Positions 1-64,000 of a DNA stretch of 64,000 nt are shown in pieces; the stretch's first letter is position 1, and each line of letters begins with the position of its first letter. This stretch comes from Erodium maritimum (Eukaryota; Streptophyta; Magnoliopsida; Geraniales; Geraniaceae). Location of the stretch: assembly GCA_963921825.1 (NCBI GenBank), contig OY997588.1, forward strand, positions 130,789,203 through 130,853,202. Reading direction: 5' to 3'. The position numbers were made by a program, and so were the translations under genes. Under the pieces are notes generated by a model. That model had not been told where the DNA came from, made no database searches, and saw nothing but the letters and a program-made list of their open reading frames with translations.

Positions 1-1810
1 CAAACTGCTTTTGTCAAAGGAAGGCAGCTGGTAGACTCTGTTCTAATATCAAACGAAGTGATCCATCAGGCCAAGCTCAAGAAACAAAAGCTCATGTTAC
101 TGAAGTTAGATTTTGCTAAAGCCTTCGACAAGGTGAATTGGTATTACCTCATCTCTACTCTTTCCATAATGGGTTTTATTAAGGAGTGGTGCAACTGGAT
201 CAAAGTCTTCCTTAAAGCGAATGCCTCGGTTTTGATTAATGGGTCCCCATCTCCAGAATTCTCCTCATCTTGTGGGGTTAAACAGGGATGTTCCCTTTCT
301 CCGTTTCTATTCATCTTAGCTGCTGAAGGGCTTCATCTGTTATTGACCAAAGCAGAATCAGAGGGGCTGATTGAAGGGTACTCTTTCGGCGATTCCTCGT
401 CCTCCTTGTCACATCTCCAATTTGCGGACGACTCCCTTCTTTTTCTCCAAGCCGAGCCTTCCACTACAGCAAATGTGAGGATCATCCTTCAAGCCTTTCA
501 TCATGCTTCGAGTTTGAAGATTAATTTTTCTAAGGCAAAACTCATGCTTCTCAATGGTAATGTGGCGGAGGATCAAAATTTGGCTTTGAATTTAGGATGT
601 GATATTGGATCTTTACCTTGCACTTATCTCGGCTTCAATTCAGGGGCAAATCTCAGGCTCACCTCGACATGGAAACCTGTTGTAGAGAAGTTTCAAAGGG
701 CTCTAGCTAGATGGAATTCGAAGCACCTCTCTCAGGGTGGTAGACTCTCCTTAATTCAGTCTCATCTCTCAGCCCTCCCTGTTTTTTACATGTCACTGGA
801 TCGTGCCCCCAAATCTACAATCGTAGACCTGGAACGAATCATGCGATCATTCCTCTGGGGTGCTAAGTTGGGTAAGATGCCCTTTTGCAAGGTTCCTTGG
901 GAAATTGTCACTCAGCTCAAATCCTCGGGGGGCTTGGGTATCAAAAGACTTGAGGAGTTTAATATCAGCCTCATTTGCAAGTGGCTTTGTGGTTTGCGGT
1001 TGAGTTAGACTCTCTATGGAAGACTTTGGTTTGTGATCTCAATGGATGGCCTGCAGACTCTTGGGACCTCACTCAACTTCAAGTGTCACGGCCTTCGCCC
1101 ATTTTGGCCCAAATTTTGAACCTATTTCAAGGAGACAGGGTCTCTTCCCTTTTTGGTCCCTCAGGTCTCAAATGGACTTTGGGCTCAGGTCATCGCATCA
1201 AGTACTAGTAGGATTGTTGGTGCTCTCTCGAGCCTTTGTCCTCTCTTTTTCTCAGGCTCTTCGAACGTGCATCAAACAAAGAGGCTCTTGTTGCTGACCT
1301 TTGGGTCTCCCCTCTTAGAAGCGTGCCTAGAGGTAGATCTCGGAGTCTCATCTCCGGCCTGCTCCTTCATGTCAATCTGCTAAGACTGCTACTTAGCCAT
1401 TTGCAGGGGCTCTTTCTCCCCCAAGTCGGTCTGGGCTCCGATTATGGAAAGCCAAATTGCCTCCCAAAGTTTCCCTCCTTGGTTGGCTGGTCGCATTAGA
1501 TGTGGTTCCTTCAAAGTCGTTTCCTGAAGAGCGTGGGGTTTCTATCTCTCTAGCAGGCTCGATGTGCCACTTTTTCCCTTATATCTTCGAAGATAGCTTC
1601 CACATCTTCAGGAGCAGTCCGAGAGCCTCTGAGATTTGGCCTCTTATTGAGCATGTTTCGTCTATATTTGCAAAATCCAAGAACTTAAGTTTCTCGCTCC
1701 TGCTGACCGAGAATCCCTCGATCAAGCCCTCGTCTTTCCTGCTTTGGTCGAAGAACCCTCTTACTTTCTTTAAGGACATCTCTACTCATGTAATCTCTTC
1801 TGCCCCTTAA
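1..1810 (+). pseudogene. LINE ORF2 fragment: reverse transcriptase, frameshifted C-terminus
   Basis: The frame is open from base 1 to a stop at 1006-1008. The reverse-transcriptase motifs are clear: motif A DFAKAFDKVNW (about 110-140), motif B CGVKQGCSLSPFLF (about 270-310) and the catalytic LQFADDSLLF (about 417-445). The region after the polymerase core reads GGRLSLIQSHLSALP, as in plant LINEs. Near 985 a one-base shift moves the homology (for example KTLVCDLNGW) into another frame, and from about 1200 to 1810 the C-terminal region (LPPKVSLLGWL, FPYIFEDSFHIF; zf-RVT-like) is scattered over frames with stops. The fragment is inactive. In life ORF2 would nick the target DNA and reverse transcribe the LINE RNA. 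Confidence 0.85.
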
Positions 1811-1860
1811 AGGGTGGCATTCCACATTAATAAAATTCGTATTTTTCGTTGATAAAAAAA
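1..1860 (+). mobile_element. LINE (L1-type) 3' portion, cut by the window start
   Basis: This is a non-LTR retrotransposon whose 5' part lies outside the window. It holds the second half of ORF2 (reverse transcriptase, then the C-terminal zinc-knuckle region) and a 3' end of the form AATAAAATTCGTATTTTTCG followed by TTGATAAAAAAAA, near 1830-1858. A very similar tail occurs at about 31770-31797, so the two belong to related LINEs. No target-site duplication can be tested because the 5' end is missing. Confidence 0.85.
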
Positions 1861-2464
1861 ATCGAAAGCATCTCCTCCTTGTACTAGCACGGGAAAATAT
1901 AGTGGTGTAATCAAGTGTCAGCCACCCACTAGGTTAGATCTTGTTCCTTGGTCCTTTTTTATGATGCATTGGTCGGAGAACCCTTCAACTCTTCTTTCAG
2001 CCTCAATCAATCGAACACGTTTGTTCTTGTTCAAGTTATTATCCAAATTTCTACGACTGACAACCTTGCTCCTCTCTATGTTTTCCCTGTTACTCCCAGA
2101 GATAACCGGTTCCCAATCTTTCTACCCATTGATAAACCATGTTGTTCCATTCGGAGACCAGCCATATATAATTGTAGAAATAGAAGGACTCCTTATAGAT
2201 ATGCTGCTGAGTTGAAACAGATGAAGAACTGATGAAGAACTTCTTGACGCAGAGATCCTTCTCCACTGATATGTTAAGTACAAATGAATGAGGAAGTTGA
2301 CAAGAGACTAATTTAAATCCTTGTATGTTATATTTAAGTGAATAAGTGTTTTTTACATTTGAAATAATTAAAATATGATGTAAGTGTTTCTCAATATTTG
2401 TAATCTCATTTGCTGAAAAGAATGTGTATGGTGTATATTTACTGATTCGTTAAAACTTGGTTTG
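1861..2464. other. Intergenic stretch, nothing recognised
   Basis: This is AT-rich DNA between the LINE tail and the Harbinger-like region. A 94-codon open frame at about 1948-2232 has no ATG that looks natural and no recognisable domain. I see no repeat ends or RNA gene. Confidence 0.4.
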
Positions 2465-2894
2465 AATTTAACAGCATTTACTGTGACGAATTGTGTCGCG
2501 ACTTACGATTCGTGAACCTTTATTTTGTGGTTTGCAAGTCGCACGTTGTGGCGTGGATGATTCGCGAACCGCGAACCACAAAATCACAGTTCGTGATTCG
2601 TGGCGCAAACCACGACTTACAATTGTGAGTTGTTGATTCGCAATTCACTGTTCGTTGGCCGTCAATTACAACCCGCCTCGTGGCAAGCTGAAGCAAAAAA
2701 ATTCGGATTATTTCCCCAAACGGTCCTTAACAGCTATTTTAAAAAAAATCAACTTAAATACAAAAAAAAATCCCACCTATAAATACCCCTCACCTCATTC
2801 ATCGAATCACCAATATTTATCTCAAAATTCTCTCTACTTTTCCTCTTAAATTTTCCACACTTATTTGAATCAAAAATATCTGACGACGAAGCTC

Positions 2895-2909
2895 AAACAA
2901 GGTAGGAGT
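2895..2909 (+). repeat. Left copy of the target-site duplication of the inserted LINE
   Basis: The sequence AAACAAGGTAGGAGT occurs here and again at 9949-9963, immediately after the A-run that ends the LINE. The core ACAAGGTAGGAGT (13 bp) is certain; the first two As of the right copy merge with the poly(A) tail. This is the classical signature of target-primed reverse transcription. Confidence 0.92.
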
Positions 2910-3127
2910 AATTGAAAGTTTTGCTTTTTCTCTCAAAAAGCTACAGTAATCGTTACTGTTTGGTTTGAAGATCTTCATCGGACCACCATCGTTTCGTCAT
3001 CGCTGCTTCTGATCATCACATTCCTTCCACCCTTGTCCAGTTTCTTCTCTTCTTCTGTTTATCCTTGGATCCATCTGGGAGCTTCTCTAGCGCTACAGAT
3101 TACTCCAAAGTGTCTCCCTCCTTTGCC

Positions 3128-5544
3128 ATGGTTTCTTCTGAAAGGGCTGCAATGAACTGGAATGCAGCACTAGTTTCCAAATCCAACACTAATCCGACGG
3201 AATTTGCAGACGACCAACCTCCTAGGACTCAACCCATACTCAAGGAAGGAATCCAACCAATTGAGATCACTCCAACATCTTCCGAGGATAGGCGGTATAT
3301 CAGAGCACACTTTCAATGTACCAACATGTTTGACAGTGAGAAATTGTTTTTTCAAACCAGGGCAGATGGTTCAATCCGACAACTCAAATCTTCGACAAAA
3401 AAGGTCCAGGACATAGCCCAACAAGAAGAGAGAACAAAGGAAAATGAGAACAGACTAAGATCAGCTATAATATCCAACACACAAGTGCTGGCTGAGAGGA
3501 ATGCTTCGTCTTCTAGTATGGGATACCCTCCTTCGGGCTTTGAAAAGGTGCAGATTGGACAAAAGTTACCTCTTGCTAGTGGGGGAGAAGATCGCGTCAA
3601 GAGGATGCTTGGTGATTTTAAAGCATTTGTCTATAATTTACCCTGCAACTACTCACCTGCTGATTTGGAAGAACTTTTTGGGAATGTGGGTGAGGTTAGT
3701 AAAATAGAGCCCCTAAGAGACCTAATGGGAAAGGAATATGGTTTGCTTTTATCTCTTTCCACAACTTGGAAGCATTGGAGAAGATTATCTGGGAGTTCAA
3801 TGGTTTCATCTATGCTGGTCATAAATTATATGTTGCAAAAGCTTGGAACAGAGAAAAGGAGAGGAATTCTAGGCAAGTTTGGAGACAGAAAACAGTCGAC
3901 TCTGGTGAATCTTTACCAAGGGGATCTATTGTATAGAAGCATAGGAGGCTGGTTTTGTCCTCCCACTTGGTGGTCATCAATAGAAACTTGAGTACTGAAG
4001 CTGTAATGAGGGAATTGGTGGCTGATGGTGTGTATGAACTAGATCTCATTCAACTTGGCCATAGAGTGGGCTTATTAAATTGTGAACAAAAGGATTTTGA
4101 GAAACAAATCATGTTGGAAAAGGATGCTTGGATCGGGCAGTGGCTAAAAATCATCCCCAAAGGTAATGAGTGGGCTTTGAAGGCGGGGAGTTTTCAGTGG
4201 GTAGCTATTAAGGGTTTGCCAGTACAAGGTTGGTGTGAGGAGACCTTTGAAGCTTGCATTTCATCTCTTGGTCATTACATTTATTGTCATCCTAGTTCTT
4301 TGAGTGGCAAGAGTTTTGAGGAAGCTTTTGTATTAATTCACACCAGGGAGTTGGGGCTAATTGATAAAGAGGTCATGATAAATCTTGGTGATGAGATCAT
4401 CAAAACTAAGGTGCATTCAATAGAAAATCATCAGCTGCTAGTTGTAATGAATGAGGAACAGATTAGCAGCTCAGAGGAAAGGGATAGATCCAAAAATACT
4501 GATGAGGTCTCTAGTGAATTTTCGTTATCTGAAGAAGGGTCTTTGGAAAGGAGGGACAGCCCATTTATTGAGACAGTACCAACTAATGTTCCTGAGAAGT
4601 TAGGCACTCAACCTGAAATTTTTGAAGCTACTCAGGCATTGATTGAGCCGGTATTGGAAATTAATGGGGGTATTGAAACAATTCTGGAGAAGGTCAGTCA
4701 TCAGATAATGAATGAAGAAGAGGTTGGTGTAAGAGGAGAATGTTTGTCTGCATCTACCATTAATTTGGATGGTACATATTTGGAGACTCAAGAAGTTCTT
4801 TTGGTTGGTGAAGAAGGTCAAACTCTCTTGGAGGTTGAAGAAGGCCTAACTAATCTGGTTATACCTGACAGCTTTGACAAGAGTGATCTGGAAGCTACTG
4901 CTCCAATTAACTTATCACAATCCTTGGCCTTGGTAACTCCCTCCCTGCAACACATTAATGAAGAGGTGATGGGAAGATCAATTGGGGATTTAGGGTGTGT
5001 GTCTATAGTTTTAAAGGAAGTAGAGGGTACATCTATTATTAATGAGTCTTCTGCAACTCCCTTTACAGCCTTTTCTCAACCACTAATCCCTTCTTCAATT
5101 TCGGTTTTGGAGGGAACTCAATTAGCTACAGTCATGGGCTCAAATTTTGAAAGCCCACCTATCAATATCAGAAGAAAGAAGGGGAAGAATAAGGCACAAA
5201 AGTCACAAACGACTTATCTCTATGCGACCAGATCAAAGACGAGACAATTCAAAACCATTAAGAACTTTTCACCTGTGATCCTTCCTTCCTCTCCTCAGCA
5301 ATCTCCTTGTGTCTTTAGGACGGATGGGCTTGGAACATGGGACTATTGCAAAGCTATAGGTTTGAAAGCTTTTGCATTGGATGCTGATGTTGCTGAACAA
5401 TTCCAGAATTTGAATGAGGAGCTAGAACAAAGGGTTGATCTGGAAGCTGGTTCAGAAGATGGTTTCGAAGACTTGGAGATTGAAATTTGGGAAGGGTTGG
5501 AGAACCTGAGCTCCAACAACATCCTAAAGAATTGCACTCCATGA
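3128..5544 (+). pseudogene. LINE ORF1: RRM plus DUF4283-like RNA-binding protein, broken
   Basis: The start is taken at the ATG at 3128 (MVSSERAAMNW); upstream frame is open but lacks an ATG. An RRM-like fold begins at AFVYNLPCNYSPADLEELF (about 3625-3690). Near 3742 one T appears to be missing, so the RRM continues in another frame (LEALEKIIWEFNGF). That frame has a TAG at 3934-3936 and is then open from 3937 to the TGA at 5542-5544. The later part contains a DUF4283-like stretch (FQWVAIKGLPVQGW, about 4192-4235), a long acidic Ser/Glu-rich linker, and a basic patch INIRRKKGKNKAQKS (about 5160). Plant LINE ORF1 products of this type bind the element RNA. The stop overlaps the ORF2 start in an ATGA. 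Confidence 0.8.
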
Positions 5545-8500
5545 GAATTCTCTCATGGAATGTGTGGGGTGCTTCTTCTTCTCAGAAGCACAGGATGATC
5601 AGAAACGTGCAACACAAGCAATCATGCAACTTCCTTATGCTTTAAGAAACTAAACTCTCTTCTCCCACAATTGCTTTTATTAAGGACTGTGGTTTATCTG
5701 CTTCTTGGGGCTTCGATTTTATTCCTTCTTCTAGGGCGTCTGGGGGTATTATTTCAGCTTGGAACTCTGACATTTTCGATCACTCTTATTGCATCAAAGA
5801 TCCCTCTGCTCTTTATTGGTTTGGTATTTATAAACCCTTACAGCTAGAAATTTGTATCCTCAATGTTTATGCTCCATGTGGAGGTAGAGAAAGGAGGGGG
5901 TTGTGGGATGAGATCAGATTTAGACATGGAAGTATACACGTTCCAGTCATTTGGGGTGGTGATTTTAATGATACTCTTTATGCTTCTGACAGAACTTCTT
6001 CAAGAATTAATTCAGCACAGGTCAATCTATTCAAGCAACTAATTGATGATCTAGAGTTACTTGATTTTCCCCTGGTGGGAGGGTCTTATACTTGGTTTGG
6101 ACATGGTAATCGAGCTTCCAGAATTGATAGACTGTTGGTTAATCCCTCTCTTCTTCTCAATTTCCCTCTTTGGTCTATGTAATGCCTGCCTAGATCGATC
6201 TCGGATCATAAACCACTTTTCCTATCCTCTCCTTTGGTTAACTGGGGTCCTAAACCTTTCAAGTTTTATAACTCTTGGTTGGATCACAAATCCTTTTGGC
6301 CTGATGTCAAAATGTGTTGGAACAATATTATGGTCTCTGGTGATCCTCAGTTCAAGCTATGGTACAAGCTAAAGACTCTAAAGGCTTTTTTAAAGAATTG
6401 GAGAGTGAGCACATTTGGAAACCTAGAGTTGGAAATTGTTGAACTCACAAACTCAATAAATTCAGTTGATATCTTAATGGAAACCATGCCTCTATCTGAT
6501 CTTGAAAGCAGTCATAGGGCTCTCTCTTCTGCACTGTTGATTAGGAAACTGAAGTCACAGTCCAAAGTTTGGAGACAAAGTTCCAAATTACACTAGATCT
6601 TATAAGGGGATAAGTGTTCTAGGTACTTTCATATCATTGCTAACTTGAAGTTCAACATAAATAAGTTGTGTGGTATCATGGTGGGGGATACTTTGGAGGA
6701 GGATCATGTGAGGATCAAATACTTGGCAGCTGAACACTTCTCCAGTAGATTCAAGAAAGGGAGAACAACCCCTTTGGACCTATCTATATTGTCCTTCCAA
6801 AAGCTCTCTCAGGCTCAGGCAGCATCCTTGGAAAGTCCATTCTCTGAGTGTGAAATTCTGGCAGCCATAAAGGACTGTAATGGTTATAAATCCCCTGGCC
6901 CTGATGGGTATACCTTGGCATTCTTTCAGAAGGGTTGGGAATTTCTTAAAGAAGACATTGTGGATTTCTGTAATCATTTTTATCAGGTTGGCTCTTTGGG
7001 AAAAGGAGTCAACTCTTCTTTCATCACACTGATTCCCAAAGTTATTTCTCCTCTTGATTTTGGGGACTACAGGCCAATAAGTCTTGTGGGTGCACCTTAC
7101 AAAATTATCTCCAAATTACTAGCTCCCAGATTAAAGAAAGTGATGGGAGCCTTGATCAGTGATGTTCAGTCAGGCTTTGTGGCTGGGAGACAGATCTTGG
7201 ATGGGGTTTTGGTGGCTTCTGAGGTCATAGACACAGTCAAAAAATCAAAGGAAGAGGTTCTCTTATTTAGGGTGGATTTTGAGCAGGCTTATGACCATGT
7301 GGATTGGGGTTTCTTACTCAAACTACTCAACACTTTGGGCTTTGGTCAGAAATGGATCAACTGGATGAGTGCGTGTATTAGAGCTTGGGTTTCTGTACTG
7401 ATAAATGGTTCTCCCACATCAGACTTTCAAATGGAGAGAGGCTTGAGACAGGGCTACTCTCTCTCCCCATTACTCTTTACTCTTGTAGCTGAAACTCTGC
7501 ATCAATTGATGATAAAGGGGACTGCTCTAGCTATGTTCAAGGGCATTTCATTTGGGGAAGATGGCCCCATCATCTCCCATCTGCAATTTGCAGATGATAA
7601 ATTGACATGTATTAAGGCTAATCCTCCAAGCCTCATTAACCTGAAACATACTCTTCTGATTCTACAAAGTGTAACAGGTCTTAAGATTAACTTCCACAAG
7701 TCTAGAGCAGTGTTGTTGAATCTTTGTCAGATGAATGTCTCAATGGTAGTTAATATTCTGGGGGCTGAGATCACAACCCTCCCTCTTGATTATCTGGGGT
7801 TCCAATTAGGTGCCAACCCTAGAAGATATAAAACCTGGGAGCCCATCATCAACAAATTCAAGAACAAACTCAGTCTTTGGCAGGAAAAATTCTTATCCTT
7901 TGGGGGAAGGATCACACTGATCAAGTCATCTTTGAGCTCTCTCCCACTTTATCACATGTCATTATTCAAAGCTCCTAAAGGTATTATAAAAGAGATGGAA
8001 AGATGGAAAAGTTGATTCTTGTAGAATGGATCTGTGGCAAGAAGAGTTCTTCACAACGTTAGATGGGACCTTATTTGCAAAACAAAGGATGAGGGTGGAT
8101 TGGGGATCAAGAGGTTGGCAATTCTAAATGATGCTTTACTTGATAAATGGTGGAGGAGGTTTGCCACTGAGACTGATACTCTTTGGAAAAAAGTTCTTTG
8201 TGCCAAATACAAATGGGATATTAGAGACTGGGATTTGTCTGCAACATTCATCAACAAAGGAGTGAGTTTTTTGGATCATTTCTCATCACTCATGTCTGAT
8301 CCTACATTCTGCAATGCTTTTGGCACCACTGGTTTGGGGTGGTCTATTGGAAATGGGGAAAAGATTAAATTTTGGGAGGATCTATGGATATCTAACACTC
8401 CTTTAAAGATTCAATACAAGAGGCTATTCTATCTCAGTACAGAAAAAAGTAGGAGAGCTTGTGAACTTTGGAGGCATGGAGATTGGAACTTTCATTTCAA

Positions 8501-9233
8501 GAGGAGACTTTGGTCATGGGAGCTGGATATGTTCTCACAATTGGGGAGGGACTTGTCATCTTACAATTTGGTTGCAGACAAAGTGGACACCATCCATTGG
8601 ATTGTTGAGGATCAGGGTTTCAAAGTTCAGTCAATGTATACCTATTTGTCATCTAATAACAGTTCATGCAGTTGGAGTTCTTTCTTATGGCTACACTGCA
8701 TCCCTCCAAAGATGGCTGCCTTTACTTGGCTTGCCTGTGTAGGAGCAGTCCCCACTAAATGTTTTTTGGATTCAAGAGGTGTTAAAATCCCAATTTCAGA
8801 TTCTTGGTGCTGATTTTGTGGTTTACACTTTGAAGATTTAAACCATCTTTTTATTTATTGCAAAAGATCTTGGTCAGTTTGGTGTAAGGTATTGGATTGG
8901 TGGGGGATATCCTGGTGAATCCCAGATAACTTTGTCAACCTCATTATCTCTTAAGATGAGCTTTGTTGCAGAAGCAAAATATGGAAATCACTTTTCTCGG
9001 TCACTTTGTGGGAAATATGGCTTGCTAGAAATGCAATGGTCTTCAATAATACCGTTCTTCCTGTTAAAGACATCCTCAGCAAAATCCAACATTCCTCCTT
9101 TGCTCTGGAATGGGCTCAATTCAAAAACAATCAAGCCTTCTCCTTCAGCACCTGGCAGTGCTCTCCACAACTCTGCCTCAGAATAAGAAGGCCAAAGGCT
9201 AATAGGAGCCTTGGATGTTTATTACAACACTGA
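5541..9233 (+). pseudogene. LINE ORF2: endonuclease, reverse transcriptase, zf-RVT; nine premature stops
   Basis: One reading frame runs from ATG 5541 to TGA 9231-9233. The apurinic-endonuclease-like domain shows LSWNVWG, ETK, LNVYAPCGG, WGGDFND, SRIDRLL and SDHKP (5541-6215). The reverse transcriptase follows: NGYKSPGPDGY, YRPISLVG, motif A VDFEQAYDHVDW, motif B GLRQGYSLSPLLF and catalytic LQFADD (about 6870-7610). The C-terminus has the zinc-knuckle pattern CGLHFEDLNHLFIYC (about 8817-8860) and EIWLARNAMVFNN (about 9010). In-frame stops lie at 5643, 6180, 6594, 6603, 8013, 8022, 8811, 8916 and 8952. With no frameshift in 3.7 kb, decay has been by point changes only. Confidence 0.9.
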
Positions 9234-9950
9234 ATCTTGATCTTGGGGGACTGGGGAGGGTTTGGGTTGGGATGGGAAGTGTGTGAGGTTGGGGTTGGTA
9301 AGGACTTTATTGCTGAATTTCTCTTGTTGTTTGGTATGTGGTTTCTTCTTTTTCCCTCTATTTGTGGAGAGTGGGTAGGTTTTTCTTGTATAGGCTTGAG
9401 AGTTTCTTCAGCTGTATTTTGTTCCTCCTGCTTGGCTTTTTTTTCTTGCTGCAGGTCATAGTTGGGACTGGTTGGCTTCTATCTGATCACTTTGGGACTG
9501 CATTCAACTGATCTTTTTGCAGCCTCTTGATAACTGGTTTGATTCAGTTCAGAGGGTTTGGACTCATTTTCCACCCTCAGTTGCTGGACTAAAGTGCTAC
9601 TGACATGGTGGTTTGAAGCTCTAGAGAATTGGCAAGGTCTTGGGGGCTGTCATACTTAGTAACTGGTTTGGCTGGGCAGTCAGCTCTAGTTGGATATAAC
9701 TGTTTCAATGGTTGGTGGGTTGGGGGAGAACTTGGTTTTGTTTGGCACTTGTGGGTATTAGTTTTCATTGATAGGTGGTGTCTTGGAGGTGAAGTTATTG
9801 GGTTGCCTTGGGGGGCAAGTATATGTTTGGTTTGTAGGGCTTTCAATTGGAAGTGCCTTTATGTGTAATTTGAGGGTACATCATCCCCTTTCATTGGGTT
9901 TTCTTCCTAAAAACCCTTTGATTTTATCTAATGCTAGCTTTCCAAAAAAA
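9234..9950 (+). other. LINE 3' UTR and A-tail
   Basis: This is GT-rich, non-coding sequence downstream of ORF2, with repeated GGTTGGG and TTGGTGGG words. It closes with CTAATGCTAGCTTTCC and seven or more As before the right target duplication. Short open frames on both strands here are chance products of the G/T bias. Confidence 0.75.
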
Positions 9951-9963
9951 ACAAGGTAGGAGT
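9949..9963 (+). repeat. Right copy of the LINE target-site duplication
   Basis: AAACAAGGTAGGAGT follows the A-tail and matches the copy at 2895-2909 exactly. After it the Harbinger leader resumes (TTGAAGCCGAATTT) for only 14 bp before the solo LTR. Confidence 0.92.
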
Positions 9964-9977
9964 TTGAAGCCGAATTT

Positions 9978-12357
9978 TGCCACGCCCCAAATCCGGTTTT
10001 GACCGGACTCGAGACGTGAACTAAAAACAATAAATAAATAAAAGAAAAGATTCAATAATGTAAACTCCACAATCATAATTTAAATAAAACCAAAGTCAAG
10101 AGTCAACAGCTCTGAAATTAACAGGAAATAAAGTTAATATAAACCAATGCGTCTCTAGGACAAACCCCTATTCCCAAGGAGCTCCCGAGCCTTGAGACCA
10201 CCTCTAGAACTACTCGACAAGGAAACATGTACAAACAGTAAACAAGAAGAGGGGTGAGCTTACGCTCAGTAGGAAAAAGTAGTAAAACAAAAGAATCCTC
10301 GTTTTATCAATAAAACCGATTAGTACAAGTAACCAACAGAAATTGAATAAAGATCAACAAGAATCACAATACTTGAAGAAGGTAACACTCAAGGATATCA
10401 ACGGAAAGATAACGAATGTAACAAGGAATCAATTAAATTAAAGAAGCACACAAATACCGAAATAATAAATATCAAACCCATGACTCTGATCCGTACACTG
10501 ACTGGTACATCATGTCAGATTGCCCCTCGGTCCAGAGGAGACACATGCCGTCAGGACTTCCCGAAGCATTCCCTCAGAATGCGTATCGTCGGAAGTCCCG
10601 GAAATGTCTCCAAAGGACCACAGATCATCAGGACGAAACCAGTAACAAGTAACATATCGTACCGGAAATGCATATCGGCCTAGATATCTTCCCGGAACTA
10701 CCCCCTCGGGGTAAACAGTCACACGCCATACCGGAAACGCACATCGGCCTAGACGTCTTCCCGGAAACACACATTGGGGTACATAATCATATACCATACC
10801 GGAACCGTACGTCGGACTAGGTATCTTCCCGGTATATCCACCTCGGGGCTCACACTCACATCATACCGGAACCGCACATCGGTCTAAATGTCTTCCCGGC
10901 ATGTCCACCTCGGGGTGCACACGCGAAACACACGAAAGCATAACACACACCATGTCAAACCAAGCTTACCATCATTACTTACCAATCATACCCATCGGTC
11001 TATCACTCACCCGATCATACCGTTAAGCACAATCAATACCCATTAACACAACCATTCAACCAATCATATCACATTCATTTCATTCATTCAACCAATCATA
11101 ACACGGATCAATCATTCATGTTATAATCAACTTAAATCATCTAGTTTAGTATGACTCTTAAATTAACCTAAAGATGGAGCATGCGTCAATAATAAGCAAA
11201 CAGCATAAAGTACACTCAACAAGCAATCCTAAGGCTCGACAAGGCCAATCTACCAGCACGGCAATTTCCCAAGATATTGAAAGCGGTTAACTAGTGAATC
11301 ACATCCTACATGCATACTAGACTCTTCCTGTTATTAATATAATTGAAAAGTGGTTATTCTAGTGAATCACATCCTATATGCAAACTAGGACCCTTCCGGT
11401 TATTATTATCTTATAGGCATACTATTAATGTTCTTAAATTACTCGAGGAGTTTAGTACTTTTCCCTACCTCAAGAAGAACCAACAACTACGTCTCCTGGC
11501 TGCTGACGTCCGGGCCTACCTCCGGTCTTCTCGAGCGAAGTCCAAGTCTGGTTTTAACAGATAAAAGTCCCAATCAGTCCCGGTATAGTCCAAAAGTGCT
11601 CTGATTTATCAAATTAGTCTGTTAAGTACTCCATTTTAATTTATTTAAATTAATTACTTAATTTATTAAACTACCCGACCCGGATCCGAAAACCAGACCC
11701 GAATCCAACCCGGTCCAGAATCCAGACCCGACCAGACCCAGAACCGACCCGGACCCGACCCTAGACCCGAGTCAGACCTGGTCCAGACCCGAGTCCAGGG
11801 ACCTGGGCCAGACCCAAGTCTTGGCCTAAGGCCCAAGGCCCGTCTGGTACGAGGCCCGTGTCATGGCCCAATGCCATCCTGGCCCAGTCCAGTTTCTGGT
11901 CTGAACGCTCGAGCACGGCGAGGAGGGTTCTGTTCCGGCCGCCACCGCCGGCGTTAGAGAATCTTGAAGGGGTTCAGAGCTCGCCGGGGATGAAGAACTC
12001 GGGGACGTGGTGCGTTCTGGTGCAGAGAGAGAGAAGAGGAAGAAGGAGAAGGAACGAGAGAGAAGAGAAGTTGGGTGTGTCTCAGGGTTTGTGCGGCGCG
12101 AGGTAGAAGACAGAGGCACAGTAGCGCGTTAGGGTTTGGGTCTGGGCCTGAACTCGCGTGGGCCTGGCTCGCGCGCGCGTCAGCGAGCTGGGCCCGATCC
12201 TCTGACCGGCCCAGTCCGGCCCAAAGCTCCCTTTTCTCTTTTTTATTATTTTCTTTTTATTTTGCACTCGTTCCAATTTTCCACCCCGTTTTCCAAATAC
12301 AACATTTCAAACGACAAATTTTAATATTTTAAATCTTTTAACCGAGCGATCTTTACA
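9978..12357. mobile_element. Solo LTR (2,380 bp) of a large LTR retrotransposon
   Basis: The segment begins TGCCACGCCCC and ends ATCTTTACA, so it has TG...CA ends. It is flanked by the 5-bp duplication AATTT (9973-9977 and 12358-12362). The CACGCCCC start, followed by GAGACGTGAACT, is what I recall from long plant Ty3-type LTRs. It holds no gag, pol, primer-binding site or second LTR, so it is best read as the product of recombination between two LTRs. Inside are a tandem-repeat block (10659-10922), a run of CCCGA-type microrepeats (11675-11870) and a GC-rich 3' part. The orientation cannot be set without an internal region. Confidence 0.8.
10659..10922. repeat. Tandem repeat inside the solo LTR, about 4 units of 67-70 bp
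   Basis: Units start near 10659, 10729, 10796 and 10863. Each carries TACCGGAA, then GCACATCGGYCTA, then TCTTCCCGG, then ACCTCGGGG in the same order and spacing. A weaker, diverged copy may precede them (about 10500-10620). Confidence 0.8.
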
Positions 12358-12399
12358 AATTTCGTGCTTGGGAGCAACGACTCCGGAAGAGGACCGACA

Positions 12400-13652
12400 A
12401 AATGATAGAGAGAGCAGTGCACAAAACAACGCATGGAGGCAAAGGATCGAAAGTAGGGGACCTTCCCGATGATAGATTGACAGAGGTTGTCTCAAAATCC
12501 ACAATTGACGGATGCAGGATTATTTCGTCGAGCACCCGACATATGGGCTCGATATGTTTAGGCGTCGATTTCGTATGTCCCGACAACTCTTTCAACGGGT
12601 AATGGATGCGGTAGCGGAGCATGAAGATTACTTTGTTTAGAAGTCGGACAGTGCAGGACACTTGGGGTTATCAACGCACCAAAAATGCAATGTCAGGATA
12701 TAAATGCTAGCATATGAGTGCTCGGTCGATTCATTGGACGAAACGCTGCATATGTGGGAAAGTACCATACTCCAATGTGTAAAACGTTTTTGTAAGACCG
12801 TTATTGGGGTGTTCATGGAGTAATACAAGCGGAAGCCAAATGTGGAGGATATGCAGTGATTACTTGAATCGGGGTACAACCGAGGGTTCCCCGGTATGAT
12901 TAGCAGTCTTGACTACATGCATTGGGAATGGAAGAATTTCCCAACCGCATTGCAAGGAGCCTACGGTCGAGGAGACCACCACAGGGGATGCAACCGTTAT
13001 GCTTGAAGCGATAGCGTCCCATGATTTGTGGATCTGGCATGCGTTTTTCGGGATGTCTGGCTCGAACAACAACATCAACGTCCTCTACGCCGACCACTTA
13101 TTCCAAGACGCTTTCCATGGTCGTGACCTCGTCGTGGAGTACGAGATCAATGGACATCGCTACAACCATCCATATTATTTAGTTGACGGCATTTACCCTT
13201 CATGGAGTCGGTTCGTGAAGTTGATTCCCCATCCTTATACTCGCAAAGAGAAATTGTTTGCTAAAGTCCAAGAAGATGCTCGAAAAGATATTGAACGGTC
13301 TTTTGGATTCCTCCAAGCGCGGTGGCACATGATTTTAAGGCCCACTCGTGTTTGGAGCAGGACGACTTTGGCTGATATGATGCATGCTTGTAATATTCTA
13401 CACAACATGATTGTGGAGGATGAACGTGACCGGTACGAAGTAGGGGATGACGAATTGTATTACGAGCCCCATCCGGAAATACCAGGTTCGACACCACCTC
13501 AACGATGGCATGAAGGAGTGCCCATGTCCTACCGAGAACGGTTGCGTGCTCGACTAAATGTCAAAACTGATGAGACCCATCGGCAACTCCAAGATGACCT
13601 TCTTGAGCACATATGGGGCGGTTTGGAACGACGACAACGACAAGTGAGATGA
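12400..13652 (+). pseudogene. PIF/Harbinger transposase (HARBI1/ALP1-like DDE nuclease), degenerate
   Basis: Homology starts near 12520 with DYFVEHPTYGLDMF and RFRMSRQLFQRV, which is followed by in-frame stops (TAG near 12639 and others). The first catalytic Asp sits in SLDYMHWEWKNFP (about 12905-12945). A frameshift near 12970 moves the remainder into the long frame 12909-13652, which contains HDLWIWHAFFGMSGSNNDI-like sequence, the second Asp in LVDGIYPSW (about 13180) and the Glu in DIERSFGFLQARW (about 13290). The C-terminus has the family signature NILHNMIVEDERD (about 13390-13430). The DDE residues are therefore still visible, but the gene is broken by at least one frameshift and several stops. 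The partner Myb-like Harbinger protein was not seen. Confidence 0.85.
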
Positions 13653-14270
13653 GTTAATAAATTTGATGTACGAAAAGCATTGTAGTTTGATGTACTATTC
13701 GGGGACTAATTGAATTTCAAGTTTAATTATCTATTTTAGTTAATTAATTTTATTTATTTATTAGTTTAGCATTTTAATTCATTTATTTTTATTAATTAAT
13801 TTTATCAAAAAAAATCAATTTTATTTAGTATTTATTGTTTTAAATCTGAATTTAGTAAATTCAACAAAAGAATAATTAATTATCTAGTCAGCATTCACTC
13901 AGCACTTCTGTAAACCATGATCATCATATGTGACCCCTCATTGTGGAATTCAGCTCAGTTTCAGGGGTTCGCGTCACACATCATCCCAGTCACCACTTGA
14001 ATTGCGCATCATGCTCCTTATATGTGATCCCCTCGATGTACATGCTCTAAAGAATAAGTTTTAAATATGGTTATTTAGCTAAAACTGATTTTATGTATTT
14101 TCTAAATAAAAAACAACGAGGCGCCATGTGGTAGCTAGTTATTGGCTGGCGTACAACCCACGACCCACGGTTGTGAATCGCCAGTCGCGGTTCCCACCCA
14201 CGACCCACTGTGGTGTGTGACTCGCGATTCCAACCCACTAAATAGTGGGTCGCTCCGTTCTACGTGGTCT
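13653..14270 (+). other. Harbinger 3' flank with subterminal palindromic motifs
   Basis: AT-rich sequence follows the transposase. From about 14140 to 14260 there is a cluster of CCCACGACCCAC, TCGCGATTCC and CCCACTAAATAGTGGG motifs. The last is a perfect 16-bp palindrome. The 5' side near 2480-2650 has comparable clusters (TCGCGACTTACGATTCG, CGCGAACCGCGAACC). Such arrays are common transposase-binding regions, but their role here is inferred. Confidence 0.45.
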
Positions 14271-16039
14271 TAAAGTTTTATATATATGATACGCTCACGA
14301 TTGTTCAATATTATGAATGACATCATTACGACTCTATGATCCTAAATTAACTTTCCTTTGATTTAGAATTTTTTTTCCTATCAAACATATTTCTTTTATT
14401 TCTTGCATTCGTTCTCAACCACATCAACTCAACTTACATCGAACTAAGACAGCTCGATAGCAAACGAGATAAAAAGTGTGTCTATTTATTCGTTTAGGTA
14501 CAATATTAAGACTTGTCTCCGATTATTAATTGACGACCAGTGTACTAATCGTGTTCTTTTTATGCGTGTAAAACCACCGGACGTCAAATATTACGTGGTC
14601 TATTTGAGTTGGTGAACATGACCATTAGCATAATCGGCCCACATACACCGAAAAGCTAGAGACTACAATTTCTTCTCCTCAACAATTTTGCCCCACCAAA
14701 TTGCCCACAACTCGCCCTGCATTTCTCGTAAATATGGCGATTTGTCCTTCACATCCTCGCGAAACAATCCCATTGCAGATGCATTAAGAAAGCAATCTAT
14801 GTAATTTTGAATATCAATTGTAGCTAAAAAATGATAAGCTGGGTTGAAAGTCCCCAAATTGGAACAGGTCTGAGAAAAGGTCAATCTATTCTCAACCTTC
14901 AGTATAATTGAGAAGAAAAAAAAGGGGATCCATTTAGACTGTGTGGCCCTTGAAGTCACAAAAGTCAGATACTGGAATGCCCTTTCATTACTTTCCAGCA
15001 TGTATGTGCTCCTTTTGGAACAACTACTTTTAATTTCAAAAAGTTTCACACTTTAGCACTCTTTCAACTTTTAAGATGATTTGGACAGATTCACTGATGG
15101 TGTAGCAAAATTAAACTAAAACATATTGCACCTGTGTAGAAAATAGGATTACTCTGAGCATCAATGGAATACAAACAGATGAGTCCGAATTCAATAAAAG
15201 ATTCATTAAACTTGACAACCTTCCATTTTAATATTCTCACATACATGTGTTTTAAATTTTTATAATCTCCGTCAACGAAATTGGGCTCGCAGGTGGTGGC
15301 ACATCTACATACATAGTCTTTGTATAATGTTTTGGTTCAAATTCTTATAATTAAACTTAACTCATCTCTTGACTACATAAAATCCAAAACAAGTTGAAAA
15401 CATGTGATGTGTTTCATAGATCATATCAATCATCTAATTTGTTGAGGATCTGAAACGATTAATTTAGTTGCAAAACCGTGCACATTGGTGTAGCCATGTG
15501 AAGGTTACTACATAAATTAAGGAACAGCAGACAAAGGTAGCAACAGAAATATTCTTGCTATATTCCCAGACTTAGACCCAGACAGGCACAGCCCCCATTT
15601 CCATAATTTCTTACTTAATCTCACTTACTATTTTTAATTGATCAAACTGGTAATCCTCACATGCGCAGAGCAGAATAATTACAACAACGTTAACAGTTAA
15701 GATTTGTGGATAGATTGACCTGAAACAAAACAATACTGTTTTGTTTGCTATCGAGGTGGTTGGTTGGTTGGTTGGTTCACAAATTATCGGGATGGTGGGG
15801 TCCGCCATAGTGGAGGGTGGGTCCTCTGGAATCTGACAGTCAACACCCACATGAGCAAGCTTGATGGTGATGGCAATGGTGATGGTAATGGCAATGGTGA
15901 TGATGATGATGATAATGCACCATCAATTCAATTCGCCTCCAGTTATATTCTTTGCCCCTTTTGCTTTCTTCTCTCCCTTGACAATTTGGGTCTCTTCACT
16001 GTGAAGAAACCCTCCAAATCCCCAATTCCGATTGCGCCC
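14271..16039. other. Intergenic region and 5' flank of the ankyrin gene
   Basis: A minus-strand open frame of 128 codons (14663-15049, with FQYLTFVTSRATQSKWIPF and YLREMQGELWAIWWG) has no family I recognise; it may be the relic of an exon. Closer to the ankyrin gene there is a GGTTGGTTGGTTGGTTGGTT run (about 15755-15776) and a GATGGTGATGGCAATGG-type trinucleotide repeat (about 15861-15916), both probably in the promoter or 5' UTR. Confidence 0.4.
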
Positions 16040-18748
16040 ATGATGGACTCGAAATCCAATCTACGCTTCATCGCCAACCAGTCTTTCTTCGCCGCCGTCC
16101 GATCCGGCGACCTCCAGTCTCTCCGGGAGCTCGTCGGCAAGCTCACGGAAGAGCGATCATCTAGTGATGGCTCCTCATCCTCCGCCGTCACCGATCTCAT
16201 GGCCTTGCAAAACGACGCCGGAGAGACGGCGCTGTTCATTGCTGCCGACAGTAATCTGGAGGAGGTCTTCACTTTCCTGCTCAGGTACTCTGATCTTGAC
16301 ATTCTCAAGCTCAGGTCCAAGACTGATTTCAACCCTTTTCACGTTGCAGCTGAGAAAGGCCACTTCGGTATGTACTGCTGCTCACTCTGATTGCTTCTGC
16401 AAAGTTGTGATTTTTAATTAGGGTTTTGGGTGCTATGAGCATACCATCGATGAGATGGAAGTTGGGATTTTTTTTAGTTTGTTGGGGAAAAGGAATTGAG
16501 ATGGGAATTGGGTTGTTGTTTTTTTGTTTGTTGGTGATTAGGGATTGAGATGGAAATGGGTTCTGTTTGTGCTTATATTTGACATAGAAATTAGTTTGAT
16601 TTGTTCTAGTGTTGAAGAAATGAGATTGAGATTGAGAAATTAGGTAGTCTCTTCTCTTATCTGGTGTAAAGAGATTAATTGAATTTGTTGTGTTTAGTGT
16701 CATTATGTTGTAATTAACAATTTTGGGTAATCTAAGAGCAATTTGTCAATTGTCATATGCAATATAGACTTGCTTTGGATTTTGCAAATACTAGAAAACA
16801 TCATGCTAAAAATCAAATACATCAACATAGTTGGTACTCTATCAAAATGATATCTTCAACTTTATCAAATTGCCAAATCTATGTACCTCTAACAAAATAC
16901 AATATTGACATTCGTCACATGATTGGTACTCCTACGGGGTTGATATTTTCCTTATTAGCAAATGAGAAGATTTTTAATATGATATAGTATTAATTTTGTA
17001 GGTATTGTGAAACGGCTTTTGGGCATTTGGCCTGAGCTCTGTCAAATATGCAACTCTTCAAACACTAGCCCTCTTTACTCTGCTGCGGTTAAAGACCATC
17101 TGGAAGTAGTGGAAGCTATATTGGATGCGGATGCAAGCACGATAAGGATTGTACGTAAAAATGGAAAAACTGCACTGCACACAACTGCAAGGTATGGGCT
17201 ACATGGTATGGTAAAAACTCTTATAGAGCGTGATCAAGGAGTTGTTGGCATCAAAGATAAGAAGGGCCAAACTGCACTTCATATGGCTGTAAAAGGGCAG
17301 AGTACAGCAGTGGTGGAAGAGATACTGCTTGCTGATCACTCAGTACTGAATGAACGTGACAAGAAGGGAAATACTGCTATGCATGTAGCCACAAGGAAGT
17401 GCCGTGCAGAGGTATATGTTTCTTGCCATTTTATTTTCTATGAATATATGATTTTTCTCTGATAAATTTGGTTTTCTAATTTTATTAGATATAGATCATT
17501 CAACTTTTCTGTATTTGTTTTTTAATGTTTGCCTTACTGTTTGTCATTATACTCCGGTATCTTACTCTGTTCACACATAGGTTGATTATATCCTACGTCC
17601 AAACTTCTCAAGCTCTCATAGCTAGTAGAAAATTACTGTAAGAAGGTTGCGGTTTTTATTTTCACAACTGGCCTAGCGGTGGTTTGATCCAAAATAATCT
17701 TTTTTATTTGATTTGAACAAGAAAAGAAGCATTTATTCTGAAACTCCCTACCCTAGTCAGGCTATCTTATTTCATTGTTGTGCCCATGTTATCTTCACAT
17801 CATCAAAAAAACACATGGTTAGAAACAATGATGGTTGAAAGTACTAATATTCTGTTCTCTCTGTTTCAGATAGTGAGCATGTTGCTAACCCACACATCCA
17901 TTGATGTGAATGCAATCAATAATCAACAGCAAACTGCCATGGATTTGGCAGATAAACTCCAATATGGGGAATCCGCGTTGGAGATCAAAGAAGCTTTAGC
18001 AGAGGCCGGTGCCAAATATGCAAGGAATGTTGGTAAAGTGGATGAAGCAATGGAGCTCAAAAGAACTGTCAGTGACATAAAACACGAAGTGCACTCGCAA
18101 CTGCTTCAAAACGAAAAGACCAACAGGCGAGTTTCGGGTATTGCCAAAGAACTGAGGAAAATCCATAGAGAAGCGGTCCAAAACACCACCAACTCCATCA
18201 CAGTGGTTGCTGTCCTTTTTGCCTCCATAGCCTTCTTGGCCATATTTAACTTGCCTGGTCAGTACTTAGAAACGGGCCCAGAGGCAGGCAAAGCCAATGT
18301 AGCAGACAAAGTTGGGTTCCAAGTGTTTTGCCTTCTAAATGCCACCTCTCTCTTCATATCATTGGCCGTTGTTGTGGTTCAGATCACGTTAGTTGCTTGG
18401 GACACCAAGGCACAAAAGCAGGTCGTGTCTGTGGTGAACAAACTCATGTGGGCAGCTTGTAGTTGCACTTGTGGGGCTTTCTTGTCCATAGCCTTTGTGG
18501 TTGTAGGGAAGGGAAGTTCATGGATGGCTGTAGCTATAACCCTAACAGGAGCACCCATTCTGGTGGGCACCCTCACAAGCATGTGCTATTTTGTTTTCAG
18601 GCACAGGATAGGGTTTCTCAGGAATGATTCGCAGAGGCGCATCAGAAGGGCTAGTGGAAGCAAGTCCTTCTCATGGTCTGTTTACTCTGCAAACATTTCG
18701 GATGAGGATGAGTACAACTCTGACCTCGAAAAAATATATGCTCTGTAA
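16040..18748 (+). CDS. Ankyrin-repeat membrane protein with PGG domain (ITN1-like)
   Basis: The coding exons are 16040-16367, 17002-17411 and 17870-18748, giving 538 aa. Both introns are GT-AG (phases 1 and 0). Residues from about 15 to 290 form ankyrin repeats, for example NDAGETALFIAAD, KNGKTALHTTARYG, KKGQTALHMAVKG and KKGNTAMHVATRK. A helical linker follows, then the PGG domain NTTNSITVVAVLFASIAFLA at about 351-370, and four predicted membrane helices (about 355-372, 397-420, 437-460, 463-486). The family includes Arabidopsis ITN1, which affects salt tolerance and reactive-oxygen production at the plasma membrane; I recall At2g01680 as the likely positional counterpart. The frame stays open upstream and an in-frame ATG at 15851 would add 63 residues of low-complexity GDGNGDGN sequence. 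I prefer the Met at 16040 because family similarity begins there. Confidence 0.9.
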
Positions 18749-19871
18749 CAAGTTTATAGTTTAAAGTTCATACATAAAGATGATGGTTCAGCTGTAGAGG
18801 TTTACAACTCCTGGCTGTAGATAGTTGCCAGTTTTACTGAGCTGAATAATTAGTATGTAGATTCTTGTATATTATTACTCAAGATTGTATATGCAATCAA
18901 GTTTCTTCACTTTTGCTTCGAGGTTCATTTCCGTATATTAACAAGGTATGAATCTGTGACATTAAAAATCAAGTATACGATCTTTTATTAAGTAATGCTC
19001 TCCTGTTGCTAGCTACGAACAGAAAATAAACATGGGCAACCCTACAAATTAATCCCTTTAGCTACCATCATATAGGAACAACGTGTAGCTGTATTTCGGC
19101 GAAAATTTCTGTAAAGACTTCCAACGAAAATCAATTTTGGAGTTTTAACCTTCATTTCTATTTTTCTTAGGAAGTTACGCATTTTGTTGCCAAAAAGCAA
19201 CCTAAATACCATCTTTAATATGCAACTGTTATAATTCCATCAATTTGAGCACAAACTGTCCAACAGACCAAACTATTCTGCATATATTAACAGGTAATCT
19301 TCAACATCAAAAATCGTCTGCACTTTTTTGTTGCAAAACCCATATAGTAGAGGTTAGTCGGAGGATATTTAAGGTAAATATGCATAATCATCAGGGACGT
19401 TGTGGACACTTCACATCCAAAATTGCAAATAAAGAAAAGTAGGCTCACTTTGGTCAGCAGTAAAAACAACATTAGAAAAGCACAGAATGTGTAAACTTAC
19501 GGATGAAGAAACTATCAATAGGACATGGATCAATGTGTACAAGAATCAGCTGATTCCTTATTTATAAGACTGGTTACATGTTGGGAGAGTGACAAAGGAA
19601 CAAAAAAAAAAGAGAGAATAAAAACTGCATCTTATAGAATTGAATATCTCCTTGTAACTAAGCCCATATGGTTTCCAATAGAAAAAATAACAGAACCACA
19701 TGAGATGTCCCGAGTACAAAGGAAAAAGAATCGCCCGAGCTTATCTTAATTCAAAACCCAATTTAACTCTCCACGGTTTAATAAAACAAACTAGGATATA
19801 CAACTTTACAAATTATACCCAGATCTCACACATGGAGCTGAGATCACTGTATAATTAGCAACATGGTTCAA
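18749..19871. other. Convergent intergenic region: two 3' UTRs
   Basis: The ankyrin gene ends here from the left and VAC14 from the right. AT-rich sequence holds the likely 3' UTRs of both (for example GCTGAATAATTAG near 18842). No further gene or repeat is recognised; short frames such as 19525-19749 look random. Confidence 0.5.
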
Positions 19872-22800
19872 TTATAGCTGCAACTGCCCAGGACCTCTCC
19901 TAGAGGATCTTGAAGGAGGCCTGGTCATATCTGATGCTGGAGCTCGGCGAGGTTCCTCTGGTCTTTGCTCCTCTTTCACCTGTGGTAGGCAAGCCATCTA
20001 TGTCATTCCAACAATAGCATGGCCCTCAATATCATCCATAATTTTTTTTTACAACTATACATTCATTGCCATGTCATCAACTTTTTGAGCCCAGCATGCT
20101 TATTTCAAATCAATAATATTAACAAGATGATAATCACAAACCTTATGTTGTGTACTAGAGTTAGTACGCAATCGCGCCTGTGCTTTTGAATGTGTGCGAT
20201 GCTGCCTTTGCATGCTTTCAAACTGTTGGAGTCTTGTAGCAAAGTTAATCCCATTGTGCGAATTCCCAGCATCTTGGTTTACTTCACCATCCTCTATATT
20301 TATATGATGATGAGAGTATGGGTTGTTGCCTGAAGATGTTCGCTTCAGCTGCTCAGTGTTGAAGGAATATGAAGGTACCGTCTTTAAACGAGTTCGTAAT
20401 ATCTTAAAGGCGGCACTTTGCTGCATCGATCAAACATATATGCACAAAAAAAATTATGGTTCGTTTTAATTTTCAGGTAACGAATACATGCTGCAGCTAG
20501 GTTATGAACACCTTCTAATGGTATACAATTTAAAAAAGGGATAATTGTCAAAACATGCACTAATGTTTCGTCCACAAACGAAATAGTGCACAATGTTTTG
20601 TCCACGTCGTCTGGCTACCCTTATGAATCGTCCACGCACTTCTGTTAGAAAAATTAACGGAATATTCCATTTCTGTTATACATGTGCAGTTAAAGTATAA
20701 CTGAAATGACCCTTTTACCCTTATCATGAATCTTTTGACTTTTCCTTTTGACTTTTGCATGAGACATTACCATTCTACTCTTTCTAATAAAAAACAAATT
20801 AAAAAATAAATAAATAGACAAATAAAATTTATTTTTTTAATTTCTTATAATTAAAAAAATCATTACTTTCATAAAATCAAATTTTCTTATTAATTGTTTT
20901 TAGTTCTTTTCATTATTTTTTTTTATTATTATTATTGTTTTTTTCATTTTTTTTTTTTTTGAATTTCAAACCAATAGGGAAAAATTGAGGGTATATCAGT
21001 CTTTTAACTCATTCTTATTTTTGAATTTCAAACCAAAAGGGCAAAATTGTCAATTCAGGTTCTGCTGTTACACTTTTCTAACAGAAGTGCGTGGACGATT
21101 CATAAGGGTAGTCAGACGACGTGGACAAAACATTGTGCACTATTTCGTTTGTGGACGAAACATTAGTGCATGTTTTGACAATTATCCCTTTAAAAAAATA
21201 AACGAATCTCTCAGCAAAGAAAAGATTTGGTAAGCAAGATGAAAAAAAAGTTGAGATAGTGGACTTGATTGTGTTGTATGCCTACACACCTGAGGAAGCA
21301 ACATCAAGAGACCATACAATGCTTTCAGTAACCATATATATCTGCCAGGTTCAAGAAGCTGCAAGAACCAGAAAACAGATCATTTTCTCTGTATACAGAT
21401 TAATTTAATATAAGTGCTGATGATAAGAAAATTGCAAACAACAATATAGTTCATTGAAACATAAGTCAGATTATGCATAACAAAAAAATAAAGCATTGGA
21501 CAAGTGACACTTTGCATGGGATTGTGAAGAAAAGGTGGAGGTCTATATATATTGGGAACTTCCACCTCATTCTACACCCACACTAGCTGGAAGGATATAG
21601 TTTATAGGGTTAATTCCACCTCGGTACCCCAAATCTTTCATATTTCATTTAGAGTACCCTAAATCTTTTTTGTGTCATCTCAATACCCTAAATCTTTCAT
21701 ATTTCATTTAGAGTACCCTAAATCTTTTTTGTGTCACCTCAGTACCCTAAACTTTTATTAGTTCCATTTTAGTACCCTAAACTTTCATTAATTTCATTTT
21801 AGTACCCGCCGTTAACTTTACCATAATTTTGGTTGTTGGTGAGGGGTAGTATGGTCATTTTACCTGTTTTGGATCTAAAATCATATGTAAAGTTAAAGGT
21901 GGGTACTAAAATGGAATCAATGAAAGTTTAGGGTACCGAGGTGACACAAAAAAGATTTAGGGTACTCTAAATGAATTAATGAAAGTTTAGGGTACTGAGG
22001 TGACACATAAAAGATTTAGGGTACTCTAAATGAAATATGAAAGATTTAGGGTACTGAGGTGGAATTATCCCTAGTCTATATTCTGGTAAAGAAAAATCAG
22101 TCTCGTTTAAGCCATTTCTTCAGATTTCCTAGCTAAATGTAGTTTGGTTAGAAACATAATATCATCCGTGAGTCACCATGACAGTATGACACTACACCAG
22201 TTCAATGCAAATCTGAAAGTGATCCTTCAAATATGGACAAGCAAAGAACACACTCGGGAACAGGGTTGAATAAATACAAAAGAAGTATCTTAATGTTCAT
22301 TTCAAAGACCCTATAGCATAAAGATCAGATACTGAAACCAGGGCAGCAAATACTCATTTGGTCACTAAGCTTCCATGAAACAAGCCAGCATTAGAAATAC
22401 CGGTCATGTAGTTGGAACTTGAGCACAAACTTAGTTACCAACTAGAAAAAGAACTATGACATGATCACAAACTTATTTTACCATCCTAATACTACAATCA
22501 CTTATGTATGTTGTGACTAGTTTACCTGCAATCTAAGATAGGCGAAGATTGGAGTTTCCAACAATCTAATCAATTTATCCAGCTGGACCAAGAATTTGAC
22601 ATTAATATCTTCCTCCACCATAGACTGAATCACAGCACTGGCATGCTGGTAAGTCTGTTAAACAAAACATGAAACAAGAAAATACACAGCATCAATGAGG
22701 GACAACAAAAAAAGTAAACATGTTGTAACCACCTTGCCATATGATGTTCAAGCTCGTACCTGAGCCAAAAAGCAAAGGCTTATGATCGCCATGGGTGAAT

Positions 22801-25800
22801 GGCACCAAGACGAGTACAAGGAAACAAATAAGTTTCTGCCAGCATGGTCAACTAGTGACCGCTTTAGAAGACTTCTAAGCTCAGACAACTCAGAGGAAGT
22901 AAGCAAAATCAAATTCAAAGCCTGAAACAAAGGGAATAGATGATTGGATCAGAAAGATAGACCTAAGAAATATATTTCAAAGCCTAAGTGACCCACGTGA
23001 AAGGAAGATAGGGATATCATGCTAAAAACATTTGTTATTATTGCAAAGAATCATGGGAACATGCATTCTGCATTTTTCCTCAGGGTGAAAGGGGTTCAAG
23101 AATAAGTTCTCTTTTTCTTATCAATGATTAGATTTCTTTACTTCTATGATTTCGATGTCTTGATCATCTAAAAATATGACATACCTGAACCATAATAGAC
23201 GCAAAATCCAGGTCAGCTTCTCCCTCTAGTATTGTGGACAGTTCCCGATAAACCCTTTCAGCATCTAAGAGTACACAAAGGCGGCGGATTATCAAAGCAC
23301 CACGCCTGGTGAAAGAAAAATATGAGTAAAATATGCAGAAGGGGAAAAAGAAAATCCACTAACAAAAAGTCAGTGACCAAACAAATCACAAGACAGGCTC
23401 ACTTCTCCAGAAGAGAATTGTCGATACGGAAATTATGTACAAGGAAAACAACAAGCTGACGAAAGTGTTGTGGATCTTTGGCAATGCATGCATGAACCTC
23501 AAGAACCAGGAGCACTACCTAGGGAGAAATACAAATTGCATTAATTAAACTTGTAGCTGCTGCAAGATTGCTTTTAGCTCTGTATATAGACTACAAGACT
23601 TTCAGAACATCTATTAGCCATAAAAGATAACCATACTAAGATGACGGTTTCTTGAAAATTCTAAAATCAGGAAAAATACCTCATCAGAAGGATCTGATAG
23701 TGCTTTCAAAAGGGTGTCAAATATGTCATTCAGAAAAGATAATACCTGTTTCAAATAAATAAAAAATCTTTAACACCGCCAACAAAATAAATACCACTGC
23801 CACAAGAATGAGCTTTGCACAACAATAAGGAAGTAGCCCTGCAGCCTACATGTAACCAATTCGAGTGAAGGAAACAAGTTCTGTAAAGTGAGGGGTAATG
23901 TTGAGTACATAAATAGTCATCCACTGGCTCCAAAAATGGTGAGAGCATTACGCAAAGGGCTGCCCTTCATAGAAACAAATAATACATACCAGAAAATCTC
24001 AAAAATCCAAAGAACAAGTGAGCCAAGAGAAAGGGAGCTCATTGACCAGCGTAAGTGATCTGCAGTGAGTTGTAACCCCTTCCATAGCAACACAACTTGG
24101 CTTTCATAAGGTCTAAGCTACTAATCTCTTGATGGTTTCAACTCAAAATTTCCTAAAATGGCGTCAACTTGAACTATCCATCAAAACCAAAAGTTCTAAA
24201 ACCTCAAATTTTCCATCTGATGGATATTATGCAAAGTTGACCAGATGACAAATTAGAACAGTAATAAAAGCACGTATCAACTGCTTTCTGCAGAGATAAG
24301 ACTGTCCTGCTCACTTCACAATTATATGTACAGTAAGTCTCTGTTACGAGTACTCTAGTTTCTAATAAGCTAACTACCTGGACTTCAGCATTGGTACTCC
24401 CAATAAAAACAGACCCTCATTTATCACTCACGGTAAGACCAATGTACCATATTAGAACTAGTATACAGTACCTCATCTTGAAGTTATTTATCATGGAAAA
24501 TCTCCAGAAAGTCATGAAACACGTGACATGAACAGGAACGAGCTCATGAATATCTAATGGCTTCAGAAGAGTATAGATTATTTCTTAGCTAGATGGTATA
24601 TTTTGGGTTCTGAACACTTGATATATACCGGGATTCCACTAAAAATTAAGAACTATTTGGATCAAAAGGTCAGAAGATTCACTTCCACTTACCTTGAACT
24701 TTGTGTCAGTTATGTGTAATAACATAGTAACCAGATACGGAATTAGATCATAAAGCAACTGTATGTTACCTCGATACGATGCCTGTTTAAAAGGGTTGCC
24801 ATCCAGTGTAATGCTTCAATTCGAGTAGCCTCCCATTCACTGGATAATTGCCTAATCCGTCAAAAAACAGAAAACAGTCATCAAGAGATGCTGTTGAAAG
24901 CAAACAGAACAGGATAAAAAAAAATGTTACTGGCAAAAGATGTGAAACAGTGACCCTTCTGGGATTCTTCACTGGAGTGGATAGCTATTTGAGAAGTAGA
25001 AATGACTATATGCACCCAAGTAAATGAAAATTGTAGCAACATTCCAAACATAGCTACTCCCAGGTTTTCAAAATCTATACCTCCTTGCAATAGAAAGAAT
25101 TGCTCCAACATCAAATCCTTCAGCTGGATCAGCCTGAATTGCTCGAAGCTCTTCATTGGTTTCACGAGCAACCTTGTACATTACACCACACAAAAATTAA
25201 AAAAGAAAAAATTGATTTAATGATACTTAAATGAGCTCCAACTAAATTAGGAATGGAAATTACACAGATGAACTTAACTTACCACCCTAATTTTCTCTTC
25301 CTTATCAGCAATGCAGGGTAAAATCGATCCCAAAATGTCAGCATAGTAAGGAACAAGCTGATCCCCACCAAGTTTTACAAACTCATTTATCTGTAGTAAA
25401 AAAAATATAACTTTATAATGAAATGAGTTCAGAATATATAAGAAACCTAAAACATACGTCCATAATATTCTCAGCACTTAATACTATAAACTAATTACAG
25501 TGTCCCATTGTAGAACTTCACTGAAATAGATTAGCAAGAAAATTTTCATATACTTACCCATGTGATAGCAGTTAACCGTGTAAATTCATCTGGAGAACCT
25601 GCCCTCTGCACCAGAATCTCAGCCATGCGACCATAATCTACAGACTTGAAGAGTAGCACTGCTCGAGTCAGAAAATTACAAATGAACAAAGATTTTGAAA
25701 TTAAGTAAAGACAATTTATTCAGATGGTGCCTTGGAAAGTTATCTTGCATTTAAATTAAAATTTCATTTACAGTAATCCAAAAATCAGTACAGAGAATTG

Positions 25801-28586
25801 AAATATAATGAGATGTGTATATTGATGTCACATTAAGTGTATCTATCAGTGACAGCTAGAGAGCAGTTGTACAAACATTAATAGCTAATTCAGGTATTTG
25901 ATGTTGGCAAGAATCTTACTGGGGAGTTCTTGATCTCTTGAAGAAACTCTGAAAGAGCTGAATCAGCTTGTTGCCGTATTTCATGACTGGAATCACTTAG
26001 CATGTTGAACAAACCTGAAGTTGTTTACGGATTTATGATCTCATACAGTTAGCAGAACATAACATGGCACTTGGAGAAGAAACTCATCAGTTTTCAGGCA
26101 AGGAATGAATTACCATCAAGAAAATCAGGGAGGAAACCTAGCATATCAATGTCCGGAACACTATCTAACACAGTGATCCATCCTACCAAAAACTGGCGCA
26201 CATAGGGATTTAGGACATTCATCCTCTCTCTTAACAATGGTATAAATTCTTCAATGCTGTCATGTCCAAGTTACAATGCTTTGTACAATCAGTAAGCTGA
26301 GAATGCATAAAGTGAAAACAGAAGTACAAAAATCAAAGAGGTATTATGATAGCACACCTGAACTGATCACTTTCAGTGACAATGTCCTGTTTCATTATAG
26401 CATGATTTGAGAATTGATTTCAAACAAAAAAACATATTTCTAAATGATAACAGGAAACGAAATAATTTGGAAAGGGGAGACTAATACCTTAACAAGCCGG
26501 TCCAAGAGATGGGCAGCACTCTGTACATTGCCATCTGAATCTGCCGATAGCTTACACAATGCATCAAAAATTTGATTGAAGAATATGATGAAGTCTCCCC
26601 GGACCACCTAAGCATTTCCAAAATATTACAGAAAACAATATAGGTTCCAGAAGAAAAAAAGTCGTATAACCAAGTTGTTAATACAGTCTTACCTTTGCGA
26701 TATTGTATAGAGCTTCACAAGCATAATAGCGAACTCTGCTATCTTGGTCTGAGAAAGAATTGAGCACAGGGGGCACAATTTGCTGGCAAACATATAGAGG
26801 AATAAAGAGAAAGGAAAATGCTGCATGGAATACTAAGGCCAAAACATGATAGCAAATAATAACCCAGTATGTGTGGTGATTAGTGCATATTCAAACACAT
26901 GAATAGCACAAGTCTGCTATTGATCATAGGACGACTGAATATTTACAAAACCAGAATAATTTCAATCATAATTAACTGGATAAGGTAGGAATAAATTGAA
27001 GAAGAAGAAGAAGAAAAAAACAATTCTCTTAATAATATAAATCCCTTTTCCCTGCATAAGGTTGTCAATGAATGTCTACATATATAACAGTAAATGACCG
27101 TGAAAGGACACTTGACGCAATCGGAATATTTTTATATTTTACTCTACCATTTGATTGGCTAATAAAGAGTAGCATTGTCTATATCTGAATCCATGATATT
27201 CCAAAGAGTTCAAACAAAAATTCAAATCAGATTAGATTATAAGGAAAGTTATGAGGAAATAGTGCATGTCTATTCAGCAATATCAAAGCATAGTTCTTTA
27301 CCATTAAAGGACTGGAACTTCGGAAGGGGTATTATTTAATTCGTCCCAGTACTTTCGATGAACTATAAGTTATAATTTGTTATCTATAACTAATTTCCAG
27401 GTCAACGAGTCTTTAAATTAAAACCCAATCCAACAAATTAAAGATTGTGTACTTTTCTTAAACATTAAAACTACCGATTTTCTTCCATTGTTCAAACCCT
27501 TATTTCCTAACATTCCAAGCAGTTAATGGAAATTTCGATAGGAGCAACTATACTCTACTGACTAGTTGCTGAAATGTACACATTAAACAATATGAAATGA
27601 ATTAAAACAATGATGTAGATTAAAAAGGAAATCCACATCCGCAATCTTACAGATAACGCGATAGAAGGAAATCTGACAAATTTCCAGGGTTATACAGTGG
27701 ACAAAATCAACATTCACAAATAAGGCAATTTTCAGTCAAAGCCCTAAACTTTCCAAAATAATAGAAGGACTACCAATCCATGATTCGAATAAAACGTTAC
27801 CATACAAAGAACCAACTATGACTAATACATTCATGAACACCCGCCACCTAACCTAAACAAGGGTAGTAGAATGAAACACCAAAGCATACGCCGGACACTA
27901 TGCTACTAGTGAACAGATTTTTCAGCATGAGCATGTCACTCTCTTTGCAACATCTTAAAGTTCAGCCACAACTGTTACTACTGAAATTGGAATCATTTTG
28001 CATTCCGTAAGCAATTATAAACTTCCAAACTAGTTCATATCCATCTACCAAACCAACAAGCAGTTCAAATAATTACCGAATAAACATTTTATAGAAGATG
28101 CATATCCGGGCCCCTCACCTCAAGATGCTGTGCAGCCTCTGAAGTCAACCCAACTGTAGCAGCAGCTAATCCAATCAATCCTCCCTACACAATCAAGTAA
28201 CAAAAGCCTAGGAAGTCACACTCCACACACCCAGAAAAGTTAAACGGGACAAGAACGCAAGATGAGTCAGAAACCCAATTACCAACCTTCCGGTGATTGG
28301 CCTGGGGCGAGTAGGTGAATTCCGTCGTCAACAAACTGATCACGGCCGTTATCTTATCATGATCCCCGGCCACAGCTAGCTGCTTCACAATCCCCTCGAC
28401 CTAAACACACCCCATATGCATACAAGCAAAATTGAATCAGTTCACGATCCAGAAAAGGAAAAAAAAACAAAAATAGAGAAGTCCAGGAAGAGAGACCTCA
28501 AGGGCGGCATTTTTGCGCTTCTCGTAGAGCTTGTCGGCGAGGTTGCGGAGCACGGAGGCGGGAATCGCAGAGAGAGCATCGGCCAT
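19872..28586 (-). CDS. VAC14: VAC14 homolog, scaffold of the PI(3,5)P2 kinase complex
   Basis: There are eighteen coding exons (listed 5' to 3' on the minus strand): 28497-28586, 28287-28400, 28119-28184, 26693-26782, 26488-26607, 26358-26386, 26114-26256, 25920-26014, 25558-25644, 25283-25390, 25081-25172, 24770-24851, 23680-23745, 23403-23518, 23185-23305, 22760-22921, 22526-22654, 21290-21358, then 20142-20420 and 19872-19979 as the last two (20 segments in all). The product is 721 aa, starts [25 protein letters not shown] and ends [15 protein letters not shown]. The N-terminal half is HEAT-like and holds the Fab1-binding region ([18 protein letters not shown]); the C-terminal half is the Fig4-binding region ([20 protein letters not shown]). 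VAC14 scaffolds the Fab1/PIKfyve kinase and the Fig4 phosphatase on endosome and vacuole membranes. Two MITEs sit in its 3' introns. Confidence 0.93.
20538..21188. mobile_element. Mutator-like MITE in a VAC14 intron, 651 bp, 9-bp TSD
   Basis: The ends are 115-bp inverted repeats (20538-20652 and 21074-21188) that differ at a single site. They start GGGATAATTGTCAAAACATG. The duplication TTTAAAAAA flanks both sides (20529-20537, 21189-21197). The interior is AT-rich and has no coding capacity. The terminal repeats contain repeated GTCCAC words shared with the elements at 47359 and 51441. Long terminal repeats and a 9-bp duplication point to the Mutator superfamily. Confidence 0.9.
21607..22071. 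mobile_element. Mutator-like MITE in a VAC14 intron, 465 bp
   Basis: The ends are inverted repeats starting GGGTTAATTCCACCTCGGTA on the left and (reverse complement) GGGATAATTCCACCTCAGTA on the right. Each arm is itself made of directly repeated AGTACCCTAAATCTTT units. The 9-bp duplication is TAGTTTATA (21598-21606) against TAGTCTATA (22072-22080), 8 of 9 identical. The element has no coding capacity. It is the second MITE in consecutive VAC14 introns. Confidence 0.88.
26783..28118 (-). other. Large VAC14 intron (1.3 kb) without recognisable element
   Basis: This is AT-rich intron sequence between the exons at 28119-28184 and 26693-26782. Apart from a GAAGAAGAAG microsatellite (about 26999-27015) I see no gene or repeat ends. 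Confidence 0.5.
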
Positions 28587-29100
28587 GGTAAAACCCCTTG
28601 CAATTCCGCCGAGAAGAATGATGTAAGAAGAATAGAAATGGTTTTCGGACAAAATCAAAGTCGTTTTCGTATCTTCTCTCGTTGCAATCGGAACATGACA
28701 CCTCCCTAGGGTTTTGAAGTTATCGGAGATCGGCGATCGGGATAGGTTTAGAGGTTGATTGCGGAGATGGAAACTCAGATCTGGCGCAAATTCGTAAGCG
28801 AATCGGGAAATTTGATTTTCTCCGAGACTTCGTCTGTTTGCCGTTTTCCCGAAAATGTTTTCGTATTTCCTGGAAATATTCCTTCTCTATTTTTTTTGGT
28901 TATTTAATTATTTAGTTGGAACAAGCTCGCCAGAAAGCTGGAAGCCACTGTAGTGATTATGCGTAATGACGATATCGTCCCTACTCAGGATTCTATTTGT
29001 CTTAACTAGGTCTTTCCCGATCTGGACTTATGAGTTTACTATGACTAATTTATATGCACTTGTTTATTATTTTTGTCGCAGTTTATACACGCATAGGTAA
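28587..29100. promoter_or_regulatory. VAC14 5' UTR and promoter region
   Basis: Sequence upstream of the VAC14 start codon on the minus strand. It shows no obvious TATA box close to the start. A gene-like GC content falls away by about 28880, so the core promoter probably lies between 28600 and 28900. This is inferred from position only. Confidence 0.35.
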
Positions 29101-31002
29101 TTTCAAATCGAACTTACAAATTAGGCCCGATCATTAAGAAATGGTCAGAATGAATGAAAAAAAGTTCTCTGATCCTTTTAGTATCATAACCGTCGCATAC
29201 GGTATTATGATGTCCCAAGGGCATAGACAGACTACGGAGAGGGGGGGAAAGGAACCGGAGATCGTGAGGGATTTCAACAGTAATGGTGGTGGTGGGACGC
29301 AAAGCATCGTCTTGGTCGGGCCAGTCCCTGATGATCCCTTCCCTGGAGAGATCCTTGATTCTCTGATCGATAGGCATTGATCCAGCAAAGACAAACTCAA
29401 TCAAAATAAACGAGGCCCTTTCGATTAGCCAGAGCCATAATCGTAAAAGGGGACGAGGCGGTTGCGGCGGCGGAGGCTAGGGAGAAGGACGCGTCGGCTG
29501 CGGCAGAGCCGGCTGCTGCAACTTCAGGGACGTCTCTAAGGATGGCGGTGGCATCAGAGGCGGCAACAGCAGTAGGGGCGGCGACGGCTGTAGAGATGGA
29601 AACCCCCGGGGCAGAGGAGAGACCGAAACAGATCGGGAGATGCTCCATTGATGGCGAGAGACGGCCAACGTCGCGGTGGCTAGAGACGGCCTGAAAGAAG
29701 CCCTAGGAGAAAGAAAAAAACTTCGCAGGATCCAAAAGGAAAGTGCAAATGGGAGGTTGGGAAGAAGAGAGAAGAAGAACCATGGTATAAGCTATGGCAA
29801 TTACCATAACCATAGCCATGGAGTTGTAGACGGCGACAGTTAGGTCTTCACATGTTACTTTGAGCCTTTTATGCATATTCAGATGTTTTATTATTAATTT
29901 ACAAAAAGTACTTTCACTATAAAAATCTTATACCGAAATCAAATAATAATAATAATCGTATGGAGAGCTCTGTTAGGGTTTTGACGCCGCCCTCTCGCGG
30001 TCCTCCCCAGCGCAGCCATCTACGATCATCCTGACATAATTCTGGTCCTTTCTCTCTGCCGTCATGGTGTTCTCTCCAACCCTCCGACTCCTCTGATTCT
30101 TCTCGATCTGGGTTTGGTAGGATCCTTTCTCAGAGAGGCGATTTACCTCATCAATCTTCACATGCAGCTTTTCGATCCCCGACGAGTGCGAGTCCTCACG
30201 CCCTGCTAACTATGTTGATCCTTCGCCGACCAGAAGCTTCGTCGTCCTTGCCCATGTCAATGGATCTTCGAATATCACGATCTCCTTCCCCAATTTCACT
30301 GATTCAGGCTACCCCAGTGCCTCACGGTAGACGTTGATGGGACCCAAGATCGGGTGTTCATCCTCCTTCGCCTTGCCCATTGGAGAAACCTGATATCCGC
30401 ATCTTGGCTTGGAATTGTCATGGCATGGGCTCCCGGTTACAGAAGCAACAAATGAGAAACCTACTCCGGGACCAACGTTTAAACATCGTGTTCCTCTCGG
30501 AGACTTTTCTCTCCATCCATAATTACGTGTTGTTGTTGCCACCGGCGCGTCCATCTCCTTGGCATCCACCGACGCTCCATCCTCGACCCCACTCTCAATT
30601 CTAGATCATGCTAATTGAGTTGGTCTTTTTTATTTTATCTGACTTCGTTTTTGCCGGGTCAAAAACTAGCGAACAGAGATTCAGGGGCTTCTCTTGGGAG
30701 GGAACCCTGATTCACGTATTTCCTCCTAATACAACTGATGCAGTCCATATTCGGTCGTTTTTTTCCCCTAGATGCAACGTTTAGGTACTACCATGAGCAG
30801 AACTTCCAGTTTCGTTTTCCAATCTCCCATATTTTCTTCCTGCCTATATGGCGTCTCAATACCGTCTATGACGGTTATAATGTTAAAAAACTGCGAACAA
30901 ATATGTTATATGTTTGTTCTTCCTTAGTGGTCAGGACATTATTTTTCTGTCGCACACTTTTGTAGTTGAATTCTGATTTAATAAATTTGCACCTTTCAAT
31001 CA

Positions 31003-31035
<33 letters not shown>

Positions 31036-31797
31036 TACATTATAGACAAAAAAACTCTAACCTAAAGAGGAAATCCTTAAAATTTTAGTTGTTGTCGTTA
31101 GTGACTCTTCCTTCTTTTTCTTCACGTACAATTTTTAAATTTCTCTTGTTTACCTCGCTCATGATAGTGTTATCATCATTCCTTGTGGGATTTTCCCGGT
31201 CTGCATCTCGATTTAGGGTCGATAAAGTCGATTTTTCACGACAAGCTAGGTCCGTGTTGATGAGGATTTGTTCTTCGACGAGTGGTGGTTGCCAGAGGTG
31301 ATTTTGGGTAGTCATATGGTGTCCTAAATGCACTTCAGCTTGGCTAGCAACACCGGAAAAATAGAGCCTGAAAGTGGTAGGCGTTATTCCTAAAGATCGG
31401 AGAAGGCCCTTAAGAAGACGCGGGACGCAGGAAAGGAGGCTCTTATCTCGATTGGTTATGACAAAATCGTACTCCTCCACTAATTATTATGATCTCTGGT
31501 CAAGTAGCACAGTTTCAACAGAACATTCATGGTCCTCTTCAGAAAGTCGAGCAACAGTTTAGGCATTTTTACTTGTATCAAGTCGAGACAGGATTTGTTT
31601 TTTAGGGTCTGTAATCTCAATTCGAGATTCCAAACTCGTTTTTGTTAAAAGGTCAGCGAACAAATCCTTCCAGTGGCTTGGCAGAGAGGCCATATCTTTA
31701 CATGTCCTTATGTGGTCAGGTCAACCTATGCTCGATGCATTACTTTGTATTCTATCTACAACCAATTAATTGAATAAAACGTTTTTTTCGATAAAAA
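29101..31797 (+). mobile_element. Rearranged LINE remnants with ORF2 start and poly(A) end
   Basis: At 30380-30530 there is the start of a LINE ORF2: PDIRILAWNCHGMGS, RNLLRDQRLNIVFLSETF, the N-terminus of an endonuclease domain. It is preceded by a GC-rich stretch (29960-30370) that may be the end of ORF1. The reading frame is lost after about 30530. At 31770-31797 a LINE-like tail (AATAAAACG, TTTTTTTCGATAAAAAAA) resembles that of the LINE at 1-1860. The pieces need not come from one insertion. A short TAA microsatellite lies at 31005-31030. Confidence 0.6.
29390..29700 (-). other. Ala/Ser-rich open frame, probably TE-derived
   Basis: The minus strand has a GC-rich Ala/Ser/Thr-rich frame (AAAGSAAADASFSLASAAAT). 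It has no domain and no introns or exons nearby, and lies among LINE debris. Composition is unlike the flanking AT-rich DNA. I do not consider it a host gene. Confidence 0.3.
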
Positions 31798-33934
31798 AAT
31801 GAACATTCTAGACTTACCCCAAGGCAATATTTTTTCTCTAGAAAATGCTTTAGGACTCTTCTCTCATTGTGGAAATGACGCATCCATCATCTTTGATGAC
31901 CTCTCCCCTCACTCTCACCCCATTCCTGACTCGGAAAGATCCCTCTCCTCCTCCCACTATCTCCCCATGTGTTTGTGACTTAAAGAACTTGATGTGGAAA
32001 GAGGTTCCACGCCCTAGAAAGCCTCACGAACCCTTTTCTGACAATGACGGCGTTCAGCGTCATACCCTCCCACCTACGTTGGGATTTCAACGACAATGAA
32101 AATCCTCAAAACTTGGCCAAGACAAGGCGGGCGTCCATCATTTCCAAGCGGGGGAGGCTAACATCGAGATTCAACCAAGGAAAAGAGCCAAGTCAATAGG
32201 GAAAAGGACTATAGTGCCTCCAGCCCCTATTATGGACGGCATCGCGAATCTCTTGGGAGGCATGTCCCTTGAAGAGTTAATCATTATAGAAGAAAAGATC
32301 GAGGGTGCGACTCGTTTTTTTGGTTTCGTGTTGGTCGAAACCCGACTCTCCAACAGAAAAAAAAAGTCAATAGTAAGGTCGGTCTTCTTAGCTACTGGTC
32401 CATTTCATCTATGAACGACTTCATGATTATGATCGGTCAGGGGACTTCGAAGCGATTGTGGGCTCTGGAAATAGGATTTTTGCAGGTGGTCAAAGATATA
32501 ATGGGGTAAATTCCCCAAGATAACGACTTGTGACCATCTTAGTCGTAAGCTAGAATGTAGGCAATCCATTTTGGCCACCTCTGCGACAAGTGGGAACGTC
32601 CGTATTCCTTCTCAAACTCCAGATTCTTGTGGTATACTTGTAAACATCTCAGAGCATGAGGAATACATCGCTCAATCCGAGAGAAAGAAGACTTCCACCT
32701 AAGATACAATTGTAATGTTAGGGGAAACCGGGAAAGGTATCCACTTGCATCCCCCACCACCACATCAATTGTCTCACCCACTCTGGTTCCCACGATTTTT
32801 CCAAGGTATAATTCGTAACACAACGAGGATCTCAGGCCCGACCATGAAAATAGAAAGGTGGTAAGGATGAAACATCGACACCCGAGGGCGAACCCCTATC
32901 TGTGGGGTGACGCAGTCGGACAACGACCAATGGGAGCAAGTTTGGCTGGTGAAAGCAGGGGGAGGTAGGGATTGGAAGAAACTATCGCTCCATTGGGAAG
33001 CGCTAGGAGTTGGATCCTATAACGTCGAGCACTACAAATCTACTCAGCGAGCAACGATACAAGGCTATGGATGAGGATGAGCAAGCAAAAGGTAGCAAGC
33101 ATCCTCGCTTATCAAAATCATCACATCATTAGTGGGTGATTGGGTGGATATTTCTCTGTCATCCCAACCAGGGTAGGACCTATACCACCAAGTATCTCAT
33201 CGCCTCTCGTCATGTCAATCGGATTTCAGCACATCACCTTTCATCAAGGCTCTCACTAACTATCTGAGGGAGGACGACAAACAGTGCAATCCAAGATGAA
33301 AGTATAGTCCAACAACACGTCACTAGTTTTCAGTAGGATTGCCAAGCCAAGCTTTCGTTATGATTGCCTACGAGTATCCCAATAGTGGATGTCACTCTTC
33401 CGGAAACGCTCGCACTAAGGTTGATCTCTTGATTTTTGTTGGTAAAAAATCTTTTGTGATTGCTTTTATGTTATGTTTTATTGATTTCACCGTCTACAAC
33501 TTTTGGGTTACAAGACAAGAAATTAAGTGGGGGAAAGAAAGAGAAAATACGTTTTGGGATTTAGGGTTTTGATAACGAGATTATTTCGGGTTGATGACGA
33601 AGAACTGAAGCTACTTTCAAAAGGAGCCATGTTTTGTTTGGGTGAGTACGAGTTTTTGTAAAAATAATTTAGTCATAATATCATCACTTAAATTAAAGTA
33701 CAATGTTATAAATATATTTAAACTTTAATGAAAAATATAACAAGATTAAATTATGACATTGTCATTATCATTTTAATTTTAAGGGGTGGGATTTCCCTCT
33801 TGACCACCCGGGATCAATTCCTGACGTGGGCAATAACTGTGTTGGTGACAGCTACGTACATCAATTGTGTTGTCTCTTATCCGACATAGTCTAGAGTTTG
33901 TAATATTATGACTCAGTAAGTATGAAACTTATAA
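31798..33934. other. Transposon debris, unclassified
   Basis: Patches of moderately GC-rich sequence with broken frames. A minus-strand frame at 32539-32823 (VGETIDVVVGDASGYLSRF) vaguely resembles the DUF4283 region of LINE ORF1. A plus-strand frame at 32214-32414 (GIANLLGGMSLEELIIIEEK) is unrecognised. No complete element could be delimited. Confidence 0.35.
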
Positions 33935-34334
33935 GGGTTATTTTCATCTCACTACCCTAACTATTTTTTGTGGTACCTCACTACCCTATAATACATTTTT
34001 TTCACTTTCATACCCTAACTACTTTTTGTGGCACCTCACTACCCTAAAATGTAGTTTTTGTGGCATCTCACTACCCTAGAATGCATTTTTGTGACATTAA
34101 AAACTGATTTTTTTAAGAAATTTTGAAAACCAATAGCATGCTTTTGAAAATTTGATTGTTAGTGAGGGGTATTATGGACTTTTTAAGTGTTATCATCCAA
34201 AAATGGATGGAAAATTGACGGCGGGTATGAAAGTGAAAAAAAATGCATTCTAAGGTAGTGAGGTGCCACAAAAAATAGTTAGGGTAGTGAGATGAAAAAA
34301 ACACATAGTTATGGTAGTGAAATGAAAATAACCT
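33935..34334. mobile_element. Mutator-like MITE, 400 bp, upstream of LpxC
   Basis: The ends are inverted: GGGTTATTTTCATCTCACTA on the left and AGGTTATTTTCATTTCACTA (reverse complement) on the right. The left arm consists of direct repeats of CTCACTACCCTAACTA separated by TTTTTGTGGCAC. The duplication is AACTTATAA (33926-33934) against AACTTACAA (34335-34343), 8 of 9 identical. There is no coding capacity. Its architecture matches the element at 21607, although the repeated words differ. Confidence 0.85.
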
Positions 34335-34394
34335 AACTTACAATATTAGTGTCATCATGTGCATCCAATAATTTGTTATATATATCTTCACGTT

Positions 34395-34950
34395 GATTTT
34401 TTTTTTGAAACGTGAACATAGGTATTTTATTAATCATGACAATCAATCGTAAACATAAATTGGGTCCCTGACCCTGAGTTCCAGTATACGTCTGAGACCC
34501 TTGTAAAGCTTACGGCGCACATGGACCCGTATTAGTAGCATACTTTGTATCGTAGACAATAAAGACAACAAATAAACACAAAAACGAACATAAGAAACTA
34601 TAGAGCCTGCGATGCCAGTTCTTCTAAACCCTGTAACTTGCGTAGTGGGACGTTCTGGTATTGCCAACTCATCGTCTTGAGTCGTCGGGATCACCTAAGA
34701 TGCCCCTCCATGTGAAGAGACTTGGTGTAGATGTTGGAAGGGCAGCAGAGCATGCTCCGAATGTGACTTCACTGATACCTCTCGCCGGAAGAGATCGCTC
34801 TGGCATCCGTAAATCATCATCGAATCGACTCACCCTATCGTAATCCGACATGACCTGCCTAAAACTGACATATCCCAAAAGAGTCTGTCCAGACTTGAAG
34901 TACCCGACCTTGAGTGCCGTGGAAATACATGATAAAAAGAAAATCATTTC
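34395..34950 (-). mobile_element. LINE 3' end fragment, minus strand
   Basis: A run of Ts at about 34397-34407 followed by GAAACG reads, on the minus strand, as a 3' end with AATAAAATACC and CGTTTC before an A-tail. Upstream on the minus strand are broken frames (34443-34947) without a clear domain. It is likely a 5'-truncated LINE close to the LpxC promoter. Confidence 0.45.
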
Positions 34951-35058
34951 AAGAAAGAAAAAAAATCTGTTGATGACAGATTTTAAACCTTATTTTAATT
35001 ATCCCATTTCGTAGCTAAGTAAGCAATTAACACGAACCAACTCTGTAGAGTAAATCAT

Positions 35059-38000
35059 ATGGAACTCTTTCGCGCCTTCAAATCTTCATCTATCGTCTCT
35101 TGGAAACATGTAATGTCCTCTCTCTCTCTCTCTATCTGTATCTGTATATGGTTACATAGATACAGTTGTATCGCTTTTCTTTTCTCTGTCTCCGTCGTTG
35201 ACTCCCTACTTGCTTTACTATTTTTTCCCCTTCATCATCGCAGACCGGGCAGCTACAGAAAACCCTAGCGGGGTGCGCAGGGCTGACAGGCACGGCTCTC
35301 CACTCCGGTACCCTTTCTACGGTCAGGCTACTTCCCGAAGCTGCCGGCGTTGGCAGATACTTCCGCTGCCGATCCACTTCCATTCCGGCCTCCATCGATT
35401 TCGCCCACCATTCGCCTCTCTGCACGACGCTTCGCAACAATGGAATCACCATTAGGACCGTCGAGCATTTGCTCTCCGCTCTGGAGGCCGCTGGGGTTGA
35501 TAATTGTAGAATCGAAATCGATAATGCAGATTCAGAGGAGAACAATGTAGAGGTCGGTGGATTGATGATTTAGTTTTTGAATTTGACTTCTGTGTAATTA
35601 ACTATTGTGGCTTCATAGCTATGCTTCAGAATCCATTAGATTGTATGTTTGTTGTTGAAAATGACAAGACAGAAGATTCATAGGGCTAACATGTAACTAA
35701 TACAGGTTCCTATTCTTGATGGGTCAGCTAGAGAATGGATGGAGCTGATTGAAGAAGTTGGGTTGAAGAATGCTACAGATCAGTGTGGTCAAAGCTGTGA
35801 AAAGATGGCACCATTTTTGAATGAACCTGTGCATGTATGGAGGGATGATGCTTTTGTAGCTGCATTTCCATCACCCAAGGTTCGTGTTACTTACGGGATT
35901 GACTTTCTACAGGTATGTTGACAATTCTTATCATTCATCTTTCGGGATGCAAAGTTGGAGTTTGTTTTGCTAACAATAGATTTTTTTATCTCTCCAATAA
36001 TTCTATGTGAGTCCTTGGGTCTTCAGTTTTTAACTTATTTATATATCTAGTAACATTTGTTTCCAGAAAGAATGCAAAATCTTTTGATCATGTCTAATTG
36101 AAGAGGTGTTTAAGTGCTTGTATTATTGGCCTAATGTCCCATAGTTAAGAGCTAAGCTCAGGTAAATTTTTAACTTGAAAACTGATTTTCTTCTTTTGAT
36201 AAGAATGGCTTTATGGATTTGATTTCTACGATGAGCAGAAAGATTGGAATGGGTAACGCAATGATAGTAGGGAGATTGATTAGTAATCCTTGTATACATT
36301 ATTCTCTCCTTACCTGGCAGGTACCTGCCATTGGCTGTCAGTGGTTTTCTTCAGCCCCTTTGGATGGCCTTTTCTATTCCGAACAAATTGCATCTTCAAG
36401 AACCTTTTGCATTTATGAAGAGGTATTATCTCATGTCATACAGTACTTTTGCTACTATACAGAGGAAATGAATTGAATGGGTGACTAAGTTCCTTTTATA
36501 GAAATATTAAATTTGATGAAAGCCACGAAGCTATTGTTACTTGTAAGTTATAACTATATTTCAATATATAAGGTGAAAACAGGAGATCACTCCATCCAGA
36601 TAATTACCCCTATCTGTTCATATGTTTGAGTTGGATGTACAAAGCAAACAAATTTCATGTATAATAGTACAGTTGTTTTTTCAATGGTTGGTCATGTTAT
36701 GTTTCACTTTGAAATAGGTGGAGAAGATGCGCAATGTTGGACTCATCAAGGGAGGTTCTCTTGACAATGCCATTGTTTGTAGGTAGAATTTCGGTAATGT
36801 ATCTCTGTTCCTAAATGCTTGGTCTATTGACTGGCAGCATACTGAGAAAACCGGTGCATGTCACAAGTCCTTGCCCTTTGGACACATGAGAAACATTTAC
36901 CAAAATTCCTTTTGTATGCTCCTAGTCAATACCAATTCGAATCAGCCTACTTCAATTTCAATTTAGGTGCCAATTGGAATTAGATGTATGTTGAAATCTG
37001 TAGATTGACCTGGACTAATGTGCACATTGGATTTAATTTCTAGCTAGTTAAGTTTTCAAAACCAGCCAAACTGCTTTTGAGGCGTGTAGGGAGTGGTTGA
37101 CAAATTAAGTCATAAGTGATGATTATGAGATACCAACAAAAACTTATTCCTTGCACAAAAGGGTTATGGTATGAATGGTCTGAACTCCATGTTAGATTGG
37201 CTTTCATTGGCTTGGCATCTTAACTTTTGGTTCTCATGTCATGGCCAAGTAAGTAGTCAACTCATCACTTATGTGGCAAACATGCAGCGTAGGCTAGAGT
37301 TGGGCGTGTTTGTGCTATTCTTGAGCCAATGTGTTACGTGCCTCGTCGATGGATCTCGTTATGCGACCCTGATATGACTTCAAATCAAGGGTTTGTTGGA
37401 ACGAATCCTTGTTCTTCTTTCGCCCAATGGTGTAGGGGTATGAGCTCAGTGGTAGGGAACTCAAAGACCTTCGGTGAGACAGAAATTATTCTTTAATTCT
37501 AGTCTGATTTATTCAATTATACCTCTCTGGTATATATAGCCAGAGAGGTTGCCTAAAACACAAATCCTACCTTAATTTGCTACGTACCCAAATCCTAATA
37601 CAACTTGACTACCAAGCAATAATAAAAAGAAACCTAATTAATTCCAAAACCTAATACAATTGTATTTTAATAAGACAATTAAAAGGAAATATTAAAAATC
37701 AGCCGACTCTGCCCTATTCCCTCTTGTGCGCGCGCGCGATTACTCCAATTGGGGTGGGCTTATCCCATCCCATTACGGTCCGTAAGGCCCGTAACATCAC
37801 TCCCCCCTTGCAGATGGCGCTTGTCCTCAAGCGCATACGGTGGATCAGCCTCGTCCTCACCCTCCTCCTCGTATAGCTCCAACCAAAAGAGATTTTTGCA
37901 TTTATGACCAAAGCTGTAGGCTTCGTCGCAATTAAAACAAAGTCCTTTCGCAATACGATCCTTCTTTTCTTCTTCGGAAATACGTTTAACGTGCGGCCTC

Positions 38001-39646
38001 GGAGGAGCTGAATTCTGCATCTGCTGGCGACTTGGGGCACGAAATTCACCTCGAGCCTTCTTTTCGTAGAGCTTTGCCAAGCCAATTGCAGTAGTCAAGT
38101 CCGGTGGTTGTTGTATCTCTACGTCAATCGCCAAATTATCCACAAGGCCACTTAGGTACAGGGCAATCTCCTGGTCAACTCGCAGATCGGGGACCTGTGC
38201 TGCCAAGCGCTCGAACTGAGCTGAGTAGTCCGCCACCGACCCTTCCTGGCGGAGCTTTGCCAGCTCACCTAACCTGCTACATGACAATATGGAACCAAAA
38301 CGAGAATTGCAATAGAGTTTAAATGCAGGCCAATTCAGGTTTGGCGAGGTTTTGTGGATCTTCATATACCAGAGCTGCGCATCGTCCTCCATGTGGAACG
38401 ATGCCAGCAAGACCTTTTCTTCTGCAGGGGTATGTTGATGGAGGAAATAACCCTCACAGCGGTTTAACCATGCCGTCGGGTCGGAGCGCCCATCGAAACG
38501 CGGGAATTCCAGCCGTGCAAAACGAGGAGCCGGAGGCCCACCTTCGCTGGCCGAACCTGTTCCTGAGGATGGCGGAACTGCTCGTGACGGCTGCACTGCT
38601 GCCGGGGCCGAGCTTTCCTCCTGCAGGGTTGCTGGGTTGGAAAGAGCCTGCACCTGGACAGCCAGATTCTTGAATTCCTGTCGATCAGCTGCATAACGGG
38701 TCATGAACAACTCGAACTTCTGCTGGAAAGGCATCTCTAGGTCCATAACGATTGGCTCTGATACCAATTTGTTATGACCCTGCGTAATCGATCGCGTTAT
38801 GGGATAGGATACGGGCTCGTTAATTAGGAACCCGAAGACCTTTTGATACAAGCTCATGATTATAGAGGGAACTCGAGGACCTCGTAGAGAGAGACCAAAA
38901 TATTTCTTTAAATTCTTAGTCTGATTTATTCAATTATACCTCTCTGGTATATATAGCCAGAGAGGTTGCCTAAAACACAAATCCTACCTTAATTTGCTAC
39001 TTACCCAAATCCTAATACAACTTGACTACCAAGCAATAATAAAAGGAAACCTAATTAATTCCAAAACCTAATGCAATTGTATTTTAATAAGACAATTAAA
39101 AGGAAAATTAAAAATCAGCCGACTCTGCCCTATTCCCTCTAGCGCGCGCGATTACTCCAATTGGGGTGGGCTTATCCCATCCCATTACGGTCCGTAAGGC
39201 CCGTAACACAATGGTACAAGTAGCGCGAGAAAATAAAGGAATGAAAGAACCTATCAATAGTTTCATATGCTTGATCCTTCTTATTCTTCTGTTGCAGTGC
39301 CAGTAAAGGTTGGTTGAATCCACCACTACGTTTCGATGATGAACCTTGTCGCCATAAGGTCTTAGATCTTATAGGCGATCTTTCCCTTTTTGCACGATAT
39401 GGAAGTCAGGGGATTCCAGTAGCGCACATAGTTGCACACAAGGCATGTATATTTCTCTCATTTTACTGTTACCATTTGTAATTAATTGATGGTCCATTGC
39501 ATTTTCTACTATAACATGGATTTAATGCATATTGTGGGATGAAAATGAACCACTCATGAAATTTGAATATGGTACAGGGAGGGCATGCTCTGCATATGGA
39601 TTTCGCCCGTCGCCTGTTACAGAAAGCAATGTGTTCAGAAAGTTGA
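35059..39646 (+). CDS. LPXC: UDP-3-O-acyl-N-acetylglucosamine deacetylase (plant LpxC)
   Basis: The exons are 35059-35109, 35244-35552, 35706-35912, 36321-36422, 36718-36782, 39298-39442 and 39578-39646, giving 315 aa. LpxC removes the N-acetyl group from UDP-3-O-acyl-GlcNAc, the committed step of the lipid A pathway; the plant enzyme is reported in mitochondria. The zinc and catalytic residues are present by position: E91-H92 in [11 protein letters not shown]264 and D268 in [12 protein letters not shown], and H296 in GGHAL (compare E. coli E78/H79, H238/D242 and H265). Exon 1 encodes a short, basic, Ser-rich leader ([17 protein letters not shown]) that fits an organelle signal. Intron 5 (36783-39297) holds an antisense gag-only LTR element. 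The last intron starts GC instead of GT (AAG|GCATGT at 39443). Confidence 0.93.
37332..37796 (-). repeat. 3' LTR of the gag-only element
   Basis: Plus-strand ends TGTTACGTGCC and GGCCCGTAACA. From about 37496 to 37796 it matches 38914-39208 with only a few changes (for example GTGCGCGCGCGCG against GCGCGCG, and one extra base in GGAAATATTAAAAA). The first 160 bp are largely different from the partner LTR. Confidence 0.88.
37760..38746 (-). CDS. Gag protein of the gag-only LTR element
   Basis: The open frame starts at the ATG at 38744-38746 ([14 protein letters not shown]), 5 to 20 bases beyond the primer-binding site, and gives 328 aa without interruption. The central part is the Retrotrans_gag capsid domain ([48 protein letters not shown]). 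A zinc knuckle follows: [16 protein letters not shown], a CCHC pattern with the spacing usual for Ty3-type gag. After [11 protein letters not shown] the frame runs into the 3' LTR, so the last dozen residues are LTR-encoded. The frame is intact, which suggests recent insertion or selection to be packaged by an autonomous partner. Confidence 0.88.
   Translation of the reverse strand: MDLEMPFQQKFELFMTRYAADRQEFKNLAVQVQALSNPATLQEESSAPAAVQPSRAVPPSSGTGSASEGGPPAPRFARLEFPRFDGRSDPTAWLNRCEGYFLHQHTPAEEKVLLASFHMEDDAQLWYMKIHKTSPNLNWPAFKLYCNSRFGSILSCSRLGELAKLRQEGSVADYSAQFERLAAQVPDLRVDQEIALYLSGLVDNLAIDVEIQQPPDLTTAIGLAKLYEKKARGEFRAPSRQQMQNSAPPRPHVKRISEEEKKDRIAKGLCFNCDEAYSFGHKCKNLFWLELYEEEGEDEADPPYALEDKRHLQGGSDVTGLTDRNGMG
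38770..39208 (-). repeat. 5' LTR of the gag-only element
   Basis: Plus-strand ends TGTTATGACCC and GGCCCGTAACA. It adjoins the primer-binding site on its lower side and the CAATG duplication on its upper side. Confidence 0.88.
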
Positions 39647-40318
39647 ATGAATCAGCCTCGACAGTGCAGCTTATTGAGGATATTGTCCAACTAAAACTAG
39701 AACTTATGCATACCCTTTTCCGATGGCGATGTGACTTTGTAACTGAATTTTGAAGAGTTTTTTTAGGTAACTTGTAATGTTCAGACAAAGGCTGATTAGT
39801 TAGACTCTTGAGTTGTATGGGATTGGATTCTTATGTGTGAAAATGGATGAGAAATTATGTTTGAAGTGTGTATCCCTCCCATTTCGTGCTGGTGTACAAT
39901 GCTTTGATGTATTTCACAGTGCAGCTGACTGGCTTAACTCAAGCGATTATGATATCCTGATCTCTACATTTATCATGAAAAAGAGAAACAAAACAAAATG
40001 TACATTACATTGATATCATGTATTTGCAATACTGCACTAGGCATATCCACAAGATACAAGAATGCAAAGGTACAACATGTATACACAGGAAGCCTGCAAA
40101 TCAAATAATTTTTTATAACAAAAGCGGGGATAATTTGAGCAAGTCCAAAATGCGGGGAAAGTGCGCCTGATGAAGTTTAATTGACTCTGCTGTAATTTAT
40201 ATTCGACACTAGAGTTGGAGAAGGTTGGGTGTTTTTCTGCCTTGAAATCTTGTGTACATAAGATGGCAGGGGCAGAAGAATCCAGCCACTTATGAATTCC
40301 GACATTCCTTGGTCGTAG
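39647..40318. other. Convergent 3' ends of LpxC and the RING gene
   Basis: Non-coding sequence between two stop codons of converging genes, 672 bp. It should hold both 3' UTRs. No other gene is supported. Confidence 0.5.
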
Positions 40319-43300
40319 TCATACCTGTTCATTGCCCTTGAGAATGTTGTACTTGCAGAGAGGACATGTAGCATTCATCTTCAACCATTTCACTATGCAT
40401 GAGGAGTGGAAGTGATGGTTGCAGGGGAGTGTATTGAGTTCTGCTCCATCTTCATATTGGCTGAGGCATATACAGCATTCCTATTGGGCACAAGGATTAA
40501 AAGTAAACCAAGAGATAGTTGAAACCAAACTCTAGTAAATGCAAATACAATTTACTTGATTGACTGAACATGTAAAAAACACAAATACTATATAATTGAT
40601 TTATTGAACATATGAATACAATCTTCTTTATTAGGATTGTTTCAGGGTTTAAAAAAAACAGTACTAAAGAATAAAATAAATGTTTTGAACTTTACATGCA
40701 TGAATGAGCATGAACCTTTCCTTAAACAGCTAACTAACAAATTTATAGACCAAGAAAACTTACGGGCTTCAAATATCGTTCAATTAGCCAATAGCAAGAT
40801 ATCTTTGGCCAAACTCAGTCAATACTATTTACAACGCAACATCCATTTATTTTCAAAACCACACTGTGCTTGCTCACTCATATGAGTCATATCTTAGGTG
40901 CAAGAAAAAAAAAGTCCTATTAATCCCCGTCTTCCCTTTCCATGTTGCTTCTGGTCAAACCCACATACAGATATCATATTTGTGTGTTCTATTACTAGAA
41001 AAGGATAGGGTTTTATTAACATTTGGCGACATTATTTAGGTTTTATCTACCTATTGATTGTAGACAACAAGACACCGACTATGATTTTAATTCATGGTAG
41101 TTGTATCTATCAAAATGTGTGTTGGGTGGGAATGAAATACAATGATTTTTACTAGGTAAAAATAACTACTATGGAAGTATATTTGAGTAGTAACACATAC
41201 CGCATCTTCAGGTAGAAGTATACGTTCATTTGCCAAGTAGCTGCTGCTTGTTTCAACTGGAATCATTTTCCCTGCTCCAACATTGGGCTTTTGATCATCT
41301 TCCACTATTTGGAATCTGTACCTTGTTAAGATACTGAGATCTGCTTCTGAAGCACCTTCCTATTCAGTCACAAGCAACAACCAAACCTTAAATACAGTAA
41401 GAATTAAGAACGCTTTCAATTTCATAAATATATTTAAATCACTCATAAATTAACATTTCATTCTTATTATTACCTGCCCTGCAACAGCGTAAAGAATTGC
41501 AATGATGCACGGCAAGCAGCAGCAAAGAGCAATTCCAATCAAACATGCCAAAACAACACAGAATATGGCAAAGAACACATCAAATGCCAGAAATACCACA
41601 GCTAACCTGCACAAAATCAAAATTAGAAGCCCTGATCAAACTTATCATTTAGTCTATATGAAGAAATTACAGATCACTCTAGCAATCTCCTCCAATCAAG
41701 GATGCTTTACAGTTTATTGAGTAATTTTTTTCCATAACAGTTCTGATACATGAGATGTTGATACCCCATAGACAGTATAGAATAATATGACAAAAACAAG
41801 AAGGATGTTACTTCACTCATCAGATTAGTTTCAGGCGTACCAGTACAGATGTGGAGCTTTCTGTATAAGGACATTGCCGCCAGAAACCACCCAATAAAAG
41901 CCAACGATCCACCATAGAAACGATGCCATTGTATTCACCGACTCACATCTCTTAGTGACACTATATCACACACCACCAAATAATTAGAAAATGATTCATT
42001 TTAAACTTCTTTTGCACTAATTAAGGCGTCGTATAATTCATTACAGTTGATGTGTAGGAAGAACTATATCAAAGTAGAGGTTGGAAGACGACATAGTAAC
42101 AAACTGTGCAGCTTTGTTAATTTATGATATGGGATGTGAGTCCATAAATGTCGATTATGACATAAATACTATATGGCAGGCTAAAAGCTTCATTAACAAT
42201 AGACTGAATAGGGTGCAGGTATTGATAAAATATCTTTTGCATGGTCAAAACTTCTTGATGGTTTCTTCAATGCTAACCTTTTTCTGAAATTCTATTTCTC
42301 TTCTGTCAACATGAATCAAAGTGCGTAGGACATAGCTTCTCCACACACACAAAATTAGGGGCACAAAGAGCTTGATACTATGTGCACCGACTCATTGAAA
42401 TTACCAGTACAACCACCCCAACTACTTTATCATCCCGATCAATTAAAAATTCCTCCAAAGACCCTGTTAGAATGGAAATACTGGAGATTCAACTTGAAAT
42501 ATCAGGTTTCGTTTATCATTTGGCATGTTATTAGTTTCAATTACACCGCATGAGTTCAAGCAGCAACATATGAAGTGAGACCCATTGCAAAGCTGCATTA
42601 AATTGAGAACCAAACAAGATCAGCAAAGGAAGACCTCTATTTGCTGGTAATTATAGAAAGATGCCATGATCAAAATCCATCCAAAAGTGAAGCCATGGAA
42701 AAAAAATTCCACAGAAACCTATAAATTGTTCTAAGAAAGAATCAGGAGTCTAGCTTAGAATAATTTGAAGTCGAATTACTTGATTGTTTTACCAAAATCA
42801 AGGAAATTTAATTAAACCGTAGTTCTGCTAAAATGAAAAGGGGAAGTGAAATTTTAAATACTTGAGGTGGAATTCAGCGTACCTAGACCGACCGGAACTC
42901 CCCAGGCCCCTTTGGCCGCCTTCCTCATCATCACTGTCGTTGGCACCTTGCACCTGCTGCTCTGGCTCTGCCCTCCCTTCCTCCCTGGCCCGGGTGGCGT
43001 TTCTCCTCCTGTACTCGAGCCAGACCAGCACCACGTGAACCAAGCACTGAGCGGCGTAGCCGCAGATCCAGAGGCGGATCGGCGAGTTGGGACGCTCGTG
43101 GGTGGAGAGAATGAGCATGACGATGGAGACGATGACGAAGGCGGCGTTCCAAGTGATGTCGAGAGCGACGACCGGCTTGGAGTAGCCCCAGTCGGCGCGG
43201 CGGTCCTCGAGCTGACGGGCGGCGGTCTCCCTGACGAGCATGGAGGGACCGCGGCGGCCTGTGGCGCGGCCGAGGAGGAGAGCGAGCGTGGCGGGACGTG

Positions 43301-43358
43301 CGTCAGACTGGCGGGGACGGAGCATAGGCGCGTGAACGTCGCCGTCGGAGGAAGACAT
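40319..43358 (-). CDS. RIE1: Four-pass RING-H2 E3 ubiquitin ligase (RIE1-like)
   Basis: The exons in transcript order are 42883-43358, 41841-41948, 41474-41606, 41201-41359 and 40319-40480, giving 345 aa. All introns are GT-AG. Membrane helices are visible in [49 protein letters not shown] and [20 protein letters not shown] plus the Cys-rich [20 protein letters not shown]. The RING-H2 domain is C-terminal, with ligands C294, C297, C312, H314, H317, C320, C331 and C334 (CCICL ... [11 protein letters not shown] ... CPLC). The N-terminal half has an Arg/Glu-rich acidic loop (DSDDEEGG). RING-H2 proteins recruit an E2 to ubiquitinate targets. Arabidopsis RIE1 (At2g01735) is needed for embryo development; I infer orthology from the domain order and from the CPSF73-II neighbour. 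At 43365 only a TTG lies in frame upstream. Confidence 0.9.
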
Positions 43359-44039
43359 GATTGGCAACTGTCAGTCCAGGCTCGTCTCGTCGTCGTCTAT
43401 CATATGTAATCACTGTCCCGCATGTAACCCGGTTGTGTTGCTTTTCTGGAAATGACAAAATCAAAAGGCTCGGTCTTGGTGGGTTGAATGGTAGATATGC
43501 TACGAGTCCCCATTTACATACTATATGATTATATTATACAACCATGACAACGATTTATAATTAAAAAAAAAGTTAACTACCTTCAGTACTCTTTTCTATT
43601 GGTACTACTCTGATATTTTGATAACATTTTGGACAACATTTTGGTCAAATTTACGCCATTTTGATGATATGTGACTAATTCGTAAGGCGTATTAAATATT
43701 CTGTTATCAATCCATAAGGAGTACTAAATGATCTGTGACCAATTTATAAAGGTACCTAAATGACAGTTACCAAAACGATACTGTTATTAAACATTACAAA
43801 ACGTGAGGGTACAAAAGGTAGTTACCAATACAAAAGGGGTACAAAAGATAACTAACCCTAATGAAAACATATCATATTCACATTTGACGGTGCCCTTTCT
43901 AAATAATAACCCTATGCGTATCTCAGCTTGTAGATGAAAATTGCTTGCTGTCAATACAAAATTGGAGTCAAGACTTTACAAATAAGCGTCGAGTCTACTG
44001 CAATTTGGTTGCAGACTACAGTCTGTGGACGAATCTCCC
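43359..44039 (-). promoter_or_regulatory. Spacer: CPSF73-II 3' UTR and RIE1-like promoter, with a probable MITE
   Basis: Both genes run on the minus strand, so this 681-bp spacer contains the end of CPSF73-II and the promoter of the RING gene. Its middle (about 43570-43859) has imperfect inverted ends (AGTTAACTACCTTCAGTACT against AGTTATCTTTTGTACCCC) and internal copies of GGTACAAAAG and AGTACTAAAT. This looks like an older MITE of the same general kind as the others. No clean duplication is visible. Confidence 0.45.
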
Positions 44040-47000
44040 TTAACTTAAATTCAACTCAAGGTTCTGCATGATAGAAATGATTTTCCAAGCAACTTTCTCA
44101 TCTGCTACGGACCAAATGCAGCAAAAATACACTGTCCCCATCGTAGGTAGAGGACTGTCCTTGATTCTGTAAGCGCACGTGTCCTTCCAACAGGTGGAGA
44201 CATGGAATGTCTCCACCTGAAGATGTTCCTCAAACTCTTGGATACTCCCCTCATCGATTGAATCTGAAAGTTGTGCATATAATTGGTGGAGCAGTGGGCT
44301 TTTGCCAGAAGAACGGAGAGCTTCATTTTCTGATACAGGATCGGTGATTTTTGCCTTTACATGCACAGGGCAACAAAATGCAAATGATACCCCATGCCTT
44401 TTCTCTCCCAACATGAGCAAGAGCTCATCTTGATGTACAACCTGTGCCTTTTCATCTGTCTGCAAAACCAAGACCCCTTCGTTGACCCTTTCATCATTTA
44501 CCTGAAGCCGTGTTGTGGTGTTTGTATCTTCAGAATTTGATTCAGTGTCATCCCCACAACTGCTTTTAAGGAACTTAAAGTTTGGATTCAAGGTACTCCG
44601 AATAAATGTCTTTGTGACACCTACCTTCGTATAGTGAGTTGAAGGTACGGAAACTGTCTCATTATTTGCAGGATCATAACAGCTTATTCCTAATTCTGAT
44701 TGAATTCTTCCCTTCAGAGACGCCATTTTAGGTTTCTCGCCATGTACAAGAATCACATGCTTCGGGGATAGAAATGTGACAAGATCCATAATTCCCTTGG
44801 CATCCGTATGAGGACTGAAAGACAACTGATGAATCTGGCCACAACATTTCATTAGTTCAGAAGAGAGAACGTTAGATTTTTAGCATACATGCATATAATA
44901 TCACTTTAAATATATCTGTCATGTCCCATTTGATGCATGAAAGATGCTCTACAAAACACAAATTTAGAACAATATATTTTTTCATTGTACAAGGATATAA
45001 ATTGCCATTTACATTTCATTTCATGTTCTCTGATACACGCCACAGTGGGAGTTTTAGGAGGGTTAGAAATAAGAGAAGGGAATAGATCTGGGGCAAGAAT
45101 TCCAAAACTAAGTTCTTCTCAAGAAGGGGATACAGGCCACAAAAGTCGCTCTCTTAGTACAACATAAATCAGAAATGAGTCCTGACATTATTCAGACTCA
45201 TGCATCCCAAAACTAAGTTCTTTTTCTCAAGAATCTGCATGCCTCAAAGCATAAGAAGACCTTACAATGATCTTAATTCTAGTTACAAACTACTGGATAG
45301 AGCCGGCTTCAAAAACATTAATAGGTTGCTGGAACATCTATCCTACTCTTTGGTTGAATCTTTAGAATCCAAATTCAACTGAGGATATCAATTCTTTGGC
45401 TGCCTCAGTCCCTCTACATTGGTTGAACTTGGGTACGTTTTCTTCCTTAAGTCCTACTAGACCATTGTTTAATTTGCTTGAAAGAATAGAGGGAAAACAT
45501 CAAAAACATATCCACTTTCACATTTCTTTATCAGTAACACACTCTAAACATAATTCTTTATCAACAACACTGTAACTTTGATTATTAATACAAAATCCCC
45601 ATACTTCTGTTAAATACACCAACATCTTCAAAGGTCAAAATTTAAATGACTGTTATGTCCTTTGTGAAATTAACCTAAGCTGAAAGACTGTTTTTGAGAA
45701 GGTCGTGTGCTTGTTTTTTTTTTCATTTCAGTCTCGATCGATGAAAGACCATGACTCTTTCATTAGCTGAAATCATTAATAAAAGGAGTCCACAATCGGT
45801 AATTTCCGTTTCGTCACTCCTGATTTGTTTACTCCTAATGGTCACATGGCTCTGTTAAGTTCATACACGGAATGATTACACAGTTCACAATTAATGAACT
45901 ATATTTATTGTTATATTTCAGCCAATCATGAACTTGATAAGATGGATTTCTTCATATTCAGTAAATTTCTGTGATAAATGCCATGGGACTCAGATGTGCA
46001 AATTTGTTCTGATGATCAAAATAAGCACTACAGTGCTCCTTGACATGACTAAATGTTAGTGTACTAAAAAGAAAGAACCAATACTGTTCTATGGAACTAC
46101 TTGCTGGGCATGTTATGTTTCAGGTTCAAAGACAATTACAACTGAGGATAGAAACTCATGAATTATTTGAAAATAATATGAATAAGGAAGGATAAGTTGG
46201 ACATTGTGTCTCTAATGTTAACGCCGTTTGTCTAAACTAACGAAAACTCGAGATTTTTGATGAATAATGAAAGGTGACTGTATGTTATTGATAATGAATG
46301 ACCTTTAGGGTGTATTAAAACAAAAGTCAAAGAGGGGGTGTTAACGAAGTTAACCCCAGAATATATGACATATCTGAATCACTGATGACAGTGCCTCTAG
46401 TCCATTACGAGCTTTGGTTGATTTTAGATTGAGTAATTTTATGTTTTAAATCCCGACCCAACCCAAAAGCCCAGGCTGAAGGGTGGACTCAAGATGCTTA
46501 TCAAGTGGTCACTAAATCAACATTCTTCCAATGGAATTGTATATTATGCATATTCATATTTCTAGTGGAAGTTTTTTTTTTCATTTGGGATGCCTTGGAA
46601 CTTGGAAGCAGATAAAATATATATGTATGAAAATTTTGGAAAGGACAGGAAATAGAACATGTAAGTACCTGGCACCGTACATCAACTCGGGTGTCTTTAT
46701 CCAAATCAATTTTAGTGGGTTTACCAGACATCAATTTGTGTCCTATGGTTCCAGCCACACAATACCTAATGAAGAAACAGAAAAGTGGAGTTTAAGGAAG
46801 AAGAAAAATGAAGGTAATTTTAAATTAAACATAATTTGCATATGATCCAGAATAAGCTTTAAATACTAGGCTCATACAGAATGGAAGTACAAGCATGGAT
46901 GAAAAATGAAATGATTTCTAAGAGGGCAAACATCGCGATATACTCTTGTTCTGCTTTTAGTTTAACAAATAACCATCAAATAGAATATCTCATTAAAATT

Positions 47001-50000
47001 TACCATAAATTAGAATAAATATTGAAACTCCTCTTTCCAGCCATGTCCTCATATGCTCCGGGCCACTCATGTAGTAAGAGAACTAACTCCTCCAACAACA
47101 ATATTATTGGTAATTCATGTGTAATTCACTTCATCGAGAGGAAAATGGACACTGATTTTGGAACGGATGAAGTATCACTATTAAGAATTAACTAATACAG
47201 TTACTTTAGTATGGGTCAACGGAAGACACATCTCTATTTTACAACGTATTTTAAAACAAATTAAAAAATATGTAATTCATCCAACAATATCATAGAACAA
47301 AAAGCGAGAAGGTAGATGATGAGGAAAAACACATCAGATGGTGCATTTAAAACCTTTAGGGTTAATTGTCAAAGAGTGCACTGAAGTTTTGTCCACACTT
47401 TGTGGGTGCACTGAAGTTTTGTCCACCGACTTTTTTAGAAAAACGTATTGCCCACACAACTATAGAATGCATTATGAATTGCCCACACAACTTCAGAATG
47501 CATTATGTATTGCCTACAAATCTATTGAATCTGCGAGGAACTGGCCAGAGCATTCACTCTGAACATCCCTGTTACGTTTTTCTAAAAAAGCGGTGGACAG
47601 AACTTCAGTGCACCCACAAAGCGTGGACAAAAGTTTATGGGGATAATTGTCCAAAACTACCCTAAAGTTTCGTCCACAAATGAGTTGATGCACAAAGTTT
47701 TTGTCCACGCTGTGTGGCTACCCTGAAGTTTTGCCCACGCTTTTGTGGGTGCATTGAAGTTTTGTCCACGCTTCTATTCAATCCGGGAAGCACTGTCCAG
47801 AGGCCCCAGACCATCATTCTGAACATCCCTATTACGTCAAAACTAAAAAAGTCGTGGACAAGACTTCAGGATATCCACACAGCGTGGACGAAACTTTGTG
47901 CATCAACTCGTTTGTGGACGAAACTTTAGGGTAGTTTTGGACGATTATCCCAAGTTTATTCATGTTTGCATTTGCGGACAAAACTTCAGTGCACCTTTTG
48001 ACAATTAACCCAAACCTTTATATCAAACAGTTAACTGTATCACGGGCAAACTCTACCATTTGTATCATAAATATGTCAAATATTACAATCTTACAATGAA
48101 TTTGGTCAATACACAAAGTAATAAGGAACTTACCCAGGTAATGTAATGAGATTCATCTCAGATGGAGCCCACTGCTTAAAAACTTCAAGTGAAAAACCAC
48201 CACTGATCATCCCAGGTGTAGCAAACAGAACACAAGGTCCGGGAGCATTTAATAGGGAACGGTCAAAACTGTGAACTGTAACATCTCAATCATAATGAGT
48301 GATGAAGCAGACCAAGTTATAAAGTTTTATCAGCAGATCAAACAATAATTTATCTGCAGTTCAACCCAATACCATTTATTTTATGTTTTAAACTGAGTAG
48401 GAATTATGTTTTTTCAATTTAAAATAATATAAGCAAGAGGTAGAAAAATAATATAAAAAAGCAACTTGACGTCTAGAATTTGCAGGACAAAGAAAAATAA
48501 GTACTAACCGCAAAAATTGAGCTATTTTTATCATAAAGTTATATCCAGTATATTGATTAAAGTTAAGGGGTTTCTAGGAAGACAAAGAAGCTTTGGCATC
48601 ATATAGCTTCTCTTAGTATTATTACGTAAAACCACTGTAAAATGCCAACACATGTCAGCTGATTCAGAAGGTCCAAATTATACGACAAACTTAATCCAGT
48701 TACCCTTGGTTGTGTGTGTGAGAGAGAGAGGGAGAGCATAAAACCAAAGAGAAAACATATAGTCCATGAATAAGGAGCAGTAAATTCCATCATCAATGAC
48801 TCAACAACAGATAAATTACCATTTTTAAAATCAAATGCGTTATGAGTGGCATATGTCTCTTTGATCCGTTGGCTGGTCCAGTTGATGAGCATTTTATAAT
48901 ACATATTGGCTTGAATAGTCAAACCTGAAAGCATAAACATCAAAACCATCAGCAGAGAAAAGCAATGACATTACCAAGGCAAGGGAGTCTCAGAAACTTA
49001 AAATTTCCATATAAAATAAATCTAAAGTAGATGATTTGGAGTAAGAATACTTTTATAGCATGCCACTCTTATCCTCACATACAAATTGAAATGCCGACAA
49101 ATATAGATGTACAGAACGTTTATTTACCATTAATCAAAGCATTTATTCCCTGACTCAGCTGTTTTGGAAACAAAGGTTTAAAGAATAGATACTCTACACT
49201 TCAAAAAAATAACTGCATTTCTGTTTTGGTATTTGAGGTCTCGGTGCTCTATGTCAGATTGATGATTGAGAAGGGCTACCTACTAATTAGATGTCAGTAT
49301 AAATGTTTAAGCAAGATAAAGGTGTGTTGCACTGCTAGTCCTGGATTGATGAGCCCATAATATTCATACCAAGTAAAGTTGGCATATAAGACAGGATACT
49401 CCCAGTTTGGCCTTTCCTTACTCTGCAGTACTTGAAAGGAACATATACTGCAGAAAATTTCTTATTAAGTCTTGCAGACCATAACTAAATCTGTGTCAAC
49501 AACAATTGATCATAGTCCACACTCCCTTAGCACCAATTGGAGCAAAGCATACTCCTCAGACATACAGCAGAAGTTATCCTTATTATTGTTGCTGAAGTTT
49601 AGTTATTTTACCGTGTAGTTTACGAACAAGAAACAAGTTCCTTTTTATGTTTTCTGTACATTATAAAGTTCATCCCTTCAATTATAGTGATCCCTATTCT
49701 CTCTCTACCTCCCTTTAAACTATGAGAAACATGTTCTGCATGCTGTAAAGAAGAACTGCATAATCAATTTCAGTCTGAAGCTGTCATGAGATTTCGTGTA
49801 CTCTAATTAAATGACAATTTGTTGTTGAAAGATGATATATGCATCTAAATAACATACATGATTCATGATCTTGGCACTAACTTTTTTACCAGATACACAT
49901 AAAATAAGTAAAACGCAAGCGTACAAAGATAACACGAACCTGATGAGAAGTAAATAGGAATTTTTAGGTTCATGCGCTCCCAATAATCATCCAACAATAT

Positions 50001-53000
50001 ACAGAGTTCCTGCTTGATAATAATTACAAGTAAATTTAAAATGCAAAATAATTCTACATTACTGTCTGTTCGTCAAGATTACGTCATTTCTGCAAAAATT
50101 TAAAATTGAAATCTAAGACATTTCAACCCTGTAAAAACTGAAGTCCAAGACATTTCAACCCTGTAAAGCCTTTACTTTGAGAACTTGCATGCCCCAAATA
50201 CTCTCTTCTATTTGGATACATAATTTCAGTTGTTTTCGGTGCATAAATTAAACTCAGATGGAAGCATCTCACTTATTACATGGTATAATGGTATGAAAAA
50301 TATTTCTATTGCATCTAGGCAAAATTGACTCGGCCAACTCTCCATAGAATTGAGGAGCATAATTTAATAATAGAAAAGCACGGTACTTATGCCCAAGATT
50401 TCATAACAGAAAAGCACAATACTTGACTTATTGAACAATTCCACATTTACCTAAGATAAGCATGTCCGATACTGTGATACTCTAGAACATCAGTGTCAGC
50501 GAATTCAGGTATCAATTTCTTTTATTACAAAAAATCGAGCAACTGTTAGTTTTACTAGAATACCTGCGCTCTTCCAACAGAGAATGTTGGAATAAGCACT
50601 TTTCCTCCAGCTGCAACACATTTGTGAACCTGATGAAAAGAGATGAAAGTCAGTAGCATTATTGGTCAAGACAATGGTGATATGAAAGCACAAAATGCAG
50701 TTTAAACTGCGAATATGAAAGTGTAGTTATTCTCATACTGCTTTCAGAAACTCCCTCTCTCGAGCATACTTTGAATCACGTATAGTAGTTGCATATGTGG
50801 ACCTGTATGAAGAGTAATGTATGAAATTACCATTTTTTTTTTTTACCCATTAAATCTGTCTTGGTGGCAAGGAAAAAGTTAAAAACACTTGAGAAATAAC
50901 CAAGAGGCATACAGCAAAATAAATAGTATTTTGATGCCAAAATACAGTTGCATGTGATAAGTTGCAGAAATCATCATTGCTCAAAAATCCAAATAAAAGA
51001 TAGGGACGACGAACGCAAAGCAAATAGAAAAACATAAATGAATGCATCATTTGGCCATTTGAGATAATACATGTTTAGAGCTTGGTAAGAACCATATTAT
51101 CAGCTAAAACAAAAGAACATATTTATGCAAGAATGCTAATAGCAGGAGATGACAAATAAAAAAAACAATAAGGTCGATAAATTCCCACTGGGGTTGGCCT
51201 AGTTGAGCTCTCTCACCTCCTTAAGATCAGAAGTTTGAAACTCAGTGGGTCACCTGTTTGGGAGCAGATGTGAAGTGGGGATTAGATTAGAGTTAACCTT
51301 TGGCTAATTAGGATTTCCCGCTTCATTATCAAAAAAAATATATGGTCACTAAATTTCATTTTAGATTATAAGCGAGCAAGAGAAATAGTCAAATACTTAA
51401 TCGGTGTCTCATACAAAGATGAAGAGGATAGATGAGAGACAGGTGTCAAAAAGTGCACTGAAGTTTTGTCCACAAACGAAAACACACCTACAGTTTTGTC
51501 CCCCCTTTTAGGGTGCACTAAAGTTGTGTCCACCGACTTCCGTTAGAAAAACGTAAGAGGGATGTTCAGAATGAATGGTCTGGGCAGTTCTTTGCGAATT
51601 CAATAGGTTTGTGGGCAATACATAATGCATTCTAAAGTTGTGTGGGCAATTCATATTGCATTCTATAATTGTGTGGGCAATTCATAATGCATTCTTAAGT
51701 TGTGTGGCAATACTTTAGGGTAGTTTTTGACAATTAACCTGTTACATTTTTCTAATGGAAGTCGGTGGACAAAACTTTAGTGCACCCTAAAAGTGTGGAC
51801 AAAACTTTAGGTGTGTTTTCGCTTGTGGACAGAACTTTAGTGCACTTTTTGGCAATTAACCCTTAATTTAATGGATAAATGTTATTTAAGAACACGAAAA
51901 ATTAAAGAACAAGTCGAGGCACATTTAAGCTGAATAGTCACTGAAGCTAGAGAAAAGGATAGGAGAGAAGAAAAAAATAAGGCACCAATATTTCCAAAGC
52001 ACGCCAATGGCGGAAGAACATATTCCCTACTCTGTTATAAGAAGGTCCAGTTCTAGTCGATCAATTTGAGCTGCTCCAAGGTGTCTATCTGGTGTCATAT
52101 TATAGTCTCCGGTGTACACCATAGCAGTATCCCCAACTTTTGCATAAAACATTGCTGCTCCAATAACCTTGGAAAGAACAAGTTGGGCTGAATGATTAGC
52201 AACATGGTATAAACCTGTAGAGAGAGGTGTATTTACTAGATTGTCATAATAGATGATGCAACACTAATTGACTCAATTTTGTGAAATAATAGAAAACAAA
52301 CCACACGGACCAAATTAAACATGAAAAGAGACAATGACTCAGTATCAGTCACTTACACATGAACAAGAACATTAGAAGAGCATTATATCTATAAATGAAG
52401 CTAACCAATCTTACATGTCCCGCATAATAAGCGCGAATTTGAAGATCTTTATCAACCTGAATAGTCTGCTTTAGATCCACTGCTATAACTGCAATTCCAA
52501 TAATCAAATCAAAATATCTTGATTAATTGAGATACAGATGGGTGGGACAAAGTAATAGACAGTGGATTAACCTAAATTAAATAATGATTTATGTTTAATT
52601 TGGAAAACTAATCTAGAGCAGACTATCATGCTTGAGAAATGACTAATTTAACTACAGATAAACAATATAGTCTGTTATGGGCAGCAATCAAAGAATGATA
52701 TGTAGGCCATGTAACAAAACATTGTGGTGATTCAGATAATTGCATACATTTTTTCACAATGAAACCATTCAATTAACAGTATAAATAATAATTATCCTAG
52801 AACAATTTACATGGGACGAGGAAAAAAGTCGTGTACCTTTCTTCATACATTCAGCAATATGATCTGAAGTAAATTGTTCTTCCTCTCCTCTCCGATCCAC
52901 CATCACTTTTCTATAATCCTCCAACATTAAAGGAGACAACGCCTTTGTAGGATACTGCAGAAGAACGAGAGAAGAAACCAATGCACATATTTGTAAGGGA

Positions 53001-54292
53001 GGTAAAAAAAAATGACAAGTCTGCACTCAGAATTTCTATCAAACCATTACACTGGTTAAAGAGCATAAGAAAATAAACAAAGGAAAGGTGAACAAAAGAT
53101 GAAGCACTAAGAATGTTACTTATTCATATTGTTTGATATAGAAATAAAATTCGTAGAAAACAAGCACTTGTGTCCTATACACACAAAGATCATTGAACTT
53201 GAGGACAAAGGTTAACAGAGTAGTTAAGTATATCCAACAACTACAAGCCTTAAGAAATGCACTATATACCAAAGAAGAATGAACTTTCGAGAGAGATAAA
53301 CCAAAACCATTAAAGACCATGATTCAAAAATAAAATAAGAAGTTGAATTCAACGAATGTACCAGAAAAACTTTTAGCAGAAGATAAAATAGTAAAAACCA
53401 TACCATGTAAAGTAATATCATTACCATCACAAACCAATATGCCATAACATTAATCAACTACAGTTCTAAGCAAAACTAGAAAGAAGATAAATTAAACAAA
53501 TAACTCTACACAACTTGCAGATAAATGCTGAACTCTTTCCAATGTCTACTCATAAGAAAACGATACTGCCCACATAAAAGAATGAAGCTTACATTTTGTC
53601 AAACGGATAGGCAACCATACATCACGTGAATTGGCTCCCTTAACCCAAAAACATCCGCTAAATAAAGAAGAAATGGGAACACTTCCCTAATACAGTCAAT
53701 CTAAAAAATGTGAAAGTCTAAGTTTAAGAGTCAACAGTAGCATTTCAGCAAACTCTAACAGACAGAAAAATACTCCACATTATAGAAAGCAGTCAAGCAC
53801 ATAAAAACAAGTGCCTGGCTTTTCACCAAACACATAAGCAACTCTACCGTCATGTAAATGGGTCCTTTGTAACCACACACTTCAGTGAAGTAAGGAAGTG
53901 CTCCAACATGGTCTAAGTGACTGCAAGATTCAAACCAAAGAAATGAGGAGAGTGATAAATCGAGCTAAAAACAGAGCAGAGAAGGCCTTACAAGTGAGTG
54001 ATAATGATGCAAGTGAGGGCATTGTCGAAATCTCCGGAGGGGGAGATGAGAGAGAAATCAGGGTACCGGAGATGGTCCTGATGACCCATATGCATTCCGC
54101 AATCGAACATGATTCGCTTTCCGTTGATATTCACCACCGCACAGCTCTTCCCGACCTCTTGCCCGGCGCCTGAATAAGAAAAATTGATATGTGACCGATG
54201 AGTGAGCAAATTAAGAGAGATACAGTGAAATCCAATAGTGAATCAAAAAGCAAGTGGCCATTGTTACCGAGGATGAGAGTGTCTATAGTCAT
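44040..54292 (-). CDS. CPSF73-II: CPSF73-II, metallo-beta-lactamase/beta-CASP RNA endonuclease (Integrator-11-like)
   Basis: The thirteen exons in transcript order are 54268-54292, 53992-54169, 53848-53920, 52837-52954, 52415-52488, 52031-52167, 50739-50802, 50564-50629, 49940-50009, 48820-48924, 48134-48275, 46669-46765 and 44040-44834, giving 647 aa. Zinc ligands of the metallo-beta-lactamase fold are H67, H69, D71 and H72 (HFHLDH), H156 (YYAGHVIG), D177 (YTGDYN). Beta-CASP motifs are E202 (LLITES), H360 (GTIGHKL) and H392 (SFSPHTD). All catalytic residues are intact. The family cleaves pre-mRNA or snRNA 3' ends; the animal counterpart is INTS11, and the Arabidopsis gene is At2g01730 (FEG/EDA26). 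The first exon is only 25 nt. Introns carry three MITEs (one nested) and a SINE. Confidence 0.94.
44835..46668 (-). other. Last CPSF73-II intron (1.8 kb)
   Basis: AT-rich intron sequence between the exons at 46669-46765 and 44040-44834. No gene, element end or RNA is recognised. Confidence 0.5.
47359..48011. mobile_element. Mutator-like MITE in a CPSF73-II intron, host of a nested MITE
   Basis: The element begins GGGTTAATTGTCAAAGAGTG and ends (reverse complement) GGGTTAATTGTCAAAAGGTG. A perfect 9-bp duplication AAACCTTTA flanks it (47350-47358 and 48012-48020). Total length is 653 bp, of which 312 bp is a second element. Its arms contain TGCACTGAAGTTTTGTCCAC, a motif also found at 51441-51862. 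There is no coding capacity. Confidence 0.92.
47640..47951. mobile_element. MITE nested in the MITE at 47359
   Basis: The ends are GGGATAATTGTCCAAAACTA and (reverse complement) GGGATAATCGTCCAAAACTA. The duplication is AAGTTTATG (47631-47639) against AAGTTTATT (47952-47960), 8 of 9 identical. The arms carry CCCTAAAGTTTCGTCCACAA repeats. Its ends are closest to the VAC14-intron element at 20538, so the two are probably the same subfamily. Confidence 0.85.
51186..51343 (+). mobile_element. SINE-like element in a CPSF73-II intron
   Basis: A tRNA-type pol III promoter can be read: A box TGGCCTAGTTG (about 51195) and B box AGTTTGAAACT (about 51231), about 35 bases apart. The element ends CCGCTTCATTATC and an A-run (51331-51338). 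Imperfect flanking duplications are GGTCGATAAATTCC (51172-51185) and GGTCACTAAATTTC (51344-51357), 11 of 14 identical. The length, about 158 bp, suits a plant SINE. The strand is opposite to CPSF73-II. Confidence 0.7.
51441..51862. mobile_element. Mutator-like MITE, decayed left end, in a CPSF73-II intron
   Basis: The right end reads (reverse complement) GGGTTAATTGCCAAAAAGTG, close to the element at 47359. The left end preserves GTGTCAAAAAGTGCACTGAA but the outermost bases have changed, and no 9-bp duplication is left. The arms repeat AAGTTTTGTCCAC and GTGGACAAAACTTTAG. The centre has a direct repeat of GTGTGGGCAATTCATAATGC-type units (about 51611-51710). Confidence 0.75.
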
Positions 54293-54590
54293 GGTGGTTG
54301 AGTCTGATCCTCTCTGCAAGCGAAAGAGAAACCCTAGGCCTGACGAGCACAAAGCAGCAATCTCTTGGCGCGCAGAACGATGGGAACGAGACTCGTTTGA
54401 GGTCGAAATGAGACTTCAGGTAAACGATGCCGTCTTTTGGAAGGAAGAAAGAAATTTTCAGTGAACAGGTCAGTGTCTACTGAAAATAAAGAGACATATT
54501 ACTTTTAACTATATATATGTTTTCTGAATCGTGGATACGTATGATTTTAGTTGAAAACTCGTAAAATGTATAAAAGTATATTCGGTAACT
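54293..54590. promoter_or_regulatory. CPSF73-II promoter and 5' UTR (inferred)
   Basis: A short GC-richer stretch (54293-54420) upstream of the CPSF73-II start codon, then AT-rich DNA. LINE debris begins at about 54595, so the native promoter may be short. No defined motif was identified. Confidence 0.35.
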
Positions 54591-54822
54591 TCTTTTTTTT
54601 TTTTTTGACGAAAATGAGGGATTTATAAAACTGAATCAGAAGCCAGTAACCCAAAAATGGATTCTAGCAATGAAGAATAATCACACACCACAGATGCTCA
54701 CTCACGGGCATTAGAGCTACCATGTTTGCAGATCTTTTTACATGAACTACATTAACTTCTACCATACAAGAAAGAATCGGTTTACAATCTTCAATAATAG
54801 CTCATAACGGAGTGATCAGAAC

Positions 54823-55020
54823 CCATGAGAGTATACCCCTACTCTCCTCGGTGGGTCGACTTTTAGAGGAAAATCGAGATTTGTTATTGTTTTTCGAGAA
54901 TGTTCAACTCGCAGTATGTGACTGAGACAACATACGAAGATGCTTACTGACTGGTCAAAAAGGCTCGTTTTGTACATGTTATTTCGTGATCCAAGTTTAC
55001 AGTTCTTAAGAGCCAAAACT
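54823..55020 (+). repeat. Left arm of a 198-bp inverted repeat
   Basis: This arm is the reverse complement of 55176-55373, with about three differences over 198 bp. The 155-bp spacer holds RNase H-like coding sequence. A transcript across it would fold into a long hairpin. Confidence 0.9.
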
Positions 55021-55175
55021 AATGTGGATGGTTCCCCGTGTTTTATGCAATGTAAGGTGTTTGGGGGCTATCAAGACCCGGAAGTGCTAGAGGCTTTGAC
55101 ATTGAAGGCGGCGTTGCAAGAGCTTGCGGACCGAGGTATGGGAAACGGGGTGGTCCAATCGGATTGTTTGGGATT

Positions 55176-55373
55176 AGTTTTGGCTCTTAAGTACTGTAAA
55201 CTTGGATCACGAAATAACATGTACAAAACGAGCCTTTTTGACCAGTCAGTAAGCATCTTCGTTTGTTGTCTCAGTCACATACTGCGAGTTGAACATTCTC
55301 GAAAAACAATAACAAATCTCGATTTTCCTCTAAAAGTCGACCCACCAAGGAGAGTAGGGGTATACTCTCATGG
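55176..55373 (-). repeat. Right arm of the 198-bp inverted repeat
   Basis: It pairs with 54823-55020. The differences I saw are at the GTACTG/GAACTG, CGTTTG/CGTATG and CCAAGG/CCGAGG positions. Confidence 0.9.
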
Positions 55374-55660
55374 ATTAACCCATAACGTATTGGGCATCAC
55401 TCCATGCAAGAACCCGAGCATGCCAATTCTGTTGTACCCATAATAGAGCCATCTTCCAGTCCTTGTACACTTGAGAGGGTATCATTCCTTCTCTCCAGAA
55501 CTCCTCTATGTCATATCTACAAAGATACCCCATGCCATATGGCGCATTTTTGAGAAGACTGCTTCGTCTATATTTATCGTAGTCCAACCTGACGAAGAGA
55601 CCACCGGGTCTTTCTCTGTTGAGGTTGGGATGGGGTAGGGGTGATGCGGACAAGGTGGAC

Positions 55661-57480
55661 TGTCAAGCCAAGAGGAAAACCTCTATTTTTTTCCTCACGC
55701 CACTCGAATCTTGTCGAAGTCTATTCACCCTCACCCTAACCTCTGTGACATTTGTTGGAGTATATGATGTGTTACGTTAACACGGCGGAAAAAATTTTAG
55801 CAAACTTTTGTCGGTAACTTATACGAATAGCCCAAATCACATAATCATACAATTTATAATCTATGCAACATTATAATAGAGATTACCTCAGATTCACTAC
55901 TTTAAAATTAATTGGTTCGAGATGGGGACCTTTGGTAGTGTTGGTATAGGCTCCCAAACGTTCTCCCTCTAATGTTATTCAAACGATAAAGTTTAATCCA
56001 CAACTAGACCCGTTAGTAGCCCTTGAACGAAACTTGACAACTCCTTACTATGCTTGACCAAAAATCACAAAGAACTAATTCTCTTGTTGTCTTGTACTTT
56101 GGTTCTCTCTACCCCTGTATTTTTTATAAGCTCGGTTTTTTATTAAATGAAACATCGACCAAGAAGGAAGGTGTCAAGAGGTCAAAAGACCAAGACCACG
56201 ATAACAAAGGAACTCCAACAAAGGAAGCTAAAAGGCTAATCCTTGAAAAAATAGGACGACAGTTCCTTAAAAACAAACCAAGGAAAACAAAAAACAACAA
56301 GAGAAATCAATCCTCCTCGAGCCATTCTTCCCCTTTTGAGGTCAAAGTTTGACCTTCGAAGGATTTTTCCTTAACGTCAAAAAGAGCCTTCAGAGCCTTG
56401 GAACTAGCTTACTTCCATAAATATGAACCTGATAAGGCAGTAGAGATAGCACATTCACGACTCAAAGAATGGGTTTTCGACTGGTCGTGTAAACAAAGGT
56501 CGGAACATGCTTATGACGGTCTTTACGGGGTTTGAGAAGAGCCTCCTTCCAAAGACTACCCTGAACTAGGGCCTCCAACTCTGAAACTGCAATCGTCTCC
56601 CCACCCACAACACAAGCATGGAAAACAACAACAGCACAAAATGTCTTATTCATCAATACTTGCAAAGGAGCTGGAGACGTGATGATCTCCAATTGAGCTT
56701 AGGAACAAGTCATGTGATGATCATTTTACGCATCCTAATTTTATTATATTTTTTCCGATGTTAATTATAATACAACAAAAATAAAGTTTATACTGGTCCA
56801 CCAACAGTCTCGAGATTGTTTTGGTTCATAAACAACGCCCCCTGAGATGACCTTAAGTTCGTGCACGCTCTTGCCATTTAGTTTGTTTTTTCGTCACAAC
56901 CAACTTCCACTCTGGATTTTTTGGGGCAAGTGAACTTTATAGATAGTAGGAGTAACAATCTTGTCGATTGATGCCATTGAATTTTCATTGACTATAACAA
57001 TATCTTGATAGGGTTTTGGTTGAGTTTTCGAATGATGTAGAGACGATTATAGAGTAACAAGATGATCGAGATTAGAGGCCCAAAAATAGGTTTGAATACC
57101 TGCAAATGTTAAAATAATTGTAGGAAGTTGTAGCCTCGTAAATGGCAAACAAACTGGTGCGAACTGGTAAACCGGGTGGTAATCCCGATATAAAAATTCT
57201 TAACACTGAAAATGATTAGGATAGGGTAAGGATGAATTTACATTTGGACAATCCATATGATGTAGACTCGTGTGTGAGCCTTTGGAAGCGAGGCTCAGTC
57301 CATGTATACCTTTACTTTTGACTTGTTTTCCAAGAAAAAAATATTAAACACTTAAACAAAACAAAGCAAAGTAAGTAGTAATTTTATTTGTTTCGACAAA
57401 ACTAAAAACCTGGATACGATCATTTTTATGAACGATATCATGAATGTGGGTGGATTACGTGATCCAAACTCGATCTTGTC
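55661..57480. other. Intergenic, unclassified repeats
   Basis: AT-rich sequence with patches such as TGTTGGAGTATATGATG at 55753 that could begin an LTR, but no matching end was found. A Lys-rich 100-codon frame at 56050-56352 has no domain. No gene is supported. Confidence 0.3.
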
Positions 57481-60400
57481 CATTTTTTTAGCATATAAGT
57501 GAGAATTTTATTGATAATAAAATCAGATAAAAAGGAGTACAAATATGAGGACAAAATAAAAGGGTTAGACAAACTTTGAAACCGTAGTTTCTAGACGCTA
57601 ACTTTATGACTAATGTACCCGACTAATCCATGGTAGGAGAGTGCGAGGAGATCCTTGGCTTGATGGTTGCTTGATTGTAGATCACAGTGGTCACAATGGT
57701 CATTTCCTGACTCAACCTAAAAATGCTCGTAATAACTGATATGAGGCTTTTGAGGGGATAACGAACATCCAAAGAGAACACTAGGGAACAGAGGAAGGAG
57801 GAGAACATGCTGACACCGACCTTGACAGGTCGAGGTGTGCATCCTCACGCACGCCTCGTTGCTTGATGGCACACTCATTACCCCCATCAGATCCATGATA
57901 GAGCGGGATTACGCAGTCCCACGACGAAGGTGACTCAAGAGGCGGAGGCGGCGACTTTGGTGATAGAGGAGGAGGTGGCGGTAGCGGATATAGTGATAAA
58001 GGAGGAGGTGGTGGTGCTAGATCGTGAGCGATAACGGGGGAAAGGTAGCAGCAGGTGCCACGACGCCGGTGACGACAACGAATGTGATGGAGGAGGCTAC
58101 GATGGCGGTGTTGGTGGTAGCCGGTTGATCGTCGGAGGAGAAAGGGTAGAGTGGTGGTGTTCGATCGCAAATGTTGGTGGGGGATTAAAACGACTTCAGT
58201 TGCTTCTCCCGGCCATTTTGAGAAGAGATCTAAAACAAAGACGGTGGATTAGATGGAGGAGGTGGTGGTGGTAGTAGTGGAACAGTGATAGGTGGCCAAT
58301 ACGATTCCCGTGAATAGGAACGACGAGTTCGTCAAAAATAGATAAGACTGGCCCTAAAGAGCATCTTGAGAGAGTTCTGTTCTCAGTTATGCGATCATAC
58401 TCCATTCTCTATTTAATGAATATAAGTATAAACATAATTGGAAAATCACATTATTATCTATATTCAGTTCAATTACTTCCATAAAAAATATTTTTATCAA
58501 AAAGTGCCCACCCTCAGATTAAATTTTGCTATCTACAAAATTCCTACAATCTCTACTCCACGATATTTGATAAGAAGAAGAAGAAATCGAATAAGAGGCC
58601 AGTGAATATCGTACACGTCGAGATTTTTTTTTATTGTGTTGACAATGAAAGTGTTTTACACCATTTTCAAAATATAAAACTTTGACGTCATACTTTGTAA
58701 TAAGTATTAACTATTATATTTTTATACGATATTAATATTTTAAATGTTATTCTTATGTTAATTAAAACCAAAAATGATCAACGTCCCCTTCCTTGAAAAT
58801 GATAGATATGTGTGGAATCTTTATTTTGTAAGGGTAGTTTCAACTTTCTATAAATAAAAAAATATTCGGTTAGTAGAATTACAGACAAAAGATTGGTGGG
58901 GGATGCCAATGCAATTTATGGATAGTATTTGCAAAATCCGCATACTTTGTCGCAAAATTTTACAGTTATCTTTAGACACAATTTCGATATCTAGTACCAA
59001 AAATAGAAGTTGTCTATTTATTTAAATCAGTTACTTTTTTGTAAAATTTGCATAAAATTACTGATGAATAAAAAAACGACAAAGGAATAGTTTAGCTCTA
59101 TAAGGATTATATTAAAGTATTTAATAATTAGGGAAATGATGGAGATAAATAAGAATTTGATCACCTTATCTGATTTTTTGTTGACATGGAAACGATTGAA
59201 TATTATAGATGAAAAATGATGAAAGACGGATAAACCACCAACAACCAAAAAAAGAGTACTGAAAACAAGATTCTAACAATATTGAACCGTAACACAAAAC
59301 TAAATAACTCAAGGCACCGAACCGCTTTCACTGAGATGTCTGGAATGAGATACTACGGTAGCGTTTGTCATCACCGATACGACGAATCCGAACTGAAAGC
59401 TAAGGGTAGAGCGAACCCATTTTCGGAGAGGTACTGTGGCAGACTGAATACTCCCCCTGGTTGACAATGTACATCGTCATCCCCGGAATGATAAGAGTAA
59501 GGCTCCCAAACACGGGATTGTTGACCTCCGAGAAGGTAGGGGAATACCATACCAGATCTTGGTGGAACCTCTGTCACCTTACGTCCAATGGGGCGGTGAT
59601 ACTAGCCGTCCCCCCACTGGACCACTTCTTACTCATTTTACGAGGTGAGAATGCTTAAAGCCTCCAACCGCTGCAAGTGAAGTGTCTCTGAAACGTACAC
59701 AACCTTCCCATTTCGGGTCCTTTCTCCGAATTGGATCTTTGTGATGTCGCTCCTGGGTTCGGCCCACAAAATCTTTTTGGTTTGAGGCAGGCCCACGATA
59801 CAACTCAGGCCCATAATCACCACATTTAAGTATAGACCAACTAGCATCTTGGATCTGGGCTGGCCGGGTCGGGTCACCTAGCCTTGCGGGTTTCCCATTT
59901 GGATCCAAAACCCTAGCTGGATCCTCTTTCTCACGCCGCCTCCGTTTGGTAACCGTCATCGATGCCAAACGCACAAACTTGAATCCCCCGAAATCATCCT
60001 CCATAGACGGTTGATCCTTCCCCTGCCCAAGTAGCCCACCTCGACTAGTCTCCGACAGTGCTCCACCAGATATCCATCCACTGTTGAGAGCACCAAACTC
60101 CCTCAACACTCCCAATCGACCCATTCGGTCCGGTGAGAGAAGCACATGAGTTTGAGACTGTCCAGTAGCAGAGGAGGGGATATAAGGTGTCGTTGCTAAC
60201 GAGGACGAGAGCCGATTGTCGGAATCTTCCTCGTCGAGCCTTTTGGCTTCTCCAGGAGAAGTCCTTGTAACCGTCTGCCTCCCCGCATTCGAGAGTTCGT
60301 GAGAGGATCTCGTTCCACCGTCGGAGTGGCGAGAAACACATGGCCTCAACTTGCCACCGTTGCAACTCCTTCGGTTACCAGGGACTTTGAACACAGAGGA

Positions 60401-60530
60401 GAGGATGTAGCGCGTGGAGATGAGAGTTGTGGCATCAAGTGGGTTTCTCCCGTTAGTTGTAACTCTGATTCCTCTGTCGCAGTCGCATATTCAATAAAAC
60501 TATGCTCCCGTCGTTATAAATTCGCATGAA
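57481..60530 (-). mobile_element. Minus-strand LINE-like debris
   Basis: At about 57483-57530 the minus strand reads AATAAAATTCTCACTTATAT and then an A-run, like other LINE 3' ends here. Further up are a Pro-rich frame (57781-58170, LAPPPPPLSLYPLPPPPPL) and a longer frame at 59633-60394 (253 codons, no ATG start; KRRRREKEDPARVLDPNGKP). These could be ORF1 or 5'-region remnants of one or more LINEs, but no catalytic motif is left to prove it. Confidence 0.4.
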
Positions 60531-61348
60531 ATCTAAAGTTGGGAGGTATTGTGCCCGGGTGATTTTTTCATATGACCACCAACCAAATCATCACCTTATC
60601 TTATATTTTGAAAAGGAAAATAGTCACACCCATTATCAGTTAATCAACACAAACTGTTAGGATTACGAGATATCTTATCCTTCCGTTCCCAATCCTCCTT
60701 CCACAAAAGAAAACCCTTCCCTTTTCAGTTTCTTTCCACCGGACACGTCAATTCCAGAACGGGAAAAAAGCGAAGAACCATAAAGCGTAGCATCGCTAAA
60801 GTACGCTTCCTAGTGCACTGCGCATCCCTTCCCGGATGTGTGCGCAGTACGCATCGCGCTCATCGTAAGACAGAGCCCCAGTACACAGCATTTTCCTACT
60901 CGGATAAAATAATTAAAATGATTAGCACACCTTTCCTCTTCCTGATGTCCTCTTCCGACGCACTATTGGTGTCTGCTTAACAGCAAAGCGTCTCTGCTAA
61001 CCTATGTTATTTTATTGATAAAAATTTAAATTTAAATTAAAATTCCTTTTTCTCTTTCTCATGGAAGATTTTTAATTTATCTCTCTAGAAACTCAACACT
61101 ATTATCATCACTCTCTGTTCCAACCAGAGAGACACATACGACCAGATTTGTAATCTCACATTCTAGAGAGAGAAAACGAAGCTTTAGCCCACTCATCGTC
61201 TCCACTTTCTCTCTCTACACCTATATAGTTTTATCTGTATCTCTCTTTGGATTTGAAACCCTAGCTTTACTTTCTGGATCCTGGCATTTTGGATGTGATA
61301 GAGGCGTGACAAGGGGGAGCGCGGGGGAAGGAAGGAGTTAGATCAGCC
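60531..61348 (+). promoter_or_regulatory. MAP70 promoter and 5' UTR
   Basis: Upstream of the MAP70 ATG there is an AT-rich segment (61000-61080) and then a CT/AG-rich stretch with many TCTCTCTC runs (61120-61250). A TATA-like CCTATATAG lies at about 61218. Pyrimidine patches near the start site are usual in plant promoters. The exact start of transcription cannot be told. Confidence 0.4.
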
Positions 61349-64000
61349 ATGGCGGAGGTTTCCGGCGACTCTCCGGCGTCGGAGTTGAGCAATGGCCGGA
61401 TGGAAGCGATGACGACGCCGCTGACGGTTTCGGGATCTTTCAAGGAAGGGAAGAGTTCGTCCAGGAGGCGAGCGGTGAAGCCGAGCTTCGACGCGGACAA
61501 TGAGTTCATAACGTTGCTGCACGGCTCGGATCCGGTGAAGGTGGAGCTCAATCGGCTCGAGAATGAAGTTAGAGGTGTGAATGCGGCTCGATCCGGTGGG
61601 TTTTTGGCTAATTTGAGTGTGTTCTAGTGGTGATGTTTTTTTTGTGGTGCTGGTTTGTTGTGCAGATAAGGACCGAGAGCTAGGAGAAGCCCAGACTGAG
61701 ATCAGGGCTCTGAGATTGTCTGAGCGAGCCAGAGAAAAAGCAGTGGAAGAGGTGAATTCTCCTTCTGGAAAAATATTTTTGTTTCTATTTCTGGTTTCAT
61801 TTGATTTCTATTCATAATTTCAAATAATTGCTCATACTATCCTACATGACCAGGTAATCCAACATTTTACATTATTAATTATAGTTTCTGGTTTCGATTT
61901 GAGTATTTTCATATGAACATTTGCTTCTGATTTTTTTGGTGGCTTTATGAATTAAGATGGTTACATTAGCTTCAGCCACAGTGCTAAGAAAACATATCAC
62001 TAGCTTTAGAGTTTACAAAGGAAGGTATGCCTGGAAATGATTAGTTTGTTTCAATTTGTAAATGATTAGCTCGTTTCAATTTGTCTTCAGCCATGTGGTT
62101 TTCTTGGCTATTCAGTGTAGTAAATCATCTACTTGTAGAGGGAAACCCCAAATAATTAATCGATATTTTAGGGGCATGGACTGTCCGTAATATTTCTGAA
62201 TTGATTGACTTCACTCCCTGTATAGAGTTTGCTGTTTCTTAGGCCACATGCTGCCTGCTGATGTATGCAACATCTGCCTTGTGGTTTGTCATTGTTTTTA
62301 AATACCTGATCTCGCTATGTATATTATGAGCTCTCTCATCTACAGTCATCAAAACTTCAGCACCAATTTTCTTTTCTTATAATTGAATGACAGGCTATCA
62401 ATTATGACTTTGGATGCCTTATGCTAATATTCTAGGTGAATGCCTTAAAAGGAGTCGCAGGATTACTTCGATTGCCGTATACAATTTTCAAAAATCATCT
62501 TATGGCAACTTTTGATCTGCATTTTGCTACTGTTGTTATGATATTGGTGTTCATTCCTGTCTTCACTTCTCCCCGTATCATATATACTTCCTTTATCAAA
62601 TGGAACTTCAAGCCAACTTCAAGATTGGAATTGGAAGTTGCCAACCATTTATCCTAAATATATGCTTTTGTTTCCTAATGTAGCCTATGGGTATTGTCTT
62701 TTTTTGACGTAGACAAATTGTCAAAGCTCTGTATACAAAATAGGTTTCAGTATGGCAATAACAACACTTGGAGTTCTTAGGTAGGGGCCAGCTCGTAAGC
62801 ACTTAAGAATATGGCCTTCTTATGTTAAATTTTAATATTCATTTGCATAATTGATTTGGAAGTTCAAAATACATCGCCAAACTAATACTGACTTTTCTTC
62901 TTTATATTTTTGTTGGTTCATAGCTCACCGATGAACTAGCTAAGGTGGATGAGAAACTGAAGTTGACAGAATCTCTTCTAGAAAGCAAGGTACTTCTTGG
63001 AGTCTTTCCCAACTATTCTTATTAATTTACTACTTTGTTTCTGAATAATACTGAATCTGTTGATTATATACTGCTGCAGAATCTTGAAATTAAGAAAATC
63101 AATGATGAAAAGAAAGCCTCAATGGCAGCTCAGTTTGCAGCCGAAGCCACTCTTCGAAGGGTTCATGCTGCTCAGAAGGATGATGATATGCCTCCAATTG
63201 AAGCCATTCTGGCGCCTCTGGAGGCTGAGCTTAAGCTTTCTCGACAAGAGGTATTTCTGATGTCCTTTAAGATAATATGTTAATTATGTCATAGGAATAC
63301 CATTTGTTATAGGTGATAAACACGTGTCATGATTAGTGGTCTTGGATTCTCTCAGATTGCAAAACTTCAAGATGACAACAAAGCATTAGACCGTCTGACC
63401 AAATCAAAAGAAGCAGCCTTACTTGAGGCTGAGAGGACTGTTCAGGTTGCTTTGGCAAAGGCCTCTATGGTAGATGATCTCCAGAACAAAAACCAAGAGT
63501 TGATGAAACAGATTGAAATTTGCCAGGTACTTGGATAATTCATTGTTTTCTTGACGGCCCATTAACATTTGAAAATTGTACCCTAATAACTTAGATCAAT
63601 AATTAATAGGTATACAAATATTCTGCTGCTTGTGTAGGAAGAAAACAAAATTTTGGACAAAATGCATCGCCAAAAGGTTGCTGAGGTTGAAAAACTTACC
63701 CAGACTGTGCGTGAGCTGGAAGAAGCTGTTCTTGCTGGTGGAGCTGCTGCCAATGCTGTGAGGGATTACCAACGGAAAGTTCAAGAGATGAATGTAATCT
63801 GCAAAATACATTTGAATTCTCGGACTTAATGCATATCTGTCTGGATTTTTCTTCTAGTGGTCCTTCATGTAGAAATCCTCAAGTCATTTATGTTCCATAA
63901 TGTGGTTTTCAGGAGGAAAGAAAAACTCTTGACAGGGAACTGGCCCGCGCAAAGGTAACAGCAAACAGAGTAGCAACGGTTGTAGCAAATGAATGGAAAG
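61349..64000 (+). CDS. MAP70: Microtubule-associated protein MAP70 (5' part; continues beyond the window)
   Basis: The exons so far are 61349-61574, 61666-61751, 62924-62989, 63080-63250, 63356-63526, 63638-63793 and 63913 to beyond 64000, about 321 codons with perfect phase. The N-terminus is MAEVSGDSPASELSNGRMEA, then the conserved DADNEFITLLHGSDPVKVEL. From about residue 70 onwards it is nearly continuous coiled coil (RELGEAQTEIRALRLSERAR, DELAKVDEKLKLTESLLESK, EENKILDKMHRQKVAEVEKL, RTLDRELARAK-like). MAP70 proteins are plant-specific, about 600 aa, bind cortical microtubules and shape secondary walls. The position next to CPSF73-II and RIE1 suggests the MAP70-3 (At2g01750) counterpart; the paralog number is inferred. 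Confidence 0.93.

Follow-up and report, generated by a model that had tools for sequence, protein, structure and literature searches.

Elements of the TR-GAG class, reportedly described by Chaparro et al. in 2015, are said to consist of two LTRs and one gag ORF without pol. The Arabidopsis element AT5TE33540 is a TR-GAG of ATCOPIA63 with a 562-aa gag and observed transposition (PMC8704663), and the non-autonomous Athila elements of Arabidopsis form gag-only families with a gag omega of 0.19-0.38 and recombination between distant families; the Va-rec gag is of mixed origin, and family VI also has hybrid proteins (PMC2410132). The wheat pair RLG_Quinta/RLG_Cereba involves a gag-bearing non-autonomous partner with a lineage-divergent gag and similar flanks, for which template switching was proposed (PMC11302176). 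Hybrid LTRs were found in 21 of 75 new Onsen insertions and ascribed to co-packaged RNAs, most switches fitting a first template switch in R (PMC5668417). The Reina-clade chromoviruses Bingo1-7 of beet have LTR lengths of 293-503, a 5-bp duplication and a Met primer site within 3 nt of the LTR; the ORF extends into the 3' LTR in five of the seven families, and the elements measure 5.3-5.8 kb with pol (PMC3605345).

The element described here lies in a stretch of 64,000 nucleotides of Erodium maritimum (contig OY997588.1), called the window below. It shares with TR-GAG elements the two LTRs, one gag ORF, the absence of pol and a related pol-bearing element, but its gag is a two-lineage chimera and its LTR pair is mismatched. 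Gag-only families with recombinant gag are already known from Athila and Quinta. The window family resembles Athila in being gag-only, in the purifying selection on gag (about 0.2 here) and in the recombinant gag, whereas Athila belongs to another Ty3/gypsy lineage, and is not known to show a mismatched LTR pair. RLG_Quinta/RLG_Cereba is centromere-targeted and has an extra DUF, while in the window element the breakpoint falls within gag near the capsid/nucleocapsid border. Switching in Onsen took place within one family, while the two LTRs of the window copy differ mutually in U5. Bingo elements are like ours in LTR length, duplication, primer site and ORF end, and unlike it in pol and size. 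We read the window copy, with a probability of about 0.8, as a gag-only element that is mobilised in trans and owes its shape to template switches between RNAs packaged together.

The element is a 1,877-base LTR retrotransposon on the minus strand (37332-39208) with TG...CA LTR ends, flanked on both sides by a perfect 5-base CAATG duplication (Table 1). The primer site TGGTATCAGAGCC, which we take to match initiator tRNA-Met, begins 3 nt past the 5' LTR, and pol is absent except for a 39-nt remnant of its end. LpxC Pfam matches on the pieces 35202-35570 and 39302-39445 lie on either side of the insertion, and the splice sites of the LpxC intron were assigned by eye from the sequence. The sequence-only reading had proposed this element, with its coordinates, LTR pair, primer site, polypurine tract and duplication, its antisense position in LpxC, its lack of pol and an uninterrupted 328-codon gag, and our analysis bears out all of this. 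The CCHC knuckle that it had also reported stands only as a knuckle-like motif, since the spacing is C-x2-C-x7-H-x-C, presumably a zinc-knuckle-like arrangement that differs from the canonical one, and zf-CCHC gave no Pfam match in gag at E<=1.

Table 1. Features of the element and its insertion site (positions in the window)
Feature	Positions	Strand	Remarks
CAATG target-site duplication, left copy	37327..37331	.	
3' LTR, 465 bp	37332..37796	-	U3-R 37507-37796; U5 type B 37332-37499
Polypurine tract AAGGGGGGAGTGA	37797-37809	-	adjoins 3' LTR
39-nt pol-end remnant	37797..37835	-	in frame with gag; includes polypurine tract
Nucleocapsid end of gag, pol-end remnant and polypurine tract	37797..38035	-	common to other gag-only elements
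Zinc-knuckle-like motif, 14 residues	37898..37939	-	
Gag ORF, 328 codons plus stop	37760..38746	-	stop inside 3' LTR
Recombination breakpoint, capsid/nucleocapsid parts	38036..38044	-	internal positions 726-734
Leader and capsid half of gag	38045..38769	-	kin to pol-bearing clade A1
Primer-binding site TGGTATCAGAGCC, Met-type	38754..38766	-	spacer AAT to LTR
5' LTR, 439 bp	38770..39208	-	U3-R 38924-39208; TRIM-like U5 type A 38770-38916
CAATG target-site duplication, right copy	39209..39213	.	
LpxC intron carrying the insertion	36783..39297	+	element antisense; LpxC Pfam matches and splice sites

No second copy of the family was found within the window. In the genome, the whole 1,877 bases were covered at at least 11 of the 74 places listed, the window copy included (40 of 859 candidates scored). 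Seven insertions with the window gag type were found, and their perfect 5-base duplications are all different. The element is thus one member of a gag-only family that replicates and has inserted independently several times, as the sequence-only reading had supposed, and it is not the unique copy which that reading had named as evidence against itself. Its TR-GAG-like, gag-only interpretation holds: there is an LTR pair (mismatched in U5) with a duplication, a primer site and a polypurine tract, a single intact gag ORF without pol, and multiple copies of the same structure, while the 328-codon gag separates the element from TRIMs, which have no coding region. The gag matches Pfam Retrotrans_gag (2.5e-11) and Ty3_capsid (1.6e-9). 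A gag query found no relative in viral contigs or in bacterial/archaeal genome contigs, and given the content of the latter little was expected there. The gag appears conserved in the family, with a dN/dS of about 0.2, though this value is confounded by capsid exchange; it is higher among the three gag-type-2 copies (0.49 and 0.35, two pairs computed), and copy T8, without a usable frame, stands outside the dN/dS table and the gag lengths.

The element is a non-autonomous gag-only LTR retrotransposon of Ty3/gypsy kin. Among the five pol-bearing A1 copies, pieces of two (L013 and L009) showed the Ty3/gypsy domain order gag-PR-RT-RH-INT, and reading the frames of all five found none intact. The integrase end of L013 scored 18.1 bits with Pfam Chromo, below the cut-off of 25.1 (E 0.0027). 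The window element has the Reina-like features of a short LTR, a 5-bp duplication, a Met-type primer site and an ORF running into the 3' LTR. The kinship is probably with Reina-clade chromoviruses.

The two LTRs are alike over U3-R only (4 differences in 285 aligned sites, 5 gap columns), while their U5 parts are strongly different, with 147 nt of type A in the 5' LTR vs 168 nt of type B in the 3' LTR; the former is the type of TRIM-like elements and the latter the family's own. The two U3s agree at eight of nine diagnostic columns, have one private base in common and are sisters in the tree (95/89). Both LTRs carry one U3 haplotype but two different U5s. The U5 mismatch is absent from the sequence-only reading. 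A TRIM-like element may have converted the 5' LTR once the copy was already in place, in which case the mismatch would not stem from reverse transcription; we regard such later gene conversion as unlikely while giving it real weight. Between the U3-R of the 5' LTR and those of the TRIM type, identity reaches 93.6-97.5%, so that a long homologous arm would be available on one side, and U5-A with most of U3-R was matched at at least 30 places besides the window copy (40 of 879 candidates scored). But the second arm would be only a short primer-site stretch, the tract must span from near R to the exact LTR end with the family's AAT spacer left intact, and two other mixed-LTR insertions, L031 and L034, have perfect outer duplications.

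The internal region showed one clean breakpoint across 238 diagnostic sites. On its 5' side, the leader and capsid half, the window copy had A1/G states of 153/1, the pol-bearing Ty3/gypsy side, and on its 3' side, the nucleocapsid half and polypurine tract, 2/76, the gag-only side; the diagnostic sites were picked from the A1 and G copies, which therefore fit them by construction, and of the pol-bearing elements fetched the test covered the A1 copies L009-L013. The breakpoint interval 726-734 was common to seven of the eight gag copies, and the eighth, T4, breaks at 689-704. Trees were built from three of the eight gag copies, the A1 copies L009, L011 and L013, and L050, L051, L054 and L055; a further partial A1-like copy, L049, was left out of both test and trees. 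The gag copies fell inside clade A1 for the capsid part (97/97) and grouped with gag-only elements for positions 734-900 (100/99). The comparison shows a chimera, in which leader and capsid are nearest to pol-bearing, and nucleocapsid and polypurine tract nearest to pol-less, elements of the same genome. Strong matches to the 3' module occurred at 33 places (82% identity or more; 40 of 55 candidates scored), 32 of which run directly into the polypurine tract and LTR and one of which is interrupted by an LTR; no protease was seen behind it among the 33. Seven weaker matches reached 74-79%, and the gag-only element L041 has another nucleocapsid (67.5%). The breakpoint would also fit an autonomous family, lost or unfetched, that combined an A1-like capsid with the window nucleocapsid, as 15 of the 55 candidates were unscored and the seven weaker matches unfetched.

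Loss of pol from a gag-pol element was the history implied by the sequence-only reading, and a simple pol deletion was our own earlier assumption; in its plain form, one internal deletion would be followed by clonal descent of the family. Family members do share one gag-to-pol-end junction, and the 39 nt left of pol suggest that a deletion of this kind originally gave rise to the 3' module. The sliding-window comparison overturned this simple deletion, which we now consider improbable: the breakpoint is sharp, the capsid half goes with pol-bearing elements, the 3' half with gag-only ones and the 5' LTR with another U5, and grouping the eight gag copies as a single clade in their capsid part was rejected (p-AU 0.0011). 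A single clade for the five A1 copies was likewise rejected (p-AU 2.4e-5), and G32 and G35 also combine an A1-side capsid with a gag-only 3' part, which together would indicate repeated capsid exchange. T2 has the spacer AAC of G30 and G36, and T4 the spacer AAA of G29, followed by an A1-like leader, compatible with a crossover at the primer site.

Under template switching, the gag-only, TRIM-like and autonomous RNAs would be packaged together, and reverse transcriptase would change template. Protease, reverse transcriptase and integrase would be supplied in trans by pol-bearing relatives, and we infer a need for such autonomous partners. A single change of template at the capsid/nucleocapsid border while the minus strand was made, then the usual transfer of the plus strand at the primer site, could give the family structure. 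For the odd 5' LTR, reverse transcriptase may have switched once more, leaving the window copy's template at its primer-site end for a TRIM-like U5 and finishing via the shared R. Our first model of the U5 mismatch, an intermolecular plus-strand transfer with the whole 5' LTR taken from a TRIM-like cDNA, agrees with a switch at the LTR/primer-site border, but it predicts different U3s, against the shared haplotype, and the spacer is AAT vs the TAT of TRIM, making it quite improbable. An assembly error with collapsed LTR copies is most improbable, for although repeats are the usual site of such errors, the full U5-A, AAT and gag-leader join occurred in the window copy alone among the places scored (40 of 515), save L048 (C1:74201981; 76% match over the U5-A/leader query, read as TRIM-like), and no other scored candidate matched the 5' LTR at more than 96%, so that it is unlike a copy from elsewhere in the assembly.

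Beyond this locus, and only tentatively, the pol-less chassis of nucleocapsid end, polypurine tract and U3 might persist through capsid-cassette exchange with an active autonomous lineage, allowing Gag to co-assemble with helper particles; gag-only, TRIM-like and autonomous families could then be one recombining pool, with mixed-U5 LTR pairs as by-products of reverse transcription in mixed particles. The capsid half appears to have been acquired from pol-bearing relatives after pol loss, and exchange seems to have continued. Such copies cannot be dated by comparing their LTRs, which may never have had the same U5. The results suggest that a retrotransposon with gag alone is not necessarily a deletion product on its way out and that related parasites share particles in which they travel and recombine, and a match between the capsids of parasite and helper elements becomes testable.

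The element in the LpxC intron (W) belongs to a replicating gag-only family, as the sequence-only reading had proposed. With W as the query against its own genome (763 Mb, 40 contigs), 40 of 859 candidates were scored and at least 74 places were found, at least 11 of which span all 1,877 bases, W among them. The seven insertions carrying gag type 1 (W, T2 and T4 to T8) have seven perfect duplications, all different. T2 (L043:2154-5494) is a tandem LTR-gag-LTR-gag-LTR within a single GTATG duplication, and L016 is a similar tandem of TRIM-like type with three LTRs and the duplication GAGCA. Perfect duplications were also found in five of seven other gag-only rows, four of six TRIM-like rows and six of seven solo LTRs; the remaining rows have one mismatch or ends that were not delimited, as is the case for the outer ends of the five pol-bearing A1 copies. 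The gag frame is open in W, T4 (332 codons) and T5 (327 codons) and broken in T2a, T2b, T6 and T7, T8 being left out of this scoring. The LTR pair of T5 is identical over 469 sites, and K between LTRs is 0.014-0.031 in the other insertions. The U3-R parts of W show 4 differences in 285 aligned sites with 5 gap columns, which corresponds to roughly 0.5-1.0 million years at literature substitution rates of 1.3e-8 and 7e-9.

Features of element W and of the surrounding window
Feature	Position	Strand	Remarks
W element	37332-39208	-	LTR pair, internal gag, flanking CAATG on both sides
W 5' LTR	38770-39208	-	
W primer site TGGTATCAGAGCC	behind 5' LTR and spacer AAT	-	
W gag	start 38746	-	328 codons
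W polypurine tract AAGGGGGGAGTGA	37797-37809	-	
W 3' LTR	37332-37796	-	
LpxC intron holding W	36783-39297		W antisense; splice sites read by eye
Reverse-transcriptase ORFs	1-1005; 6606-8012		Pfam RVT_1; putative LINEs
Plant transposase ORF	12900-13649		Plant_tran, 3.3e-63
Long inverted repeat	20535-21191		arms 118 bp, 99%; possibly foldback or MITE-like
Long inverted repeat	54820-55376		arms 204 bp, 98%; possibly foldback or MITE-like

The distance from W to the 3' splice site of its intron, read by eye, is 84 bases. Its gag matched Retrotrans_gag and Ty3_capsid in the Pfam search and stops within the 3' LTR; zf-CCHC gave no match at E<=1, and the knuckle-like motif is spaced C-x2-C-x7-H-x-C.

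The gag of this family is of mixed ancestry. Compared in windows of 60 bases, W is 87-100% identical to the A1 copies A9, A11 and A13 over its first ~720 internal bases, and 51-80% to the gag-type-2 elements G29, G30 and G36; past this point the similarity to A1 falls to 67-75% and then 37-38%, and that to the G copies is 82-95%. At 238 diagnostic sites, which A1 and G copies fit by construction because the sites were picked from them, W has 153 A1 states and 1 G state before the breakpoint and 2 A1 and 76 G states after it, the rest being other states. The breakpoint falls within 726-734 in seven of the eight gag copies and within 689-704 in T4. In trees using three of the eight, the gag copies fall inside A1 for the capsid part (97/97) and with gag-only elements for positions 734-900 (100/99), with the seven pol-bearing copies included standing apart. 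A capsid on the A1 side and a gag-only 3' part are likewise combined in G32 and G35. For the capsid part, a single clade of the eight gag copies (p-AU 0.0011) and one of the five A1 copies (p-AU 2.4e-5) were both rejected; therefore, autonomous and gag-only elements seem to have exchanged capsid sequence on more than one occasion. L054 and L055, with a pol 87-88% like that of L013 and a gag nearer to type 2 (77-79%) than to type 1 (69-70%), suggest gag exchange among autonomous elements too.

The genome was searched with the nucleocapsid positions, and 40 of 55 candidates were scored, 33 at 82% identity or more and seven at 74-79%. Among the 33, in which no protease was seen behind this 3' module, 32 continue into the pol-end remnant, the polypurine tract and the LTR start, and in the remaining one (the first L028 copy) an LTR interrupts the sequence; for L034 and several of the nine short stretches, this continuation was judged by eye. 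The pol-bearing copies fetched match the query at 70-77%, and L041 (67.5%) is a gag-only copy whose nucleocapsid is of another kind. Over the 39 nt that precede the LTR, identity to the end of pol in A1 copies is 82-87%. A deletion probably once joined gag to the pol end in this lineage, and the present capsid would have been acquired afterwards. The A1 copy L012 is internally deleted: it retains gag and a portion of protease, and its gag lies only ~1 kb from the polypurine tract.

Two A1 copies, searched in pieces, contain gag, protease, reverse transcriptase, RNase H and integrase domains in Ty3/gypsy order, the chromodomain match of L013 being weak and under the cut-off; the frames are broken in all five. 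Intact A1-like relatives would supply, or would have supplied, the enzymes in trans. With gag-only and A1 RNAs in one particle, minus-strand DNA begun at the gag-only 3' end would change over to A1 RNA at the capsid/nucleocapsid border and so produce the chimera, and plus-strand transfer at the primer site would then bring back both the spacer and the 5' LTR of the gag-only element. Among the spacers compared (W, T2 and T4-T7), T2 has AAC, as do G30 and G36, and T4 has AAA, as does G29, both in agreement with such a transfer; the AAT of W and T5-T7, the same as in the five A1 copies, is a feature that the model does not need.

The LTRs of W disagree in U5, diverging from ~35-40 bases past the start of a TATA-like stretch, near the would-be start of R, itself a predicted site. 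The U5 of the 3' LTR (U5-B) is found in both LTRs (all three in T2) of the other six gag-type-1 insertions (seven gag copies), L008/L042 having a rearranged left end. The U5 of the 5' LTR (U5-A) is that of TRIM-like elements with a short (L014-L020) or longer (L044-L047) internal part. A query that joined the end of U5-A to the gag leader found the full join at W only among 40 scored of 515 candidates; L048 (76%) reads as TRIM-like. Both U3s of W are one haplotype: eight of nine columns separating TRIM-type from other LTRs are identical in both, they share a base private to W and they pair in the LTR tree (95/89); column 76, the ninth, and several private changes differ. The mismatch would reflect an extra step, in which synthesis changed template at the primer-site end to a TRIM-like U5 and was completed through R; gene conversion after insertion is a possible alternative. 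LTR types are also mixed in two further insertions with perfect outer duplications. At L031:788-3094 (GTTTA), an A-type LTR without its last bases runs straight into a B-type LTR that belongs to a gag-only element and is truncated. In the three-LTR composite L034:822-3774 (CCTCT), a TRIM-like internal part lies between a B-type LTR and an A-type LTR, the latter with a different U3, and gag type 2 lies between that A-type LTR and a second LTR of B type.

Elements of this general kind are already known. The class has a name, TR-GAG, and one of its members transposes in Arabidopsis (PMC8704663), the pol-less Athila families described in 2008 include gag under purifying selection and one gag of mixed origin (PMC2410132), recombination in gag is described for wheat Quinta lineages (PMC11302176), wheat Sabrina/WHAM are cooperating sets (PMC9744471), and template switching near R was found experimentally in Onsen (PMC5668417). 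What varies in W is that the breakpoint lies inside gag and that the LTR pair is mismatched in U5, and we do not claim that either is absent from print.

Among seven gag copies, pairwise dN/dS was 0.75 for the two tandem copies of L043 and 0.18-0.31 for the other 20 of the 21 pairs. It was 0.07-0.33 in eight of ten pairs of the five A1 copies (the remaining two at 0.64 and 0.78), 0.09-0.17 in 15 pairs of gag against A1 copies, and 0.49 and 0.35 in two gag-type-2 pairs. The pN/pS was 0.15-0.31 for the capsid (five pairs) and 0.09-0.72, on small counts, for the nucleocapsid. Since capsid parts were exchanged with autonomous elements, part of the constraint on gag may have acted in those elements.
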